From contig JAKURY010000002.1 of assembly GCA_022452145.1 (NCBI GenBank), forward strand, positions 1 through 64,000: a DNA stretch of 64,000 bases, given 5' to 3'. Source of the DNA: Acidimicrobiales bacterium (GTDB lineage: Bacteria; Actinomycetota; Acidimicrobiia; Acidimicrobiales; MedAcidi-G1). Position 1 is the first letter of the stretch. Each line of letters opens with the position of its first letter. The notes beneath the pieces are model-generated. The model saw only the letters and a program-made list of their open reading frames with translations, did no database searches and was not told the DNA's origin. Below, one piece after another: positions 1 through 64,000 of this stretch. The position numbers and the translations under genes are program-made.

Positions 1-74
1 CCCGTGGTCCGGATCGCACCGGTCTCGCATTCGGTGCTGCCACCCTTCGCACCGGCGTAGTTCTGCTCGGTCAT
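1..74 (-). CDS. N-terminal fragment of an unidentified protein
   Basis: Only the first 24 codons lie in the window, read leftward from an ATG at 74-72. A GGGAG Shine-Dalgarno-like sequence sits six bases ahead of the ATG. The visible start reads MTEQNYAGAKGG and is rich in Gly and Thr, with one Cys at residue 16. It begins 44 bases downstream of the stop of the luciferase-like oxidoreductase gene on the same strand, so the two may be co-transcribed. I do not recognise the family from so short a piece. Confidence 0.45.
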   Translation of the reverse strand, partial: MTEQNYAGAKGGSTECETGAIRTT

Positions 75-118
75 CGCTCACTCCCACTCGTCGGTTTCGC
101 GGATAGGGGAATGGAGGC

Positions 119-895
119 TCAGCCCAGGGCGTCGCGCTGGGCTATGAGGCTCTGCAGCGGGTCGAGGTCGAACGGATCACCCGTCCCCACCACCAGGTGG
201 TCGACGCCCACGTCCACGTATCGATCCACATCTTCGACGTCATCCTGGGCGATGCACACCGTGCGCTCGATCTCCGACGGGTCGCGACCCACCTTGGCGC
301 ACCAGCCGTCCAGGATCGCCGACAACTCGGCAAAGTTCTCCGGCGGACCGAAGCAGTTCCACGCGTCGGCGTGTTCGGCAACGAGCCTCAGCGTGATCGT
401 GCGACCCGAGCCACCGATGAGCAGCGGCATCGGTCCGACCGGTGGTGGGTTCAGGGCGGCCAGGCGCTTCTTCATCCTCGGCAGGTCGGCCTCCAGTCGG
501 CGCAGCCGACCTGCCACGGTCCCGAACTCGTAGCCGTACTCCTCATAGTCCTTCTCGAACCAGCCGGCACCCACCGCCAGGTACATCCGACCTCCGCTGA
601 GGTGGTCGAGCGTGCGAGCCATGTCGGCCAGCAGCTCCGGGTTCCGGTACGAGTTGCCGGTCACCATCGTGCCGAGCATGGCGTGCCGGGTGTCGGCAGC
701 CATCGCGGACAGCAGCGTCCAACCCTCGAAGTGTGTGGCGTCCATGTCGCCGAACAGCGGGAAGAAGTGGTCCCATATCCAAATGGAGTCGGCGCCCATG
801 GCGTCAGCCCGGCGCCAGGCGTCCCGGAGTGCGGCCACCGACGTGGCCTGTGGCTGGAGTTGGCAACCCACCTTGAGCGTCATGCGAGGCATCAT
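119..895 (-). CDS. LLM-class (luciferase-like) flavin-dependent oxidoreductase, probably F420-linked
   Basis: The 258-residue protein has the layout of the bacterial luciferase-like TIM-barrel family: an early WDHFFP segment, a central LDHLSGGRMYLAVGAGW block typical of F420/FMN-binding members, and a late LIGGSGRTITLRLVAEHADAWN segment split here by convention into its LIGGSG and AEHADAWN parts. Members reduce or oxidise small molecules with F420 or FMN in the cytoplasm; the substrate cannot be predicted. The length is slightly short for the family (usually 280-340). An ATG at 883 (start MTLKVG) is an alternative start and fits the family N-terminus better than the MMPRM start at 895. It is divergent from the alpha/beta hydrolase gene with under 45 bases between them. 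Confidence 0.85.
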   Translation of the reverse strand: MMPRMTLKVGCQLQPQATSVAALRDAWRRADAMGADSIWIWDHFFPLFGDMDATHFEGWTLLSAMAADTRHAMLGTMVTGNSYRNPELLADMARTLDHLSGGRMYLAVGAGWFEKDYEEYGYEFGTVAGRLRRLEADLPRMKKRLAALNPPPVGPMPLLIGGSGRTITLRLVAEHADAWNCFGPPENFAELSAILDGWCAKVGRDPSEIERTVCIAQDDVEDVDRYVDVGVDHLVVGTGDPFDLDPLQSLIAQRDALG

Positions 896-924
896 GGCGC
901 AGATGGGAACCGGGAGGCGAAGCA

Positions 925-1725
925 GTGGCCGATGAGATCACGAGGACCCGACGGGGCCCGCTCTCGGTGGTCGAGGCCGGTGACCCGGCCGCGCCCGCCC
1001 TGGTGCTGCTCCACGGCATTGGTTCGTCCGGCGATGCCTTCATGCCACAGGCACCTGCCTTCGCCGAGCGGTGGCGCGTGCTGGCGCCCGACGCCCCCGG
1101 CTACGGAGCGTCCGACGACCCCCCGGCCGCGCCCGGCATCGACGGGTTCGCCGATGCGGTGGCCCGCCTGCTGGACGACGCCGGGATCGACCGGGCCGTG
1201 CTGCTGGGGGTGTCCTGGGGAGGGGTCATCGCCACCCGGTTCGCCCTGCGCCACCCGGGTCGGCTGCGCGCCCTCGTGCTGGCCGACACCAGTCGGGGCT
1301 CGGGCTTCGACCCGGAACGGGCCGCCATGATGGCCGAGCGGGCCGCCCAGTACGCCGCCGACCCGGTCGGCTTCGTACGCGATCGCACGCCGCTACTCGT
1401 CGCGGACACGACGCCGGCCTCGGTCGTCACCGAGGTTGCCTCCATCATGGACAGGGCGTGTCGGATGCCGGGCTACGGCTACGCGGCGGCCTCACTCGGC
1501 GAGACCGACCACACGCCCGACCTGGGTCGGATCGACGTGCCGACGCTGGTGCTGGTCGGCCAGCACGACCGGGTCTGCCCGCCGTCCGACTCGCGGATCC
1601 TGGCCGACGGCATCCCGGAAGCCGTCTACGTCGAGGTCTCCGACGCTGGTCACCTGCCCAACCAGGAGCGTCCCGAGGCGTTCAACCTGGTCGTCGGCGA
1701 CTGGTTGGCAGGGCTCCCGGACTGA
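925..1725 (+). CDS. Alpha/beta-fold hydrolase
   Basis: A 266-residue single-domain hydrolase. The oxyanion-hole region is LLHGIGSS (29-36). The nucleophile elbow is GVSWGG with Ser97, the acid is Asp215 in GQHDRVCPP, and the catalytic His243 lies in DAGHLPNQE. The spacing is that of the classical alpha/beta hydrolase triad. The start is GTG, preceded by a GGGAGGCG ribosome binding site at 912-919. No signal peptide is visible, so it should be cytoplasmic. The substrate is unknown; esters, lactones or C-C bond hydrolysis products are all possible in this family. Confidence 0.9.
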   Translation: MADEITRTRRGPLSVVEAGDPAAPALVLLHGIGSSGDAFMPQAPAFAERWRVLAPDAPGYGASDDPPAAPGIDGFADAVARLLDDAGIDRAVLLGVSWGGVIATRFALRHPGRLRALVLADTSRGSGFDPERAAMMAERAAQYAADPVGFVRDRTPLLVADTTPASVVTEVASIMDRACRMPGYGYAAASLGETDHTPDLGRIDVPTLVLVGQHDRVCPPSDSRILADGIPEAVYVEVSDAGHLPNQERPEAFNLVVGDWLAGLPD

Positions 1726-1744
1726 TCAGGCGCACCCCGACCGG

Positions 1745-2986
1745 TCAGTCGGGCGCGGCTGGCATCACATCATCGAACGTGTCCATGTCGCGAAGTTCTG
1801 GGAACCAGCGCCACCACAGGGCGACGACGGCCAGGGTGGCCACGCCGCCGAACACTACAGCCCCAACCAGGCCCATAAACGCGGCTGTCAGGCCCGACTC
1901 GGCGGCGCCCAACTCGTTGGATGCGCCGATGAACACGCTTTCGACTGCTAGCACCCGGCCACGCATGTCCTCGGGTGTGGCCAAGGGAACCAGGGTGGCG
2001 CGGATGAACATAGACACGGCGTCGGCGGCCGACACGAAGACGATGATGGTGAAGGCCAGAGCGAAACTCCGGGTCAGACCAAGGGCGGTGGTTCCCAGTC
2101 CGAACATCGCGACTACTGCGTAGAGGGTTCGTCCGAGATGGCGCTGTACTGGCCGGATCGACATGCAGATAGCGGTTGCACCAGCACCGATGCCTACGCC
2201 GGCGCGCAGCCAGCCAAGACCGATTGCACCGACCCCGAGGCGATCCTCCGCGATCGCAGGTAGTAGGGCAAGAGCGCCACCGAAGAGGACGGCGAACAAA
2301 TCGAGGCCCATAGCTCCGAGCATCACTGGTCGATGGCGGATGAATCGGAGGCCCTCGAGAGATTCGAGTATCACCTGCCGGCTTCCGGTCGACGCCAAGC
2401 GCTTAACTCCAGAGGACGGAATGAGCCCGATAATGGCGATGGCTGCTACCAGCGCGAGGGCGGACAGGAGGTAGGGGAGTGATCCTTCGACTACGAAGGC
2501 AAATCCAAATGTTATGGGTCCGGCGATATGTCCGGCTTGGAAGCAGACCGACTTGAGTGCCACAACCCGGGGGACGACACCGGGTGGACTGAGGTCTATG
2601 GGTAGGGCCCGGCTGGCCGGCATGGCGAATGCCCGACACACCCCGAAAAACAGGACAATGGCGAAGATTGGCGTGACTGAGGTCGGGTCTGACCGGGCGT
2701 AGAGGAATAGGAGCAGTGAGGCTATTGCTTCTCCGACTAGGGCCATTCCGAGTATCTTGCGTCGGTCGTGCCGGTCGGCGAGGGGTCCGGCTAAGGGCGC
2801 CAGCACGGCCACCGGGAGAAACTCGGCAACGCCGAGCAGGCCGAGGTCCAGTGGGCGGCCTGTCAGGTCGTACACCTGCTTGCCGATGATCGTGATCTGG
2901 CCCATCACGGCGAAGTGGGTCAGAAAGTTCACACCCAGGAGGGCTTTTACCCGTAACGGGATCTCTGTGACGGAATGGTTTGTCAT
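1745..2986 (-). CDS. MFS transporter, DHA3/EntS-like (MFS_3)
   Basis: A 413-residue membrane protein with about 12 hydrophobic segments. The signature loop ADRHDRRKILG lies between the second and third segments, and residues around 125-165 (ALPIDLSPPGVVPRVVALKS, GHIAGPITFG) resemble the enterobactin-exporter-like group. I chose the ATG at 2986 because it overlaps the stop of the upstream dioxygenase gene as ATGA, a translational-coupling junction; an upstream ATG at 3028 would overlap that gene by 46 bases. Base composition stands out: 2461-2520 and 2701-2760 each have 31 G+C of 60, against 42 of 60 at 3661-3720 in the neighbour. This suggests more recent acquisition. The transported compound is unknown. 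Confidence 0.85.
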   Translation of the reverse strand: MTNHSVTEIPLRVKALLGVNFLTHFAVMGQITIIGKQVYDLTGRPLDLGLLGVAEFLPVAVLAPLAGPLADRHDRRKILGMALVGEAIASLLLFLYARSDPTSVTPIFAIVLFFGVCRAFAMPASRALPIDLSPPGVVPRVVALKSVCFQAGHIAGPITFGFAFVVEGSLPYLLSALALVAAIAIIGLIPSSGVKRLASTGSRQVILESLEGLRFIRHRPVMLGAMGLDLFAVLFGGALALLPAIAEDRLGVGAIGLGWLRAGVGIGAGATAICMSIRPVQRHLGRTLYAVVAMFGLGTTALGLTRSFALAFTIIVFVSAADAVSMFIRATLVPLATPEDMRGRVLAVESVFIGASNELGAAESGLTAAFMGLVGAVVFGGVATLAVVALWWRWFPELRDMDTFDDVMPAAPD

Positions 2987-4038
2987 TGGCTGTCGAAGCG
3001 GCTGGCAAACGACGGTGTTCGTCCCCACTGAGGTGGGATGCCTGGTTCGCCGGGGTACTGCATGGTCTCAGGGACCACAGGCCGTGGTGGATCGGCCGCC
3101 AGCCACAGACGCAATAGATGGCGACGACGGTCGGGGTCGTCTGTGAAGGCCGTACGGGCGTGGAATACGGTGAAGTTGTTGGCCAGCACCGCCTCGCCGG
3201 CCCCCATCGTGAAGTCCAGGGCCAGGTCGGGCCGGTTGGCCGTGGCCTCGAGGTAGCCGATGGCCTCGCGTTCGACATCGGTGAGAGTGATCGACGGATC
3301 CTCGTCGGCAGCGATCTGGACGTACTCGGGAACGTACCGGCCGCTCACCAGCCCCTCCCGCTCGCTAAACACGGGGATGCGGTGGGGCGTGACCGGGTCG
3401 TCGTCCGGTCCGTGCTCCCCGAACCGGTGGTAGTGGAAGCCCCGGGCCAGCACCTCCAGGAGGTCGGGTCGGGACCGGCGTATTTCGTCGAACACAGTCA
3501 GGGAGCTCACAAAGCGGCTGCCTCCGCCCTCCGCCGCCGCCCGGATGCACAGGAACGACACCAGGTCGCCGGGGTCGCTGTGGGGGGCCAGTTCCGAGCG
3601 GTTCCGATAGGCCCGGGCGTGGGGGTCGACGTCGGTCACGTCGACCACATGGCCGAGGCGCTCGCCCATCACGCTCTGGGAGACGGCCCGTCCCAGCCGG
3701 AGGCCGATGCCCCAGAACATGAGGGCGACCTCCTCCACGCTGCGCCGGTCGACGGGAAAGCCCCGCAACAGGGCGACGCCCCGTCCATGCAGCACCTCGT
3801 GGCGCAGGTCGTCCACCAGGGGGGCGAGGGTGCCCAACGGCAGGTCGGCGGCGGAGGTCTCGACCGGATCGACGCCGCGGGAAGCCAGGTCGACCGCCGC
3901 CACCTCCAGGTCGGCCAGGTCGGCCGGTGGCAGGTCCACGGCGACCGGACCGGTGCCACCGAGGTCGGCGCCCCGCCACAGGTTCTCCGTCGGCACGTCG
4001 ACGTCGAGCAGGCCCACGGTTCGCAACCTATGCGGCAT
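2983..4038 (-). CDS. TauD/TfdA-family Fe(II)/2-oxoglutarate-dependent dioxygenase
   Basis: A 351-residue protein with the iron-binding facial triad of the family: His153 and Asp155 in APHSDPGDL, and the distal His293 in VFHARTAF. A later Arg (306-310 region, DRRRHLLRLW) is placed to bind 2-oxoglutarate. Family members hydroxylate small substrates such as taurine, herbicides or quaternary amines; some are clavaminate-synthase-like. The gene overlaps the upstream MFS gene by 11 bases and the downstream MFS gene by 4, so all three look like one minus-strand operon. The pairing of an oxygenase with two exporters suggests detoxification or secretion of a modified small molecule, which is inference. 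Confidence 0.88.
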   Translation of the reverse strand: MPHRLRTVGLLDVDVPTENLWRGADLGGTGPVAVDLPPADLADLEVAAVDLASRGVDPVETSAADLPLGTLAPLVDDLRHEVLHGRGVALLRGFPVDRRSVEEVALMFWGIGLRLGRAVSQSVMGERLGHVVDVTDVDPHARAYRNRSELAPHSDPGDLVSFLCIRAAAEGGGSRFVSSLTVFDEIRRSRPDLLEVLARGFHYHRFGEHGPDDDPVTPHRIPVFSEREGLVSGRYVPEYVQIAADEDPSITLTDVEREAIGYLEATANRPDLALDFTMGAGEAVLANNFTVFHARTAFTDDPDRRRHLLRLWLAADPPRPVVPETMQYPGEPGIPPQWGRTPSFASRFDSQ

Positions 4039-5245
4039 CCGACACCGGATCCGGCGTCCGTCCGGCGGCGATGAGAAACCCGAGGGCGACCAGGCCGTAG
4101 ACGAGGAAGCCGACCGCCCATGGCGTGGTGGAGGATTCGATGCGCATGCCGACGAAGGCGGCTAGCAGGGAGGCTGACGTGAGAGCCCCGAGGCCGATGA
4201 CCCCGGCGGCTGTCCCGGCCACGTCGCCCAGCGGTTCGAGGGCCATTGAAATGGCAACTGGCGTGACGAGGGCGAGCAGGGTGTTGCCGACGACCATGAG
4301 GGAGAACCACGTCCAGAACTCCGGCACCCCGTCGGTGGCCAGGGTGAGGCCGACCAGCACGACGGCGAGGGCCATGGCCGAGGCGAGGACGAAAACCCCG
4401 ACCGGGTGGGCACCCCACCTGCCGATGGCCGGGTTGATGGCTAGGAAGCCCGCCGCGAAGACGATGGCCGACGCCGCGAACAGGACGGCGAACTGGTCCG
4501 CCCGTCCGTAGATGACGTCGAAGACCTGCTGGGTGCTTCCAAGGAAGATCAGGAAGGCGCCATCGGCGAACAGCAGCGCCGAGGCGTAGAGGACCGTGCG
4601 GCGACAGGTGACGACGCGCCTGAAGGCGTCGATGGTCGGTCGGACCCGCAGGGGACGCCGGTTCGCTGGGTCAAGCGTCTCACCGAACCGGATTCCCCAG
4701 GCCGTGACGGCGGCGGCCAGGACGATCCCGACTGCGTACACCCACCGCCAGGAGGCGACCCTCAGGATCCCCTCGGCGGCCAGCGGCACTACCACCGGGC
4801 CGACGAGGAAGACGGCCGTGATGGTGGACATCACGCGGGCCATCCGGTCTCCCGTGTAGAGGTCCCGGAGGATGGTCAGGTTCATGAGCGACGCTGCCGA
4901 GGCGCCCAGCCCCCAGACAAGGCGGCTGGCCAGGAGGAATCCGAAGTCTGTGGCCAGCATCGACCCCGTGGCACCGAGGGCATAGATGGCCATGCCGAGG
5001 CGCAGGGTGGGTGCCCGCCCGAAGCGGTCGGACACCGGCCCGTAGACGACCTGGCCGGCGGCCATGCCCAGGAAGTAGACGGTGACGGCCAGGGTGATCC
5101 GGTTGGAGCCCGGGGGGAGGCCCAGGTCGGGTCGCATCTCGTCGAAGGCGGGCAGGGTCGCGTCGATTCCGAATGCCACCGACATGCCGATAAACGCCAG
5201 GAAGGCGACGACCTCCCACTCGGTGCGTTCCCGCCTCGCCGCCAT
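4028..5245 (-). CDS. MFS transporter, Bcr/CflA-like drug exporter
   Basis: A roughly 405-residue, 12-segment membrane protein. The MFS motif A appears as GPVSDRFGRAPTLRLG after the second segment, and the opening region (IGMSVAFGIDATLPAFDEM, LPPGSNRITLAVTVYFLGMA) matches the Bcr/CflA drug-resistance group. I start it at the ATG at 5245 (MAARRERTEW). Upstream in-frame codons run into the divergent MOSC gene and look non-coding (Arg/Pro-rich). It is the first gene of the three-gene minus-strand unit with the dioxygenase and the second MFS protein. Confidence 0.85.
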   Translation of the reverse strand: MAARRERTEWEVVAFLAFIGMSVAFGIDATLPAFDEMRPDLGLPPGSNRITLAVTVYFLGMAAGQVVYGPVSDRFGRAPTLRLGMAIYALGATGSMLATDFGFLLASRLVWGLGASAASLMNLTILRDLYTGDRMARVMSTITAVFLVGPVVVPLAAEGILRVASWRWVYAVGIVLAAAVTAWGIRFGETLDPANRRPLRVRPTIDAFRRVVTCRRTVLYASALLFADGAFLIFLGSTQQVFDVIYGRADQFAVLFAASAIVFAAGFLAINPAIGRWGAHPVGVFVLASAMALAVVLVGLTLATDGVPEFWTWFSLMVVGNTLLALVTPVAISMALEPLGDVAGTAAGVIGLGALTSASLLAAFVGMRIESSTTPWAVGFLVYGLVALGFLIAAGRTPDPVSDAA

Positions 5246-5358
5246 CGGTGCAGTCTTGCCCGGCGACCCGACCCCACCCGCTTCCGGTCCGGTCACCCGG
5301 TCCCGAGTGTGGCGTATCCAGGTGCTGAGGCGGTGCCGCCATTTGGGAAGATGGGTTG

Positions 5359-5934
5359 GTGGAACACATGACCACCGCGCAACTGGAGGTCGGCCTGGCC
5401 GAGGTGGGGCGGTCGCCGACCGGCGAGGGCACCCTGGATCTGATCGTCCGTCGGCCCGTCTCCGAGGAGCGCGAGGTGCTGGAGACCGCCACGCTGACCG
5501 TCGAGGACGGTCTGGTGGGCGACAACTGGAACCAGCGGCCCAGCAACCGGACAGAAGACGGTGGACCACACCCCAACATGCAGCTCAACCTCATCAACAG
5601 CAGGTTTCTCGCCCTCATTGCCGGTGATCCCGAACGCATGGCGCTGGCCGGGGACCAGTTGGCCGTGGACCTCTCCCTCGGGTCCGACGACCTTCCGCCC
5701 TGGTCGCGGATCCGAATCGGTGGGGCGGTTATCCAGGTGACCGACCAGGCCCACACCGCCTGCGCCAAGTTCACGAGGCGGTTCGGCCTGGACGCACTCC
5801 ACTTCCTCAAGACCGAGGTCGGCCAGGCCATGAACCTCCGGGGGATCTGTGCCCGGGTGGTGGTGCAGGGAACCATCCGCAGGGGCGACCCTGTGACCGT
5901 GGAGAGACCCGGTGGCCGTGGGGCGACCCGGTGA
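5359..5934 (+). CDS. MOSC-domain protein
   Basis: About 191 residues. Residues 30-180 carry the MOSC fold found in molybdenum cofactor sulfurases and in YiiM-like proteins: a GLVGDNW segment (residues about 51-57), QLNLINSRFL, and the hallmark TACAKFTRRFG containing the conserved cysteine, followed by MNLRGICARVVVQG. MOSC proteins carry sulfur or bind Moco/pyridoxine-type ligands; the role here is unknown. The start is one of three closely spaced codons: TTG 5356, GTG 5359 or ATG 5368. GTG is favoured by the GGGAAG eight bases ahead. The last codons fall in a three-unit 19-base tandem repeat, which has altered the C-terminus. Confidence 0.85.
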   Translation: MEHMTTAQLEVGLAEVGRSPTGEGTLDLIVRRPVSEEREVLETATLTVEDGLVGDNWNQRPSNRTEDGGPHPNMQLNLINSRFLALIAGDPERMALAGDQLAVDLSLGSDDLPPWSRIRIGGAVIQVTDQAHTACAKFTRRFGLDALHFLKTEVGQAMNLRGICARVVVQGTIRRGDPVTVERPGGRGATR

Positions 5935-5943
5935 CCGTGGGGC
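5887..5943. repeat. Three tandem 19-base units at the 3' end of the MOSC gene
   Basis: Three head-to-tail 19-base units at 5887-5905, 5906-5924 and 5925-5943. The last two differ at one position; the first differs from the third at three. The core is GACCCGGTGACCGTGGGGC. Nineteen is not a multiple of three, so each unit is read in a different frame, and the MOSC stop codon (5932-5934) lies inside the third unit. Confidence 0.9.
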
Positions 5944-6008
5944 GACTCGCCGCCTGATAGGTGACCGGGGCCGTTGGGGTTGCCCACGTGCGGACCCCGG
6001 TGCCCTCG

Positions 6009-6014
6009 TAGCCT
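6009..6014 (+). promoter_or_regulatory. Candidate -10 element (TAGCCT) for a leaderless SDR transcript
   Basis: TAGCCT matches the actinobacterial TANNNT -10 pattern and ends six bases before the ATG of the fused SDR gene, which has no Shine-Dalgarno sequence. Transcription would start at or next to the ATG. I see no clear -35 element. Confidence 0.55.
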
Positions 6015-6020
6015 CGGCCC

Positions 6021-7709
6021 ATGCGCACGGCCATAGTCAGCGGTTCGTGGAGGGGGATAGGCGAGGCCCTCTCGCTGGACCTGGCCCGATGGGGCTGGAG
6101 GGTCTTCGGCTTCGACCTGACTGCGGGCGACTCGCCCATGACCTCGTCGGACCTGGCCGGCTTCGGCGGATCTGTCGAGCCGATGGTCGTGGACGTCACC
6201 GACCGCATGGCCGTGGAGGTAGCGGTGGCGCGGGTGCTGGCGACCACCGGGGGAGCGCTCGACGCGGTGATTGCCAACGCCGGGATCCGGGAGGCCGGCG
6301 CCTTCGAGGAGATGCCGTCCGTCGACCTGAAGCGTCTCTTCGACGTCAACCTCGGTGGCGTAATGAACCTCACCCGGGCCGCCCTGCCGGCACTGCGCGC
6401 CACCCCCGATTCCCGGGTCGTCGTCGTTTCATCGGTCGGCGGGCTCTCGGCCCTGCCTGGCCTGGCCGCATACTGCGGATCCAAGTGGGCGGTGGAGGGA
6501 TGGGCGGAGTCCCTCGCCCACGAGCTCGTCCCCCAGGGCGTGGGCGTGTCGGTAGTCGAACCGGCGTCGGTCCAGACGGGGCTGTGGGACGCCGGGACGA
6601 TCCACGGCGATCCGGACGGACCGTACGCATCGGTCATACAGGCGTTGGAGGACGGTGACGCCCGAGCCTGGGCCAGGGCCCTGGATCCGCACGGGGTATC
6701 GGCCACCATGGTGTCGATCGTCGAGGGTCGCCGGGGCCTCCGCCACCCGGTAGGCCTCACCGCCCATGCCCGGTTCGTGGCCAGGGGGGTGGTCCCCGCC
6801 GGCCTGCAGCGACGGATCATTCGCCGCCTGACCCATCAGGACCCGCCGGTCCCGTCTCCCCGGAATCCGGACGGGGTGATCATGGTTACCGGCTGCTCCT
6901 CTGGCTTCGGCCTGCACACCACCGTCGAGTTGGCCCGACGGGGTCGGCGGGTGGCCGCCACGATGCGCGACCTGTCCCGCCGTGGCTCGCTGGACGCTGC
7001 GCTGGCCGAGGCTGGGGTGGCCGACCGGGTCCAGGTCCTGAGGTTGGACGTGACCGACCAGGCGTCCATCGACGAGGCGATGGAGACGGCCGACTCGTGG
7101 GTCCGCCTGGCCGGCGACGTCGGCCGACTGGTCGGGCTGGTAAACAACGCCGGCGTGCTCGCCGTCGGGCCGTTCGAGGAGACGCCTCCCGAGGCCGTGG
7201 ACAGGATGCTGGACACCAACCTCCACGGCACCCTCGCCGTGACCCGGGCGGTGCTGCCCCGCCTGCGTGGACACGGTGGTCGCATCGTGTGCGTGACCAG
7301 CTCCAGTGGCCTTGGCGGGCTGCCCACCTGGGCGGCCTACGCCGCATCCAAGTGGGGGGTCGAGGGGTGGGCAGAATCGCTGGCCTTCGAGGTCGGCCCC
7401 CACGGCATCGACGTGGCCCTGGTGGAGCCGGGCGCCTTCCCGACCGGAATCTGGCGAAACGAGGCGTGGCACGGTTCGCCCGAGGGCCCATACGGCCCCA
7501 TGGTCGAGGCCATGGCGGCGGCCGACCGGAGGGCCGCCGAATCTGGTGGTGATCCGGTGGCGGTGGCCAGGGTGGTGGCACGGGCCTTCGACGCGCGGTG
7601 GCCTCTCACCCGGCGGCCGGTCGGGCGGGGCGCATGGCTGCGCTGGGCCGCCCGCGGCATCGTGCCGTTCGGGGTGCAGCGCCGGGTCGTGGCCCGCATG
7701 GTCGGCTGA
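6021..7709 (+). CDS. Tandem fusion of two short-chain dehydrogenase/reductase domains
   Basis: A 562-residue protein made of two SDR domains. Domain 1 (about 1-270) has the cofactor motif SGSWRGIG, an ANAG segment and the catalytic YCGSK with Tyr151. Domain 2 (about 287-562) has TGCSSGFG, NNAG and YAASK with Tyr440. Both have Ser before the Tyr (VVSSVGG, VTSSSGL), so both look catalytically complete. The domains share long matching stretches, for example SKWAVEGWAESLA and SKWGVEGWAESLA, and ARGVVPAGLQRR and ARGIVPFGVQRR. This points to internal duplication. Single-domain SDRs are usually about 250-280 residues. Substrate unknown; a role in lipid or steroid metabolism with the adjacent acyl-CoA dehydrogenase is speculative. 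Confidence 0.92.
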   Translation: MRTAIVSGSWRGIGEALSLDLARWGWRVFGFDLTAGDSPMTSSDLAGFGGSVEPMVVDVTDRMAVEVAVARVLATTGGALDAVIANAGIREAGAFEEMPSVDLKRLFDVNLGGVMNLTRAALPALRATPDSRVVVVSSVGGLSALPGLAAYCGSKWAVEGWAESLAHELVPQGVGVSVVEPASVQTGLWDAGTIHGDPDGPYASVIQALEDGDARAWARALDPHGVSATMVSIVEGRRGLRHPVGLTAHARFVARGVVPAGLQRRIIRRLTHQDPPVPSPRNPDGVIMVTGCSSGFGLHTTVELARRGRRVAATMRDLSRRGSLDAALAEAGVADRVQVLRLDVTDQASIDEAMETADSWVRLAGDVGRLVGLVNNAGVLAVGPFEETPPEAVDRMLDTNLHGTLAVTRAVLPRLRGHGGRIVCVTSSSGLGGLPTWAAYAASKWGVEGWAESLAFEVGPHGIDVALVEPGAFPTGIWRNEAWHGSPEGPYGPMVEAMAAADRRAAESGGDPVAVARVVARAFDARWPLTRRPVGRGAWLRWAARGIVPFGVQRRVVARMVG

Positions 7710-7735
7710 CCGGCCGGAGCGCCAGACTCGGCCCC

Positions 7736-8965
7736 ATGGACTTCGACCTTCCGCCGGATGACGATCCGCGGCGGCTGAAGGTGAGGGCATGGCTGGCCGC
7801 CAACCCCGATCCGACCGGTCGCCAGCTGCACGACGCCGGCTACGTGGTACCCCACTGGCCGGCCCCCTACGGTATCGACGCGGATCCGATGCACCAGGTG
7901 GTCATCGACGACGAGCTGCGCCGGGCCAGCGTGAGCCGGCCAAACAACCCGATCGGCATCGGTTGGGCGGCACCGACCATCGCCATGGCCGGCACAGAGG
8001 AGATGAAGGCCCGCTACCTCGACCCGATCTTCACCGGCGAGGAGTTCTGGTGCCAGATGTTCTCGGAGCCCGACGCCGGCTCGGACCTCGCAAACCTGGG
8101 AACCCGGGCGGTCCGCGACGGCGACGAGTACGTGGTGAACGGGTCCAAGATCTGGACCAGTGGCGGCCACAGGGCCGACTTCGGGATCCTCATCGCCCGC
8201 ACCGACCCCGACGTGGCCAAGCACAAGGGCATCTCCTACTTCATCTGTCCGACCGACCTCCCGGGCCTATCGATGACCCCGATCGTGGACATGACCAGCG
8301 CCCACTCGTTCAACCAGGTGTTCTTCGATGACGTCCGCATCCCGGCACGCCTTCGGGTCGGCGACGAGGGTGACGGCTGGCGTCTCGCCCGGGTGACGCT
8401 GGCCAACGAGCGGGTCTCGTTGTCCTCGGCCGGTTCGCTGTGGGGTGCCGGGCCGTCGGCCGACGACCTGCTGGACCTGGTCAGGAGGGCCGGCGGAACC
8501 TCGGACCCCGTCCTGCGCCAGCGCCTCGCCACGCTCCACTGCGAGGCCGAGGTGCTGCGCCTGAACCGGCTGCGCACGCTGAGTTCCCAGCTTGCGGGGA
8601 GGGAGCCCGGGTCGGAGGCGAACATCCAGAAGGCCATGGCCGACGACCACGGACAGCACGTCATGGAGCTGGCCAAGGGCCTCGTCGGGTCCTCCGGGAT
8701 GCTCGTGGGCTCCGGTCCACCCGGTCGCCTGGACGCGTCGAAGGTGGAGGGGACCACGGAGAACCGGCTGGTCACCGGGCAGTTCCCGGACGTTTCGTCG
8801 GTGTGGCACTACGGCTACGTCTTCTCACCGGCCCTGACCCTGGGCGGGGGCACGTTCGCCGTGCAGCGCAACATCATCGCCGAGCGGGTGCTGGGCCTGC
8901 CGCGGGAGCCCGATGCCCAGCGGGGGCGGTCGTGGTCCGAGGCCCGGTCGTCACAGAGCGTGTAG
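7736..8965 (+). CDS. Acyl-CoA dehydrogenase family protein
   Basis: A 409-residue flavoprotein. The FAD-binding CQMFSEPDAGSDLANLGTR-type segment lies near residues 100-118, followed by NGSKIWTSGGHRAD, another hallmark of the family, and a C-terminal helical domain with QKAMADDHGQHVMELAKG. These enzymes introduce an alpha,beta double bond into acyl-CoA and pass electrons to electron-transfer flavoprotein. I chose ATG 7736 (MDFDLPPDDD); an earlier in-frame start would run back into the SDR gene. It follows the SDR gene by 26 bases. The chain-length preference is not readable from sequence. Confidence 0.9.
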   Translation: MDFDLPPDDDPRRLKVRAWLAANPDPTGRQLHDAGYVVPHWPAPYGIDADPMHQVVIDDELRRASVSRPNNPIGIGWAAPTIAMAGTEEMKARYLDPIFTGEEFWCQMFSEPDAGSDLANLGTRAVRDGDEYVVNGSKIWTSGGHRADFGILIARTDPDVAKHKGISYFICPTDLPGLSMTPIVDMTSAHSFNQVFFDDVRIPARLRVGDEGDGWRLARVTLANERVSLSSAGSLWGAGPSADDLLDLVRRAGGTSDPVLRQRLATLHCEAEVLRLNRLRTLSSQLAGREPGSEANIQKAMADDHGQHVMELAKGLVGSSGMLVGSGPPGRLDASKVEGTTENRLVTGQFPDVSSVWHYGYVFSPALTLGGGTFAVQRNIIAERVLGLPREPDAQRGRSWSEARSSQSV

Positions 8966-8975
8966 GCACCTGGTG

Positions 8976-9992
8976 ATGAAGGCGGGCGACCTCACCACCC
9001 CGGCACTGCTGGCCGACGTCGCCGTCCTGGAAGGCAACCTGGCCACGATGTCGGCAGCTCGTCCGGGACCTGCCCTGCGGCCCCATGTGAAGGCCTTCAA
9101 GACCACCGCGTTGGCCGCCCGCCTCGTCGCGGCAGGTCACACCGGCTTCTGTTGTGCCACGATCCGGGAGGTCGAGGGCATGGCCGCCGCGGGCCTGGGA
9201 GACGACCTGCTGCTGGCCAACGAGGTCCTGGACGCCGGTCGGTTGGGGGTCTTGGTCCGGGCCGGCACGGCCAGGGTGACCGTGGCTGTCGACTCCCCGG
9301 CCACCATCGCCGCCGCGGTGGCCGGCGGCGTGCGCGAGGTCCTCGTCGACGTGGACGTGGGCATGCCCCGGTGCGGCTGCGATCCGGCCGACGCCGGACG
9401 CCTGGCCGACGAGGCCCGTGCCGCCGGCCTGCAGGTACGGGGCGTCATGGGCTATGAGGGCCACGTCCAGCACGAGGTGGATCGCCAGCGCCGGGAGCGT
9501 CGGGTGGCCAGGGCCATGGAGGACCTGGCGAGGGCCCACGCCGAGGTGGGTGGCGAGGTGGTGTCCGGCGGCGGTACGGGCTCGTGGGACTGCAACCACG
9601 TGGTTACTGAACTTCAGGCCGGATCGTTCGTGCTCATGGACGGCGACTACGCCCGCCTGGACCTGCCGTTCCGGGAGGGCCTGGTGCTGCTGACCACGGT
9701 GGTGTCGGTGAGCGCCCGGGGCCACGCGGTCCTGGACGGGGGCCTAAAGGCCCTGGCCATGGACAGCGGCGGCCCGGCACTGGTGGGCGGTGGCGACGTG
9801 CAGTTCTGCTCCGACGAGCACACGACTGTGGTCGGGGGTTCCTGGACGGTGGGGGACCGGGCGGGCCTCCGGCCCGCCCACATCGACCCGACCATCGCCA
9901 AGCACGAGGTCATGCACCTCGTCGACGACGCCGCGGCCGGTGGCGACGCCGAGGTGTTGGGGTCGTGGTCGGTCGACCTGCGGGGATGGTGA
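8976..9992 (+). CDS. D-threonine aldolase-like PLP enzyme (alanine racemase N-domain plus DSD1-type C-domain)
   Basis: A 338-residue fold-type III PLP enzyme. The N-terminal barrel opens with TPALLADVAVLEGNL, and the PLP lysine is in RPHVKAFKT (about residues 31-39). Later come VDVDVGMPRCGC and GYEGHVQHEVD. The C-terminal domain has the metal-site motif PAHID. The His-x-Asp pair is that of D-threonine aldolases rather than the His-x-Cys zinc pair of D-serine dehydratases. Such enzymes cleave D-3-hydroxy amino acids to glycine and an aldehyde. A GTG at 8973 is an alternative start. It begins 10 bases after the acyl-CoA dehydrogenase stop and is followed 4 bases later by the oxidase gene. Confidence 0.82.
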   Translation: MKAGDLTTPALLADVAVLEGNLATMSAARPGPALRPHVKAFKTTALAARLVAAGHTGFCCATIREVEGMAAAGLGDDLLLANEVLDAGRLGVLVRAGTARVTVAVDSPATIAAAVAGGVREVLVDVDVGMPRCGCDPADAGRLADEARAAGLQVRGVMGYEGHVQHEVDRQRRERRVARAMEDLARAHAEVGGEVVSGGGTGSWDCNHVVTELQAGSFVLMDGDYARLDLPFREGLVLLTTVVSVSARGHAVLDGGLKALAMDSGGPALVGGGDVQFCSDEHTTVVGGSWTVGDRAGLRPAHIDPTIAKHEVMHLVDDAAAGGDAEVLGSWSVDLRGW

Positions 9993-9996
9993 CCCG

Positions 9997-11334
9997 GTGA
10001 GCGGCATCCACAGCGACGGATCCTGGCGAAACTGGGCCGGCAACCAGCGCAGCCGACCGGTGCGGATCGCCCGCCCCACCTCCGAGTCCGAGGTCGTCGA
10101 CCTGGTCCTGGAGGCGGCCACCGATGGCCTACGGGTCCGGGTGGTGGGTGCCGGCCACTCGTTCACCGCCATAGCCCGTACCGACGACGTGCTCGTCACG
10201 CTGGACGACATGACCGGGATCGTGGCCGTCGACGACGCCACCGGCCGGGTCCGGGTGCGGGCCGGAACCCGACTCTGCGACCTGAACCCGCAACTCGACG
10301 CGGTCGGCCTGGCCATGTCCAACCTCGGCGACATCGCCTACCAGTCGGTGGCCGGCGCCATCTCGACGTCCACCCACGGCACGGGACTGGGCTTCCGGTC
10401 GATCGCCGCCGACGTGGTCGGCCTGCGGCTCGTCACGGGCGACGGGGCGGTGGCGGTGCTGGACGACGACCATGATCCCGACCTGCGCGACGTGGCCCGA
10501 GTCGGCCTGGGGGCGCTCGGCGTGGTGACCGAGGTGACCCTGCGGTGCGTGCCTTCCTTCAACCTCCACGCCGTCGAGGAGATCCTGCCCATCAGCGACG
10601 TGCTGGCGTCCTTCGACGGCTGGGCCGAAGCCACCGACCACACCGAGTTCTTCTGGATGCCGCACACCGCCAACGCCCAGGTGAAGCGCAACACCCGGAC
10701 CACCGAGGCACCACCTCCGGCCCGGAACGCCCGCCACGCCATGAGGCGCCGGTGGAAGCGGTTCAAGAACAAGGAACTGCTCGAGAACGTGGCCTTCGGG
10801 GCGCTCAACCACCTGGGCCGCCTCCGACCGTCGCTCATCCCGAGGCTGAACGGCCAGGTGCTGGCCGATGCGGGTAGGGCCGAGTACCTGACCACGTCGT
10901 ACGACGTGTTCGCCTCGCCCCGACGGGTCCGCTTCTACGAGATGGAGTACGCCGTGCCCCGCCGACACGGCCTGGAGGCGTTCCGGCGGGTGCAGGCGTT
11001 GATCGACAGCCTGGACCGCCCGATCAGCTTCCCGATCGAGTTCCGGGTCCTGGGCGGCGACGACATACCGCTGTCCACAGCGTCGGGCCGCGACTCCTGC
11101 TTCATCGCCGTCCACGTGTTCCGGGGGACGCCGTACGAGGACTACTTCCGGGGTGTGGAGGCGGTCATGGACGACTACGACGGTCGTCCCCACTGGGGGA
11201 AACTCCACTTCCAGACCGCCGGCACCCTGGCCGGCCGCTATCCCGCCTGGGACCGCTTCCAGGTCGCCCGGGAGCGCCTGGACCCCCGGCGCCTCTTCAC
11301 CAACGACTACCTGGACCGCGTAATCGGCCCCTGA
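9997..11334 (+). CDS. FAD-dependent sugar 1,4-lactone oxidase (ALO/L-gulonolactone oxidase family)
   Basis: A 445-residue VAO-fold oxidase. The FAD-binding part has RVVGAGHSFT (residues about 46-55) and the STSTHGTGLGF segment. The C-terminal ALO domain ends with RPHWGKLHF, containing the HWxK motif of aldonolactone oxidoreductases, then DPRRLFTNDYL. Family members oxidise aldono-1,4-lactones or alditols with O2 or a quinone or cytochrome acceptor. The start is GTG with GGGGATGG 10 bases upstream. The 4-base gap from the PLP enzyme argues for one transcript. No signal peptide is visible. Confidence 0.88.
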   Translation: MSGIHSDGSWRNWAGNQRSRPVRIARPTSESEVVDLVLEAATDGLRVRVVGAGHSFTAIARTDDVLVTLDDMTGIVAVDDATGRVRVRAGTRLCDLNPQLDAVGLAMSNLGDIAYQSVAGAISTSTHGTGLGFRSIAADVVGLRLVTGDGAVAVLDDDHDPDLRDVARVGLGALGVVTEVTLRCVPSFNLHAVEEILPISDVLASFDGWAEATDHTEFFWMPHTANAQVKRNTRTTEAPPPARNARHAMRRRWKRFKNKELLENVAFGALNHLGRLRPSLIPRLNGQVLADAGRAEYLTTSYDVFASPRRVRFYEMEYAVPRRHGLEAFRRVQALIDSLDRPISFPIEFRVLGGDDIPLSTASGRDSCFIAVHVFRGTPYEDYFRGVEAVMDDYDGRPHWGKLHFQTAGTLAGRYPAWDRFQVARERLDPRRLFTNDYLDRVIGP

Positions 11335-11337
11335 GCC

Positions 11338-12129
11338 CTACCGCCTGGCGACCAGGGCGACGTTGGTGGTCGATCCGTCAACCACCGTGAGCGACGGGTC
11401 GTAGGCGTAGCCCTCGGGGTGGTCGAACCCGACCAGGCCCTCGGGATCATCCAGGCCGTGCTCCACTACGTGGCGCACCAGTGCCCCCTTCAGCAACTTG
11501 TTCCAATGCGACACCGTCACGAGCGTGCGCTCACCGTTCTTCACCACGTCGTCTAGGAAGCGCACCCGGATGCGCCGTCCGGCGATCGCCGGATCCCATG
11601 CCACGGCGTGCTCGTTGGGGAGCAGGTCCCAGACGGTGCCCGACGCCGCCTCCGCCAGGGCTGCGGTCAGAGCCGGCTTCCAGAACCGGGCCGGCCTACC
11701 GAGGCCCGGAAGCGCCGCCCCCATCTTGAGCTTGTAGTCGGGGATCGGATCGGTGGGCCGCACCGCACCCCACAGCCCGGAGAGGATGACGACCTGGCGG
11801 TCCACCCCACGCCGCACATTCGCCGGGAGCGACGGGTAGTCGAGGGCGTCGTATAGCACCCCGGTGTAGCGCTGGATGGCCGGAAGGGTCGGAGCCGAGT
11901 CGACGACCAGGTTGGTCGCCGTCGCCTCCTCGGCCTTCGCCATCCCCACCCCCAGCAGTTTCGAACGGTCCTCGGATGGAGCCCCCATGGCTTCGACCAG
12001 CGCCCGGACCACCACCCGGCGTTGCTCGGCCAGGTCCGGGAACGACTGGTCTGCAACGGCCCAACAGGGCCCGTCACCACCGTCGGCCTTGCCCTCCGAC
12101 GGAGGCAGGAGGATCAACGGGGTGGGCAT
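11338..12129 (-). CDS. yaaA: YaaA-family peroxide stress protein (DUF328)
   Basis: A 263-residue protein with the family hallmarks LILLPPSEGKA at residues 5-15, LSGLWGAVRPTDPIPDYKLKM around 116-136, and WDLLPNEHA. In E. coli YaaA limits free iron and oxidative DNA damage after peroxide stress and binds DNA. The gene is convergent with the lactone oxidase gene, 3 bases apart. Its ATG sits six bases from a TANNNT -10 element, so it is probably leaderless. Confidence 0.9.
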   Translation of the reverse strand: MPTPLILLPPSEGKADGGDGPCWAVADQSFPDLAEQRRVVVRALVEAMGAPSEDRSKLLGVGMAKAEEATATNLVVDSAPTLPAIQRYTGVLYDALDYPSLPANVRRGVDRQVVILSGLWGAVRPTDPIPDYKLKMGAALPGLGRPARFWKPALTAALAEAASGTVWDLLPNEHAVAWDPAIAGRRIRVRFLDDVVKNGERTLVTVSHWNKLLKGALVRHVVEHGLDDPEGLVGFDHPEGYAYDPSLTVVDGSTTNVALVARR

Positions 12130-12135
12130 CGGCCG

Positions 12136-12145
12136 ACGGTACCCT
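12136..12145. promoter_or_regulatory. Overlapping divergent -10 elements around GGTACC
   Basis: On the plus strand TACCCT (12140-12145) ends seven bases before the GTG at 12153. On the minus strand TACCGT (12141-12136) ends six bases before the yaaA ATG at 12129. The two hexamers share two base pairs within the palindrome GGTACC. Both would give leaderless transcripts, and only one polymerase could open the site at a time. Confidence 0.55.
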
Positions 12146-12152
12146 CACCGCC

Positions 12153-12362
12153 GTGACGGACCCGAACAGCGATCCGACCATCGAGGAGCCACCATCGGCC
12201 CCGGTGGACGCCTCCGACATCGACGACGCCGAACTGGATGCACTGGAGGCCGACCTGGCGGCAATCGAGGTGGCCATGGAGCGGGTCGACGGCGGTGACC
12301 TGGATGGCTACGAGGCAGTGGCCGCGAGGCTCGACGAGGAATCGTCCGAGGCGCCGGACTAG
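12153..12362 (+). CDS. Small acidic protein of unknown function
   Basis: A 69-residue, strongly acidic protein with a GTG start. Residues 20-65 form a probable amphipathic helix (DDAELDALEADLAAIEVAME). The segment AMERVDGGDLDGYEAV faintly resembles the helical part of DksA/TraR proteins, but no zinc-finger cysteines are present. Its stop overlaps that of the convergent histidine phosphatase gene by 4 bases. Coding support comes from the well-placed leaderless promoter and the codon pattern. Function unknown. Confidence 0.6.
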   Translation: MTDPNSDPTIEEPPSAPVDASDIDDAELDALEADLAAIEVAMERVDGGDLDGYEAVAARLDEESSEAPD

Positions 12363-12943
12363 AGCAGGTCGGGGATGGTCCCGTCCGGCACCAGGTCCAC
12401 CCGGGGCCCGGCGATCAGGTCGGGACCGGACACCTCGAACCAGCGGGCGCCGAGGTTGGGGATACGCCGCCACGGCTCCCCGCAGGCGTCCTCCAGCGCG
12501 TACACCACGCCGCCGTGCGATATGACGAGCACATCACCGTCACCCATCCGCCCGGCGATCCGGTTCAGCCCCGAGCGGACCCGGGCCAGCATGGCGTCGT
12601 CGGGTTCGTAGCCGGGTGGTCGGCGACCGTTCTCCAGGTAGCCCGGCCACTGCTCCTGGATCTGCACGCGGGTCAGCCCCTGCCATTCCCCTGCGTCGCG
12701 TTCCATGAGGTCAGGATCGGTGGGCACGGGTCCGATGCCCAGGCGCTCGGCGATGATGGTCGCCGTCTCGACGGCTCGGAGCAGTGGGGAGGCCACCACG
12801 GCGTCGAAGGATCCGAGCGCGCCCGTCGCCGCTGTGGATTGGCGACGGCCCTCGTCGGTAAGCGGTGGATCGGCCCGGCCCTGCCAGCGACCCGTGGCGT
12901 TCCACTCCGACTGGCCGTGGCGGACGACGAGCAGGCGGGTCAT
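12359..12943 (-). CDS. Histidine phosphatase family protein (phosphoglycerate mutase-like)
   Basis: A 194-residue protein opening with LLVVRHGQSEWN; His9 of RHG is the phospho-acceptor. A second catalytic His is in VLVISHGGVV (about residue 144), and the acid residue lies in MERDAGEWQG. The length fits the cofactor-independent phosphatase subgroup (CobC/GpmB-like) rather than true glycolytic mutases (about 230-250). The substrate is uncertain. In mycobacteria a gpm gene lies close to mshA, and here too mshA is close by, though on the other strand. Confidence 0.88.
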   Translation of the reverse strand: MTRLLVVRHGQSEWNATGRWQGRADPPLTDEGRRQSTAATGALGSFDAVVASPLLRAVETATIIAERLGIGPVPTDPDLMERDAGEWQGLTRVQIQEQWPGYLENGRRPPGYEPDDAMLARVRSGLNRIAGRMGDGDVLVISHGGVVYALEDACGEPWRRIPNLGARWFEVSGPDLIAGPRVDLVPDGTIPDLL

Positions 12944-12951
12944 GGGCGCCG

Positions 12952-12957
12952 ACCGTA
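12952..12957 (-). promoter_or_regulatory. Candidate -10 element (TACGGT) for the histidine phosphatase gene
   Basis: Read on the minus strand, TACGGT matches TANNNT and ends eight bases before the ATG at 12943. There is no Shine-Dalgarno sequence between, which fits a leaderless transcript. Confidence 0.45.
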
Positions 12958-13028
12958 GCGGTGCGGCGTGACCGACGACCCCTTCCCCGACCCGGCGCCC
13001 GACCTTCGGACTCGGCGGACCTCCTACC

Positions 13029-13034
13029 TACACT
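13029..13034 (+). promoter_or_regulatory. Candidate -10 element (TACACT) for the moaD-like/mshA unit
   Basis: TACACT matches TANNNT and ends six bases before ATG 13041. No ribosome binding site lies between. It would drive a leaderless mRNA for the ThiS/MoaD-like gene, mshA and the YbjN gene. Confidence 0.5.
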
Positions 13035-13040
13035 GACCCG

Positions 13041-13277
13041 ATGGTCCTGCTGCGCCTGTTCGCCTCGGTCCGGGTCGCCGCCGGAACCGGAAGCGTCACC
13101 GTGCCCGGTGAGACGGTGGGCGACGTGCTCGTGGCGGCCGATGAGAAGTTCGGCGACGGGTTCGCCGCGGTGGCCGCAACCTGCCGGGTCTGGTTGAACG
13201 GCGAGTCCACCTCGGCCACCGATGCCGTGACCGACGACGACGAGGTGGCCCTGTTGCCGCCGGTCTCGGGGGGCTGA
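13041..13277 (+). CDS. MoaD/ThiS-family sulfur carrier
   Basis: A 78-residue ubiquitin-like protein ending in Gly-Gly (77-78), the residue pair that is adenylated and thiocarboxylated in this family. The fold is suggested by VLLRLFASVRVAAGTG at the start, the VWLNGE strand and DDDEVALLPPVSGG at the end, the usual MoaD ending. It may serve molybdopterin synthase or another sulfur transfer. No moaE or thiG partner is next to it. It is followed 3 bases later by mshA. Confidence 0.85.
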   Translation: MVLLRLFASVRVAAGTGSVTVPGETVGDVLVAADEKFGDGFAAVAATCRVWLNGESTSATDAVTDDDEVALLPPVSGG

Positions 13278-13280
13278 ACC

Positions 13281-14492
13281 GTGCGTCGCCTCGCGGTCCT
13301 CTCCCTGCACACCTCCCCGCTGGTCCAGCCCGGCTCCGGCGACGGCGGCGGCATGAACGTGTACGTCCGCGAGCTGGCCTCCGCCCTGTCCCAGGCCGGT
13401 GGTCGGTCCACCGTCTTCACCCGCCGGGTGGACCCGGACACGGCGACGGTCGTGGACGTGGAGCCCGGCTTCCGGGTGGTGCACATCGATGCCGGTGCCC
13501 ACGACCTCTCCAAGGAGGACCTGCCCGCCGTTGTGGACGATTTCGCCGACGGCGTGGCCGCCTACCTGGACGCCCATCCCGGCCATGACGGGATCCTCGC
13601 CAACTACTGGCTGAGCGGGGTGGCGGGGCACCGCCTGAAGCACGAGCTGGGCCTTCCGCTCGCCACGACCTTCCACACCCTGGCCCGCGTCAAGGCCGAG
13701 ACCGGCGATTCGGAGCCCCTTAGGCGGATAAGGGCCGAGTCCGAGGTGGTGGGCTGTTCCGACGTCATGTTGGCCAACAGCGCCGAGGAGGTCCGGCAGC
13801 TCGTCGAGTTGTACGGCGCCGAACCGTCCCGGATCGAGGTCGTCCCACCGGGGGTCGACCACGCCTTCTTCACCCCGGGTTCTCAGGCCGTCGCCCGTCG
13901 TGCCACCGGGCTGGGCGATGGACCGGTCCTGTTGTTCGCAGGTCGGATCCAGCCCCTCAAGGGGGTCGACGTCGCCGTCAGGACGCTGGCCGACCTGGGC
14001 CGATCCGACGCTCGCCTCGTGGTGGTCGGTGGCGCCAGCGGGTCCAACGGCAATGCCGAGGAGCGGCGCCTCCGCGAGGTCGCCGAGTCCCACGGCGTGG
14101 CCGACCGAGTCCGGTTCGTCCCCCCGCAACCCCACCACTGCCTCGCCTACTGGTACCAGGCATCCGACGTGGTGGTCATGCCCAGCCGGTCCGAGTCGTT
14201 CGGGCTGGTGGCACTGGAGGCGGCGGCGTGTGGAATCCCCGTGGTCGCGGCCGCAGTGGGTGGCCTCCGGACGCTGGTCGAGCACGGGCGGACCGGCTAC
14301 CTGGTGGACGGGCGCGACCCGTCGATATACGCCGCCCACGTGGCCGAGATCCTGGACGACCCGATCGCCGCCTCGCACATGTCGACGGCGGCCACCGAAC
14401 GGTCGTGGTCGTACACCTGGTCGGCCACAGCGGCGCGGCTCCGACGGATCTGCGACGACCTCTCATCCCGAGTGCTCGTGGACTGCGCCTGA
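13281..14492 (+). CDS. mshA: MshA-type D-inositol-3-phosphate glycosyltransferase (mycothiol biosynthesis)
   Basis: A 403-residue GT4 enzyme. The N-terminal HTSPLVQPGSGDGGGMNVYV, residues 10-29, is the MshA glycine-rich substrate loop, and ANYWLSGVAG follows. The C-terminal nucleotide-sugar domain has LFAGRIQPLKG and ESFGLVALEAAACGIPVV with the retaining-GT glutamates. MshA joins N-acetylglucosamine to 1L-inositol-3-phosphate, the first step to mycothiol, the actinobacterial thiol. The start is GTG, three bases after the MoaD-like stop. The following YbjN gene reproduces the mycobacterial mshA neighbourhood, which strengthens the call. The other mycothiol genes are not in the window. Confidence 0.88.
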   Translation: MRRLAVLSLHTSPLVQPGSGDGGGMNVYVRELASALSQAGGRSTVFTRRVDPDTATVVDVEPGFRVVHIDAGAHDLSKEDLPAVVDDFADGVAAYLDAHPGHDGILANYWLSGVAGHRLKHELGLPLATTFHTLARVKAETGDSEPLRRIRAESEVVGCSDVMLANSAEEVRQLVELYGAEPSRIEVVPPGVDHAFFTPGSQAVARRATGLGDGPVLLFAGRIQPLKGVDVAVRTLADLGRSDARLVVVGGASGSNGNAEERRLREVAESHGVADRVRFVPPQPHHCLAYWYQASDVVVMPSRSESFGLVALEAAACGIPVVAAAVGGLRTLVEHGRTGYLVDGRDPSIYAAHVAEILDDPIAASHMSTAATERSWSYTWSATAARLRRICDDLSSRVLVDCA

Positions 14493-14494
14493 CG

Positions 14495-14998
14495 TTGTCC
14501 GTCGACCCACCGCCGCTCGGCCCCGACGAGCTGGATGCCCTCGGGGCGGTCGTCGACGCCTGGTTCGCCAGGACGTTGGAGGAGAATCCGATCCTGGAGG
14601 CGGTCGAACGGGATCCGGATGCCGGACCGATGGAGCGACGGTGGTTCGCCCGCGTCGTGGGCGAGGAGAAGGACACTTCCACCATCCGGTTCACCCTCCG
14701 GCAGCGGATGCTCCACCACGAGACCTATGTCATGCCCTCCCCGGAGGAGAATCACGGGGCCTTCCACCAGCACCTCCTGAAGCGCAACTCGAGCCTGGTC
14801 GGGGCGGCGTTCTGCGTCGGCGAGGAGGACGCCGTGCTGCTCGTCGGGGCCGTGCCGGCCTCCACGGTGGACGCCGCCGAGCTGGACCGGCTCCTGGGCA
14901 CCGTGTGGACGGCCGTCGAACGGTGCTTCCGGTCGGCGCTCCGCATCGGCTTCGCCAGCAGGGTTGGCGGCCTTCCCCGCGCCCACGGGGGTTCCTAG
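14495..14998 (+). CDS. YbjN domain-containing protein
   Basis: About 167 residues from a TTG start two bases after the mshA stop. The central part (RRWFARVVGEEKDTSTIRF, LRQRMLHHETYVMP, HQHLLKRNSSLVGAAFCVG) matches YbjN-like proteins, which resemble type III secretion chaperones in fold. In mycobacteria a YbjN protein is likewise encoded directly after mshA. Its molecular role is unknown. The TTG start is inferred from the tight junction; no better start exists before residue 40. Confidence 0.75.
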   Translation: MSVDPPPLGPDELDALGAVVDAWFARTLEENPILEAVERDPDAGPMERRWFARVVGEEKDTSTIRFTLRQRMLHHETYVMPSPEENHGAFHQHLLKRNSSLVGAAFCVGEEDAVLLVGAVPASTVDAAELDRLLGTVWTAVERCFRSALRIGFASRVGGLPRAHGGS

Positions 14999-15019
14999 TG
15001 GACTTTCATTACCTTTGGC

Positions 15020-15025
15020 TATATC
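15020..15025 (+). promoter_or_regulatory. Possible -10 element in an AT-rich patch before an MFS gene
   Basis: The 91-base gap between the YbjN and MFS genes contains an AT-rich stretch (15003-15026), unusual here, with TATATC at 15020-15025. No matching -35 is obvious. It would give a 5' leader of about 60 bases. Confidence 0.3.
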
Positions 15026-15089
15026 GTGCTCCGCGGGTCCGGCGGCCGGATCGTCGGGGTTCGATCGGGGAAGTGATTTCTCCGACGAC

Positions 15090-16322
15090 ATGGCCGCCGG
15101 ACCTGTCGCGTCCGGTCCCGCCCCCCCGTTGACCCCCATCCGGACTGGGCCGCCGTCTCGGCTGCTGGTCTTCTCCGTCACGGCGATGGCGCTGCTCAAC
15201 AACTCGGTTCTGATGAGCTCCACGCCGGAGATCCTCGAGTCGTTCGGCGAACCGGTCGAACGTGCCGGGATGCTGATCGCCGCCGGCACGGTCACCGGGA
15301 TCGTGGCGGCCCCGGCCATCGGGTTCCTGGCCGACCGGTACGGACGCAAGCGCGTCCTCGTTCCCTGCCTGCTGGTGTTCGGGGCCGTCGGCACCCTCGG
15401 CGGCTTCAGCCCGTCGTTGGAGTGGCTGCTCGCCATCCGGGTGGTCCAGGGGCTCGGGTCGGCTGGCCTCATCAACCTCGTGGTGGTCCTGATCACCGAC
15501 AACTGGTCCGGTATGGAGCGGGCCCGCCTCCTGGGTCAGAACTCGGCCGTCATCACCGCCTTCCTGGCCGTCTTCCCATTCCTGGGCGGCGCCACCACTG
15601 ACCTGTTCGGATGGCGCTGGAACTTCGCCTACTACGGGATGGCCGTGGTGGCGGGAGCCGTGGTGGCCCGGTCCCTCCACGACCCGTGGGAGGCCCGACC
15701 GGATCCGGTAATGCGCCGTCTGCGCGAGGCCCTCGCAGAAGTTTCGATTCCCGCCAACGCAATGGTCATCGGGCTCGGGTCGCTGACGTTCTTCGTCATG
15801 TTCGGCGTGTTCCTCACCCTCATCCCTATCCACCTCCACGAGGTCTTCGGCCTCGGGCCGACCCAGCGGGGGCTGGTGGCCGCGGTTCCAGCCGTGACCT
15901 CGACGGCCACCGCGCTGGTGGTCACCTGGTTCCGGGTGCGGATGTCCGCCGGGGTCATGGTGGCGGTCGGCCTCGGCGTGTTCGGCGCCACGTTTGTGGC
16001 CATGGGCATCGGCTCCCTCTGGCTCCTGGTGGCCGCCGCGGCGGTCTATGGGTTGGCCGAGGGGATCACCATCCCGACCCTCCAGGACCTTGTCGCCGAA
16101 CGGGCGCCCGAGCACCTCCGGGGGGTCATCCTGGCGCTGTGGGTCAGCGCCCTCCGGATGGGCCAGACCGCCGGCCCGCTGGCCGTCGGGTTGGCCATCG
16201 GCCTCTGGTCCACCGGGGCGGTCCTGGTCGGCGCAGGGGTGCTGGTGGCCGGTGTCGCAGTGGCCGTCGGCACCTCACGGGTGTTGCCGGAGGCCCGGCC
16301 GTCGGCCGACACCAGCCTGTAG
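15090..16322 (+). CDS. MFS transporter
   Basis: A 410-residue protein with about 12 hydrophobic segments. Motif A occurs as GFLADRYGRKRVL, and RVVQGLGSAGLINLVVV with ITDNWSGMERARLLGQ follows, typical of drug:H+ antiporter-like MFS proteins. ATG 15090 (MAAGPVASG) was chosen; a start at 14964 would overlap the YbjN gene and adds a Pro/Ser-rich non-membrane stretch. The substrate is unknown. It is followed 9 bases later by proC, whose -10 element overlaps the MFS stop codon. Confidence 0.85.
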   Translation: MAAGPVASGPAPPLTPIRTGPPSRLLVFSVTAMALLNNSVLMSSTPEILESFGEPVERAGMLIAAGTVTGIVAAPAIGFLADRYGRKRVLVPCLLVFGAVGTLGGFSPSLEWLLAIRVVQGLGSAGLINLVVVLITDNWSGMERARLLGQNSAVITAFLAVFPFLGGATTDLFGWRWNFAYYGMAVVAGAVVARSLHDPWEARPDPVMRRLREALAEVSIPANAMVIGLGSLTFFVMFGVFLTLIPIHLHEVFGLGPTQRGLVAAVPAVTSTATALVVTWFRVRMSAGVMVAVGLGVFGATFVAMGIGSLWLLVAAAAVYGLAEGITIPTLQDLVAERAPEHLRGVILALWVSALRMGQTAGPLAVGLAIGLWSTGAVLVGAGVLVAGVAVAVGTSRVLPEARPSADTSL

Positions 16323-16325
16323 GTT
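16320..16325 (+). promoter_or_regulatory. Candidate -10 element (TAGGTT) for leaderless proC
   Basis: TAGGTT overlaps the TAG stop of the MFS gene and ends six bases before the proC GTG. There is no Shine-Dalgarno sequence at proC, so a leaderless transcript is likely. Confidence 0.5.
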
Positions 16326-16331
16326 CAGCCC

Positions 16332-17126
16332 GTGGCCACGAGACTCCAGGTGATCGGCGGCGGGAAGATGGGCGAGGCGCTGCTCAGCGGCCTGGTGGCC
16401 GACGGTTGGGCGGCTGCCGGTGAACTCCACGTGGTCGAACCCGACGCCGGCCGCCGCAGCGTGCTGGCCGGGTCTCTACCCGGTGTCTCGTGCGATGACA
16501 CCGCCCTCGCCGGCGTCGACACCCTCGTCGCCGTCAAGCCCCACGTGGTCGCCGACGTGTGCGCCGGTCTGGCCGTCCTCGGAGTGCCCCGGGTCGTATC
16601 CATCGCCGCCGGCGTCAGGACTGGTGCCATCGAGGCGGTCATCGGCGAGGGCGTCCCAGTGGTCCGGGTCATGCCCAACACCCCGTCACTGGTCGGGGAG
16701 GGTGCCGCAGCCGTGGCCGGCGGACGGGCCGCCAGCGACGAGGACATCGAGTGGGCTGTCGGGATCCTCTCGGCGGTCGGCGAGGTGGTCGTGGTCCCCG
16801 AAGCCCTCCTCGATGCGGTCACCGGGCTCTCGGGTTCCGGCCCCGCCTACGTGTTCCTCCTGGCCGAGGCCCTGATGGATGCCGGCGAGGCCGAGGGGCT
16901 GCCCAGGGAGGTGGCGGTTGCCCTCACCGAACAGACCCTGCTGGGAGCGGCCACCCTGCTGAGTCGTTCCGACGACCCGGCGGCGACCCTGCGGGAGAAC
17001 GTCACGTCGGCGGGCGGTACCACGGCGGCCGGCCTGGCGGTGTTCGAGGCCGGTGGCTTCCGCCAACTGGTGAGCGATGTGGTCGCCGCGGCAACCGAAC
17101 GCTCACGCCAGCTGGGCGCCGGCTGA
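16332..17126 (+). CDS. proC: Pyrroline-5-carboxylate reductase
   Basis: A 264-residue NAD(P)H-dependent enzyme for the last step of proline synthesis. The N-terminal dinucleotide motif is VIGGGKMGEALLSGL. The middle has VRVMPNTPSLVGEG, and the C-terminal signature lies around 215-240 (ATLLSRSDDPA, LRENVTSAGGTTAAGL). Length and motif spacing are normal. The start is GTG. It is followed 2 bases later by the DUF62 gene. Confidence 0.93.
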   Translation: MATRLQVIGGGKMGEALLSGLVADGWAAAGELHVVEPDAGRRSVLAGSLPGVSCDDTALAGVDTLVAVKPHVVADVCAGLAVLGVPRVVSIAAGVRTGAIEAVIGEGVPVVRVMPNTPSLVGEGAAAVAGGRAASDEDIEWAVGILSAVGEVVVVPEALLDAVTGLSGSGPAYVFLLAEALMDAGEAEGLPREVAVALTEQTLLGAATLLSRSDDPAATLRENVTSAGGTTAAGLAVFEAGGFRQLVSDVVAAATERSRQLGAG

Positions 17127-17128
17127 TC

Positions 17129-18013
17129 GTGGGCCGGCGCTACGACACGATTTCGTTCCTGTCGGACTACGGCGCCGACGACGAGTTCGTCGGTGTCGTC
17201 CACTCCGTGGTCCGGGGCATCGCTCCCCATGTCCACGTGGTCGACATTACCCACGGGATCGGTGCCCACGACGTCCGTGCGGGTGGCCTGGCCCTGGCGC
17301 GCAGCGCCCAGTACCTGTGCCCCGGTGTGGTGCTGGCCGTGGTCGACCCGGGCGTCGGTACCGACCGCCGGGCGGTGGCCGTGGAGGTCGGTGGTGGTGA
17401 GTCGGTCCTGGTCGGGCCCGACAACGGCCTGCTGGCTCCGGCGGTGGCCATGGTGGGCGGGGCCGACAGGGCGGTGTCGTTGACCGATCCGGCATGGCAC
17501 CTCCCAGCGCCGGGGTCCACCTTCGACGGACGCGACGTCTTCGCTCCGGTCGCCGCCCACCTGGCCACCGGGGTGGACCTGGGCGAGATGGGCGATCCGA
17601 TCCAGCCGGCGGGCCTGCTCCCCGGCGTACTGCCGGTGGCCGCGGTCGAGTCCGACGGCCTGCACGCCGAGGTGCTGTGGGTGGACCGCTTCGGCAACCT
17701 GCAGCTGAACGTGGACCCCGGGGAACTCGACGCCCTGGAAGCCGGCGACCGGTACAGGGTACGGGTCGCCGACCGGGTTCTTCCTGCCCAGCGGGTGTCG
17801 GCCTACGACGACGTGCCCACCGGTGGCCTTGGCGTGCTTGTCGACTCCTGGGGCATGGTCTCCCTCGTGGTGGCACGGGCGTCCGCGGCCGCCGACCTGG
17901 GGATCGGTGCCGGCGGTGCCGTGGTTCTCGGGCCGGCTGGCGACGATCCCGGCGTGACCACGAGGGTCGCGCTGGGTGGGCGATCTGCCTCGGACGATCC
18001 GGAAGGAACCTGA
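17129..18013 (+). CDS. DUF62-family SAM hydrolase (SAM hydroxide adenosyltransferase)
   Basis: A 294-residue protein related to chlorinase and fluorinase. The N-terminal FLSDYGADDEFVG is followed by the family's VVDPGVGTDR with Asp73 and Arg80, and by FDGRDVFAPVAAHL with His144. These form the Asp-Arg-His set that activates water in DUF62 proteins, giving adenosine and methionine from SAM. The residues used by halogenases are not what is seen. The start is GTG two bases after proC. It is coupled to a tiny membrane protein through a TGATG junction. Physiological role uncertain; SAM turnover is the usual suggestion. Confidence 0.88.
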   Translation: MGRRYDTISFLSDYGADDEFVGVVHSVVRGIAPHVHVVDITHGIGAHDVRAGGLALARSAQYLCPGVVLAVVDPGVGTDRRAVAVEVGGGESVLVGPDNGLLAPAVAMVGGADRAVSLTDPAWHLPAPGSTFDGRDVFAPVAAHLATGVDLGEMGDPIQPAGLLPGVLPVAAVESDGLHAEVLWVDRFGNLQLNVDPGELDALEAGDRYRVRVADRVLPAQRVSAYDDVPTGGLGVLVDSWGMVSLVVARASAAADLGIGAGGAVVLGPAGDDPGVTTRVALGGRSASDDPEGT

Positions 18014-18102
18014 TGCGCCTCGGCACCACCATCGTCACGGCGATCCTGCTGGCGGCCATCCTGGGTGCCGCCGTGGTCCAGTTCGTCCTGCTCGTCGACT
18101 GA
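18013..18102 (+). CDS. 29-residue single-span membrane peptide
   Basis: The sequence begins MRLGTTIVTAILLAAILGA and is hydrophobic from residue 4 to 27, ending in Asp. The ATG overlaps the DUF62 stop as TGATG, and GGAAGGA at 18001-18007 (inside the DUF62 gene) is a good ribosome binding site. It is therefore a probable translated small protein, translationally coupled to the SAM hydrolase. I know of no defined function. Confidence 0.65.
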   Translation: MRLGTTIVTAILLAAILGAAVVQFVLLVD

Positions 18103-18118
18103 ACGGCTAAGGCCAGCC

Positions 18119-18814
18119 TCAACCTGTCGACTGGCTGCCGGTGGCCACCATGGCCCCGGCGAAGATCAGCGAGATCCCGACCAGCAGCGAGACGGCGAAC
18201 CCGGTCATCTCGTCGAGGACGGAGTTGAGCAGCCCGCCCCAGCTCAGCACGAGGGCGCCGGCCACGATCAGGCCGTTGCCTAATGCTCCCCGTCGGGCCG
18301 TTCCCGTGCCGATCCGCAGTAGGCGGACCATCGACCAGGTCGATCCGATGATCACGACCAGCGCCCCGGTCGACGAGGCGACCGCTGCGGCGACCCGCGG
18401 GCCGGGGCCGAAGACGTCGCTGCCGCGGGGGAGGACGTCGGCGACGAACGTGCCTTCGATCGGTGAGGCCACCACCACCCCGGCGGCGAAGGCGCCGACC
18501 ACGACGGTGGCCCAGGCGATCCGGTCCGCCCTGGGTCGAGCGACCAGCAGGTACACGGTTCCCAGCGCCAGGATCGGCACGTTCAGTACGGCCCCGAAGG
18601 CGTAGAAGAACCGGAATGGCCTCGCCGACCAACCGGCCGACGCCCCCCACCAGAGCGAGGCGGCACCCGCGGCGAAGAGTCCGAGCGATGCGGACCAGGC
18701 AAGGTCCTGGGGGCGTCGCCGGTCCAACCAGCGTTCGAAGACCGTGGCGGCGAAGGCCACCGACACGAGGGTGGCCGCCGCGGCCATGGCGATCTGGTGC
18801 GTCACGGAAGGCAC
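18119..18814 (-). CDS. Membrane protein of unknown function, about seven spans
   Basis: A 231-residue, highly hydrophobic protein with about seven transmembrane segments. A FERWLDRRRPQDLAWSAS loop lies after segment 1, and GAGAASLWW-like small-residue helices follow. The loop between segments 4 and 5 contains PRGSDVFGPGPR. The start is GTG at 18814. It is convergent with the 29-residue peptide gene, 16 bases apart, and divergent from rex. I do not recognise a functional family. Confidence 0.75.
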   Translation of the reverse strand: MPSVTHQIAMAAAATLVSVAFAATVFERWLDRRRPQDLAWSASLGLFAAGAASLWWGASAGWSARPFRFFYAFGAVLNVPILALGTVYLLVARPRADRIAWATVVVGAFAAGVVVASPIEGTFVADVLPRGSDVFGPGPRVAAAVASSTGALVVIIGSTWSMVRLLRIGTGTARRGALGNGLIVAGALVLSWGGLLNSVLDEMTGFAVSLLVGISLIFAGAMVATGSQSTG

Positions 18815-18867
18815 GGTATTGGCCTATCGGCGACCATCGACAGCCCGAGGGTCGGCCCTACTGCAGC

Positions 18868-18887
18868 CCCGCGCCTGCGGGCGCGGG
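18868..18887. repeat. GC-rich inverted repeat between divergent promoters
   Basis: CCCGCGC (18868-18874) and GCGCGGG (18881-18887) are perfect 7-base arms around a six-base loop. It lies just upstream of the rex operator. There is no T-tract on either side, so a classical terminator is unlikely. Confidence 0.6.
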
Positions 18888-18895
18888 AACCTGGC

Positions 18896-18913
18896 ATGTG
18901 AAACGGTGCACAA
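18896..18913. promoter_or_regulatory. Rex operator upstream of rex
   Basis: ATGTGAAACGGTGCACAA matches the Rex consensus TTGTGAAnnnnTTCACAA at 12 of 14 defined positions. It covers the -35 region of the rex promoter, so NAD+-bound Rex would repress its own operon. The inner 16 bases recur exactly, inverted, in the promoter of the cytochrome bc operon at 29106-29121. Confidence 0.8.
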
Positions 18914-18918
18914 GCGTC

Positions 18919-18924
18919 TAGTTT
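18919..18924 (+). promoter_or_regulatory. Candidate -10 element (TAGTTT) for rex
   Basis: TAGTTT ends six bases before the GTG of rex, and there is no Shine-Dalgarno sequence. This indicates a leaderless mRNA. The Rex operator starts 23 bases upstream and ends five bases before this hexamer. Confidence 0.6.
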
Positions 18925-18930
18925 GGGGGC

Positions 18931-19614
18931 GTGACGAACGCCGCTGGGTCGAGGCAGAACGAGCCGATTCCGGACGCCACCGTCGCACGCCTCCCCGTCT
19001 ACCTGCGGGGCCTGGTCGAGTTGTCCGACGACGACGTGGCCACCGTGTCTTCCGTCGGCCTCGCCGCCCGGGCCGGCGTGAACGCCGCCAACGTACGAAA
19101 GGACATGTCCTACCTGCACGCCCATGGCACGCGGGGCGTGGGCTACGACGTCGACCACCTCATCGGTGAGATCAGCGTGGCGCTGGGCGGCGGCGTCCCC
19201 AGCCCGGTGGTCATCGTCGGCGTCGGCAACCTGGGGCGGGCCCTCAGCCGGTATGACGGCTTCGTGGCCGGGGGCTTCCCCGTGGCCGGCCTGGTCGACG
19301 CCGACCCCACGGTCGTGGGTAGGCGGATCGCCGGCAAGGTCGTCCGGTCCGTCCACGAACTGGCCGGACTGGTGGACGAGACCGGGTGCACAATCGGCAT
19401 AGTGGCCACCCCGGCGGCTGCCGCCCAGGGGGCCGTCGACCGACTGGTGGCCTCCGGAGTCAGCTCGATCCTGAACTTCGCCCCGACGGTGGTGACCGTG
19501 CCCGACCGGGTCGACCTCCGCCAGGTGGACCTGGCAACCGAGCTCCAGATACTCGGGTACCACCAGCACCACCGGGCCACGGTCGGCCTCGGCTCCGACA
19601 GGGCCACGGGCTAG
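18931..19614 (+). CDS. rex: Redox-sensing transcriptional repressor Rex
   Basis: A 227-residue regulator. Residues 15-80 form the winged-helix domain (RLPVYLRGLVEL, VSSVGLAARAGVNAANVRKD, with the DNA-contacting VNAANVRKD segment). The NAD(H)-binding Rossmann domain starts with VVIVGVGNLGRAL, and the C-terminal QILGYHQHH part forms the domain-swapped helix. Rex binds its operator when NAD+ is high and leaves when NADH rises. It heads the heme operon, as in Streptomyces (rex-hemACD). Confidence 0.93.
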   Translation: MTNAAGSRQNEPIPDATVARLPVYLRGLVELSDDDVATVSSVGLAARAGVNAANVRKDMSYLHAHGTRGVGYDVDHLIGEISVALGGGVPSPVVIVGVGNLGRALSRYDGFVAGGFPVAGLVDADPTVVGRRIAGKVVRSVHELAGLVDETGCTIGIVATPAAAAQGAVDRLVASGVSSILNFAPTVVTVPDRVDLRQVDLATELQILGYHQHHRATVGLGSDRATG

Positions 19615-19787
19615 GTGCCGGACGTGGAATGCCGGGTCCTGTCATGTCGGCGCAACGGGTTGGAAAGGACACCCGGCATAGGGAATGCTGGAGCCCGGGA
19701 ACGGGGCACTGTCGCTCCGCCCAGTCGCCCCACAAACGGCGGTCCGGCCCCCGGGCCGGGTAGTCGGAGAAGAAGGAGTGTCGGCCT
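19615..19787 (+). other. 173-base leader or spacer between rex and hemA
   Basis: No convincing gene. It contains a perfect 7-base inverted repeat at 19744-19759 just before the hemA ribosome binding site (AGAAGGAG, 19771-19778), and a short GCAT-AGGGA-ATGC dyad near 19676. I see no T-tract terminator. It could be a folded leader that tunes hemA expression. Confidence 0.45.
19744..19759 (+). repeat. Inverted repeat ahead of the hemA ribosome binding site
   Basis: CCGGCCC and GGGCCGG are 7-base arms separated by only two bases (19744-19750 and 19753-19759). The dyad is followed 11 bases later by AGAAGGAG. In RNA it could form a very stable, tight hairpin or allow dimer pairing. Confidence 0.6.
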
Positions 19788-21047
19788 TTGTCGGTCGTCG
19801 TCGTAGGCCTGAACCATCGCACCGTGCCGCTCGACCTGCTTGAGCGCATGACGGTGCCGTCGTCGCTCCTGCCCAAGGCGCTTGCTGACCTCACGTCGCG
19901 CGAGCACGTCACCGAGGCCGTCGTGCTGTCGACCTGTAACCGGATCGAGGTCTACGCCTTCGCCGAGAAGTTCCACGGTGCCTATCAGGACATCCGCAAC
20001 TTCTTCGCCGAGGTGTCCCATGTGGCGCCCGAGGAGTTCTCCGACCACCTGACCAGCCTCTACGACGGCGACGCGGCCCGTCACCTCTTCTCCGTGGCCT
20101 CGGGCCTGGACTCGGCCGTACTGGGTGAGCACGAGATCCTCGGCCAGGTCCGAACCGCCTGGGAGGTGTCGTCCGCGGAGGGCGCGGTCGGCCCCGTCCT
20201 GAACCCGCTGTTCCGCCACGCCCTCGAGGTCGGCAAGCGGGTCCGGACCGAGACGGCCATCTCCCGCAACATCACCTCGGTCTCGCAGGCCGCCGTGGCC
20301 ATGGCCACCGATCGCCTGGGTGGCCTGGAGGGTCGACAGGTCCTGGTCGTCGGTGCCGGTGAGATGGGCGAGGGCCTGGCCCGCGCCCTCCACAGCGGCG
20401 GCGTGGCGGGCATCCGGGTGGCCAACCGCACCTGGGACCGAGCCGTTGAGGTGGCAGAGCGCCTGGGCGGCGTCCCGGTGCGCCTGGACGACTTGCCCCA
20501 CCACCTGGCGGAGGTCGACGTGCTGCTCACCTCCACCGGTGCCTCGGCAGTGATCCTCGAGCACGGCGACCTGGCCTCCGTGGTCGGCGAGCGCCATGGC
20601 CGTGAGCTGCTGGTCGTCGACATAGCGGTGCCCAGGGACGTCGACCCGGCGGCCGGTGAGATCGAGGGCGTGACCCTCCTCGACATGGACGATCTGCGGG
20701 AATTTGCCGAGGTGGGCATCCGGGAGCGCCAGCGCGAGGTGACGGCGGTCCAGGCCATCGTGGACGCCGAGCTGGATCGCTACGTCAACGAGTCCACGGC
20801 CCGATCGGTGGCTCCGCTGGTGGCCAGCCTCCGTTCACGCGGCGACTTCGTCCGGTCGGGCGAGTTGGAGCGACTCGCAGCCCGACTCGGAGACCTCGAC
20901 GACCGCCAACGTGAGGCCGTCGAGGCCCTCGCCGCAGGCATCGTGGGCAAGCTCCTGCACGAGCCGACGGTGCGCATGAAGGGCGCCGCCGGCACCGTTC
21001 GCGGCGAGCGCCTGGCTGAGGCCCTGCGCGACCTCTTCGACCTCTAG
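19788..21047 (+). CDS. hemA: Glutamyl-tRNA reductase
   Basis: A 419-residue enzyme of the C5 route to heme; it reduces glutamyl-tRNA to glutamate-1-semialdehyde with NADPH. The catalytic Cys50 is in LSTCNRIEVY, as in other bacteria. The central SVASGLDSAVLGEHEILGQV and the Rossmann motif VLVVGAGEMGEG follow, with a C-terminal dimerisation helix. The start is TTG with AGAAGGAG nine bases upstream. First heme gene after rex. Confidence 0.95.
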   Translation: MSVVVVGLNHRTVPLDLLERMTVPSSLLPKALADLTSREHVTEAVVLSTCNRIEVYAFAEKFHGAYQDIRNFFAEVSHVAPEEFSDHLTSLYDGDAARHLFSVASGLDSAVLGEHEILGQVRTAWEVSSAEGAVGPVLNPLFRHALEVGKRVRTETAISRNITSVSQAAVAMATDRLGGLEGRQVLVVGAGEMGEGLARALHSGGVAGIRVANRTWDRAVEVAERLGGVPVRLDDLPHHLAEVDVLLTSTGASAVILEHGDLASVVGERHGRELLVVDIAVPRDVDPAAGEIEGVTLLDMDDLREFAEVGIRERQREVTAVQAIVDAELDRYVNESTARSVAPLVASLRSRGDFVRSGELERLAARLGDLDDRQREAVEALAAGIVGKLLHEPTVRMKGAAGTVRGERLAEALRDLFDL

Positions 21048-21062
21048 GCCCGGGCGACGGCC

Positions 21063-21956
21063 GTGCGGATCCGGGCCGCCACCCGCGGAAGCGCCCTGGC
21101 CCGCTGGCAGACCGACCACCTGGCCCGGCTCCTCGCCTCCGTGCGCCCCGACGTGACCGTCGAGGTGGTGGTGGTCGAGACCACCGGTGACCTGGACCGG
21201 ACCACGCCGCTCGAGCAGATGGGCGGCCAGGGCGTCTTCGTGAAGGAGGTCCAGGCCGCGGTGCTCGACGGACGTGCCGACATCTCGGTCCACTCCGCCA
21301 AGGACCTCCCGGCCCTCACCCCGGAGGGCCTCGTGCTGGCGGCGGTACCAGAGCGGGCCGATCCCCGTGACGCACTGGTGGGATGTCGATGGGCCGACCT
21401 GGCCAATGGGGCCACTGTCGCCACCGGTTCGATACGGCGCAGGGCACACCTGGCACACCTTCGGCCGGACCTCGTGTTCAGCGGGCTGCGGGGCAACATA
21501 GGGACCCGTCTGGAGAAGGCAGCCGGGTTCGACGCCATCGTCATGGCCGCCGCCGCCCTGGACCGCCTGGGCATCGAACCCGACGTCGTGGACCGCCTGG
21601 ATCCGGCGATCCTGCTACCCCAGGTGGCCCAGGGCGCCCTTGCCGTCGAGTGCCGGACCCACGACGAAGAGGTCCGTGACCTGTTGGCGGCCGTCGAGGA
21701 TGCTGCGGCCCGTCGAACCGTCGACGCCGAGCGGGCATTTCTCGCCGAGCTGGGGGCGGGCTGCGACCTCCCGATCGCCGCCCACGCGGTGCTGGACGGC
21801 GACGAGGTGCTCCTGGCCGGCGCCATCTCGTCACCCGACGGCGCCGTGCTCCTGCGCGGCGAGCAGCGCTCCGCCGACGGGCCGGACCTGGGCCGGGCGC
21901 TGGCCCGCCACCTCCTCGACGAGCGTGGCGGGTCGGCACTCCTGGAGTCGGCGTGA
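21063..21956 (+). CDS. hemC: Porphobilinogen deaminase (hydroxymethylbilane synthase)
   Basis: A 297-residue enzyme. RAATRGSALARWQT starts the fold, then ISVHSAKDLP and GSIRRRAHLAHLRPDLVF with the arginines that hold the growing tetrapyrrole. The dipyrromethane-cofactor cysteine is in LGAGCDLPIAAHA. The start is GTG, 15 bases after hemA. Its stop overlaps the hemD start (GTGA). Confidence 0.94.
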   Translation: MRIRAATRGSALARWQTDHLARLLASVRPDVTVEVVVVETTGDLDRTTPLEQMGGQGVFVKEVQAAVLDGRADISVHSAKDLPALTPEGLVLAAVPERADPRDALVGCRWADLANGATVATGSIRRRAHLAHLRPDLVFSGLRGNIGTRLEKAAGFDAIVMAAAALDRLGIEPDVVDRLDPAILLPQVAQGALAVECRTHDEEVRDLLAAVEDAAARRTVDAERAFLAELGAGCDLPIAAHAVLDGDEVLLAGAISSPDGAVLLRGEQRSADGPDLGRALARHLLDERGGSALLESA

Positions 21957-22696
21957 GTCCGCTGGTCGGTCGGACGGTGGTCGTCACCCGGGCCACTGAC
22001 CAGGTCGGCACCCTCGCCGGTGCCCTGGCCGAGCTGGGAGCCGAGGTGGTCGAGCTCCCGGTGATCGCAATCGTCGAGCCGTCCGATGGAGGCGCCGCTC
22101 TGGCCGGCGCCCTGGCCTCGGCCGACCGGTACGACTGGATCGTCGTCACCTCGCCAAACGGCTCCCGGCGTGTCGTCGACCTGCTGGCGGGTCCCACCAC
22201 AGCCCGCCTCGCCGCGGTGGGACCGAAGACGGCAGCGCCCTTGGCCGCGTCCGGCCGGCTGGTGGACCTGGTGCCGGGCCGTGCCGTGGCCGAGGGCCTG
22301 CTCGAGGAGTTCCCGTCTCCCCCGGAATCCGGCGGCCGGGTCCTGCTCGCCCGCGCAGAGGTGGCCCGCGACGTGCTGCCCGAAGGCCTCTCGGCCGCCG
22401 GTTGGGAGGTCGAGGTGGTCGCGGCCTACCGCAACGTGGTGCCGGTCGTGGACCCGGCCGTGCTCGTTCGGGCCCGGTCCGCCCACCTGGTGACCTTCAC
22501 CGCAGAATCGACGGTCAGGCGCTACCACGAGCTGGCCGGGGCCAACCTGCCCCTGGCCGCCGCCTGCATAGGGCCGATCAGCGCTGCAGCGGCCCGGGAA
22601 TTAGGCTTCGCCGTCGTGGAGGCCGCCCCCCACTCGGTCGCAGGCCTCCTGGACGCCGTGGTCGCCTGGGCAGCGGCATCGCCGCCCACGACCTGA
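21953..22696 (+). CDS. hemD: Uroporphyrinogen-III synthase
   Basis: A 247-residue two-lobed protein with the typical weakly conserved pattern: GRTVVVTRATDQVGTLAGAL at the start, DWIVVTSPNGSRRVVDLL, AAVGPKTAAPL and a late VTFTAESTVRRYHELAG followed by ACIGPISAAAARELG. It closes and inverts ring D of hydroxymethylbilane. Translation is coupled to hemC by the GTGA overlap. It lacks a fused methyltransferase domain. Confidence 0.92.
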   Translation: MSPLVGRTVVVTRATDQVGTLAGALAELGAEVVELPVIAIVEPSDGGAALAGALASADRYDWIVVTSPNGSRRVVDLLAGPTTARLAAVGPKTAAPLAASGRLVDLVPGRAVAEGLLEEFPSPPESGGRVLLARAEVARDVLPEGLSAAGWEVEVVAAYRNVVPVVDPAVLVRARSAHLVTFTAESTVRRYHELAGANLPLAAACIGPISAAAARELGFAVVEAAPHSVAGLLDAVVAWAAASPPTT

Positions 22697-22702
22697 CCTC
22701 CG

Positions 22703-22708
22703 TAGGCT
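22703..22708 (+). promoter_or_regulatory. Candidate internal -10 element (TAGGCT) for hemB
   Basis: TAGGCT ends six bases before the hemB GTG in the 18-base hemD-hemB gap. There is no ribosome binding site there. The pattern repeats that at rex and proC, suggesting an additional leaderless promoter inside the heme cluster. Confidence 0.45.
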
Positions 22709-22714
22709 CGTGCG

Positions 22715-23698
22715 GTGAGCTTTCCCGCCTCGCGACCCCGTCGCCTGCGCCGCACCGCCGCCCTGCGCCGCCTGGTGGCCGAGACCCGCCTCTCGGTCGA
22801 CGACCTGGTGGCGCCCCTCTTCGTGCGGGAGGGCATTGACGAGCCACAGCCTGTGGCCTCCCTTCCGGGCGTCGTGCAGCACACCCGGTCCAGCCTGCGT
22901 GCCGAGGTGTCCGCCCTGCGGGACCTAGGCGTCCCGGCCGTGATCCTCTTCGGTATCCCCGAGGAGAAGGACGCCGTCGGCTCCGAGGCCTGGAACCCCG
23001 ACGGCGTGGTCCAGGTGGCTCTGCGGGACCTCCGCGACGAGGTGGGCGACGACGTGGTCCTCATGGCCGACCTGTGTGTCGACGAGTACACGGACCACGG
23101 CCACTGTGGCGTGCTGGACGGCCACGGTTCGGTCGACAACGACGCCACCCTCGAGCTCTACGGGAGGGTCGCCGTCGCCCAGGCTGCAGCCGGGGCCGAC
23201 GTGACAGCCCCCTCCGGGATGATGGACGGCCAGGTGGCCGCCATCCGGGCCGCCCTGGACGATGCCGGACACCCCGACACGGTGATCCTGGCGTACGCCG
23301 CCAAGTACGCCTCGGCCCTCTACGGCCCGTTCCGCGATGCGGTGGACGTCCAGATCGTGGGCGGTGGCGATCGCAGGGGCTACCAGCAGGATCCGCCCAA
23401 CGCCCGGGAGGCGATCGTCGAGATCATGGCCGACCTCGACGAGGGTGCCGACATGGTGATGGTCAAGCCGGCGTTGGCCTATCTGGACGTCATCGCCGAG
23501 GCCCGAGCGGCCGTCGACGTACCTCTCGCCGCCTACCACGTGAGCGGCGAGTACGCGATGGTCGAGGCGGCGGCGGCCAACGGCTGGCTGGACGGCGACG
23601 CCGTGGGAATGGAGCACCTGCTCTCCATCCGACGGGCCGGTGCCGACTTCATCCTCACCTACCTGGCCCGGCGTGCCGCCGAGCTCCTGCAGGGTTGA
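22715..23698 (+). CDS. hemB: Delta-aminolevulinic acid dehydratase (porphobilinogen synthase)
   Basis: A 327-residue enzyme that condenses two ALA molecules. The metal-site segment is DLCVDEYTDHGHCG: Cys121 and Cys131 are present, and the middle ligand of the three-cysteine zinc site is Asp123. The Schiff-base lysines are in LAYAAKYAS and MVMVKPALAYLD. DVTAPSGMMDGQ and GEYAMVEAAA are other hallmarks. The start is GTG with no ribosome binding site. Confidence 0.95.
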   Translation: MSFPASRPRRLRRTAALRRLVAETRLSVDDLVAPLFVREGIDEPQPVASLPGVVQHTRSSLRAEVSALRDLGVPAVILFGIPEEKDAVGSEAWNPDGVVQVALRDLRDEVGDDVVLMADLCVDEYTDHGHCGVLDGHGSVDNDATLELYGRVAVAQAAAGADVTAPSGMMDGQVAAIRAALDDAGHPDTVILAYAAKYASALYGPFRDAVDVQIVGGGDRRGYQQDPPNAREAIVEIMADLDEGADMVMVKPALAYLDVIAEARAAVDVPLAAYHVSGEYAMVEAAAANGWLDGDAVGMEHLLSIRRAGADFILTYLARRAAELLQG

Positions 23699-23705
23699 AC
23701 CTCCG

Positions 23706-24980
23706 GTGACCGAAGCCAACCGGACGCTTTTCGAACGGGCGCAGCGGGTCATCCCCGGCGGGGTCAACTCGCCGGTCCGGGCCTTCGGGTCGGTGGGCGG
23801 CACGCCCTACTTCGTCTCACGGTCGGACGGTCCCTACGTGTGGGACGCCGACGGCCGCCGCTACATCGACTACGTGCAGTCCTACGGGCCCGGGATACTC
23901 GGCCACGCCCATCCGGCGGTCCTGGAGGCCATCTCGGTGGCCGCCTCCAGGGGCACCAGCTACGGTGCCCCGACCGAGGCCGAGGTGGTGATGGCCGAGA
24001 TGGTCGTGGACCGCGTCGCCGGCCTCGAATCCGTCCGGTTCGTGTCGTCGGGTACGGAGGCCACCATGTCGGCCGTGCGCCTGGCGCGGGGCGCCACCGG
24101 TCGCCCGGGGATCGTGAAGTTCGCCGGCTGCTACCACGGGCACGGCGACGCTCTGCTGGCCGCGGGCGGCAGCGGGGTGGCCAACCAGGGCCTGACCGGG
24201 TGCGACGGCGTCACAGTCGGCGCCGTCGCCGACACCATCGTCGCCCCGTACAACGTGGTACCCGAACTGGACGACACCATCGCCGCTGTGATCGTGGAAC
24301 CGGTGGCTGCAAACATGGGCCTCGTCGCGCCGGCGTCCGGCTTCCTCGAGGGCCTCCGGGCGGCCTGCGACGCCTCCGGGGCGCTGCTCGTCTTCGACGA
24401 GGTCATCACCGGGTTCCGCCTTGCCCGCGGAGGGGCGACAGGGTGGTTCGGGGTGACCCCCGACCTGTGGTGCTTCGGCAAGGTCATCGGCGGCGGCCTG
24501 CCGGTCGGCGCCTTCGGCGGCCGCTGGGACGTCATGGAGTGCCTGGCCCCGCTGGGCGGCGTGTACCAGGGCGGCACCCTGTCGGGCAACCCTCTGGCCA
24601 TGGCCGCCGGTCGTGCCACGCTCGAGTTGCTCGACGACGGTGCCTTCGACCGGCTGACCGCCAAGTCGGCGCGCCTGGCCGACGGGCTGGCGTTCGCCTT
24701 CAGCGGAGCCGGCCTCGACGCCGTGCTGCCCCGGGTGGGTTCGCTGCTGGGCTGCTTCTTCGGCGACGTTGCTCCAACCGACTTCGACGAGGCGAAGGCG
24801 CTGGCTGACAACGGCATCTACCCGAAGGTCTTCCACGCCCTCCTGGAGCGGGGGGTGGCGCTGGCCCCCGGCGCCTACGAGGCCCTGTTCCCGAGCCTCG
24901 CCCACACCGAAGCGGTCATCGACGAGACGATTTCCATCGCTGCGGAGGCTGCCGTCATGGTGGCTGCCGAGCTGGCCTGA
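23706..24980 (+). CDS. hemL: Glutamate-1-semialdehyde 2,1-aminomutase
   Basis: A 424-residue class-III PLP aminotransferase. IPGGVNSPVRAF at residues 16-27 is the family fingerprint. FVSSGTEATMSAVRLAR binds phosphate, FDEVITGFR carries the PLP aspartate, and the catalytic lysine is in CFGKVIGGGLPVGAF. It converts glutamate-1-semialdehyde to ALA, completing the C5 pathway with hemA. The start is GTG, 7 bases after hemB. It is convergent with pgi, 11 bases apart. Confidence 0.95.
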   Translation: MTEANRTLFERAQRVIPGGVNSPVRAFGSVGGTPYFVSRSDGPYVWDADGRRYIDYVQSYGPGILGHAHPAVLEAISVAASRGTSYGAPTEAEVVMAEMVVDRVAGLESVRFVSSGTEATMSAVRLARGATGRPGIVKFAGCYHGHGDALLAAGGSGVANQGLTGCDGVTVGAVADTIVAPYNVVPELDDTIAAVIVEPVAANMGLVAPASGFLEGLRAACDASGALLVFDEVITGFRLARGGATGWFGVTPDLWCFGKVIGGGLPVGAFGGRWDVMECLAPLGGVYQGGTLSGNPLAMAAGRATLELLDDGAFDRLTAKSARLADGLAFAFSGAGLDAVLPRVGSLLGCFFGDVAPTDFDEAKALADNGIYPKVFHALLERGVALAPGAYEALFPSLAHTEAVIDETISIAAEAAVMVAAELA

Positions 24981-24991
24981 GGCCCGACTGG

Positions 24992-26614
24992 TCAGGACCC
25001 GCGTAGGGCGCGGTAGCGACGGAGCAGTTCGGCCGTCGAGCTGTCATGGGCCCCGTCACCTGCCAGGTCACCGGCGATGCGGGCGGCCAGTTCCTTGCCC
25101 AACTCCACCCCCCACTGGTCGAACGGGTCTATGCCCCAGACGGCACCCGCGGCGATCGTCCGGTGCTCGTAGGTGGCCAGCAACTGGCCCACCGCCGACG
25201 GGGTGAGCTCGGGTACCAGGATGGTCGTCGATGGCCGGTCACCGGGAAAGGTGCGATGCGGGACCAGGGCCGGTGGAACGCCGGCGGACGCCGCCTCATG
25301 GCTCGTCCTTCCGAATGCCAGGGCCTCGGCCTGGGCGGCCAGGTTGGCCAGCAACAGGTCCTGGTGGGCGCCACGCGGGTCCTCGACGGGTCGGGCCACG
25401 CCGATCAGGTCGCACGGCACCACGTCGGTGCCCTGGTGCAGCCACTGGAAGAAGGCGTGCTGTCCGTCGGTGCCGGGTGCCCCCCAGACCACCGGTCCGC
25501 TGGGAGCGTCCAGAGCGTGGCCGTCGTCGGTGACCCTCTTGCCGAGGCTCTCCATCGAGAGCTGCTGCAGGTAGGGGGGCAGCAGTCGGAGCCGGTGGGC
25601 GTAGGGCACCACGGCCATCGACGTGCGTCCCAGGAACGACCGGTTCCAGACGTCGATGAGCCCGAGCAGCACCGGTCCGTTCCTCAGCGTCTTGGAGTTG
25701 GCTACGTGTTCGTCGACGAGCCGCATGCCTGCCAGGAGCTCGGCGAACGCCGACGACCCGATGGCCACCATGACCGCCAGCCCGACCGCCGACGGAAGCG
25801 AGAACCGGCCGCCCACCCACTCGGGCAGGGCGAAGGTCATCTCCGCGGCCACGCCGAGGGCCGCAGCCCGGGCCGGGTACGCGGTGACGGCCACCAGGTG
25901 GCCTGCCGCCAGGTCGTTGCCGAGCCCGTCGGCCAGCCAGGCGCGGGCGCTCTCGGCCGCCGTGAGGGTCTCGACCGTGGTGAACGACTTGGAGCACACC
26001 ACCACCAGCGTGTGGGCCGGCTTCAACCCGGCGAGTGCGGCGGCCAGGTCGGCACCGTCCAGGTTCGAGGAGAAGCGCACCGTGAGGTCGGGATGCACCA
26101 GGTGGGCCAGGGCGTCGGCTGCCAGCGCCGGTCCCAGGTGGCTGCCACCTATGCCCAGGCTGACCACCGCGGTTATCGGGTGTCCCGTGGCTCCCCGCAT
26201 GCTGCCGTCCCGGATCGAGGTCGCCAGGTCGGACATCCGGTCCAGGGTGGCGTGCACCCCGGGTACCACGTCGACGCCATCCACCTGGATCACCTCGTGG
26301 CGGGGTGCACGCAAGGCGGTGTGGAGCGCCGGGAGCCCCTCGGTTGCGTTGACCGGTTGGCCGTCCAGCATGCGCGCCAGCATGGTGGCCACCGACCGGT
26401 CCTCGGCCAGCGCCGCCAGCAGGGCGAGGGTCTCGTCGGTCACCTGCTGGCGGGACGGGTCGATCCAGAGGTCTCCCACCTCGACTCCCAGCCGGGTGGC
26501 CCGGTCGGGATTGTCGGCGAACAGGTTCCTGAGCGACGGGATGCCACCGTCGCGGTGGCTGGCCAGGGCCGCCCAGGCGGCGGTTTCGGTCGTCGAGCCG
26601 GTCACGTCGGCCAT
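24992..26614 (-). CDS. pgi: Glucose-6-phosphate isomerase
   Basis: A 540-residue enzyme with both family signatures: LPEWVGGRFSLPSAVGL and GIDPFDQWGVELGK. SLGIGGSHLGPALAADAL and the catalytic GTDGQHAFFQWLHQG are also present. It interconverts glucose-6-phosphate and fructose-6-phosphate. The ATG at 26614 is supported by a GGGGGAGA ribosome binding site directly upstream. It is the last gene of a minus-strand run after the membrane cytochrome and the geranylgeranyl-type reductase. Confidence 0.95.
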   Translation of the reverse strand: MADVTGSTTETAAWAALASHRDGGIPSLRNLFADNPDRATRLGVEVGDLWIDPSRQQVTDETLALLAALAEDRSVATMLARMLDGQPVNATEGLPALHTALRAPRHEVIQVDGVDVVPGVHATLDRMSDLATSIRDGSMRGATGHPITAVVSLGIGGSHLGPALAADALAHLVHPDLTVRFSSNLDGADLAAALAGLKPAHTLVVVCSKSFTTVETLTAAESARAWLADGLGNDLAAGHLVAVTAYPARAAALGVAAEMTFALPEWVGGRFSLPSAVGLAVMVAIGSSAFAELLAGMRLVDEHVANSKTLRNGPVLLGLIDVWNRSFLGRTSMAVVPYAHRLRLLPPYLQQLSMESLGKRVTDDGHALDAPSGPVVWGAPGTDGQHAFFQWLHQGTDVVPCDLIGVARPVEDPRGAHQDLLLANLAAQAEALAFGRTSHEAASAGVPPALVPHRTFPGDRPSTTILVPELTPSAVGQLLATYEHRTIAAGAVWGIDPFDQWGVELGKELAARIAGDLAGDGAHDSSTAELLRRYRALRGS

Positions 26615-26679
26615 TCTCCCCCGGTAGATCGCCGTCCGTGGGTCATCCGACCCGACGTCCGGCCCGGATGAGCAGTGGC

Positions 26680-27972
26680 TCAGGAGGCGACAAGGCGGTC
26701 GGGGACCAGGCGGACCATGCCGGAGATCGCCGAGTAGGCCGCCTCGGCGGCGCCCCGGTCCTCGTCCCTCATGAGGTTGGCCATCACCCGGAGCGCCCAC
26801 TCCATGAGGGGTTGGGACCGCATGCCGACCCGGGTCAACTCCCGGATCAAGGTCGGGTTGCCGATCACCTTCGCGAACAGGCGGGCCACCTTGAAGTAGA
26901 GGCCGTACTCCTCGTTCAGCAGGTCGGGGTAGCGGGCCAGCACGGCGTCGTCGCAGCGTGCGGCTGCCTCTGCGATGAGGCCGGCGGCCAGGCGACCGGT
27001 CTCGTAGGCGTAGTCGATGCCCTCGCCGTTGAACGGGTTCACGGCGCCGGCGGCATCGCCCACCACCAGCCAGTTGGGTCCGGCCTTGGGCCCGACGGAA
27101 CCTGCCATGGGCAGGCGGCCACCGGTCGGCGGGGCGGTTGGTCGGGTCGGATCTATCTGCCAGTGCTCGGGCAGCGTGTGGGCGAACTCCTCGAATAGGT
27201 GGCTGGTGTTGACCGACCTGTAGTCACGAAAGGTCGAAAGCAGCCCGATGCCCACGTTGACGGTCCCGTTGCCGACCGGGAAGATCCAGCCGTACCCGGG
27301 CATGGCGTTGCCGTTCCGGTCGCGGACGTCCAGCGACGACTCGATCCAGGGGTCGTCGTGGAGGGGGCTCTCGAAGTAGCCGCGGATGGCCATGCCCATC
27401 GGGTAGGTGCGGTCCCGCACCGTGCCCATCGCACGACCGAAGCGGGAGTTGGCTCCGTCGGCCACCACGACGTGGCGGGCCCGCAGGTCGTGTTCGGTCC
27501 CGCTGGCCTTGTCGAGCACGACGGCCCCGCCGATGGCGCCGGCCGCCGAACCAGCTGGGGGGTCCACAGGCCGGACCGCCTCGGTGCCCTGCAGCAGGGT
27601 GGCGCCTGCGCCCACGGCGTGGTCGGCCACGAAGCCGTCGAGGTCGCAGCGCCGCACCACGTACCCGTACGAGGGATAGACGGGGTGGTCGGGCCAGGCC
27701 ATCTCCATGGTGCGGCCGTGGGCGATGGCCCGCAGCCCCTCGAAGCGGTGGTACCCCTCCAGGGCGGGGCCGAGCCCCATCTCCTCCAGCTCGTGGACAG
27801 CCCGCGGCGGCAGGCCGTCACCACAGGTCTTGTCGCGCGGGAAGGTCTTGCGTTCGACGACGACGGTGTCGAGGCCGTGGGTGGCGGCCCAGTAGGCGGT
27901 GGCCGCCCCGGCCGGGCCTCCGCCGATGACCAGGAGGTCGTGGACCCTCTCTCCTGGGGACGTGTCGGTCAT
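26680..27972 (-). CDS. Geranylgeranyl/menaquinone reductase-family flavoprotein
   Basis: A 430-residue FAD protein. The N-terminal VIGGGPAGAATAYWAA binds FAD, FPRDKTCGDGLPPRAV is the GGR-family CGDG motif, and WLVVGDAAGAVNPFNGEGI is the second FAD motif. In actinobacteria such enzymes saturate isoprene units of menaquinone (MenJ) or of archaeal-type lipids. The setting beside two complex I operons and a quinol oxidising operon makes menaquinone the more likely substrate; this is inference. It starts 52 bases after the cytochrome gene on the same strand. Confidence 0.85.
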   Translation of the reverse strand: MTDTSPGERVHDLLVIGGGPAGAATAYWAATHGLDTVVVERKTFPRDKTCGDGLPPRAVHELEEMGLGPALEGYHRFEGLRAIAHGRTMEMAWPDHPVYPSYGYVVRRCDLDGFVADHAVGAGATLLQGTEAVRPVDPPAGSAAGAIGGAVVLDKASGTEHDLRARHVVVADGANSRFGRAMGTVRDRTYPMGMAIRGYFESPLHDDPWIESSLDVRDRNGNAMPGYGWIFPVGNGTVNVGIGLLSTFRDYRSVNTSHLFEEFAHTLPEHWQIDPTRPTAPPTGGRLPMAGSVGPKAGPNWLVVGDAAGAVNPFNGEGIDYAYETGRLAAGLIAEAAARCDDAVLARYPDLLNEEYGLYFKVARLFAKVIGNPTLIRELTRVGMRSQPLMEWALRVMANLMRDEDRGAAEAAYSAISGMVRLVPDRLVAS

Positions 27973-28024
27973 CGTTACGGCCGGGAGAAGGGGAGTTCCG
28001 GTCGGCCCCGCCGGGGCCGATGGA

Positions 28025-28786
28025 TCAGTGCCCGCCGTCGGTGGCGACGGAGTCCAGCAGGACCTGGATCTCGTCGACGGTGACCGTCGCCGGATCTAGG
28101 TGGCCATGCAGGTCGAGCTCGCCACCGTGGACGGCGTCGTCGATGGCTTCGGCCAACTCGGCGTCCTCGGCCGAGCCACTTAGTCGGACACGCTCGTGGA
28201 GGACCACGCCGATCAACTCCTCGGCGGTGAGGACGTCGCCCCAGGCAGGCATGCCGCCCTCGACGATGCGGCCCCGGCCAGGAGCGCCGTAGGAGTTGCC
28301 GAGGCCGACGCCGTCGGATCCGGTGGCCACCCACATGATGTGGGCCGCCGCGGTCGGGAAGGTGGCCAGCACCTCGCCGTCGGCTAGGGCATAACCACTG
28401 CCGCCCCCACCGGTGGTGCCGTGGCAACTGGCGCAACGGACCTCGTAGGCGTGGCTTCCAGCGGCGAGGACACCGGTGGCCTCCTGTGGTGGCCGCTCGA
28501 GGGTGCCCACGTACGAGATGGCCCAGATCGGGAGCAGCAGGAGGGTGCCGGCCGCCCACCACGGGATCTTCCCACGGGACTGCGCCGCTGCCACGTAGGC
28601 GGCGATGGGGGTAGGTGGCGCCTCGACCACCGGCGCCGGGTTGGCGGGAACGGTCGCCTCCGGGATGGCCGGGGTGGCCGGAGCGGTGGCGGTCGTATCG
28701 TCGGTACCGGTGTCCGCCGCTTCGCCGGCCGCCTTGGCCTTGGCAGCCTTGGCCCGCTTCAGGAGGTGTTCGGGGATCTCGGTCAA
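28025..28786 (-). CDS. Membrane-anchored monoheme cytochrome c
   Basis: A 253-residue protein. The N-terminus MTEIPEHLLKRAKAAKAKAA is followed by an Ala/Pro/Thr-rich linker, one transmembrane segment at about 75-95 (IPWWAAGTLLLLPIWAISYV), and a cytochrome c domain with CASCH and the likely Met ligand in VEGGMPAWG. The start is TTG with GGAG seven bases upstream. The same MTEIPEHL opening is found on the subunit-IV-like protein of the divergent operon, so the two probably belong to one system. It may carry electrons from the bc complex to an oxidase. Confidence 0.88.
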   Translation of the reverse strand: MTEIPEHLLKRAKAAKAKAAGEAADTGTDDTTATAPATPAIPEATVPANPAPVVEAPPTPIAAYVAAAQSRGKIPWWAAGTLLLLPIWAISYVGTLERPPQEATGVLAAGSHAYEVRCASCHGTTGGGGSGYALADGEVLATFPTAAAHIMWVATGSDGVGLGNSYGAPGRGRIVEGGMPAWGDVLTAEELIGVVLHERVRLSGSAEDAELAEAIDDAVHGGELDLHGHLDPATVTVDEIQVLLDSVATDGGH

Positions 28787-29091
28787 CGTGGGCTCCGGAG
28801 GAGTCAGGCGGGTCCGTAGGCTGTGGCGACGGGACCCTCGGACCTACGGCTGTCCGGTCTAGGACACCGGCAGGCTAGCGGGCACTGAAGGTCGGCGGGC
28901 GCCCGTCGGACCAGATGGCCAGCCGTGACAACGCCTTCCCGGGAGCGGTTCCCAAGGGGGGCGATCGGGCTCGTACGCAGGCGTTTGGTTCTGCCAGCGC
29001 CCTGGTAGACACCTGCACCGGGATCGCCACCAGGACCGTCCATTCGGGTCTCCAGATCGGGCCAGCATGACGATGATCAAGTCGTTAGCAT

Positions 29092-29114
29092 GGTGCACGT
29101 ACACTTTGTGCACC
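29092..29114. repeat. Inverted repeat spanning the bc operon promoter
   Basis: GGTGCAC (29092-29098) and GTGCACC (29108-29114) are perfect 7-base arms around nine bases that contain the -10 candidate. The right arm is part of the Rex operator, so the left arm may be a second, weaker regulatory half-site. Confidence 0.55.
29100..29105 (+). promoter_or_regulatory. Candidate -10 element (TACACT) of the cytochrome bc operon
   Basis: TACACT matches TANNNT and directly abuts the Rex operator. The transcript would begin near 29112, inside the operator, and carry a leader of about 46 bases with the GAGGAGG ribosome binding site at 29141-29147. Confidence 0.5.
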
Positions 29115-29123
29115 GTTTCACGA
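29106..29123. promoter_or_regulatory. Rex operator upstream of the cytochrome bc operon
   Basis: TTGTGCACCGTTTCACGA matches TTGTGAAnnnnTTCACAA at 12 of 14 defined positions. The 16 bases at 29106-29121 are the exact reverse complement of those in the rex promoter (18898-18913). Its place over the expected transcription start fits repression when NAD+ is high. Confidence 0.8.
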
Positions 29124-29157
29124 AGTCCACTGAAGCCACCGAGGAGGGCAGGGATCG

Positions 29158-29613
29158 ATGGTTGCGTTCGTGACCTCACTCCTCGTCATGGTGCTCCTCG
29201 TCGGTGGTGCCGACTGGTACCGCAAGCGCACCCCAGTGGACAAGGCGTTCACGTGGGGCGAGGCGATGCTCTTCGCCGGCTACGTGTTCTTCATCTTCTG
29301 GTGGGGCTACGGCGTGGTGCCCCACCAGTGGCTGACCTGGGCGGACAGCGAGCTGAACTGGCGACGCGACCGCTTCCTGATGGGCCCGCAGCTCCCCTGG
29401 ACCGGTGACCGGGGCATCGTCGAGTGGGGCCTTCCGTTCACCATGACCTACCAGGTCATCCGCGACCTGGTAGCCGTCGGCATCTACGGCGTCGTCCTGG
29501 GCGGCAACGTCGTCATGTGGCGGCAGTGGCAGAACCGCGGCCAGGAGCAGAACGCTCCCAGGCCCACGTCGGAGTACGGGCGTCCGCTGGTCACCGAAGG
29601 GGTCGGCTCGTGA
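29158..29613 (+). CDS. Membrane protein of unknown function, first gene of the bc operon
   Basis: A 151-residue protein with three likely membrane segments (about 2-18, 35-55 and 102-120). Between the second and third lies a Trp-rich loop (VPHQWLTWADSELNWRRDR). It has no cofactor motif. The ATG has a strong GAGGAGG site 10 bases upstream, and its stop overlaps the ferredoxin start (GTGA). Position suggests a structural or assembly subunit of the quinol-cytochrome c reductase. I do not recognise a named family. Confidence 0.8.
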   Translation: MVAFVTSLLVMVLLVGGADWYRKRTPVDKAFTWGEAMLFAGYVFFIFWWGYGVVPHQWLTWADSELNWRRDRFLMGPQLPWTGDRGIVEWGLPFTMTYQVIRDLVAVGIYGVVLGGNVVMWRQWQNRGQEQNAPRPTSEYGRPLVTEGVGS

Positions 29614-30026
29614 GCATCACCGACGCCAACCCGGAACATCCGACGTTCGTCGACGACTACGTGCTCCGCGAGGTCGACGCCGACTGGATGGCGGCCAACA
29701 ACCGGGTCAAGCAGTTCATCCACATCGACCAGGCCGAGTGCATCATGTGCGAGGGCTGCGTCGACATATGCCCGTGGAAGTGCATCCACATGGTCTCCCC
29801 GGCTGCCGTGGCCGAGTCGATCGGTACCGAGCAGCCCGGCACCGACCCCAGCGACCACGTCATCTTCACCATCGACGACGACGTCTGCACCCGGTGCGCC
29901 CTGTGCGTCGACCGGTGTCCCACGGGCGTGATAATCCTCGGGAAGTGCAGCGATCCGCCGGCTGACGGCGACGCACACCAGCGGACCAACACCCACGGCT
30001 ACGGCTACGGGATGCGGTTGGGCTAG
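29610..30026 (+). CDS. Two-cluster 4Fe-4S ferredoxin in the bc operon
   Basis: A 138-residue soluble protein. Cluster 1 cysteines are 44, 47, 50 and 54 (CIMCEGCVDIC), with an extra Cys58. Cluster 2 cysteines are 93, 96, 99 and 103 (CTRCALCVDRC). About 38 residues separate the two sets, longer than in small bacterial ferredoxins. The N-terminal 40 residues (start VSITDANPEH) are extra. Being encoded between bc complex subunits, it could link a low-potential donor to the complex; this is inference. Confidence 0.9.
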   Translation: MSITDANPEHPTFVDDYVLREVDADWMAANNRVKQFIHIDQAECIMCEGCVDICPWKCIHMVSPAAVAESIGTEQPGTDPSDHVIFTIDDDVCTRCALCVDRCPTGVIILGKCSDPPADGDAHQRTNTHGYGYGMRLG

Positions 30027-30074
30027 GCGGGACGATGAACGCAGGAACGATGGCCTCACAGGAGAACGAACGCC

Positions 30075-30839
30075 GTGGCTGACGACAAGAAGTCGGGTGG
30101 TCTGAGCCAGATGTCGGAACAGGTCCAGGCCTCCCAGGCCTGGAGCTCGATATTCCGGCCGGGTTCGATCTTCAGGAAGGGCTACAGCGACAGCCCCCGG
30201 AACCGGTCGTACGTGATCATGAACAGCGTGCTGTACCACCTCCATCCGGTGAAGGTGAAGCGCCACGCGGTGAAGGTCAGCTACACCCTCTGCCTGGGTG
30301 GTCTGAGCTTCTTCCTGTTCATACACCTCACGGTCACCGGCATCTTCCTGATGTTCTTCTACCGGCCGACCGCCGCGCAGGCCTGGAATGACATCCAGAC
30401 CCTGCAGACCGCCGTCGGATTCGGCCTGCTGGTCAGGAACATGCACAGGTGGGCGGCCCACCTCATGGTGCTGTCCGTCTTCCTGCACATGGCACGGGTC
30501 TTCTACCACGGGGCCTACAAGCCGCCCCGTGAGTTCAACTGGGTAATCGGCGTGATGCTGCTGCAGTTCACCCTGCTGTTGTCGTTCACCGGCTACCTCC
30601 TCCCCTGGGACCAGCTGGCCCTCTGGGCGGTGACGGTGGGAACGAACATGATGGGCTTCACACCGGTGTTTGGTGAACAGGTCCGGTTCGTCCTGCTCGG
30701 AGGCGTCGAGATCGGCACCGACACCCTGCTCCGCTGGTACACCCTCCACGTCCTGATGCTCCCATTCGTGCTTGTCATCTTCCTGGCTATCCACTTCTGG
30801 CGGGTCCGCAAGGACGGTGGCATCTCCGGGCCGTTGTAG
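30075..30839 (+). CDS. Cytochrome b6-type subunit (N-terminal half of cytochrome b)
   Basis: A 254-residue membrane protein with four core helices. Heme ligands are His124/His138 (spacing 14) and His225/His240 (spacing 15); the latter spacing is the b6f type. Cys73 in YTLCLGGL aligns with the YCLGG cysteine that covalently holds heme ci in b6f complexes. FYRPTAAQAW, LLPWDQLALWAV and the C-terminal GGISGPL also match b6. It binds two b hemes and forms the quinol sites with the next gene product. The start is GTG. The N-terminal 50 residues are an extra soluble extension. Confidence 0.93.
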   Translation: MADDKKSGGLSQMSEQVQASQAWSSIFRPGSIFRKGYSDSPRNRSYVIMNSVLYHLHPVKVKRHAVKVSYTLCLGGLSFFLFIHLTVTGIFLMFFYRPTAAQAWNDIQTLQTAVGFGLLVRNMHRWAAHLMVLSVFLHMARVFYHGAYKPPREFNWVIGVMLLQFTLLLSFTGYLLPWDQLALWAVTVGTNMMGFTPVFGEQVRFVLLGGVEIGTDTLLRWYTLHVLMLPFVLVIFLAIHFWRVRKDGGISGPL

Positions 30840-30854
30840 GCCGAGGGCGGACGC

Positions 30855-31613
30855 ATGACCGAGATTCCGGAACACCTCAGGAAGCGGGCCGAGGCCGCCA
30901 AGGCCAAGGCGCAGGCCGCCGCGGGCGGCACTACGCCGGACGACGACTCACCGGCGCCCGACGCTCCGGCCGGCACCGTTCCGTCGGGCGACGACAAGAT
31001 CCCCAGCCACCTCCTGGATCGCGGCACCGCGGCCGCAGACCAGCCGGTGCCCACGGCCGGCACACTGGTACCGGCGGCTGGCGGCCTGGCGGCCCCGGCC
31101 GGCAGCAGCGGCCCGGACGGCCACAACCAGCGCCTGCTGACCGTGGTCAAGTCGGGCTCCATCCAGGACACCAGGGCCACCCCGGTCGACAAGGTCCACG
31201 TGTGGCCCCACCTCCTGCTGGTCGAGTTCCTTGCGGCTCTGGCCGTCACGCTGTTCACGTTGCTGTTCGCGATATTCGTGAACGCCCCGCTGCTGGAGCT
31301 GGCCGACTTCAACAAGACGCCGAACCCCTCCAAGGCGCCGTGGTACTTCCTGGGCCTCCAGGAGCTGCTCACCATGTTCCACCCGATGGTGGCCGGGGTG
31401 ACCATCCCCGGCATCGGGCTGTTCCTGCTGATCCTGGCGCCCTACATCGACAAGAACCCATCGAGGCGTCCTGAGGACCGCAAGTTCGCCATCTCGTTGA
31501 TGACCATCCACCTCATGTTCTGGTCGGTGCTGGTCATGATCGGGTCCTTCTTCCGGGGTCCCGGCTTCAACTTCGTCTTCCCGTGGAATGCCGGCCTCTT
31601 CTTCGAACTGTGA
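30855..31613 (+). CDS. Subunit-IV-like C-terminal half of cytochrome b with a long N-terminal extension
   Basis: A 252-residue protein. Residues 1-112 are a soluble Ala/Pro-rich extension that starts MTEIPEHLRKRAEAAKAK and has a second related motif, KIPSHLLDRG, at 48-57. Residues 113-252 carry three helices. The quinol-site motif of the family (PEWY) is here APWY, residues 161-164, in NPSKAPWYFLGLQEL. It pairs with the b6-type protein. The start is ATG, 15 bases after the b6 gene. Confidence 0.9.
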   Translation: MTEIPEHLRKRAEAAKAKAQAAAGGTTPDDDSPAPDAPAGTVPSGDDKIPSHLLDRGTAAADQPVPTAGTLVPAAGGLAAPAGSSGPDGHNQRLLTVVKSGSIQDTRATPVDKVHVWPHLLLVEFLAALAVTLFTLLFAIFVNAPLLELADFNKTPNPSKAPWYFLGLQELLTMFHPMVAGVTIPGIGLFLLILAPYIDKNPSRRPEDRKFAISLMTIHLMFWSVLVMIGSFFRGPGFNFVFPWNAGLFFEL

Positions 31614-31669
31614 TCGCCATGGACCTCCGTACCCGACGCGCCTTCCCGATGGACCACAGGAGCTGACCC

Positions 31670-32542
31670 GTGGGCATCGTGATCGCGGTCATCCTCCTGA
31701 TCGTCCTCTCCGTGGTCGTGCTGGTCGGCGCCTCGAAGCGGCGTGATCGCAGCGCGGCCGGCCTGTCGCGCGAGGCCCGTCGACGCGACGCCGCCAACCC
31801 GGCACTCTCCGACGGAGCCGCCACGGTCCAGACCGGCCGTGAGGTCGAGGCGGCCGCGGTGACCGCCCGGGCCGGCACCGCCGTGGTGCCCGTACCGTCG
31901 GCACCTCCGGAGCCGTTCGTCGCCCCCGACCCGGTGGCCGTGGGCGTCAGCCGCCGCCAGTTCTTCAATCGCAGCCTCGTCGGCATGATGGGCTTCGGCC
32001 TCTCGGGCTTCGGCGGGGCCAGCATCGCCTTCCTCTGGCCCCAGGGGGTCAGCGGATTCGGCGCCAAGCTCAAGGTCGGCAACCTCGTCGAGTTGCTGGC
32101 CGACATCGAGTCGAACAACGGCTTCCTCTACAAGCCCGAAGGCCGCATGTGGCTCACCGCCTACCCGAACGGGTCGGTTGAGAAGGCCCGGGCCATGTAC
32201 TCAGCACCCGAACTGGCCGGCATGACGGCGGGGGTCGAGGGCGGCTTCGACTCGGGCATCGTCGCCCTCTACCAGAAGTGTCCCCACCTCGGCTGCCGGG
32301 TTCCGAACTGCGTGTCCTCGCAGTGGTTCGAATGCCCGTGCCACGGCTCGAAGTACAACCAGGTCGGCGAGAAGCGTGGTGGCCCGGCCCCCCGGGGGAT
32401 GGACCGCTTCGCCATGTCGGTCACCGACGGCGTGCTGACCGTGGACACCGGGACCATCATCCAGGGTCCGCCGATCGGTACGAACACCACCGGCCAGGAG
32501 GCCGAGGGTCCGAACTGCATCGGCCAGGCCGCCGACCACTAG
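31670..32542 (+). CDS. Rieske iron-sulfur subunit
   Basis: A 290-residue protein. A first membrane helix is at 3-20, and a second near 102-122 is preceded by a twin-arginine motif SRRQFF (94-99). The Rieske domain binds its 2Fe-2S cluster through CPHLGC (204-209) and CPCHGS (222-227). The two helices plus a basic, Ala-rich linker are longer than the one-helix mitochondrial form and recall actinobacterial QcrA, which has three. It shuttles electrons from quinol to the cytochrome c subunit. Confidence 0.93.
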   Translation: MGIVIAVILLIVLSVVVLVGASKRRDRSAAGLSREARRRDAANPALSDGAATVQTGREVEAAAVTARAGTAVVPVPSAPPEPFVAPDPVAVGVSRRQFFNRSLVGMMGFGLSGFGGASIAFLWPQGVSGFGAKLKVGNLVELLADIESNNGFLYKPEGRMWLTAYPNGSVEKARAMYSAPELAGMTAGVEGGFDSGIVALYQKCPHLGCRVPNCVSSQWFECPCHGSKYNQVGEKRGGPAPRGMDRFAMSVTDGVLTVDTGTIIQGPPIGTNTTGQEAEGPNCIGQAADH

Positions 32543-32575
32543 CAGGCCCGTGGCCAGGAGAACCCCGAGAACCCG

Positions 32576-33772
32576 ATGACCGCTCTCATCCTCGCAAGCA
32601 CCCAACGGACCGTGGGCTGGGTCATCGCGTCCATAGTCCTGGTGGGCATGGGTACCTACATCCTGTTCAGCTTCCGCATCGGGAAGCGGGAGGTGGGTTC
32701 CGAGATTGAACTGGCACCCAATCGCATCGCCCACGCCGACGACGACGAGTTGGAGACCAGCTTCCTGGACCGGAACCTGGCCTGGTCGCTGGTGACCCTG
32801 ACCATCGTCTCGCTGATCCTTCCGCTCTACTGGCTGATGGAGCCCGCCCGCCAGGACAACGCCGCCTACGACTGGGTGAAGCGCTTCGAGAAGCGCGGGG
32901 CGAAGAACTTCGAGGAGGCCTGCGTCGGCTGCCACGGCCCTGGTGGCGTGGGAGGCGTGGCGTCGTACACGATCACGGATGCCGACGGTGGCTTCGTCGC
33001 CCAGGTGGAGTGGAAGGCGCCGGCTCTGACCACCGTGCTGAGCCGCTTCGACGAGTCCGAGGTGGGGAAAATCCTCGACTACGGCCGCCCCGGTACGCCG
33101 ATGCCGGCATGGGGCCTGCCCGGTGGTGGACCGTTGACGGAGCAGCAGATCCACCAGCTCATCGTGTACCTCCGCTCCATCCAGCTCAGCCCCGACGAGG
33201 TGGCGGACGAGGTGCTCAGCGGCCTGCGAGCCGGTGCCAGGGGCATCGTCAGGGCGAACGACCCCGGGCTGACCGACAGCGCCGAGGTGGACGCTGCGAT
33301 CGATGCCTGGCTGGCCGGCGCCGCCGATCCCGCCAGCGCCGACTACCGGACCTACGGCGGACTCCTCTTCAACAACCCGGCGGCGCAGGGCGCCAACTCC
33401 TGCGCCCGCTGCCACACCCCGGGATTCTCGTACGGAGCCTCCGGCGACGAGGCCACGGCCGAGCTGATGGCCGAGTGGCCCCGTCTGGCCGAGGCCGGCG
33501 TCCTCACCGGCTACCAGCCGGGAGCGGGCCACGTGGGCCCGAGCCTCCGGGGCATCGAGACGCACTTCCCGACGTCCAGAGGCCACGAGGGCTTCGTGGG
33601 GAGTGGTTCGGAGATCGGCAGCGGCTTTGGCAACTCCCGCTCCGGCACGGGAGGCATGCCGGGCTTCGGAGGGCGCACCGACGAGCTGGACGTGATCGGA
33701 ACCGTGGTATGGAGCCGGATCCTCACCCCTGAACAGATCGTCGCCATCGTGGCGTACGAGAGGAGCCTCTGA
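32576..33772 (+). CDS. Diheme cytochrome c subunit with two membrane helices
   Basis: A 398-residue protein. Hydrophobic helices lie at about 13-33 and 69-88. The first heme site is CVGCH (116-120) with Met ligand candidates in TPMPAWG (near 176); the second is CARCH (276-280) with GGMPGFGG near residues 361-368. The domains are separated by about 155 residues. Actinobacterial QcrC is also a diheme cytochrome but has a single C-terminal helix, so this is a different architecture. Its stop overlaps the next start (TGATG). Confidence 0.9.
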   Translation: MTALILASTQRTVGWVIASIVLVGMGTYILFSFRIGKREVGSEIELAPNRIAHADDDELETSFLDRNLAWSLVTLTIVSLILPLYWLMEPARQDNAAYDWVKRFEKRGAKNFEEACVGCHGPGGVGGVASYTITDADGGFVAQVEWKAPALTTVLSRFDESEVGKILDYGRPGTPMPAWGLPGGGPLTEQQIHQLIVYLRSIQLSPDEVADEVLSGLRAGARGIVRANDPGLTDSAEVDAAIDAWLAGAADPASADYRTYGGLLFNNPAAQGANSCARCHTPGFSYGASGDEATAELMAEWPRLAEAGVLTGYQPGAGHVGPSLRGIETHFPTSRGHEGFVGSGSEIGSGFGNSRSGTGGMPGFGGRTDELDVIGTVVWSRILTPEQIVAIVAYERSL

Positions 33773-34782
33773 TGGGCACCCTGGTCACCCTGGCCGGGTT
33801 GGCCTGGGACCCCGAGATCCGGGGCATCCTGGTCGTGGCCACCGGCTTCGCCGTCCTCCTCGGCTCGGTCTGGCTGGTCAACGTCACCAACTCCGGGATC
33901 CGACTGGCCACGCTGATGTCCGCGGCGGCCCTCATGGGTTGGATGGCCATCCTGGGGAGCGCCTGGTGGATGTACGGCTCGGGCTGGAAGGGCGATGACC
34001 CCACCTGGAAGACGATGGACATCAACGTCGGCGACCTGGGGGCCAGCGGCCTCGAGTTGGCCCGACTGCTGCCAAACCCCGACGAGATGCCGAGTGCCTA
34101 TGAGCTGGTGGTGTCCTCCGGTGACGTGGTGGCCGTCGCCAACTTCGACACGTTGCCTACCGCCGCCGAGAACCCCGACCTCGGCGCCGACGCGTTGGCC
34201 GAGCTACGGGCTGATCGCCAGATTCGCAACGAGACCATCACCCGGTCCGAGTTGGCCGCCGTCGCCCGCGGCGTGACCGACGCGGCGGGTCTCCGGGCCC
34301 TCGGACCGTGGCGCCTGCTGGCGACCACCGAATCCGGAGACGCCCAGGCCCAGGCGTCGGCTGACGTGCTGGCCCATCCCGACCTGGGCTTCGCCAGTCC
34401 GGCCGATTACAAGTTGCTCGACGCTTACACCACGGGTGGCAAGCCGGCCCTAAAGGACGATCCGAACCGCCTCGATCGGATCACCCACTGGATCAGCAGC
34501 TCGGTCAGGATCACCCATCCCACGCGGTACACGGTCGTGCAGTTGCAGGCCGTGCTCCACCAGGAGGTGGCGGCGGGCGTGGCACCCCCACGCCCGGTCG
34601 TGGACCCCGACGAGCCGGTGGTGTCGGTGGTCATGATCCGGGACCTCGGCTGGGTGCGGCTCCGTCCGGCGCTGGTGACGATCGGCTCGTTCCTGATCTT
34701 CCTCGCTCTCTGCTACTGGCTCCACGTGCGTGACAAGGAGTTGATGGCACGGCGTGAGGAGTTCGAGACCGCGAGGGCCTGA
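33772..34782 (+). CDS. Membrane protein of unknown function, last gene of the bc operon
   Basis: A 336-residue protein. Two or three N-terminal helices (about 15-35, 45-68) are followed by a Gly/Trp-rich WWMYGSGWKGDDPTWK segment. A large soluble region runs over 80-280, and one C-terminal helix lies near 302-320. There are no heme or cluster motifs. Its ATG overlaps the cytochrome stop, so it should be made together with the complex. I do not recognise the family; an accessory subunit is the simplest reading. nuoA of the first complex I operon follows after 47 bases. Confidence 0.78.
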   Translation: MGTLVTLAGLAWDPEIRGILVVATGFAVLLGSVWLVNVTNSGIRLATLMSAAALMGWMAILGSAWWMYGSGWKGDDPTWKTMDINVGDLGASGLELARLLPNPDEMPSAYELVVSSGDVVAVANFDTLPTAAENPDLGADALAELRADRQIRNETITRSELAAVARGVTDAAGLRALGPWRLLATTESGDAQAQASADVLAHPDLGFASPADYKLLDAYTTGGKPALKDDPNRLDRITHWISSSVRITHPTRYTVVQLQAVLHQEVAAGVAPPRPVVDPDEPVVSVVMIRDLGWVRLRPALVTIGSFLIFLALCYWLHVRDKELMARREEFETARA

Positions 34783-34829
34783 TCCGGTGACTGAATCCCT
34801 GGTTGCCTGCGAAGTTCGGGGTACCTGAC

Positions 34830-35318
34830 GTGCTCGGCCAGTACCTACCCATCGTCCTCCTGCTGTTCCTCACCGTCCTCTTCGCTGCTGTCAGCTTCGT
34901 GGTGTCGCGCCTGCTGGCGCCACGGAGTCCCAACGACCGCAAGGCCGCCCCCTACGAGTGCGGGATCATTCCCGGCCGGGAGACGCCCGAGCGCTTCCCC
35001 GTGCGCTTCTTTCTCGTCGCGATGATCTTCATCGTCTTCGATATCGAGATCATCTTCTTCTACCCGTGGGCCATCGCCCACCGGGGCATCGGCCTCTACG
35101 GGCTGGTCGCCGTGCTGATCTTCTCGGCAGCGGTCTTCGAGTCATTCGTGTACCTGATCGGCAACGGTGCGCTCGAATGGGGCCCGGTGAGGCGGCTCCG
35201 CACCGGCGACGCCGTGTCGGCCAACCGGACCGCCAGCAGCACGATCCGTCGAGTTGGCGTACGTGAGGTGGGCCTGGAGGGTCGTCGGGTGGGCGGCAGC
35301 AGGGGAGAGGCAGCCTGA
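34830..35318 (+). CDS. nuoA: NADH-quinone oxidoreductase subunit A, 14-gene operon
   Basis: About 162 residues with three helices and the conserved loop [20 protein letters not shown], which contains the quinone-channel cysteine of subunit A. The last 45 residues are a basic, hydrophilic tail not usual for NuoA. I favour GTG 34830 (MLGQYLPI) because a CGGGG lies ahead of it and the protein then opens as NuoA normally does; a TTG at 34803 is the alternative. Its stop overlaps nuoB (TGATG). Confidence 0.9.
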
Positions 35319-35920
35319 TGGTCCGTGTCCCGGTGATCGGTGACGTCTCACACGTCATGAGCGACGGCCTCGAAGGGTTGGAGCACAACTTCGTGACGGC
35401 CCGGATCGAGGACCTGGTGAAGTGGTCGCGGGCCCGCAGTTGCTGGCCGGCCACGTTCGGCCTGGCCTGCTGCGCCCTCGAGATGATGGCGACCGGAGCG
35501 GCCCACTACGACCTCGCCCGCTACGGCATGGAGGTCTTCCGTGCCTCGCCCCGCCAGGCCGACCTGATGATCGTCGCTGGCCGGGTCTCCCAGAAGATGG
35601 CTCCGATCCTGCGCCAGATCTACGACCAGATGATGGAGCCCAAGTGGGTCATCTCCATGGGCGTCTGCGCATCCACCGGCGGCATGTTCAACAACTACGC
35701 CATCGTGCAGGGTGTCGACCAGGTAGTGCCGGTGGACGTCTACGCGCCCGGCTGTCCGCCCGGCCCGGAGACGTTGATGCACGCGATCCTGACCCTGCAC
35801 GACAACATCCAGAACGGTGAGCTGACCCGCCGCCGTCAGGCCTTTGACGGGGGCGCGGCGATAGCGGTGGGCGAAAAGGGCGCTCCGACCGACCAGCCGG
35901 TGGAGCTGGACGCCCGATGA
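35318..35920 (+). CDS. nuoB: NADH-quinone oxidoreductase subunit B, 14-gene operon
   Basis: A 200-residue subunit that holds cluster N2, the direct quinone reductant. Ligands are Cys51, Cys52, Cys117 and Cys146 in [16 protein letters not shown] and APGCPPGP. The C-terminal 35 residues are an extra soluble tail. It overlaps nuoA and nuoC by a few bases. Confidence 0.94.
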
Positions 35921-36471
35921 GCGGCCCGACCATGGCCGGAGCGGACGTGGCCGACACCGTCGGTACGGAGGACGTCGCCGTGACACCGGTCGGTCCGACC
36001 GCCTGGGGGGTTCCGGTGACCGAGGCATTCGGCCAGACCGTCCTGCACCCGCCGGTCGACCGCTGGCTGGAGACGGTGGCCGCCTGTCGCGACGACGGCT
36101 ACGTCATGGCCATCGACGTGACCGCCGTGGACTATTCGGCCCACCCGGGCCGTACCGACCTCCCCGAGAGCGTGGAGCCCGAACGGTTCGAGGTGGTTGC
36201 CATGCTCATCTCGCACGCCACCGGAGAACGGGTACGGCTGCGGACCCAGGTGCCAGAGTCCGATCCCGTCGTGCCTTCGCTGTTCGATCTGTTCCCTGGG
36301 ACCGAGGCCATGGAACGCGAGGCGTGGGACCTGGTCGGCGTGGCCTTCAGCGGCCACCCCGACCCCACGAGGATCCTCATGCCAGAGGACTGGGAGGGCC
36401 ATCCCCTGCGTCGTGACGTGGCCATCGGTCGGATCCCGGTCCAGTTCAGGGAAGCCCCGCCCGCACGATGA
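35917..36471 (+). CDS. nuoC: NADH-quinone oxidoreductase subunit C, 14-gene operon
   Basis: A 184-residue hydrophilic subunit of the connecting arm. The family hallmark [17 protein letters not shown] lies near 126-142, followed by [11 protein letters not shown]. The first 40 residues are variable. It overlaps nuoB by ATGA, and nuoD by the same junction. It is not fused to nuoD, unlike E. coli. Confidence 0.92.
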
Positions 36472-37820
36472 GGGACATGGCCAAGCAGGCGACCGACGCC
36501 GTCGACGACGGACCGGCGGATGACGGGGGCGGGAACCTCGGCTCGGCCGAGCGCGTGCACCGCCGCGACGACAGCAGCGCCGTGCTCCGCCTGAGCGAGG
36601 CCGAGGCAGCCGTGCTGGTCGGCGATCCCGACGATCCGCCGACCGGTGACGTCGCCGACCAGCGGATGATCCTCAACATGGGTCCCGCTCACCCGTCCAC
36701 GCACGGGGTGCTCCGGCTCATGCTGGAGATGGAGGGCGAGACGATCCTGCGGTCCAAGCCGGTCATCGGCTACCTCCACACAGGCATGGAGAAGACGGCC
36801 GAGGACCTCACCTACCTCCAGGGACCCACCAACGTCACCCGCATGGACTACGCGGCGCCGCTCTTCTCGGAGCTGGCCTTCTGCATGGCCGTCGAACAGC
36901 TCCTGGACCTCGAGGTGCCGCCCAGGGCCACCTGGATCCGGATGCTCATGTGCGAGTTGAACCGTGTCTCCTCCCACCTGCTGTTCCAGGCCACCAACGG
37001 CATGGACCTGGGCGCCGTGTCCATGATGATCTACGGCTGGCGGGAACGCGAGGAGGTGCTGCGCTTCTTCGAGAACGTGACCGGCCTTCGGATGAACCAC
37101 AACTACATCCGACCGGGTGGCGTGGCCGCCGATCTCCCGGACGGTTGGCAGGCCGACGTGGAGCGCCTGCTGGAGCTGATCCCGCCCCGCCTCGACGAGT
37201 ACGACACGCTGCTGACCGGCCAGCCCATCTTCCGGGGCCGCCTGCAGGGCGTAGGTGTGCTGACCCCGGCCGAGGCCCTGGCCCTGTCGGCCACCGGACC
37301 CATCCTGCGGTCCACCGGCTACGCCTGGGACCTGCGACGCGACCAGCCCTACCTGGCCTACGAGGAGGTCGACTTCGACGTCATCGTGGGGACCCACGGC
37401 GACTCCTTCGACCGCTACGCCATCCGCCTCAACGAGATCCGGGAATCGCTGCGGATCGTCGAGCAGATTCTGGACCTCATGCCCGCCGGGGACTACCGGG
37501 TGCAGGACAAGAAGGTCACCCCGCCGCCCCGGGCCCGCATCGACGAGTCGATGGAGGCCCTCATCCACCACTTCAAGATCTTCACCGAGGGCTTCCACGT
37601 ACCCGAGGGCGAGACGTATGCCGCCGTGGAGTCGCCGCGGGGCGAGCTGGGCTGCTACCTGGTGTCGGACGGTGGCCCCAAGCCCTACCGCATGCACATA
37701 CGCGGCCCCAGCTTCGTGAACCTCCAGACCCTTCCCCACCTGATGGAGGGTGGCCTGATCGCCGACGGCGTGGCCGTCATCTCCTCGGTGGATCCAATCA
37801 TGGGCGAGGTCGACCGGTGA
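36468..37820 (+). CDS. nuoD: NADH-quinone oxidoreductase subunit D (49-kDa homologue), 14-gene operon
   Basis: A 450-residue subunit forming the quinone cavity with NuoB. It has NMGPAHPSTHGVLRL (70-84), RPGGVAADLP and the C-terminal GEVDR. At the position of mitochondrial Arg85 (LLHRG) this copy has Thr105 in GYLHTGMEKTAED. The first 65 residues are an acidic extension. It overlaps nuoC and nuoE. Confidence 0.94.
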   Translation: MRDMAKQATDAVDDGPADDGGGNLGSAERVHRRDDSSAVLRLSEAEAAVLVGDPDDPPTGDVADQRMILNMGPAHPSTHGVLRLMLEMEGETILRSKPVIGYLHTGMEKTAEDLTYLQGPTNVTRMDYAAPLFSELAFCMAVEQLLDLEVPPRATWIRMLMCELNRVSSHLLFQATNGMDLGAVSMMIYGWREREEVLRFFENVTGLRMNHNYIRPGGVAADLPDGWQADVERLLELIPPRLDEYDTLLTGQPIFRGRLQGVGVLTPAEALALSATGPILRSTGYAWDLRRDQPYLAYEEVDFDVIVGTHGDSFDRYAIRLNEIRESLRIVEQILDLMPAGDYRVQDKKVTPPPRARIDESMEALIHHFKIFTEGFHVPEGETYAAVESPRGELGCYLVSDGGPKPYRMHIRGPSFVNLQTLPHLMEGGLIADGVAVISSVDPIMGEVDR

Positions 37821-38464
37821 CGTTCTTCGACCCCGGCAACGAGCGGCTGGCCCGTGAGGTCATCGCCCGCTACCCGCGTCCCCGGTCGGCTGCCATTCCG
37901 CTGCTCCACCTGGCCCAGGAGCAGGAGGGGTGGGTCACCCCGGCGGCGATGGTCCAGATAGCGGAGCTGACCGGGACCACGCCTGCCGAGGTGCTCGGTA
38001 CGGCCAGCTTCTACGAGATGTTCAAGTTCCACGCGGTGGGGAAGTACGTCGTCAACGTCTGCACCAACGTGTCCTGCCAGCTCCTGGGCGGCGAGGAGCT
38101 GCTCCACCACGCCGAGGCCAGCCTCGGCGTGAGGGCCGGTGGGACCAGCGATGACGGCCTCTTCACCGTGGAGGACGTGGAGTGCGTGGCTGCTTGCACG
38201 GAGGCACCGTGCTTCACCGTGAACTACCGGTATTTCCACCGGGCCACGACCGAGACCTTCGACGAGGTGGTGGCCGACATCAGGGCCGGCCGCAGCCCCA
38301 TCGGTCGGGGTGCTGCCGGCGATGACGGGGAACTGCCGGAGCACGGCATCCTCGGGCGGGTCCGCCAGCACATACCGGACGACCGACGGGCGGGTACGAC
38401 GCCTCCCGAGCAGGTGACCGGCCCCCCGGCATGGTTGGCCGCCGACCGGGCCGGGGAGGGGTGA
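37817..38464 (+). CDS. nuoE: NADH-quinone oxidoreductase subunit E
   Basis: A 215-residue thioredoxin-fold subunit of the NADH module. The 2Fe-2S cluster ligands are Cys82 and Cys87 (CTNVSC), and Cys123 and Cys127 (CVAAC). Helical EVIARYPRPRSAAIPLLHLAQ precedes them. The C-terminal 50 residues are a Pro/Arg-rich tail. The start is GTG overlapping the nuoD stop. There is no counterpart in the second operon. Confidence 0.94.
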   Translation: MTFFDPGNERLAREVIARYPRPRSAAIPLLHLAQEQEGWVTPAAMVQIAELTGTTPAEVLGTASFYEMFKFHAVGKYVVNVCTNVSCQLLGGEELLHHAEASLGVRAGGTSDDGLFTVEDVECVAACTEAPCFTVNYRYFHRATTETFDEVVADIRAGRSPIGRGAAGDDGELPEHGILGRVRQHIPDDRRAGTTPPEQVTGPPAWLAADRAGEG

Positions 38465-38466
38465 CG

Positions 38467-39885
38467 ATGGGGTCCTCCTACGTCACCCACGCCGCGGGCT
38501 ACGTCGACTACGGCGGGCCGAAGCTGGTCACCTCGCGCTTCGGCTTCGAGGACTCCCACACCCTCGCTCGTTTCGAGGCCACTGGCGGCTACGTCGGGCT
38601 GAGGGCCGCGCTGGACATGCGACCCCCAGAGGTTCATGGCGAGGTCCGCGACGCCACCCTGCTGGGTCGTGGTGGCGCCGGCTTCCCGGCCGGCGTCAAG
38701 TGGGGGTTCTGTCCCGAGGGCGTCTGGCCGCGGTACCTGGTGGTCAACGGCGACGAGAGCGAGCCCGGCACCTACAAGGACCGGCTCCTCATGGAACGCG
38801 ACCCCCACCAGCTCATCGAGGGCTGCCTGATCGCCTGCTACGCGCTCGGCCTGTCGCAGTGCTTCCTGTACGTGCGTGGCGAGATGGCCCTGGCACAGGA
38901 GAGGATCGCCATCGCCCTGAACGCCGCCTATGCCGCCGGCTACGTGGGCCGCGACATCCTGGGAACCGACTTCTCGGTGGACATCGTCCTGCACTGGGGG
39001 GCAGGCGCCTACATCGTCGGCGAGGAGACGGCCCTCATCGAGAGCCTCGAGGGCAACCGGGGAATGCCCCGCCTGAAGCCGCCCTACTTCCCGGCGGCGA
39101 TCGGCCTGTACGGAATGCCGACCATCGTCAACAACGTCGAGACGCTGGCCAACCTGCCGTGGATCCTCGAGCACGGTGCCGCGGCCTATCGCCGGCACGG
39201 GTCCGAGACCTCTCCGGGGACCCGGATGTTCGCCGTGTCGGGCCACGTGAATCGGCCGGGCGTCTACGAGGTGGAACAGGGTGTCACCACGTTCCGCGAC
39301 CTCTTCTATGGCGACGACTACTGCCAGGGCATCCGCGAGGGCCACGAGCTCAAGATGTTCATCCCCGGTGGCGGTTCCGCCCCGTGGTTCTTCCAGGAGC
39401 ACCTGGACGTGGCGCTGGAGGCGACCGAGATCAGTGCCGCCGGATCGATGCTGGGCTCGGGAGCCATCATCGTCATGGACGACAGCACCGACGCCGTGAA
39501 GGCTTGCCACCGCCTCGTCCGGTTCTTCGCCAGGGAGTCCTGTGGCAAGTGCTCGCCGTGCCGCGAGGGCACGGGCTGGGAGGAGAAGATCCTCCAGCGG
39601 ATCCTGGACGGCCACGGCCGCCCGTCGGACATCGACCTGCTGCTGGACGTGGGCGACAACATCAGCCCCGGGCCGTACCCGGTGGCGGCGTACGACGCCG
39701 AGGGCCTGGCGGCCGTGCCGTTCCCGCCCCAGCAGACCACCATCTGCCCGCTGGGCCCTTCGTCGGTGGCGCCGATCGTCTCGACGATCCGGAGGTTCCG
39801 CCACGAGTTTGAGGCCAGGATCACCAGGGGCGACGGCATCCCTGTTGCCGCCGCGCCGGCCAACGGCGGGGGGGCGGAGGCGTGA
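38467..39885 (+). CDS. nuoF: NADH-quinone oxidoreductase subunit F (NADH- and FMN-binding)
   Basis: A 472-residue subunit. LLGRGGAGFPAGVKWGF binds NADH/FMN, and NGDESEPGTYKDR follows. The 4Fe-4S cluster N3 is bound by Cys359, Cys362 and Cys365 (SCGKCSPC) and by the cysteine of TTICPLG near 427. The gap of about 60 residues between these sites is longer than the usual 40-45 and holds a Pro/Tyr-rich insert (SPGPYPVAAYDAEG). ATG 38467 follows a GGGGAGGG site; GTG 38461 is also possible. Confidence 0.94.
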   Translation: MGSSYVTHAAGYVDYGGPKLVTSRFGFEDSHTLARFEATGGYVGLRAALDMRPPEVHGEVRDATLLGRGGAGFPAGVKWGFCPEGVWPRYLVVNGDESEPGTYKDRLLMERDPHQLIEGCLIACYALGLSQCFLYVRGEMALAQERIAIALNAAYAAGYVGRDILGTDFSVDIVLHWGAGAYIVGEETALIESLEGNRGMPRLKPPYFPAAIGLYGMPTIVNNVETLANLPWILEHGAAAYRRHGSETSPGTRMFAVSGHVNRPGVYEVEQGVTTFRDLFYGDDYCQGIREGHELKMFIPGGGSAPWFFQEHLDVALEATEISAAGSMLGSGAIIVMDDSTDAVKACHRLVRFFARESCGKCSPCREGTGWEEKILQRILDGHGRPSDIDLLLDVGDNISPGPYPVAAYDAEGLAAVPFPPQQTTICPLGPSSVAPIVSTIRRFRHEFEARITRGDGIPVAAAPANGGGAEA

Positions 39886-42377
39886 GCCCGCAGTCGAACG
39901 GGGACCAGGTGTCGATCATGGTCGACGGCGAGACGATCATCGCCCACCCGGGGGAACTTCTCATAGACGCGTGCGAGCGCGCCGGCACCTACATACCGCG
40001 CTTCTGTCACCACACCCGGATGAGGCCCGTGGGTATGTGCCGCATGTGCCTGGTCGACGTCGACACCGGCCGGGGTCCAGCGCTCCAGGCGTCGTGCATG
40101 CTGGAGTGCTCGCCCGGCATGGTCGTCGACACCGAATCGGAGCGGACCCGCAAGGCCCAGGACGGCGTGCTGGAGTTCCTGCTCATCAACCACCCGTTGG
40201 ACTGCCCGGTCTGCGACAAGGGCGGCGAGTGCCCACTCCAGGACCAGACCATGGCGTTCGGTCCCGGCGAGAGCCGGTTCGTCGAGGAGAAGCGCCACTT
40301 CGAGAAGCCCATTCGGGTGAACGACAACGTCTACCTGGACAGGGAACGGTGCATCCTGTGCGACCGTTGCACACGGTTCGCCGACGAGGTGGCAGGCGAC
40401 CAGCTGATCCATTTCATGTCCAGGGGGGGCCAGACCCAGGTCAACACGTTCCCCGAGATGCCCTTCTCGTCGTACTTCAGTGGCAACACAGTCCAGGTCT
40501 GTCCGGTCGGTGCCCTCACGGCGGTGCCCTACCGGTTCAAGGCCCGCCCGTGGGACCTCGAGGAGGTGGAGTCGACCAGCACCCTGGACAGCGTCGGCAG
40601 CCGGATCTCCGTGCAGTCGTCGCGCGACCGGGTCCTGCGGTTCCAGGGCGTGGATGCCGATGCCGTCAACTGGGGCTGGCTGTCCGACAAGGAACGGTTC
40701 GTCTTCGAGGCCTACGACCACGAGGACCGCCTCTCCACGCCCCTGCTCCGGGGCGATGCCCTCGGCAACCGGAGCCGTGACGGCAGGGACCTGGTGGCCG
40801 CAACGTGGAGCGAGGCCCTCACCCTCGCCGCCGATGCCCTGGGTGCTGCGCCTGCAGACCGGATCGCCGTGGTGGGTGGCGCCCGGTTCACGAACGAGTC
40901 CCAGTACGCCTGGGCCAAGCTGGCCAAGGGCGTGCTGGGGACCGACCACGTGGACGCCCAGTTGGGCGATGGCCTGCCCGCCGACGTGATCCTCGGACTG
41001 CCCCGCACCACCATCGACCGAGCCTGCACCCCCGGTGGCACCATCGTCCTGCTCGGGCCGGATCCCAAAGAGGAGCTCGGCGCCCTCTACCTGCGCCTGC
41101 GCCACGCCGTGGTCCACGACGACGCCACTCTGATAGAGCTCACCCCCCGCCGCACCGGGCTGACGGACCACGCCGCCCACTCGCTGCGGGTGCTACCCGG
41201 CGGGGCCGCCGACGTCGTGGCGGCCATGTTCGGCACGGGATCCCCGTCCGCTCGGGGCGGCAAGTCGGCCGAGGCGCTCGCCACCGCCGGGGCGATGCTG
41301 ACAGCCGCGACCGGTCCTGTGACCGTGCTGCTGGGTCGTCCTTCGCTGGCCGAGGCCGCGGGGCCGGTGGTCGACGCCGCCCTGGCCCTCCACGACCACC
41401 TGCCGGACGCCCGCTTCCTCTCGCTGCTGCGGAGGGGCAACGTGCATGGTGCCATGGACATGGGCCTGGCCCCGGGTCTGCTCCCGGGCCGGGCCACGCT
41501 GGCTGCCGCTGACCGGTTCGTGCATGCCTGGCCCGGCGTTCCCGCCGACCGGGGGCGCGACACCCTGGCGACCCTGCAGGCCGCGGCCGACGGCGAGGTC
41601 GACGTGCTGGTCCTACTGGGCGCCGACGTGCTGGCCGACGTCCCGGACAGCGACCTGGCCCGCAGGGCGCTGGACGGCGCCGGCACGGTGGTGGCCGTCG
41701 ACCTCTTCGCTACGGCGACCGTGGCCCGGGCCGACGTGGTGCTGCCGGCCGCCGGACCCACCGAGGTCGATGGCACATTCACCAACCTGGAGGGTCGTGT
41801 GAGCCGGGTGGTCCGGAAGGTCACCTCGCCCGGGACGTCGCGCCCTGACTGGATGATCGCCGTGGACCTGGCCGACCGCCTCGGTGTGGACCTCGGCATC
41901 ACGTCGGTCGACGACGTGTGGGCTGAGTTGGCCGGCGTTTCGGCCGTCCACGCCCACATCTCCTCCGAGGTCCTGGCAGCCGGCTCCACCGAGGGCGTCC
42001 TGGTGACCGGTGGCCTTGACCTGGTCCGACCGGTGGTCACCGCCGTTCCGACCCGCGGGCCCTCTGCACTGCGCCTGGTTGCCACCCGCGCGATGTACGA
42101 CACCGGCGTGCTGGTCGCCCACAGCCCTTCGCTCTCCGGCCTGGCCCCGGGTACCAGGGCCGCGCTGGGGCCCACCGACATGGCCCACTGCGGCGTCGTC
42201 GACGGCCAGGAGGTCGACATCGTCGGCCCGAAGGGAACTCTCCGGATTCCAGTCGTCGCCGATCCCGGCGTTGCCCCCGGAGCGGTGCACCTCTTCGTGA
42301 ACCAGTCGGGAATCGACGTGTCCGGTCTGGTCGACGCCGGGTCCCCGGTCACCGACGTGCGGGTGGTCGGGCGGTGA
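39882..42377 (+). CDS. nuoG: NADH-quinone oxidoreductase subunit G
   Basis: An 831-residue iron-sulfur subunit. The 2Fe-2S ligands are Cys42, Cys53, Cys56 and Cys72. The next cluster is bound by HPLDCPVCDKGGEC. Further clusters are bound by ERCILCDRC and QVCPVGAL. Residues from about 230 form a molybdopterin-oxidoreductase-like domain without a cofactor role in complex I. The start is GTG overlapping nuoF. The length is typical of actinobacterial NuoG. Confidence 0.93.
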   Translation: MSPQSNGDQVSIMVDGETIIAHPGELLIDACERAGTYIPRFCHHTRMRPVGMCRMCLVDVDTGRGPALQASCMLECSPGMVVDTESERTRKAQDGVLEFLLINHPLDCPVCDKGGECPLQDQTMAFGPGESRFVEEKRHFEKPIRVNDNVYLDRERCILCDRCTRFADEVAGDQLIHFMSRGGQTQVNTFPEMPFSSYFSGNTVQVCPVGALTAVPYRFKARPWDLEEVESTSTLDSVGSRISVQSSRDRVLRFQGVDADAVNWGWLSDKERFVFEAYDHEDRLSTPLLRGDALGNRSRDGRDLVAATWSEALTLAADALGAAPADRIAVVGGARFTNESQYAWAKLAKGVLGTDHVDAQLGDGLPADVILGLPRTTIDRACTPGGTIVLLGPDPKEELGALYLRLRHAVVHDDATLIELTPRRTGLTDHAAHSLRVLPGGAADVVAAMFGTGSPSARGGKSAEALATAGAMLTAATGPVTVLLGRPSLAEAAGPVVDAALALHDHLPDARFLSLLRRGNVHGAMDMGLAPGLLPGRATLAAADRFVHAWPGVPADRGRDTLATLQAAADGEVDVLVLLGADVLADVPDSDLARRALDGAGTVVAVDLFATATVARADVVLPAAGPTEVDGTFTNLEGRVSRVVRKVTSPGTSRPDWMIAVDLADRLGVDLGITSVDDVWAELAGVSAVHAHISSEVLAAGSTEGVLVTGGLDLVRPVVTAVPTRGPSALRLVATRAMYDTGVLVAHSPSLSGLAPGTRAALGPTDMAHCGVVDGQEVDIVGPKGTLRIPVVADPGVAPGAVHLFVNQSGIDVSGLVDAGSPVTDVRVVGR

Positions 42378-43603
42378 ACCCCGTGACGCTCCCGGTCCCG
42401 CTGGTCCTGGCCGCCGACCCCCTGCTGGACGGCGCGATCGGGTTCGGCATCGTCTGCATCGTGCTGGTCAAGGTGGTGGTGGCCTTCACCCTGCTGCTCA
42501 TATCGGTGATGCTCATGGTCTGGTTCGAGCGCAAGCTGTTGGCCGATATGCATAACCGGATCGGTCCGGCGGTGGCCGGCCCGTTCGGCATCCTCCAGAC
42601 GCTGGCCGACGGCATCAAGCTATTCTTCAAGGAGGACCTGGTCCCTGACAGGGCCGACCGGGTGGTGTTCAAGCTGGCGCCGTACCTGTCGCTGGTTCCG
42701 GCGTTCCTGGTGTTCGCCATCGTGCCCATCGGAGGCGACTTCACCGGCGACGGCACGGTCACCTGGTTCGGCGAGCGTACCTACCTCCAGGTGGCCGATC
42801 CGCCTGTCGGCGTCCTGTTCTTCCTCGCCCTGTCGTCCGTCGCCGTCTACGGCGTGATGCTGGCCGGCTGGTCCTCCGGATCCAAGTATCCGCTGCTGGG
42901 ATCGGTCCGGGCCTCGGCCCAGATGATCAGCTACGAGGCGGCCCTCGGATTGGCCATCGCGACGGTCTTCCTGACCTCGGGTTCACTGTCCACGCACGAG
43001 ATCGTGGCCCGCCAGGTCTCCGGCAGTTGGAACGTGCTGGCAACCGGGGTGGTGCCCTTCCTGGTGTTCCTGATAGCAGGGACCGCGGAGTTGAACCGTC
43101 CGCCGTTCGACCTGGTCGAGGCCGAACAGGAGCTGGTCGGTGGCTTCCACACCGAGTACAGCTCGCTGCGGTTCTCCCTGTTCTTCCTGGCCGAGTTCAT
43201 GAACGTGATCACCATGTCGGCAATAGCCGTGACCCTCTTCCTGGGCGGGCCGGCGGGCCCGGTCCTGACCGACACCCTGGGCTGGGTGTGGCCGGTGTTC
43301 TGGTTCAGCCTGAAAGTGTTCGCCTTCCTCTTCTGCTTCGTGTGGCTACGGGCCACGCTGCCCCGCTTCCGCTACGACCAACTCATGGACCTGGGCTGGA
43401 AGGTCCTCATCCCGGTTGCCCTCGGCTGGTTCCTGCTGATCGCCACCATGAACGTGGCCGACGACCTGGGCTGGCCGGTCCTTCCGGTCGTGCTGGTCGG
43501 CGTGGCGGTGCTGGCCTGTGCCGCGGCCCTGTTGACCGGCGCAATCGAGAAGGCCCGGTCCGACCGCCTGGCCGAGTTCGCCGACGAGGAGGCGGAGGTC
43601 TGA
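42374..43603 (+). CDS. nuoH: NADH-quinone oxidoreductase subunit H, 14-gene operon
   Basis: A 409-residue, eight-helix subunit that joins the quinone cavity to the proton pumps. It has the conserved FERKLLADMHNRIGP, ADGIKLFFKEDL and FDLVEAEQELVGGFHTEYS loops. The start is GTG overlapping nuoG. It is longer than the second copy (346) mainly at the two ends. Confidence 0.94.
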   Translation: MNPVTLPVPLVLAADPLLDGAIGFGIVCIVLVKVVVAFTLLLISVMLMVWFERKLLADMHNRIGPAVAGPFGILQTLADGIKLFFKEDLVPDRADRVVFKLAPYLSLVPAFLVFAIVPIGGDFTGDGTVTWFGERTYLQVADPPVGVLFFLALSSVAVYGVMLAGWSSGSKYPLLGSVRASAQMISYEAALGLAIATVFLTSGSLSTHEIVARQVSGSWNVLATGVVPFLVFLIAGTAELNRPPFDLVEAEQELVGGFHTEYSSLRFSLFFLAEFMNVITMSAIAVTLFLGGPAGPVLTDTLGWVWPVFWFSLKVFAFLFCFVWLRATLPRFRYDQLMDLGWKVLIPVALGWFLLIATMNVADDLGWPVLPVVLVGVAVLACAAALLTGAIEKARSDRLAEFADEEAEV

Positions 43604-44223
43604 TGGGGTACTTCCGCGGCTTCGCCGTGACGTTCCACAAGCTGTTCGAGAAGCGGGTCACCACGTCGTACCCGCGCCAGAAGCGGGCCAAGCCGGCCCG
43701 ACTCCACGGTCGCCACGTGCTGAACCGGTACGAGGACGGCATGGAGAAGTGCATCGGCTGCGAGTTGTGCGCCGGCGTGTGCCCTGCCAGCTGCATCTAC
43801 GTCCGGGGGGCCGACAACCCGGACGACGCACCGGTCTCACCCGGCGAGCGCTACGGCTTCGTCTACGAGATCAACTACCTGCGCTGCATCCACTGCGACC
43901 TGTGCGTGGAGGCCTGCCCGACCGAGGCCATCACCGAGTCCAAGCTGTTCGAGTTCTCCTTCACCAACCGGTCGGACGCCATCTACACCAGGGCGGAGTT
44001 GCTGGTCGATGCCGAGACCGGCCGCCCGCAGCGTCTCCCGTGGGAGGACTGGCGTGACGGTGAGGACGAGATGACGTCGGCCTGGATGCGGGCAACCTCG
44101 TCCAGTGGCGACGCCACCTACTCGGGGCGGGTGGCGTGGTCAGGCGAGCTGGGCTACGGCGTCCGGCCACCCGAGGTTGGTCAGTCCGGGGACGGCGACG
44201 CGACCGATGGGGAGTCCGCCTGA
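43603..44223 (+). CDS. nuoI: NADH-quinone oxidoreductase subunit I, 14-gene operon
   Basis: A 206-residue subunit with two 4Fe-4S clusters: Cys50, 53, 56 and 60 (CIGCELCAGVC), and Cys95, 98, 101 and 105 (CIHCDLCVEAC). It passes electrons to N2 in NuoB. The ATG overlaps the nuoH stop (TGATG). The C-terminus has an acidic, Gly-rich tail. Confidence 0.94.
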   Translation: MGYFRGFAVTFHKLFEKRVTTSYPRQKRAKPARLHGRHVLNRYEDGMEKCIGCELCAGVCPASCIYVRGADNPDDAPVSPGERYGFVYEINYLRCIHCDLCVEACPTEAITESKLFEFSFTNRSDAIYTRAELLVDAETGRPQRLPWEDWRDGEDEMTSAWMRATSSSGDATYSGRVAWSGELGYGVRPPEVGQSGDGDATDGESA

Positions 44224-44885
44224 TGGACGCCGCCGTCTTCCTGATCAGCGCCGCCATCGTCCTGTGCGGCGCCGGTGGCGTGCTGGTGGCCCGCAACCCG
44301 GTCCACGCAGCCCTGTTTCTCGTCCAGACCCTGTTCGGCGTCGCCGTGCTCTTCGTGCTCCAGGACGCCACCTTCCTGGCTGCCGTCCAGATCATCGTCT
44401 ACGCCGGCGCCGTGGTCATCCTCTTCCTGTTCGTGATCATGCTGCTGGGCGTGGACCGGGCCGAGGACCTCGGCGTGGAGCCGATCGTCGGGCAGCGGCC
44501 GGTCGCCGCGGTGGTCGGGGCGTCCCTCCTGGGGCTGCTCCTGACTGCACTGCTGGTCTCCGTCGACGGACCCACCGGTGCCCGGGGCGCCAACGCCCCG
44601 CTGGGCGATGCCGGCGACAACACCCGTCGCCTTGGCGAGGCACTGTTCACCGACCACGTCTTCGCCGTGGAGTTGACGGCCATCCTGCTGACGGTGGCCG
44701 TGGTCGGCGCCGTGGTGCTGGCGCGTAGGGTCCACGGCCCGCTGGCGCCACTGCCCGTGGTCGTCGTGGCCTCGGTGGTCGACGACCACGCAGACGACGG
44801 ACCCCCGGACGACGACCCCCCGGATGACGGACCCCGGGACATTGATGGCGTACCCGACGGGGCCGACGGGGGAGCGGACACCTGA
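44223..44885 (+). CDS. nuoJ: NADH-quinone oxidoreductase subunit J, 14-gene operon
   Basis: A 220-residue, five-helix membrane subunit with the usual NPVHAALFLVQTLFGVAVLF and VQIIVYAGAVVILFLFVIML helices. The last 45 residues are soluble and very rich in Asp and Pro (repeats of DDGPPDDD type), a tail not seen in the second copy. It overlaps nuoI and nuoK. Confidence 0.92.
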   Translation: MDAAVFLISAAIVLCGAGGVLVARNPVHAALFLVQTLFGVAVLFVLQDATFLAAVQIIVYAGAVVILFLFVIMLLGVDRAEDLGVEPIVGQRPVAAVVGASLLGLLLTALLVSVDGPTGARGANAPLGDAGDNTRRLGEALFTDHVFAVELTAILLTVAVVGAVVLARRVHGPLAPLPVVVVASVVDDHADDGPPDDDPPDDGPRDIDGVPDGADGGADT

Positions 44886-45190
44886 TGGTGGTAACCACCT
44901 CCTGGTACCTGGCTCTGGCAGCGGTCCTCTTCTCGATGGGTGCCGTGGGTCTTCTTGTCCGACGCAACCCGCTGATCATGATCATGTGCGTCGAGTTGAT
45001 GCTCAACGCCGTCAACCTGACCTTCGTCAGCCTGGGTTCCGACCTCGGAGACCTGGGCGGCCAGCTGTCCGTGTTCTTCGTGCTCGTGGTGGCTGCTTCC
45101 GAGGTGGTGGTCGGCCTGGCCGTGATCGTCGCGATCATGCGCCGGCGCCAGGGAGCCACGGCGGACGACCTCTCGGTGTTGCGGGGCTAG
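44885..45190 (+). CDS. nuoK: NADH-quinone oxidoreductase subunit K, 14-gene operon
   Basis: A 101-residue, three-helix subunit with the channel glutamates in RRNPLIMIMCVELMLNAVNL and in ASEVVVGLAVIVAI. The ATG overlaps the nuoJ stop. The length is standard. Confidence 0.94.
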   Translation: MVVTTSWYLALAAVLFSMGAVGLLVRRNPLIMIMCVELMLNAVNLTFVSLGSDLGDLGGQLSVFFVLVVAASEVVVGLAVIVAIMRRRQGATADDLSVLRG

Positions 45191-45194
45191 GGCG

Positions 45195-47381
45195 ATGGTC
45201 GACCTCGTGTGGCTCATCCCGGCGTTCCCGCTGGCCGGGTTCCTGATCCTGACGTTCGGTGGTCGTCGCCTCGGCGAGCCAGGAGCCGGCTGGCTGGCCA
45301 CCGGCGCCATGGCCGGATCGTTCCTGGCGACCGTCGGCGTGTTCCTAGAGATGTCCGGTCGCGATGGCCACGACCGCCGGTCTGTCACGACCCTGTTCGA
45401 GTGGGTGCCGGCCGGTGACCTCACCGTCGACGTCGGGTTCCTGGCCGATCCGTTGTCGCTCACCATGTGCCTGTTCATCACCGGGGTGGGAGCCCTGATC
45501 CACCTCTACTCGATCGGCTACATGCACGGTGACGGCGGCTTCCGGCGGTTCTTCGCCTACCTGAACCTGTTCGCCTTCGCCATGCTGATGCTGGTGTTGG
45601 GCGACAACCTGCTCATCACCTTCCTGGGCTGGGAGGGCGTGGGCGCCTGCTCCTACCTGCTCATCTCGTTCTGGTTCACAGACGAGGCCAACGCCTCGGC
45701 GGGCAAGAAGGCCTTCATAACCAACCGGATCGGCGACTGGGGCTTCATGGTCGCCATATTCATGACCTTCTCCACGTTCGGGTCGATCGCCTACGTGGAT
45801 GTCCTGGACACCACCGCGACCGGCACGGTGGCCACCTCGACGGCCACGTTCATTGCGGTGATGCTGTTCGTCGGGGCGATCGGCAAGTCGGCCCAGTTCC
45901 CGCTCTACCTATGGCTGCCCGATGCGATGGCTGGCCCGACCCCGGTCTCGGCCCTCATCCACGCAGCCACCATGGTCACCTCGGGGATCTACCTGCTGAC
46001 CCGGGTGAACCCGATCATCGCGGACGCCGCCCACTGGGTCCCGATGCTCATCGCCTGGACGGGTGCTGGCACGGCCCTGTTCGCGGCGACCATCGCGGTA
46101 GCCCAGCGGGACATCAAGAAGGTGCTGGCCTACTCGACGATCAGCCAACTCGGGTACATGTTCCTGGCCGTCGGCTGCGGTGCGTACGTGGCGGCTGTGT
46201 TCCACATGGTCACCCACGCATTCTTCAAGGCCCTGCTGTTCCTGGGCTCCGGTTCGGTTATCCACGGGATGGACGGGGACCAGGACATGGCCCACTACGG
46301 CGGCCTCCGCCGGTTGATGCCGATCACCGCCGGGACGTTCGTGATCGGCTGGCTGGCCATCGCCGGCGTACCGCCGTTCGCCGGCTTCTGGTCCAAGGAC
46401 GAGATCCTGGCCTTCGCCTGGAATGAGAACCCCCTGCTCTGGCTGGTAGGCCTGGTCACCGCCGTGCTGACCGCCTTCTACATGACCCGGCTGGTCATCC
46501 TCACCTTCTTCGGTCGACGGCGGTACGCCGACCCCCGACCGGACGAGGTGGAGGCTGCATGGGCCTCTGCCACGGCCGCCGCCGATGCAGCGGTGGCCGC
46601 CGCGTCCGCCGCCGTCGATGCCGCCACGGCGGACGCCGAAGCGCGGGGGGACGACCTGACGGCGCTCGAGGCAGTGGTTGCCGCACGCGACGTCCACGAG
46701 CAGGCCGTCGCCGCGCGGGACGGGATCCTGGCCGCCGCCGGGGCGCGTCCCGAGGTGGAGGCCATCGCCCTGGAAGGCGCACCCGACGTCGGACCGGTGG
46801 TCGACGGGTTGCCCGAGGCCGTTTCCAGCCGGGCCGACCACCACCCGCACGAATCGCCCTGGACCATGGTCCTGCCACTTGTGGTGCTGGCCGCCCTGTC
46901 GGTGCTGGGCGGCCTGGTCCAACTGCCCTTCGCTGCCTCCACCAGGCGGCTGGAGCACTGGCTGGAGCCCACCCTGTTCGGCAACGAGGTCCACCTGTCG
47001 CTGCAGGGTGGCACCCTCTGGGTGCTGGCGGTGGTGGCGGTCGCAGGTGGCGCCGTCGGCATCCTGGTGGCCGTCCTCGCCTACCTGAAGCGCCGGGTCG
47101 ACTACAGGGTCTTCGAGCGGCCCATCCTGGCCGAGGCCTGGCGCCTCGACCGCCGTGTGGCGGACTTCATGGGTGGACCCGGCCGGGTCGGCTTCGAGGC
47201 CACCGCCAACTTCGACTCATCTGTGGTCGACGGTGCCGTGAACGGCGTGGCCACGATGGTGAGGTCAGAGGCGGGCCTGCTGCGGCGGTTCCACAACGGC
47301 CTGGTCCGCACCTACGCAGCGGGCATCGGAGTGGGAGCGGTGGGCCTGGTCGTCTGGTTCCTGTCCAGGACGTCCTTCTGA
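45195..47381 (+). CDS. nuoL: NADH-quinone oxidoreductase subunit L with an Ala-rich insertion, 14-gene operon
   Basis: A 728-residue antiporter-like proton-pumping subunit. GWEGVGACSYLLISFW carries the conserved glutamate, and KSAQFPLYLWLPDAMAGPTP and QRDIKKVLAYSTISQLGY follow. Residues about 441-550 hold a charged, Ala-rich, probably helical insertion (for example ASAAVDAATADAEARGDDL) between two membrane segments, just before PHESPWTMVLP. The second NuoL lacks it. It lies 4 bases after nuoK and overlaps nuoM. Confidence 0.93.
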   Translation: MVDLVWLIPAFPLAGFLILTFGGRRLGEPGAGWLATGAMAGSFLATVGVFLEMSGRDGHDRRSVTTLFEWVPAGDLTVDVGFLADPLSLTMCLFITGVGALIHLYSIGYMHGDGGFRRFFAYLNLFAFAMLMLVLGDNLLITFLGWEGVGACSYLLISFWFTDEANASAGKKAFITNRIGDWGFMVAIFMTFSTFGSIAYVDVLDTTATGTVATSTATFIAVMLFVGAIGKSAQFPLYLWLPDAMAGPTPVSALIHAATMVTSGIYLLTRVNPIIADAAHWVPMLIAWTGAGTALFAATIAVAQRDIKKVLAYSTISQLGYMFLAVGCGAYVAAVFHMVTHAFFKALLFLGSGSVIHGMDGDQDMAHYGGLRRLMPITAGTFVIGWLAIAGVPPFAGFWSKDEILAFAWNENPLLWLVGLVTAVLTAFYMTRLVILTFFGRRRYADPRPDEVEAAWASATAAADAAVAAASAAVDAATADAEARGDDLTALEAVVAARDVHEQAVAARDGILAAAGARPEVEAIALEGAPDVGPVVDGLPEAVSSRADHHPHESPWTMVLPLVVLAALSVLGGLVQLPFAASTRRLEHWLEPTLFGNEVHLSLQGGTLWVLAVVAVAGGAVGILVAVLAYLKRRVDYRVFERPILAEAWRLDRRVADFMGGPGRVGFEATANFDSSVVDGAVNGVATMVRSEAGLLRRFHNGLVRTYAAGIGVGAVGLVVWFLSRTSF

Positions 47382-49012
47382 TGCCCGTGCTCGCTTCTGC
47401 CGGCGGCGACACGTTCGCCGTCCTCCCGGCCCTTGTCCTGGTGCCGGCGGTGGGCGCCCTGCTGGTCGCAGTCCTGCCCCGCAGGCGGCCCGAGCTGCTG
47501 AAGTTGGTGGCCGTGGCCACCTCGATGGTGGTGGCTGGCATGTCGGCCTGGCTGCTGGTCGCCTTCGACGTCGGCCGCGGGGCCGACATGCAGTTCGTGT
47601 TCCGCCAGACCTGGATAGCCGACCTGGGCGTGCAGTGGCTGCTGGCCGTGGACGGGATCTCCCTGTTCCTGGTGGCGCTGACCGGCGTGCTGTTCCCGAT
47701 TGCCCTGCTGGCCGTCGATCCGGGGCACGACGACCGGGCCTACTTCGCATGGATGCTCCTGTTGGAGGCCGGTGTCATGGGCGTGTTCTGCGCCCTGGAC
47801 CTGATGCTCTTCTTCCTCTGCTTCGAGGTCGTCCTCGTACCGATGTACTTCCTGATCGGACGGTGGGGCCACGCCAACCGGGCGTACGCGGCGACCAAGT
47901 TCTTCCTCTTCACGATGGCCGGCTCGGCCCTGATGCTGGTCGGCATCCTGGCCCTGGCGTTCCTCCACGCCGATGCCACCGGCGGCGGGCTGACCTTCGA
48001 CCTGGTGGAGCTGGCCGAGGCCCAGAGCCTGGGCACCGCGACGGCCCGTTGGGTGTTCCTGTCCTTCGCCCTGGCGTTCGCGGTGAAGGTGCCGATCTTC
48101 CCGCTGCACACCTGGCTCCCGGACGCCCACACCGAGGCCTCTACGGCCGGCTCGGTGATCCTGGCCGGGGTGCTCCTCAAGCTGGGCACCTACGGGTTCC
48201 TGAGGTTCGGGCTGTATCTCTTCCCGGAGGCCTCGCACCACTTCGCTCCGGTGTTCCTGACCCTCGGCCTGGTGGGGATCATCTACGGAGCGGTGGTGGC
48301 CACGATGCAGCGCGACCTGAAGCGCCTCGTCGCCTACTCGTCGGTGGCCCACCTCGGCTTCATCGTGCTGGGCACCTTCGCCCTGAACACCGAGGGAATC
48401 GAGGGCGGCCTGCTCCAGATGGTGAACCACGGCGTCTCCACCGCCGCCCTGTTCCTGCTCGTCGGGATGATCTACGAGCGGCGTCACACCCGCCGGATCG
48501 ACGAGCTGGGCGGCCTCCAGAAGGCGGCTCCGGTCATGGCGGCGATGTTCACCGTGGTCATGCTGTCCTCGATCGGCCTACCCGGCCTGAACGGCTTCGT
48601 CGGGGAGTTCCTGGTGCTGGTGGGCACCTTCAACGCCCACCGTTGGTTGGCCGTGGCGGCTACGGGTGGCGTGATCCTGGCAGCCCTGTACCTGCTCTGG
48701 GCCTACCAGCGGGTGTTCCACGGTCCTGCCGATGGCGGTAACGCCGAGATGCGGGACCTCAACCTCCGGGAAGGCCTTGTGATGGCCCCGCTGCTGGCGC
48801 TGATCGTGGCCATGGGTATCTACCCGAAGCCGGTCATCGAGAGGATGGAACCGGCGGTCGATGCCCTCGTCGCCCACGTCGAGGCCCATGTCGACGGGTT
48901 CCACGAGTCGACCAGCCGGTTCGGTGCCGACATCGCGGTGGACAGCGGTGAAGGCCACGATGCCGATGCCGGAGTTGGCCACGATTCCGATGGCGTCGGA
49001 GACGACCACTGA
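47381..49012 (+). CDS. nuoM: NADH-quinone oxidoreductase subunit M, 14-gene operon
   Basis: A 543-residue antiporter-like subunit. It has CFEVVLVPMYFLIGRWG with the key glutamate, KVPIFPLHTWLPDAHTEAS, and QRDLKRLVAYSSVAHLGF. The C-terminal 45 residues form a His/Asp-rich tail (HVEAHVDGFHES through GHDSDGVGDDH) that could bind metal. It starts ATG, overlapping the nuoL stop. Confidence 0.93.
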   Translation: MPVLASAGGDTFAVLPALVLVPAVGALLVAVLPRRRPELLKLVAVATSMVVAGMSAWLLVAFDVGRGADMQFVFRQTWIADLGVQWLLAVDGISLFLVALTGVLFPIALLAVDPGHDDRAYFAWMLLLEAGVMGVFCALDLMLFFLCFEVVLVPMYFLIGRWGHANRAYAATKFFLFTMAGSALMLVGILALAFLHADATGGGLTFDLVELAEAQSLGTATARWVFLSFALAFAVKVPIFPLHTWLPDAHTEASTAGSVILAGVLLKLGTYGFLRFGLYLFPEASHHFAPVFLTLGLVGIIYGAVVATMQRDLKRLVAYSSVAHLGFIVLGTFALNTEGIEGGLLQMVNHGVSTAALFLLVGMIYERRHTRRIDELGGLQKAAPVMAAMFTVVMLSSIGLPGLNGFVGEFLVLVGTFNAHRWLAVAATGGVILAALYLLWAYQRVFHGPADGGNAEMRDLNLREGLVMAPLLALIVAMGIYPKPVIERMEPAVDALVAHVEAHVDGFHESTSRFGADIAVDSGEGHDADAGVGHDSDGVGDDH

Positions 49013-50493
49013 TGCCGGCCATGGCCACCCCCGAGGTCCTCTGGTGGGCTCTCCTGCCCCTCCTGATCCTGTCCGTCGGCGGGTTCCTGCTGCTCACCCT
49101 GGCGTCGCTGTTCCGTCGCCTTCCAGAGGCCCTGCCCCAGGCCTGGACCGTGGTCACAGGCCTGGCCGTGCTGGTTGCCACCGTTCCGATGTGGGCGAGC
49201 GTGCAGGCCGACGGTCCGCGTTCGTTCCTGGGGGGAATGGTCGCCGTCGATGGTTCCACGGTGCTGGTCACCGCCACCCTCGCTGTGGCCGTGGTGGCCA
49301 CCGCCCTGCTGGCCCGCCCGTACCTACGGCGCGAGGACCTCCCCGGCGTCGAGCTCTACGTGCTCCTGCTGCTGTCGGCGGCCGGCGGCGTGGTCATGGC
49401 ATCGGCCGACGACCTGATCGTGCTCTTCCTCGGCCTGGAGATCCTCTCCATCGCCGTATACGTGCTGGCTGCCCTGCACCTGCGGCGCATCGAGTCCCAG
49501 GAGGCGGCGCTGAAGTACTTCGTGCTGGGTGCCTTCGCCTCGGCGTTCTTCCTGTACGGCGTGGCCCTGGTCTACGGCGCCACCGGCTCCACGCGCCTGG
49601 CCCGCATCAGCGTCCACCTGGCGTCGACAACCCTGGTCGAGGACGGGATGCTGCTGGCCGGCATCGCCCTGCTGCTGGTGGGCCTGGCCTTCAAGGTGGC
49701 CGCCGTGCCCTTCCACGCCTGGACCCCCGACGTCTACCAGGGGGCACCCAGCCCCGTGGTCGCCTGGATGGCGGCCGGCGTGAAGACGGCCGCATTCGCC
49801 GCGATGCTGCGGGTGCTGGTCGTCACCCTGGGCACGCACGCCTCGGACTGGCGTCCGGCCGTCGCGGCGCTGGCCGCAGCCAGCGTGGTCGTCGGTGCCT
49901 GGGTGGCGGTGCTGCAGACCGACGTCAAGCGGATGCTGGCCTACTCCTCGATCGCCCACGCCGGCTTCATCCTGCTAGGGGTGCAGGCGGCCAGCGACCG
50001 GGGAACCGCAGCGGTCTACGTGTACCTCGTCGTCTACACCCTCCTGGCCACGGGCAGCTTCGCAGTGGTCACCACGGTGGGCGGTCGGGGCGACGCCGAC
50101 CACGGCCTGGACGCCTACAGGGGCCTGGCCCGCCGCCAGCCGGTGCTGGCCGGGGCCTTCACCTTGCTACTCCTGGGCCAGGCCGGGGTGCCGTTCACCG
50201 GAGGCTTCGTGGCCAAGCTGGGCGTGCTGGCCGCAGCGGTCGAGGGGCGTACCTACTGGTTGGCCATAGTGGCGATGGCGGCAGCCGCGGTGGCGGCCTT
50301 CGTATACCTGCGCATCCTCGTCGCCATGTACCTCGAGGACCCCGGAGCCGACTCCATCGACCGCTCCGAGGTGCCCACCGGTGCCAGGGTCGTCGTCGGG
50401 GTCGCCTGCCTGGGCGTGCTGGTGGTCGGGGTCGCTCCGGGCCTCCTGCTGGACATCGCCGCCGATGCCGTTCCGGTGCTGGTGGGTGGCTGA
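49012..50493 (+). CDS. nuoN: NADH-quinone oxidoreductase subunit N, 14-gene operon
   Basis: A 493-residue antiporter-like subunit with FLGLEILSIAVYVLAALHLR, FKVAAVPFHAWTPDVYQGAP and QTDVKRMLAYSSIAHAGF. The ATG overlaps the nuoM stop. It is the last gene of the 14-gene operon; a 140-base gap with a new promoter follows. Confidence 0.93.
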   Translation: MPAMATPEVLWWALLPLLILSVGGFLLLTLASLFRRLPEALPQAWTVVTGLAVLVATVPMWASVQADGPRSFLGGMVAVDGSTVLVTATLAVAVVATALLARPYLRREDLPGVELYVLLLLSAAGGVVMASADDLIVLFLGLEILSIAVYVLAALHLRRIESQEAALKYFVLGAFASAFFLYGVALVYGATGSTRLARISVHLASTTLVEDGMLLAGIALLLVGLAFKVAAVPFHAWTPDVYQGAPSPVVAWMAAGVKTAAFAAMLRVLVVTLGTHASDWRPAVAALAAASVVVGAWVAVLQTDVKRMLAYSSIAHAGFILLGVQAASDRGTAAVYVYLVVYTLLATGSFAVVTTVGGRGDADHGLDAYRGLARRQPVLAGAFTLLLLGQAGVPFTGGFVAKLGVLAAAVEGRTYWLAIVAMAAAAVAAFVYLRILVAMYLEDPGADSIDRSEVPTGARVVVGVACLGVLVVGVAPGLLLDIAADAVPVLVGG

Positions 50494-50619
50494 CGGGTGG
50501 TTTGGCGGAGCGCATACGGACGCACCGGTACGGCCTTCGTGAACGTCCGACCGTCCGATAGCCTGCCCGGGACGCCCGGCCGGACAACCCGTCAGTCGTC
50601 GCCGGTTCGCTCGACTCGT

Positions 50620-50625
50620 TAGGTT
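50620..50625 (+). promoter_or_regulatory. Candidate -10 element (TAGGTT) for the 11-gene nuo operon
   Basis: TAGGTT lies in the only sizeable gap (50494-50633) between the two complex I operons and ends eight bases before the nuoA2 GTG, which has no ribosome binding site. The second operon therefore probably has its own, leaderless promoter. A CCGGG-ACG-CCCGG dyad upstream (near 50567-50579) could be the end of the first operon, but it has no T-tract. Confidence 0.55.
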
Positions 50626-50633
50626 CTCCGCCC

Positions 50634-50999
50634 GTGTCCGACTTCCTTCGCAGCTGGCTGGTGGTGGTGGTGTTCGGCGGCCTCGCGGTGCTGCTGGTCT
50701 CGGCCTTCCTGGGCCTCGGGAGCCTGCTGCGCCCCGAGCGCGAGACGCCACAGAAGCGGATCACCTACGAGTCAGGCGTCGACCCGTACGGCGACATGTG
50801 GAGCCAGTCCAACATCCGGTACTACGTGTTCGCCCTGATGTTCGTGCTGTTCGACGTGGAGGCCGTCTTCATCTTCCCATGGGCCACCCGCCTCGAGGTC
50901 TACGACGTCTTCGGCCTGGTCGAGATGGCCATATTCATCTTCATCCTGGCCCTCGGGCTGTTCTACGCCTGGCGCAAGCGCCTGCTGCGGTGGATCTGA
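50634..50999 (+). CDS. nuoA: Quinone oxidoreductase subunit A, 11-gene complex I operon
   Basis: A 121-residue, three-helix subunit A of normal length, without the basic tail of the first copy. The conserved loop reads TYESGVDPYGDMWSQ: the cysteine usual in the PYECG loop is replaced by serine. The FVLFDVEAVFIFPWA helix is typical. The start is GTG. Confidence 0.92.
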   Translation: MSDFLRSWLVVVVFGGLAVLLVSAFLGLGSLLRPERETPQKRITYESGVDPYGDMWSQSNIRYYVFALMFVLFDVEAVFIFPWATRLEVYDVFGLVEMAIFIFILALGLFYAWRKRLLRWI

Positions 51000-51019
51000 G
51001 CGGGCGGGGGGTGTAGGAG

Positions 51020-51520
51020 ATGGGTCTGGTCGAGAGCGGCAAACTGCCGAAGCCGCTCACCAAGCTGCTCAACATCAGCCGCAAGTACTCGCTGTGGGTG
51101 TACCAGTGGGGTCTGGCGTGCTGCGCCATCGAGATGGGCGCTGCGTTCGCCTCGCCCCGCTACGACGTCATGCGCCTCGGCGTGATCCCGTTCCCGGCCA
51201 GCCCGCGCCAGGCCGACCTGGTGGTGATCTCCGGCACGGTGACCGACAAGATGGCTCCGGCCGTGCGACGCCTCTACGAGCAGATGCCGGAGCCCAAGTA
51301 CGTGATCTCCATGGGCTCGTGCGCGAACTGCGGCGGTCCCTACTGGGACAGCTACTCGGTGACCAAGGGCGTCGACCAGATCATCCCGGTCGACGTGTAC
51401 GTGCCCGGTTGCCCGCCCCGCCCCGAGGCACTGCTGGAGGGCATCGTGCTGCTCCAGGAGCGCATCGCCACCGAGGACATGACCGAACGCTGGACGGTTG
51501 ATCCCATTGTCGTCACCTGA
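51020..51520 (+). CDS. nuoB: Quinone oxidoreductase subunit B, 11-gene complex I operon
   Basis: A 166-residue subunit carrying cluster N2. Ligands are Cys34, Cys35, Cys101 and Cys131 in [20 protein letters not shown] and VPGCPPRP. It lacks the long C-terminal tail of the first copy. It is preceded by GTAGGAG. Confidence 0.94.
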
Positions 51521-51533
51521 GGCCGGCGCCGCC

Positions 51534-52196
51534 GTGGACTCAGAGGCAGAGGCCCCGCCGGTCGACGAGCGTCGCGACGCGCTCGTCGCCGCGCTGGACG
51601 CCGCGCTGGGCGACGGCTTCGTCGAATCCCATGTCGTACCCGGCATCGACGTCTGCGTCCGCGTCACCGCCGAGGCCTGGGTGGACGCCGGCAACGCCCT
51701 TCGCGACCGCTGCGCCATGTCGTACTTCAACTTCCTCTCAGCCATCGACTGGATGCCATCGCCGTACGGCCGGGACATGGACGCCCAGGTCGACCTGGAG
51801 CCGGCCGTGGATGCCGCCCCGGCCGAGATGGGCTGGGGCCTGACCGGTGGCGAGACCCGGTTCCAGCTGCTGGCACGGGTCCACGACCCGGTCGGCCACC
51901 TAGGCGTGACCGTCAAGGCGGACCTGGTCGGCGACCGTCCCGAGGTCGATTCCTGGATTCCTGTGTACCCCGGCGCCAACTGGCACGAGCGAGAGGCGTG
52001 GGAGATGTTCGGCATCTCGTTCCGGGGCCACCCCAACCAGGTCCACCTCTACCTTCCGTCCCACTTCGAGGGGAACCCGCTGCGCAAGGACTACCCACTG
52101 CTGGCCCGTCGGGTGAAGCCTTGGCCCGGCATCGTTGACGTCGAGCTCATGCCCGGCGGGGACGACGACGCCGACGCCGAGGCGGCAGGGTCGTGA
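51534..52196 (+). CDS. nuoC: Quinone oxidoreductase subunit C, 11-gene complex I operon
   Basis: About 220 residues. The family region is WHEREAWEMFGISFRGHPN, followed by PSHFEGNPLRKDYPLLAR. I chose GTG 51534, with GAGG 12 bases ahead; TTG codons at 51498 and 51507 overlapping nuoB are alternatives, so the start is uncertain. The stop overlaps nuoD (GTGA). It is not fused to nuoD. Confidence 0.88.
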   Translation: MDSEAEAPPVDERRDALVAALDAALGDGFVESHVVPGIDVCVRVTAEAWVDAGNALRDRCAMSYFNFLSAIDWMPSPYGRDMDAQVDLEPAVDAAPAEMGWGLTGGETRFQLLARVHDPVGHLGVTVKADLVGDRPEVDSWIPVYPGANWHEREAWEMFGISFRGHPNQVHLYLPSHFEGNPLRKDYPLLARRVKPWPGIVDVELMPGGDDDADAEAAGS

Positions 52197-53365
52197 CCGC
52201 GCTGGGAGATCCCCGCCAACTCGCCTACATCGCAGGCCAGGCCAGCGACGCTCGGGTGAACCTGGAGATCGAGACCGAGGGCATGACCCTCAACATCGGC
52301 CCCCAGCACCCGGCCACCCACGGCACGCTGCGCATCGTCGTGAAGCTGGACGGCGAGCGGGTGATGCGGGCCGAGCCGGTAATGGGCTACATGCACCGCG
52401 GCTACGAGAAGCTGGCCGAGGTCCGCACGTATCCGCAGGTCACGACGCTGGTCAACCGCATCGACTGGCTGGGCAGCTTCGCCAACGAGGTGCCGTTCAT
52501 CCTGGCCGCAGAGCAGATCATGGGCGTCGAGGCGCCACCGCGTGCCCAGTGGATCCGCACCGTCCTGTTCGAGCTCTCCAGGATCGCCAACGTCGTCCTG
52601 TTCCTGGGCGACATGGGCGTGCAGCTGGGCGCCGTCACCCCTGTGTTCTTTGCCTTCCGCGACCGCGAGTTCGTCCTCAACCAGATAGAGGCGGTCACCG
52701 GCGGCCGGTTCCATCCCAACTTCGACCGCATCGGTGGCCTCAAGGACGACATCCCCAAGGGCTGGACCGAAGAGACCAGGGGGGTGCTGGGCCGGATCCG
52801 CACGTTCTGCGACGAGATGGAGGACCTGGTCACCGGCAACGAGATCTTCCAGTCCCGTACCCGTGGCATCGGCGTCATCCCGGCCGACCTGGGCCTGTCG
52901 TACGGCCTGTCGGGGGCCAACATCCGGGCCAGCGGCGTCGACTGGGATCTGCGTCGGGACGGCGGCATCGGCCTCGTCCACGACCAGCTGGACTGGAAGG
53001 TCTGGACGCATCCGGACGGTGACTCGTTCGCCCGCTACTGGGTGCGCCTCCAGGAGGTCCGCGAGGCGTGCAATATGGTCGAGCAGCTCCTGGACGGCAT
53101 CCCGTCGGGTCCGGTCATGGCCAAGGTGCCGCGCATCATCAAGGTCCCGCCCGGCGAGGCCTACGTGGAGACCGAGAACCCCCTTGGCGTCATGGGCTAC
53201 TACGTGGTCTCCAAGGGAGACCTGGTCCCGTACCGGGTCAAGATCCGCTCGGCGTCGTTCAACAACATCTCCATCACGCCGTGGTTGCTGGAGGGCACCT
53301 ACGTCCCCGACGTCGTCTCGATCCTGGCCAGCCTCTACTTCATCCTCGGGGACATCGACCGGTGA
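52193..53365 (+). CDS. nuoD: Quinone oxidoreductase subunit D (49-kDa homologue), 11-gene complex I operon
   Basis: A 390-residue subunit with NIGPQHPATHGTLRI (34-48), and GDIDR at its end. Arg69 in GYMHRGYEKLAE aligns with mitochondrial 49-kDa Arg85, the residue dimethylated by NDUFAF7. The first operon's NuoD has Thr there. It lacks the acidic N-terminal extension of the first copy. The start is GTG. Confidence 0.94.
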   Translation: MTALGDPRQLAYIAGQASDARVNLEIETEGMTLNIGPQHPATHGTLRIVVKLDGERVMRAEPVMGYMHRGYEKLAEVRTYPQVTTLVNRIDWLGSFANEVPFILAAEQIMGVEAPPRAQWIRTVLFELSRIANVVLFLGDMGVQLGAVTPVFFAFRDREFVLNQIEAVTGGRFHPNFDRIGGLKDDIPKGWTEETRGVLGRIRTFCDEMEDLVTGNEIFQSRTRGIGVIPADLGLSYGLSGANIRASGVDWDLRRDGGIGLVHDQLDWKVWTHPDGDSFARYWVRLQEVREACNMVEQLLDGIPSGPVMAKVPRIIKVPPGEAYVETENPLGVMGYYVVSKGDLVPYRVKIRSASFNNISITPWLLEGTYVPDVVSILASLYFILGDIDR

Positions 53366-54402
53366 GCGACTTCCTGACGCTGGCGGTCGAACTGGCCTGG
53401 TGGCAGCAGACCGGCATCCGTGCGGTGGTCGGCCTGGTGGCGGTGCTGCTGCCCGCCGGCACGCTCGTCTACCTCTTCCTGTTCAAGATGATGAGCTTCA
53501 TGCAGAGCCGGCTGGGCCCCATGGAGGCCGGACCGTACGGTTCGCTGCAGCTGCTGGCCGAGGTCGGCAAGTTCCTCCAGAAGGAGGACATCATCCCCGA
53601 CAAGGCCGACCGCATCGTCTTCAAGGCGGCGCCCTTCGTGGTGCTCATCTCCACGTTCCTGCTGGTCCTCGTCATCCCGGCCGGGCCGGACGCCTGGTTC
53701 ATCAACGTGGACACGGGCATCTTCCTAGCGCTGGCCGTCTCCTCGATCTCGGTGATCGGGATCCTGATGGCCGGTTGGGCGTCGTCGTCCAAGTACTCGC
53801 TGATGGGTGCCCTGCGGGCCGCCGGCCAGCTGGTTGCGTATGAGCTACCCCTGGTCCTGGCAGTGATGGGCGTGGTCATCCAGGCCGGCACGCTCAACGT
53901 CCAGGGCATCGTCATGGCCCAGGCCACCGGCGAGATCTTCGGCTGGGGTGGCATCGGCAACCCATTCATATTCACCCAGTTCCTCGGCTTCGCCATCTTC
54001 CTGGTCGCCGTCCAGGCCGAGCTCACCCAGCCGCCGTTCGACATGCCGGTGGCCGAGTCGGAGCTAGTCACCGGCTACCTGACCGAGTACTCCGGCCTCC
54101 GGTTCCTGTTGTTCTTCATCGGCGAGTTCGCCACGGCCGGCATCTTCGCGGCGCTGGCCGCCACCCTGTTCCTGGGCGGCTGGTACGTGCCGGGGATCGA
54201 TCCGACCAGCAACCTGTTCAACGTCATCGGCCCGGCGATCCTGCTCGGCAAGGTGATCCTTGTGGCCTTCCTGATCTTCTGGTTCCGGTTCACCTACCCC
54301 CGGTTCCGCGAGGACCAGCTGCAGCAGCTGGCCTGGAAGGTCCTCATCCCGCTGTCGCTTGCCAACATCGTCGTCACCGGCGTGCTGAAGGTGGTCTTCT
54401 GA
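53362..54402 (+). CDS. nuoH: Quinone oxidoreductase subunit H, 11-gene complex I operon
   Basis: A 346-residue, eight-helix subunit with [33 protein letters not shown] and [20 protein letters not shown]. The start is GTG overlapping nuoD. nuoI follows directly, with no nuoEFG between D and H, as in cyanobacterial and other 11-subunit enzymes. Confidence 0.94.
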
Positions 54403-54911
54403 TGCCTACGACCCCGAAGATCCCCGGCCTGGTCAAGGGCCTCGGCGTCACCCTCAAGACGATGCTGCGCACCCTCATCAAGGGGTCGCACACCGTCCAG
54501 TACCCGAGGGTCAAGGAGGCGCCGTCGCCACGGTCCCGCGGCGTGATCACCCTCCACGTGGAGAACTGCACGTCCTGCATGCTGTGCGTCCGTGAGTGCC
54601 CGGACTGGTGCATCTACATCGAGGGCCACAAGTACAAGGCGCCACCCCGCCGGCCGGGGGGCAAGCCGCGCCTCAAGAACGCCCTGGACCGCTTCGACAT
54701 CGACTACGCCCTGTGCATGTACTGCGGCATCTGCGTCGAGGTCTGCCCGTTCGAGGCCCTCTTCTGGTCGCCTGAGTTCGAGTACTCGGAGCCCAGGATC
54801 GCCGACCTGCTCCACGACAAGTCGAAGCTCAGCCAGTGGATGGAGACCGTCCCGGACTTCCAGGACTACGAGTCTGGCAGCGAGGCCAAGAAGCCGAAGG
54901 TGCCGCGTTGA
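54402..54911 (+). CDS. nuoI: Quinone oxidoreductase subunit I, 11-gene complex I operon
   Basis: A 169-residue two-cluster ferredoxin subunit. Cluster ligands are Cys56, 59, 62 and 66 ([11 protein letters not shown]), and Cys105, 108, 111 and 115 ([11 protein letters not shown]). The [20 protein letters not shown] stretch is close to cyanobacterial NdhI. In this enzyme NuoI would be the entry point for electrons, since NuoEFG are missing. It overlaps both neighbours. Confidence 0.94.
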
Positions 54912-55453
54912 GCATCCTGGCCGCTCTGGGGGAAATGGACCGCCTATCGGGCGGCGAGGTCCTCGTGGCCCAGAACGTGGCCTTTGCCATCATGGCCGTC
55001 ACCATGGTTGCCAGTGCCCTTCGCATGGTGACAACCCGCAACGTGGTCCACGCCGCCCTGTACCTGGTGGTGGTGCTGGCAGGGGTGGCGGGCCTGTTCA
55101 TCCTGCTGGGCGCCGAGTTCGTCGGCGTGACGCAGGTGCTGGTCTACATCGGGGCCATCGTCGTGCTGTTCCTGTTCGGCATCATGCTCACGAAGGGGTC
55201 CTTCGGCGACGACGATGGCGTGACCGGCGAGGGGCGCCTCATGGCAGGCCTGGTCGGGCTGCTTGTGTTCGCCGTGACGGCCGCCGCCCTGGTCGACTCG
55301 TTCGCCGACGCCGAGCTCTCCCGGGCCGCTCCGTCAACCACGGCCGAGGTCGCCGACAGCATCTTCAGCGCCTACATCGTTCCCTTCGAGGCCGTGTCGG
55401 TCCTCCTGCTGGCCGCCCTCATCGGCTCCATAGTCGTGGCAAGGAGGGACTGA
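54908..55453 (+). CDS. nuoJ: Quinone oxidoreductase subunit J, 11-gene complex I operon
   Basis: A 181-residue, five-helix subunit with [20 protein letters not shown] and [20 protein letters not shown]. The TTG overlaps the nuoI stop (TTGA); an ATG at 54935 is a weaker choice. It lacks the Asp/Pro-rich tail of the first copy. Confidence 0.9.
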
Positions 55454-55454
55454 C

Positions 55455-55754
55455 GTGCTACTGAACCAGTTCCTGCTGTTGTCCGCCGTCCTGTTCGCGA
55501 TCGGTGTCTACGGCGTGCTGGCCCGTCGCAACGGCGTGCTGGTGCTCATGTCGATAGAGCTGATCCTGAACGCGGTCAACATCAACCTGGTGGCCTTCGG
55601 GGCGTTCCGGGCCACCGTGGGAGGCGAGGTCTTCGCCCTCTTCGTGATCGCCGTGGCCGCCGCCGAGGTCGGGGTGGGGTTGGCCATGGTGCTGCTGCTC
55701 TACCGCAGCAGTCGGAGCATCGACCTGACCCGTATAGACCGGTTGAGGGGCTGA
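55455..55754 (+). CDS. nuoK: Quinone oxidoreductase subunit K, 11-gene complex I operon
   Basis: A 99-residue, three-helix subunit. The conserved glutamates are in MSIELILNAVNINLVAFGAF and in AAAEVGVGLAMVLLL. The start is GTG, one base after the nuoJ stop. Confidence 0.93.
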   Translation: MLLNQFLLLSAVLFAIGVYGVLARRNGVLVLMSIELILNAVNINLVAFGAFRATVGGEVFALFVIAVAAAEVGVGLAMVLLLYRSSRSIDLTRIDRLRG

Positions 55755-55758
55755 GCCG

Positions 55759-58026
55759 ATGAACGACCTCCTCCTCCTCGCTTCCACGTCTGCCGATGCC
55801 GGCCTCCCACTCGGGATCACACTCGGCGGTAGCTGGCTGCTCCGCAACGTGTGGCTGATCCCGCTGCTGCCCACCCTCTCGTTCCTGGGCATCCTCTTCT
55901 TCGGAAAGCGCATGCCCCGGGGCGGTTCCGAGTTGGGCATCGCCGCGGTGGGCATAGCCTTCGTGCTGGCCCTGCTGACCGGCGTCGCCTGGGTGGACCA
56001 CCGCGACTCCCCCCATGACGAGGAGGTCCACGTGGCGGTCATCGTCGTGGACGACCACGGCGTCGGACACGCAGACGAATCCGCCGAGGGCCACGGCGGC
56101 GGCCACCCCTCGTTGGCAGTGCAACGCACTGCCACCTGGTTCCAGGCTGGCGGCATGGCGTTCACGGTCGGCACCCTCGTCGACGGGCTGGCGGTGATGA
56201 TGCTCCTCGTCGTCACCATCGTTTCGCTGCTCGTGCACGTGTACTCCACCGAGTATGTGCGCGGCGACCGTCGGTACACCCACTTCTTCGCCTTCCTGTC
56301 GCTGTTCAGCGCCTCGATGCTCCTGTTGGTGGTGTCGGAGAACACCCTGCAGCTGCTCTGCGCCTGGGAGCTGGTCGGCGTCTGCTCGTTCGTCCTGATC
56401 GGGCACTGGTGGGAGGAGAAGCCCAACAGCGATGCGGCGCTGAAGGCCTTCCTCACCAACCGGGTGGGCGACATGGGCCTGCTGGTAGGAGTGAGCGTCC
56501 TGTTCTTCGCCGTCGGCTCGGCCCTACCCGACCGGTTCGGCTCGTTCTCCATCGCCGAGACGAACGCCCTGGCGAACAGCGGCACCCTGTCGCACACGGC
56601 GCTGCTCGTGGCCTCGTGTGGCCTGATGGCCGCAGTCATGTCGAAGTCGGGCCAGTTCTTCCTGCACACCTGGCTGCCCGACGCCATGGCCGGCCCGACG
56701 CCGGTATCGGCGCTCATCCACGCCGCCACCATGGTCGTGGCCGGCGTGTTCATGATCGCCCGCATGTACGGCGTGTTCTTCGAGGGCTTCCAGATAGGTG
56801 GCAGCTCGATCAACCTGATGGCCTTCATCGGCGGCCTCACCACCATCGTCGGCGCCTGCTTGGCATTCGTGCAGCGCGACATCAAGAAGGTGCTTGCCTA
56901 CTCGACGATCTCCCAGCTCGGCTACATGGTGATGGCCCTCGGCGTGGGCGCCTGGACGGCGGCCGTGTTCCACCTGTTCACCCACGCCTTCTTCAAGGCA
57001 TGCCTGTTCCTGGGCTCGGGCTCGGTAGCCCACGCCGTGCACGGCTTCGACATGAAGTCCGACATGGGTGGCCTCCGCAAGCGCATGCCGCACACCTACC
57101 GGACCTTCATGATCGGCACCATCGCCCTGGCCGGCCTGCCGCCGCTGGCCGGCTTCTGGTCCAAGGACGAGATCCTGGTCGGGACCGGCGGCTGGGGCCT
57201 GCTGGGCGGGACCGGCGGCAACGGCGCCTACACCCTGATGCTGGGCATGGGCATGCTCACGGCGGCGCTGACCGCCGCCTACATGACCCGCTGCGTGTAC
57301 CTGACCTTCTTCGGCGAGTTCCGGGGCCACGGCGAACCCCACGAGTCCGGCCGGCTCATAACCGTGCCGTTGTGGATCCTGGCCGGCCTGGCCATCGTCG
57401 CTGGCTTCCTGAACCTGCCCACGGGCTTCCAGCTGGCCCCCGGGTCACTGCAGGAACGGTTCGGCCACTACGTGGAGCCGGTGGCCGGCTACTTCCCGGC
57501 CATCTCCCACGCCACGCCCAGCTGGTCGTTGGCCATCGTCTCGACGCTGGTCGTGGTCGGCGGCATCGCGGCGGCCGGGTACTACTACTTCGTGAAGGTG
57601 GAGGCGGCCTCGGAGGCCGCCGGCATCAGCCTCACAGAGTTGTCCGACGGACCCACCACGAGGTACCAGCTGGCCAGGGCGGGGCTCACCCTGCTGGACA
57701 ACAGGTACTACCTCGACCACCTCTACAACGGGGTGGTGGCCGACGGCACCAAGGGGCCCGTGGCCCGCCTGGCATATCGCATCGACCAGCAGGTGATCGA
57801 CCGTACGGTCGACGTGGTCGGCCAGACCGCCGTGAAGGCGGGCACCGTCGTCTACGACAAGGTCGACCAGCTGGTGGTCGACGGGGCGGTCAACGCCACG
57901 GGCCTCGCCTCATCCGGGATGGGTGAGGAACTCCGAAAGGTCAACTCCGGCAAGGTCCAGAGCTACGCGGCAATCCTGTTCGCGGCAGCGACGGTCCTGG
58001 CCGGCCTTCTGATCGTCATCGTCTAG
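55759..58026 (+). CDS. nuoL: Quinone oxidoreductase subunit L with a His-rich loop, 11-gene complex I operon
   Basis: A 755-residue proton-pumping subunit with CAWELVGVCSFVLIGHWW, KSGQFFLHTWLPDAMAGPTP and QRDIKKVLAYSTISQLGY. Residues 81-117, in the loop before the third helix, hold seven histidines among many acidic residues (HDEEVHVAVIVVDDHGVGH and EGHGGGH). The first NuoL lacks this. The C-terminal 120 residues form the long lateral-helix part. Confidence 0.93.
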   Translation: MNDLLLLASTSADAGLPLGITLGGSWLLRNVWLIPLLPTLSFLGILFFGKRMPRGGSELGIAAVGIAFVLALLTGVAWVDHRDSPHDEEVHVAVIVVDDHGVGHADESAEGHGGGHPSLAVQRTATWFQAGGMAFTVGTLVDGLAVMMLLVVTIVSLLVHVYSTEYVRGDRRYTHFFAFLSLFSASMLLLVVSENTLQLLCAWELVGVCSFVLIGHWWEEKPNSDAALKAFLTNRVGDMGLLVGVSVLFFAVGSALPDRFGSFSIAETNALANSGTLSHTALLVASCGLMAAVMSKSGQFFLHTWLPDAMAGPTPVSALIHAATMVVAGVFMIARMYGVFFEGFQIGGSSINLMAFIGGLTTIVGACLAFVQRDIKKVLAYSTISQLGYMVMALGVGAWTAAVFHLFTHAFFKACLFLGSGSVAHAVHGFDMKSDMGGLRKRMPHTYRTFMIGTIALAGLPPLAGFWSKDEILVGTGGWGLLGGTGGNGAYTLMLGMGMLTAALTAAYMTRCVYLTFFGEFRGHGEPHESGRLITVPLWILAGLAIVAGFLNLPTGFQLAPGSLQERFGHYVEPVAGYFPAISHATPSWSLAIVSTLVVVGGIAAAGYYYFVKVEAASEAAGISLTELSDGPTTRYQLARAGLTLLDNRYYLDHLYNGVVADGTKGPVARLAYRIDQQVIDRTVDVVGQTAVKAGTVVYDKVDQLVVDGAVNATGLASSGMGEELRKVNSGKVQSYAAILFAAATVLAGLLIVIV

Positions 58027-58037
58027 GAGACGCCGAC

Positions 58038-59681
58038 ATGGAAAATCTGCTCGACGGCTGGGGCATCACGCTCGCCACCTTCTCACCGCTCGCCGGTGTG
58101 GCGGTCATGATGCTGATTCCAAGGGAGCGCGAGGACCGGCACAGGCTGATCGCGCTGGTCACCTCGTTGTGGGTGGCGTTCGTGGGCGTGCTGCTGCTCA
58201 TCTGGTTCGACCTGGGCCACACCGGCCAGCTGCAGTTTGTGGTCGACAAGCCGTGGATAGACGTGATCTCCAGCAGGTACCTGGTGGGCATTGACGGCAT
58301 GTCCCTGCCGCTGATCCTGCTGACCATGCTGATCGTGCCGATGTGCATCATCTACAGCTGGAACCACTTCCCGGACCCGGTGAACCCGAAGGCCTTCCTG
58401 ATCCTGATCCTGATTCTTGAGACTGGGATGATCGGCACCTTCGTGGCCCAGGACCTGGTGCTCTTCTTCGTGTTCTTCGAGGTCGTGCTCCTGCCGATGT
58501 TCTTCATGATCGCCGTATGGGGTGGCGAGGACCGCCGCTACGCGTCCCTGAAGTTCTTCCTGTACACCCTCTTCGGTTCGGCTCTCATGCTGGTCAGCTT
58601 CCTGGCCCTGTTCTTCCTGACCGGCGCCGACACGTTCTCCTTCGCCGGCCTGGCCGACGCGGTGGCCGCCGGTGGGGTGTCCGGCACCGCCCAGCTCTGG
58701 ATCTTCGGTGGCATGTTCCTGGGCTTCGCCATCAAGGTGCCGATGTTCCCGTTCCACACCTGGCTGCCCGACGCCCACACCCAGGCGCCGACGGTCGGCT
58801 CGGTCATCCTGGCCGCCGTGCTCCTGAAGCTCGGCACCTACGGCTTCGTGCGCATCGCCATCCCGATCCTGCCTGATGCCGCCGTGGCATGGGCGCCCTG
58901 GATCGGTCTGCTGGCCGTGGTGGGCATCATCTACGGAGCCCTCGGGTGCCTGGCTCAGACCGACATGAAGCGCCTGATCGCCTTCTCCTCGGTAGCCCAC
59001 ATGGGCTTCGTGATGCTGGGCATCGCCACGCTGACCGACTTCGGCATCAACGCGGCGATCATGGGCATGGTCGCCCACGGCCTCATAACCGGGATGCTCT
59101 TCTTCCTCGCCGGCTCGGTGAAGGAGCGGTTCCACACGCTCGAGATCAGCCGCCTGGGTGGCCTGCTGGTACAGGCGCCGCGCATGGGATGGATCTTCGG
59201 GTTCTGCGTCATGGCCTCGCTCGGCCTCCCCGGCCTGGCCGGCTTCTGGGGCGAGTTCCCCGCGATCCTGTCGGCCTACCAGCCGGCCAACGGCGTGCCC
59301 GTGGAGATCTTCAGGATCTTCATGGTGGTCGCAGCTCTGGGTACCGTGCTTGCCGCTGGCTACCTGCTCTGGCTGCTCCAGAGGGTGGCGTTCGGCACCC
59401 CGCCGGAGGAGTTCGTCGACGACCCGCACATCACCGACACCACGAGGTACGAGTGGATCTCCTGGGCTCCGCTGCTGGCCCTCATCGTGGCCATCGGCGT
59501 CTACCCGAACCTGGTCTTCCGCCTCACCGACGGTGCGGTCGACGCCTCGCTGAACGAGTGCCTGAGGGTGGACGAGCGCGTTCTGACGGCCGACGAGGTC
59601 GAGGCGCTGGGTTGCAGTGACGTCTACGACCTCGGTGGTGGCGGCTCCGACGCGCCCGTCGAGCACGCGGCCGGGAACTAG
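58038..59681 (+). CDS. nuoM: Quinone oxidoreductase subunit M, 11-gene complex I operon
   Basis: A 547-residue antiporter-like subunit with FFEVVLLPMFFMIAVWGG, KVPMFPFHTWLPDAHTQAP and QTDMKRLIAFSSVAHMGF. The last 45 residues are acidic and include two cysteines (NECLRVDERV, EALGCSDVYD). It lies 11 bases after nuoL, with GGAGACG just upstream. Confidence 0.93.
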   Translation: MENLLDGWGITLATFSPLAGVAVMMLIPREREDRHRLIALVTSLWVAFVGVLLLIWFDLGHTGQLQFVVDKPWIDVISSRYLVGIDGMSLPLILLTMLIVPMCIIYSWNHFPDPVNPKAFLILILILETGMIGTFVAQDLVLFFVFFEVVLLPMFFMIAVWGGEDRRYASLKFFLYTLFGSALMLVSFLALFFLTGADTFSFAGLADAVAAGGVSGTAQLWIFGGMFLGFAIKVPMFPFHTWLPDAHTQAPTVGSVILAAVLLKLGTYGFVRIAIPILPDAAVAWAPWIGLLAVVGIIYGALGCLAQTDMKRLIAFSSVAHMGFVMLGIATLTDFGINAAIMGMVAHGLITGMLFFLAGSVKERFHTLEISRLGGLLVQAPRMGWIFGFCVMASLGLPGLAGFWGEFPAILSAYQPANGVPVEIFRIFMVVAALGTVLAAGYLLWLLQRVAFGTPPEEFVDDPHITDTTRYEWISWAPLLALIVAIGVYPNLVFRLTDGAVDASLNECLRVDERVLTADEVEALGCSDVYDLGGGGSDAPVEHAAGN

Positions 59682-59684
59682 CCC

Positions 59685-61193
59685 GTGGGCCTCGACCTCC
59701 TCACCCTCGCCTTCGTGCGACCGGCGATCGACTGGCACGCCATCGCGCCCGAACTCGTGCTGCTCACGGTCGGCTGCCTCATCACGTTGGTGGACATCGT
59801 CTTCCTGGAGAAGGCCCGTCCGTTCACCGCGGCGTTGGCCGGACTCGGCTTGCTGGCTACGGCGGTGCCGCTGCTCACGCTGGCCGTGGACGGCACCGAC
59901 AGGGTCATGTTCGACGGGGCCTACGTGGTCGACGAGTTCTCGCTGGTCATGAAGGCCCTGTTCCTGCTGGCCGGCTACGTCGTCGTCCTGCTGTCGACCA
60001 ACTACGTGGCCGAGGGCGACTACTGGGAGAACGAGTACTACGGCCTGCTGCTGGCCTCGCTCATGGGCATGGTCATGATGGCCTCGGCCCGCGACCTCGT
60101 CTCTATCTTCGTGGCCCTCGAGTTGCTGTCCATCCCGGCCTACCTTCTGGTGGCCTGGCGCAAGCGTGACCTCCATTCCACCGAAGCCGGCCTGAAGTAC
60201 TACCTGATGGGCGTGTTCGCCTCTGCGGTGATGCTCTACGGCATGTCGCTGCTCTACGGGGTGGGCGGATCCACCCTGCTGGCCGACATCGGCTCCTCGC
60301 TCGCCGCCGCTGGTACCTCGAACGCCGTGGTAACGATGGGCATCGTTTTCGTGGTGGCCGGCTTCGCCTTCAAGGTCTCCGCCGTGCCGTTCCACACCTG
60401 GGCCCCCGACGTGTACGAGGGTGCTCCCACGCCGGTGACGGCGTTCCTGTCCGTGGCCTCCAAGGCGGCCGGCTTCGTTGCCCTGCTGGCGCTGGTGTTC
60501 GTGGGCTTCTACGCCCGCAGCGAGGTCTGGGAGCCGCTGGTTTGGATCCTGGCCGCCCTGTCGATGACCGTCGGCAACCTGGTGGCCCTCCGCCAGACCA
60601 ACGTGGTGAGGTTGATGGCCTACTCGGGCATCGCCCAGACCGGCTTCATGATCGCCCCGCTGGCCGTCGCCGGACACGGCCTGGCCAACGGCGACCAGGC
60701 CCTGTCGGCCGTCGTCACCTACCTGGTCATCTACACCGCCATGAACCTGGGCGCCTTCACCGTGATAATCGCCCTGGCCCGGCGGACTGGCTCGGCCGAC
60801 GTCACCTCGTTCGCAGGGGCCTTCCAGTTCGCTCCTGGCCTGACCGTCGCAATGTCCATCTTCCTGTTCTCGCTGGCCGGCATCCCGCCGCTGGGCGGAT
60901 GGTTCGCCAAGTTCGAGGTGTTCCGTGTGCTGGCCACGGCCGGTGAGCCTTGGGGCTACGTGCTGGCCGTCGTCGGTGCCGTCAACTCGGTGATAGCCCT
61001 CTACTACTACGCCTCCCTGGCCCGCCGCATGTGGGCCGACGACCCGGTCGACGGCGACCTGGGCCCGGTCCCGGTCACCCCCTCGCTCGTATCGGCGCTG
61101 ACGCTCTGCGGCGTGGTCACCCTGGCCTTCGGCGTGGCGCCACAGCTCGTGGCCCGCTTCACCGACGTCAGCCTGCTGGCCCTCGGGGGCTGA
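59685..61193 (+). CDS. nuoN: Quinone oxidoreductase subunit N, 11-gene complex I operon
   Basis: A 502-residue antiporter-like subunit with FVALELLSIPAYLLVAWRKR, FKVSAVPFHTWAPDVYEGAP and QTNVVRLMAYSGIAQTGF. The lysine of the usual DxKRLLAYS motif is Val here (NVVRLMAYS). The start is GTG, three bases after nuoM. The methyltransferase gene follows immediately. Confidence 0.93.
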   Translation: MGLDLLTLAFVRPAIDWHAIAPELVLLTVGCLITLVDIVFLEKARPFTAALAGLGLLATAVPLLTLAVDGTDRVMFDGAYVVDEFSLVMKALFLLAGYVVVLLSTNYVAEGDYWENEYYGLLLASLMGMVMMASARDLVSIFVALELLSIPAYLLVAWRKRDLHSTEAGLKYYLMGVFASAVMLYGMSLLYGVGGSTLLADIGSSLAAAGTSNAVVTMGIVFVVAGFAFKVSAVPFHTWAPDVYEGAPTPVTAFLSVASKAAGFVALLALVFVGFYARSEVWEPLVWILAALSMTVGNLVALRQTNVVRLMAYSGIAQTGFMIAPLAVAGHGLANGDQALSAVVTYLVIYTAMNLGAFTVIIALARRTGSADVTSFAGAFQFAPGLTVAMSIFLFSLAGIPPLGGWFAKFEVFRVLATAGEPWGYVLAVVGAVNSVIALYYYASLARRMWADDPVDGDLGPVPVTPSLVSALTLCGVVTLAFGVAPQLVARFTDVSLLALGG

Positions 61194-61266
61194 CGTCACC
61201 TACGGGCAGCCGGCCGAGCGCCCGCTGGCCGATCGCCTGGCGGAGCGGATCCGTGCCTCGGGCCCC

Positions 61267-62274
61267 GTGGCGTTCGACGCCTGGGTGGAGGCCTGCCTGT
61301 ACGACCCCTTCGGGGGCTTCTACGCATCCGGGGGAGCGGCCGGTCGGCGGGGTGACTTCCTCACCTCGCCCGAGGTGGGTCCTCTGTTCGGGGCGGTGAT
61401 GGCGCGCTGGCTTGACGCACGATGGGAGGCCCTCGGCCGGCCGGACGGGTTCACGGTGGTCGAAGCGGCCGCCGGGGCGGGCACGTTGGCCCGCAGCGTC
61501 GTGGCTGCAGGCCCGGCGTGCCTGGTGACGGGAAGGTACGTGATGGTCGAGCGCAGCCCCGCCCTCCGTCAGCGGCAGCCGACCGGTGCCGGGCTGTCGT
61601 CGCTGGCCGGCCTGGAGGGCCTGGGCGCCGAGGCCGACCACCGGCTGGTCGGCGTGGTGATGGCCAACGAACTGCTCGACAACCTGGCCTTCGGCCTGCT
61701 CAAGGCCGTGAACGGAGCGTGGCACGAGGTCCTGGTGGACGTGGAAGGGGCCGTGGTGGATCGCCCGACGTTCTGCGAGGTGCTCGGCGACGCCGTGGAC
61801 CCTCCGGTCGACGTACCGGCGCTGCACGGTGCCCGCATCCCGGTGCAGGCTGAGGCCGCGCGCTGGGTGGACGATGCCCGTTCGGTGCTGTCGGCGGGAT
61901 CGGTGCTGGTCGTGGACTACGCATCCACCACCCCGGAGTTGGCGGCACGTCCGACCACAGACTGGCTGCGTACCTTCCGGGGACACCAGCGGGGAGGGGC
62001 GGCGGTCGAGGCCCCCGGTACCCAGGACGTGACCGTGGAGGTGGCCGTCGACCAGCTGCCGCCGGGGGCGGCTGCCACCACCCAGGCCGCGTTCCTGCGC
62101 GCCCACGGCATCGACGATCTCGTGGCCGACGGCCGTCGCCTATGGGCGGAGCGGGCCGGCCTAGGCGACCTCGGGGCACTGCTGGCCAGAAGCAGGATCG
62201 CCGAGGCCGATGCCCTGCTGGACGCGGGCGGCCTGGGCGGGTTCATCGCCCTGGAGTGGTGCGTCGGCTCCTGA
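61267..62274 (+). CDS. MidA/NDUFAF7-family SAM-dependent methyltransferase
   Basis: A 335-residue protein with the family's GGFYASGG and DFLTSPEVGPLFGAV near the start, the SAM loop VVEAAAGAGTLARSV, and the hallmark VMANELLDNLAFGLL. In mitochondria NDUFAF7/MidA symmetrically dimethylates Arg85 of the 49-kDa complex I subunit and is needed for assembly. GTG 61267 is the first usable start, but the same frame back to 61192 (GQPAERPLADRLAERIRASG) looks like the family N-terminus and has no ATG, GTG or TTG. Its place right after nuoN of the 11-gene operon supports a role in maturing that enzyme. Confidence 0.87.
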   Translation: MAFDAWVEACLYDPFGGFYASGGAAGRRGDFLTSPEVGPLFGAVMARWLDARWEALGRPDGFTVVEAAAGAGTLARSVVAAGPACLVTGRYVMVERSPALRQRQPTGAGLSSLAGLEGLGAEADHRLVGVVMANELLDNLAFGLLKAVNGAWHEVLVDVEGAVVDRPTFCEVLGDAVDPPVDVPALHGARIPVQAEAARWVDDARSVLSAGSVLVVDYASTTPELAARPTTDWLRTFRGHQRGGAAVEAPGTQDVTVEVAVDQLPPGAAATTQAAFLRAHGIDDLVADGRRLWAERAGLGDLGALLARSRIAEADALLDAGGLGGFIALEWCVGS

Positions 62275-62296
62275 TACGCACAGGTCGGCTGACTAG

Positions 62297-62312
62297 GGTC
62301 CGGTCCCGGACC
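62297..62312. repeat. Inverted repeat upstream of acs
   Basis: GGTCCGG (62297-62303) and CCGGACC (62306-62312) are perfect 7-base arms with two bases between. The left arm overlaps a possible -10 hexamer TAGGGT (62294-62299). It could be an operator for acs or a stem after the methyltransferase gene; no T-tract follows. Confidence 0.6.
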
Positions 62313-62334
62313 AGATCCGGCCAGGGGGCGACCG

Positions 62335-64000
62335 TTGAACGAACCGACCATCGAGGACTACTACGTCGAGGACCGTACGTTCCCGCCCTCGCCCACCTTC
62401 AGGGCAGCCGCGCTGCTGGGCGACGCCTCCCACCACGAGGAGGCCGCCGCCGACTACGAGGCCTTCTGGGCCCGGCAGGCCCGCGAGCTGTTGAGCTGGG
62501 ACGAGGACTTCCACACCACGCTGGACTGGGACCTGCCGTACGCCGAGTGGTTCGTGGGCGGGAAGCTGAACCTGTCGGCCAACTGCCTGGACCGGCACGT
62601 GGAAGCCGGCCTGGGCGACCGCATCGCCTACTTCTGGGAGGGTGAGCCGGGCGACACCCGGGAGATCACATACGCTCAACTCCTGGACGAGGTCTGCCGC
62701 TTCGCCAACGTGCTGCGGGGCCTGGGCCTGCAGAAGGGCGACCGGGTGGCCATCTACATGCCGATGATCCCCGAACTCCCGGTGGCCATGCTGGCCTGCA
62801 CCCGGATCGGGGTGGCCCACAGCGTCATCTTCGGCGGCTTCTCGCCCGACTCCATCGTGGACCGCTGCGAGGACGCCGAGGCGCGCCTGATCATCACGGC
62901 CGACGCCGGCTACCGCCGGGGCGAGCCCTCGGCGCTGAAGGTCAACGTGGACGCCGCCCTGGAGATCGGGGCGGCATCGGTGGAGCACGTGGTGGTCGTT
63001 AACCGCTGCGACGTCGACGTCACCATGGTGGGCGGCCGAGACCTCTGGTGGCACGACCTGGTCGCCGACGCCCTGCCCGACTGTCCGGCCGAGCCGATGG
63101 ACTCCGAGCAGCTGCTGTACCTGCTCTACACCTCGGGCACCACGGCCAAGCCCAAGGGCATCATGCACACGACCGGCGGCTACCTCACGCAGGTGGCCTA
63201 CACCCACCGCTACACCTTCGACCTGCGGCCCGACGAGGACGTCTACTGGTGCGCGGCCGACATCGGCTGGGTGACTGGCCACAGCTACATCGTTTATGGC
63301 CCGCTCGCCAACGGGTGCACCTCGGTGATGTACGAGGGCACACCGGACACGCCGCGGCCGGAGTTCCGCACCGGTGAAAGGGCGTCGTGGCCCAGGGACC
63401 GGCTGTGGGACATCATCGAGCGGTACGGGGTGACCCAGCTGTACACCGCACCCACGGCCATCCGGACGTTCATGAAGTGGGGGACCGTTGACGCGGCGGC
63501 CCACGACCTGTCGTCGCTACGGGTGCTGGGCACGGTCGGCGAGCCGATCAACCCCGAGGCGTGGATGTGGTACCACACCCACATCGGTGGGTCGTCCTGC
63601 CCGATAGTGGACACCTGGTGGCAGACCGAGACCGGAGGGCACATGATCTCGCCGCTGCCCGGGGTCACAACCACCAAGCCGGGGTCGGCCTGCCAGACGA
63701 TTCCCGGGGTGTTCGCCGAACTGGTCGACGATGCCGGCGCACCGGTTGCCCGGGGTGGCGGTTACCTCACCATCACCAGGCCGTGGCCGGCGATGCTGCG
63801 CGGCATCTGGGGCGATCCGGAGCGCTACATGGACACCTACTGGTCCCGTTTCGAGGGTCGCTACTTCGCCGGCGACGGGGCAAAGGTGGACGAGGACGGC
63901 TACCTGTGGCTGCTGGGTCGGGTGGACGACGTCATGAACGTGTCGGGGCACCGCATCTCGACCGCAGAGGTGGAGTCGGCCCTTGTAGATCACCCGGCTG
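62335..64000 (+). CDS. acs: Acetyl-CoA synthetase, 3' end beyond the window
   Basis: The first 555 codons of an AMP-forming enzyme that turns acetate, ATP and CoA into acetyl-CoA. LNLSANCLDRHVEAG, SVIFGGFSPDSIVDR, the phosphate loop YTSGTTAKPKGIMHTTGGYL (Ala where many members have Gly), VDTWWQTETGGHMISPLPG and WLLGRVDDVMNVSGHRIST are in family order. The start is TTG with AGGGGG seven bases upstream. The C-terminal domain with the regulatory acetylated lysine is outside the window. Confidence 0.95.
   Translation, partial: MNEPTIEDYYVEDRTFPPSPTFRAAALLGDASHHEEAAADYEAFWARQARELLSWDEDFHTTLDWDLPYAEWFVGGKLNLSANCLDRHVEAGLGDRIAYFWEGEPGDTREITYAQLLDEVCRFANVLRGLGLQKGDRVAIYMPMIPELPVAMLACTRIGVAHSVIFGGFSPDSIVDRCEDAEARLIITADAGYRRGEPSALKVNVDAALEIGAASVEHVVVVNRCDVDVTMVGGRDLWWHDLVADALPDCPAEPMDSEQLLYLLYTSGTTAKPKGIMHTTGGYLTQVAYTHRYTFDLRPDEDVYWCAADIGWVTGHSYIVYGPLANGCTSVMYEGTPDTPRPEFRTGERASWPRDRLWDIIERYGVTQLYTAPTAIRTFMKWGTVDAAAHDLSSLRVLGTVGEPINPEAWMWYHTHIGGSSCPIVDTWWQTETGGHMISPLPGVTTTKPGSACQTIPGVFAELVDDAGAPVARGGGYLTITRPWPAMLRGIWGDPERYMDTYWSRFEGRYFAGDGAKVDEDGYLWLLGRVDDVMNVSGHRISTAEVESALVDHPA

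Follow-up and report, generated by a model that had tools for sequence, protein, structure and literature searches.

A MidA/NDUFAF7-family methyltransferase gene linked to the arginine-type NuoD of one of two complexes I in an Acidimicrobiales genome

The stretch of DNA analysed here (64,000 nucleotides of Acidimicrobiales contig JAKURY010000002.1; hereafter the window) holds two complex I clusters in succession, the first encoding a 14-subunit and the second an 11-subunit enzyme, and a putative protein methyltransferase gene stands at the end of the second. This locus raises the question of which complex, and which subunit, the methyltransferase serves. An earlier, sequence-only reading of the window had placed the gene directly after nuoN2 and proposed that its product modifies an arginine of the second complex alone. 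The placement is borne out, as nuoN2 and midA lie on the same strand and are separated by 73 bases; the proposal is taken up below.

The midA gene and the two complex I clusters

The second cluster (50634–61193) reads nuoA-B-C-D-H-I-J-K-L-M-N, with E, F and G absent from it, the gene content of an 11-subunit complex I. The features that enter the argument are listed with the evidence for each; the swap position is the site at which NuoD and NuoB exchange an arginine, described in the following section.

35318–35920, + strand, nuoB1, Arg89 (codon 35582–35584) at the swap position; sequence at the swap position
36468–37820, + strand, nuoD1 of the 14-subunit complex, Thr105 at codon 36780–36782 (HTGMEK); PF00346, TIGR01962
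50634–50999, + strand, nuoA2; PF00507
51020–51520, + strand, nuoB2, Thr73 (codon 51236–51238) at the swap position; PF01058
51498–52196, + strand, nuoC2; PF00329
52193–53365, + strand, nuoD2, proposed MidA substrate; PF00346 and NuoD models
52397–52399, + strand, codon of NuoD2 Arg69 (HRGYEK), proposed dimethylation site; HRGxE motif
53365–54402, + strand, nuoH2, frame open from 53068, start provisionally placed at the nuoD2 end; frame and cluster order in other genomes
54402–54911, + strand, nuoI2; 4Fe-4S models and cluster order in other genomes
54836–55453, + strand, nuoJ2, approximate start; frame and cluster order in other genomes
55455–55754, + strand, nuoK2; frame and cluster order in other genomes
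55759–58026, + strand, nuoL2; frame and cluster order in other genomes
58038–59681, + strand, nuoM2; frame and cluster order in other genomes
59685–61193, + strand, nuoN2, directly upstream of midA; PF00361
61267–62274, + strand, midA, MidA/NDUFAF7-family protein methyltransferase, 335 aa, GTG start; PF02636, family profile, predicted fold

Judged by sequence and modelled fold, the product of 61267–62274 is a MidA/NDUFAF7-family protein (PF02636, COG1565). It matches PF02636 (Methyltransf_28) with an E-value of 1.1e-27 and 97.5 bits, against a curated cut-off of 23.3, and a Pfam search finds no second match to this model in the genome; no NCBIfam model matched the product. A profile of 14 MidA relatives reaches Dictyostelium discoideum MidA (5ztz) at E 2.5e-48 across profile positions 2–302 of 340, and retrieves the structures of two proteobacterial family members as well. 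The AlphaFold2 model (mean pLDDT 92.9) aligns with 5ztz at Z 31.2 over 313 residues, with an rmsd of 2.9 and 23% identity across the aligned residues, vs Z 15.0 for the best structure from outside the family. N134, E135, D138, D217, Y218, D254 and T256 are invariant in both of our alignments (14 and 34 rows), and the glycine-rich motif reads EAAAGAGTL; NExxD, the DY strand and this glycine-rich motif are the conserved motifs of the family. The Pfam score, the similarity and fold over the full length, these motifs and the presence of a NuoD with an HRGxE arginine in the same genome all point to the same assignment. With human NDUFAF7 and Dictyostelium MidA (5ztz, 5zu0), the protein shares its Pfam family, the fold over nearly the whole chain and a candidate NuoD/NDUFS2 partner carrying the HRGxE arginine; it differs in gene position, directly downstream of the nuo2 cluster, and in its setting, a cell that has two complexes I and presents the arginine in the NuoD of only one of them.

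An arginine exchanged between NuoD and NuoB

The residues named in the sequence-only reading are as claimed, with Arg69 of NuoD2 in GYMHRGYEKL and Thr105 of NuoD1 in GYLHTGMEKT. By its HRGxE motif, Arg69 corresponds to Arg-85 of human NDUFS2 and to Arg-65 of Paracoccus Nqo4, as these are described in PMC8042128 and PMC3750175. NuoB shows the reverse pattern, with Arg89 in NuoB1 and Thr73 in NuoB2. The further claim of a target arginine retained by NuoD2 alone thus holds among the NuoDs and fails for the complexes, since complex 1 has an arginine too, in NuoB1; this arginine therefore sits outside the known target protein of MidA. Complex 1 (Thr105 with Arg89) is of the NuoD-Thr/NuoB-Arg, or Thermus, type and complex 2 is in the opposite state. 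An Arg/Thr swap between Nqo4 and Nqo6 is described for Thermus vs other enzymes, with the two arginine side chains occupying the same space beside cluster N2 (PMC5552823, PMC8042128). The window holds this published Thermus/mitochondria swap, at the same two positions; what sets it apart is that both states occur within one genome and that MidA accompanies the NuoD-Arg state.

Across the phylum, among 169 NuoD loci typed, the NuoD and NuoB residues could both be read in 128; there, NuoD-Arg is paired with NuoB-Thr in 91 loci, with NuoB-Trp in 3 and with NuoB-Pro in 2, NuoD-Thr is paired with NuoB-Arg in all 32, and neither an Arg/Arg nor a Thr/Thr combination is found. NuoB2 carries Thr in 19 of 19 further second-cluster loci. 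The three Trp loci (L212, L214, L216, all of family f39) combine NuoD GNLHRGVEKL or GNLHRGIEKL with NuoB AGWCSVKM or AGWCSIKM and represent a third state of the swap.

Distribution and placement of midA relative to nuoD

We then asked how MidA and NuoD2 are distributed over the 246 genomes of the class that are at least 90% complete. For NuoD2, the best E-values leave a gap between one group at 2.8e-101 or better and another at 4e-80 or worse, and presence was therefore called at 1e-100. We find midA in 187 of the 194 genomes with NuoD2 vs 9 of the 52 without it (7 genomes have NuoD2 and no MidA, and 43 have neither), and, within the order, in 80 of 81 vs 4 of 43, those 4 being doubtful (1 genome with NuoD2 and no MidA, 39 with neither). 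Fisher tests that ignore kinship give p = 1.2e-31 for the class and 1.8e-26 for the order. Six of the 43 genomes of the order without NuoD2 were typed, and all six have a Thr-type NuoD with NuoB-Arg and no midA.

The four doubtful genomes (G459, G465, G481, G490) all exceed the Pfam cut-off for PF02636. A blast search with the window's MidA gave nothing better than E 0.2 in G465 and G459, and in G490 and G481 it aligns MidA residues 45–105 and 49–104 only, at 48–49% identity; G399 and G427, which have NuoD2, show equally weak Pfam matches, yet align across nearly the whole protein. Given these poor or partial matches, the four were counted as doubtful MidA and not as absent. The stretches of about 60 MidA-like residues in G490 and G481 (L369, L370), both genomes without NuoD2, are possibly decayed midA genes. 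Elsewhere in the class, the five genomes with MidA and without NuoD2 all score well as MidA, and two of them (G394, G398) belong to one genus, so that some may be real exceptions. The control genomes of E. coli and Thermus have a NuoD match and no PF02636 match. That of Haloferax volcanii matches both PF02636 and the NuoD model, and the pair may extend to archaea. Distances between MidA proteins track those between NuoD2 proteins (mirror-tree r = 0.86, 49 genomes), a value to which we give little weight, as shared genome descent alone would yield a high r.

At the level of the phylum, MidA is present in 89 of 296 genomes. Residue typing covers 163 of these 296; outside it stand five MidA genomes (G178, G242, G253, G264, G277) and 128 others, which include genomes without any NuoD-like match (39 of 296) and low-ranked distant relatives, and the search for Thr-type NuoD covered 79 genomes out of a list of more than 80. 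The typed genomes divide into 81 with Arg-type NuoD and MidA, 51 with Arg-type NuoD and no MidA, 28 with Thr-type NuoD only and no MidA, and 3 with Thr-type NuoD only and MidA. The link runs one way: MidA is nearly always found with an Arg-type NuoD (81 of 84 typed MidA genomes), and an Arg-type NuoD does not imply MidA, which is missing from 51 of 132 such genomes and from 44 of 111 at a completeness of at least 90%. Arg-type NuoD without MidA is common, and the arginine therefore works without MidA. In two of the three Thr-only MidA genomes (G092, G208), the 10–11 kb read around midA is free of nuo genes, and in the third (G279) an Arg-type nuoD was not found in the genome. G279 carries a lone Thr-type nuoB2 beside midA (L357, 15433–16959), possibly what is left of a second complex since lost, or else a nuoB-midA pair.

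The gene order found in the window recurs in its relatives. Among the best 80 of 581 relatives on named contigs, which are hence close relatives and by title nearly all Acidimicrobiia or other actinobacteria, 78 have at least 1 kb of sequence before midA, and in 75 of these 78 the end of nuoN2 lies less than 1 kb upstream of it, an adjacency that is more than chance; the NuoD2 motif reads HRGYEK in 44 of the 44 loci among those best 80 in which it was read. Elsewhere in the order, NuoD2 orthologues from other families are 76–83% identical to that of the window and, in the regions read, mostly lie on the same stretch as midA. Nineteen further genomes from the class or with a class-like contig (20 stretches) place midA less than 1 kb after nuoN2 in 16 cases, the exceptions being two in which midA lies farther along the contig (G113, G045) and one in which it is on another contig (G057). 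The contig of G141, one of those 16 genomes, is probably mis-binned. JADDPU010000310.1 (L194/L261), an Acidimicrobiia-like nuo2-midA stretch filed under a Rubrobacter MAG with a NuoD2 78% identical to that of the window, is probably a mis-binned contig, and two records titled Bifidobacterium breve (L251, L285) also look misnamed.

Linkage of midA to the nuo genes weakens with distance from the window. By coordinates among the matches listed, midA and nuoD2 are less than 12 kb apart in 40 of 50 genomes of the order and on the same contig in 42, vs 23 and 31 of 57 genomes in the rest of the class. Coordinates of both genes are available for 78 of the 81 phylum genomes with MidA and Arg-type NuoD, and midA lies within 12 kb of nuoD2 in 45 of them, beyond 12 kb in 3 and on a different contig in 30. 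In three genomes of family f39, outside the count of 78, no nuo gene occurs in the 11–12 kb around midA. In three of three scanned loci of family f15 (L004, L006, L012), midA sits beside a class-I fructose-bisphosphate aldolase gene. Plasmid matches to MidA comprise 16 alpha- and betaproteobacterial records; in the single region read, from a Sinorhizobium plasmid, the gene lies between lgt and pgeF and has no nuo neighbours.

Much of the linkage within the window's class is one inherited arrangement, and many of these genomes are accordingly not independent, as would be expected if midA were a mere passenger, passed on and lost along with the nuo2 operon and functionally unconnected to it. Two sets of genomes speak against such a passenger, which we regard as most unlikely. 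In family f15, midA is on a different contig from nuoD2 in 12 of 12 genomes and still co-occurs with Arg-type NuoD. More tellingly, there are seven families (f21, f32, f41, f44, f55, f58, f61; one Streptomyces-like) in which nuoD2 lies outside the operon, and in the five regions read (L227–L231) no other nuo gene occurs in the 16–18 kb around their Arg-type nuoD. Of 19 second-cluster loci read (18 from these families, the last from G279), 16 have nuoH2 next after nuoC2 and gave no nuoD in a tblastn search, two have an irregular layout and likewise lack nuoD, and that of G279 is nuoB2 alone, beside midA. In an eighth family, f20, nuoB2 and nuoD2 are on different contigs. Across the seven families and f20, midA is less than 12 kb from nuoD2 in 28 of 31 MidA genomes, and less than 1.5 kb in 18; in the remaining 3 the two genes are on different contigs. 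Where nuoD sits outside the operon, midA is found with nuoD rather than at the operon loci read, which a NuoD substrate would predict; because partner and operon are separated here, these families provide our strongest argument that NuoD is the partner.

The second nuo cluster of Streptomyces is described as contiguous except for nuoD2 (PMC3765725); like the loci of G023, G246 and others, it lacks E, F and G and has nuoD2 outside the cluster, and the examined parts of that account mention no midA neighbour. The same pairing bears on a different role for the enzyme. Wolbachia MidA expressed in E. coli is reported to methylate adenine and cytosine (PMC12455994), and MidA might thus be a DNA or general methyltransferase whose position beside nuo genes has some other cause. 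An independent DNA enzyme would not explain co-occurrence with NuoD2, or pairing with nuoD across different gene arrangements, and we consider this role very unlikely.

NuoD2 as the probable substrate, and what follows from it

We consider it likely that NuoD2 is the substrate of this bacterial MidA/NDUFAF7 enzyme, with Arg69 symmetrically dimethylated, and that complex 1 is out of its reach. Human NDUFAF7 methylates Arg-85 of NDUFS2 (PMC3829151), and the equivalent arginine is described as dimethylated in Paracoccus denitrificans and as present but unmodified in E. coli (PMC3750175). MidA would most likely bind free NuoD2 before or during its meeting with NuoB2 and, by analogy with NDUFAF7 acting on NDUFS2, would symmetrically dimethylate Arg69 beside the site of cluster N2; going by the human enzyme (PMC3829151, PMC8042128), this methylation may help NuoD2 to join NuoB2 around that cluster. 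Complex 1 would escape because its arginine is in NuoB1 (Arg89), in another sequence context, and NuoD1 has Thr105. The idea that the enzyme modifies only the second complex I is thus upheld in part: MidA and NuoD2 co-occur, midA stays near relocated Arg-type nuoD, and the typed Thr-only genomes of the order lack midA, whereas the tie to Arg-type NuoD holds in one direction. Paracoccus complex I, with its symmetrically dimethylated Arg-65 of Nqo4 (PMC3750175), has the same motif in a bacterial NuoD, but comes from an alphaproteobacterium; the window is from an actinomycetote, has an 11-subunit complex beside a 14-subunit one, and carries a site predicted from sequence.

MidA could instead serve NuoD2 or its complex in another way, acting on a different residue or subunit or as a non-catalytic assembly chaperone. 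Gene linkage points to NuoD and not to any one residue, and the second residue past the arginine is highly variable (Y, A, H, F, I and others among the Arg-type loci of the phylum; 52397–52405 in the window). The human and Dictyostelium enzymes, however, act on this very arginine (PMC3829151, PMC9006661), N134, E135 and D138 are invariant in the two alignments, and the arginine is present in nearly all typed MidA genomes. Such another role is in our judgement improbable.

Action of NDUFAF7/MidA on NuoD, the modification in a bacterium, the residue swap and the separate nuoD2 of Streptomyces are already published. Apparently new, as none of it was found among the titles and abstracts listed, are the actinobacterial tie between midA and nuoD2, a single enzyme apparently dedicated to one of two complexes, and the passage of midA with a relocated nuoD; a bacterial or actinobacterial MidA-NuoD link was likewise not found there, and as most subscription journals lie outside that search, we do not claim its absence from print. 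One methylatable and one non-methylatable complex I per cell, with midA tied to the first, would offer a clean test of what dimethyl-arginine does in complex I, a role hard to probe through arginine mutants, since these lose the functional N2 cluster (PMC8042128). If our reading is true, loss of midA should harm the second complex I only, and as this pair seems to be present in Streptomyces-like genomes too, culturable laboratory strains should exist.

The locus also bears on whether the modification predates mitochondria and reaches beyond Proteobacteria. The sequence-only reading had suggested that it may be ancestral. According to a review, NDUFAF7 is of alphaproteobacterial origin (PMC9006661); the occurrence of MidA in 89 of the 296 genomes of the phylum is compatible with an older origin or with transfer. 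As a tentative and rather speculative extension, MidA might be an ancient enzyme devoted to maturing the NuoD-Arg form of complex I, wide in Actinomycetota and perhaps in archaea and not a proteobacterial invention; the shift of the arginine to NuoB might have freed the 14-subunit complex from methylation, and NuoD-Arg lineages without MidA might compensate otherwise, e.g., by a Phe two residues after the arginine.

That position was compared with the presence of MidA among the Arg-type loci. Loci with Tyr, Ala or His there have MidA in 70 cases and lack it in 5; loci with Phe have it in 3 and lack it in 33. A NuoD tree of 137 rows, built with these columns excluded, shows 5 changes of Phe and 15 of MidA; across 12 independent pairs discordant for MidA, Phe opposed MidA in 3 to 4 and never agreed with it (p = 0.125 to 0.25 by sign test). 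This is only suggestive, and Phe as a determinant remains no more than a lead.

A second, partial midA-like stretch occurs in one genome (G263; L192, 16747–17085), about 2 kb after midA and near the contig end; it is 56% identical and may be a duplicate or a fragment.
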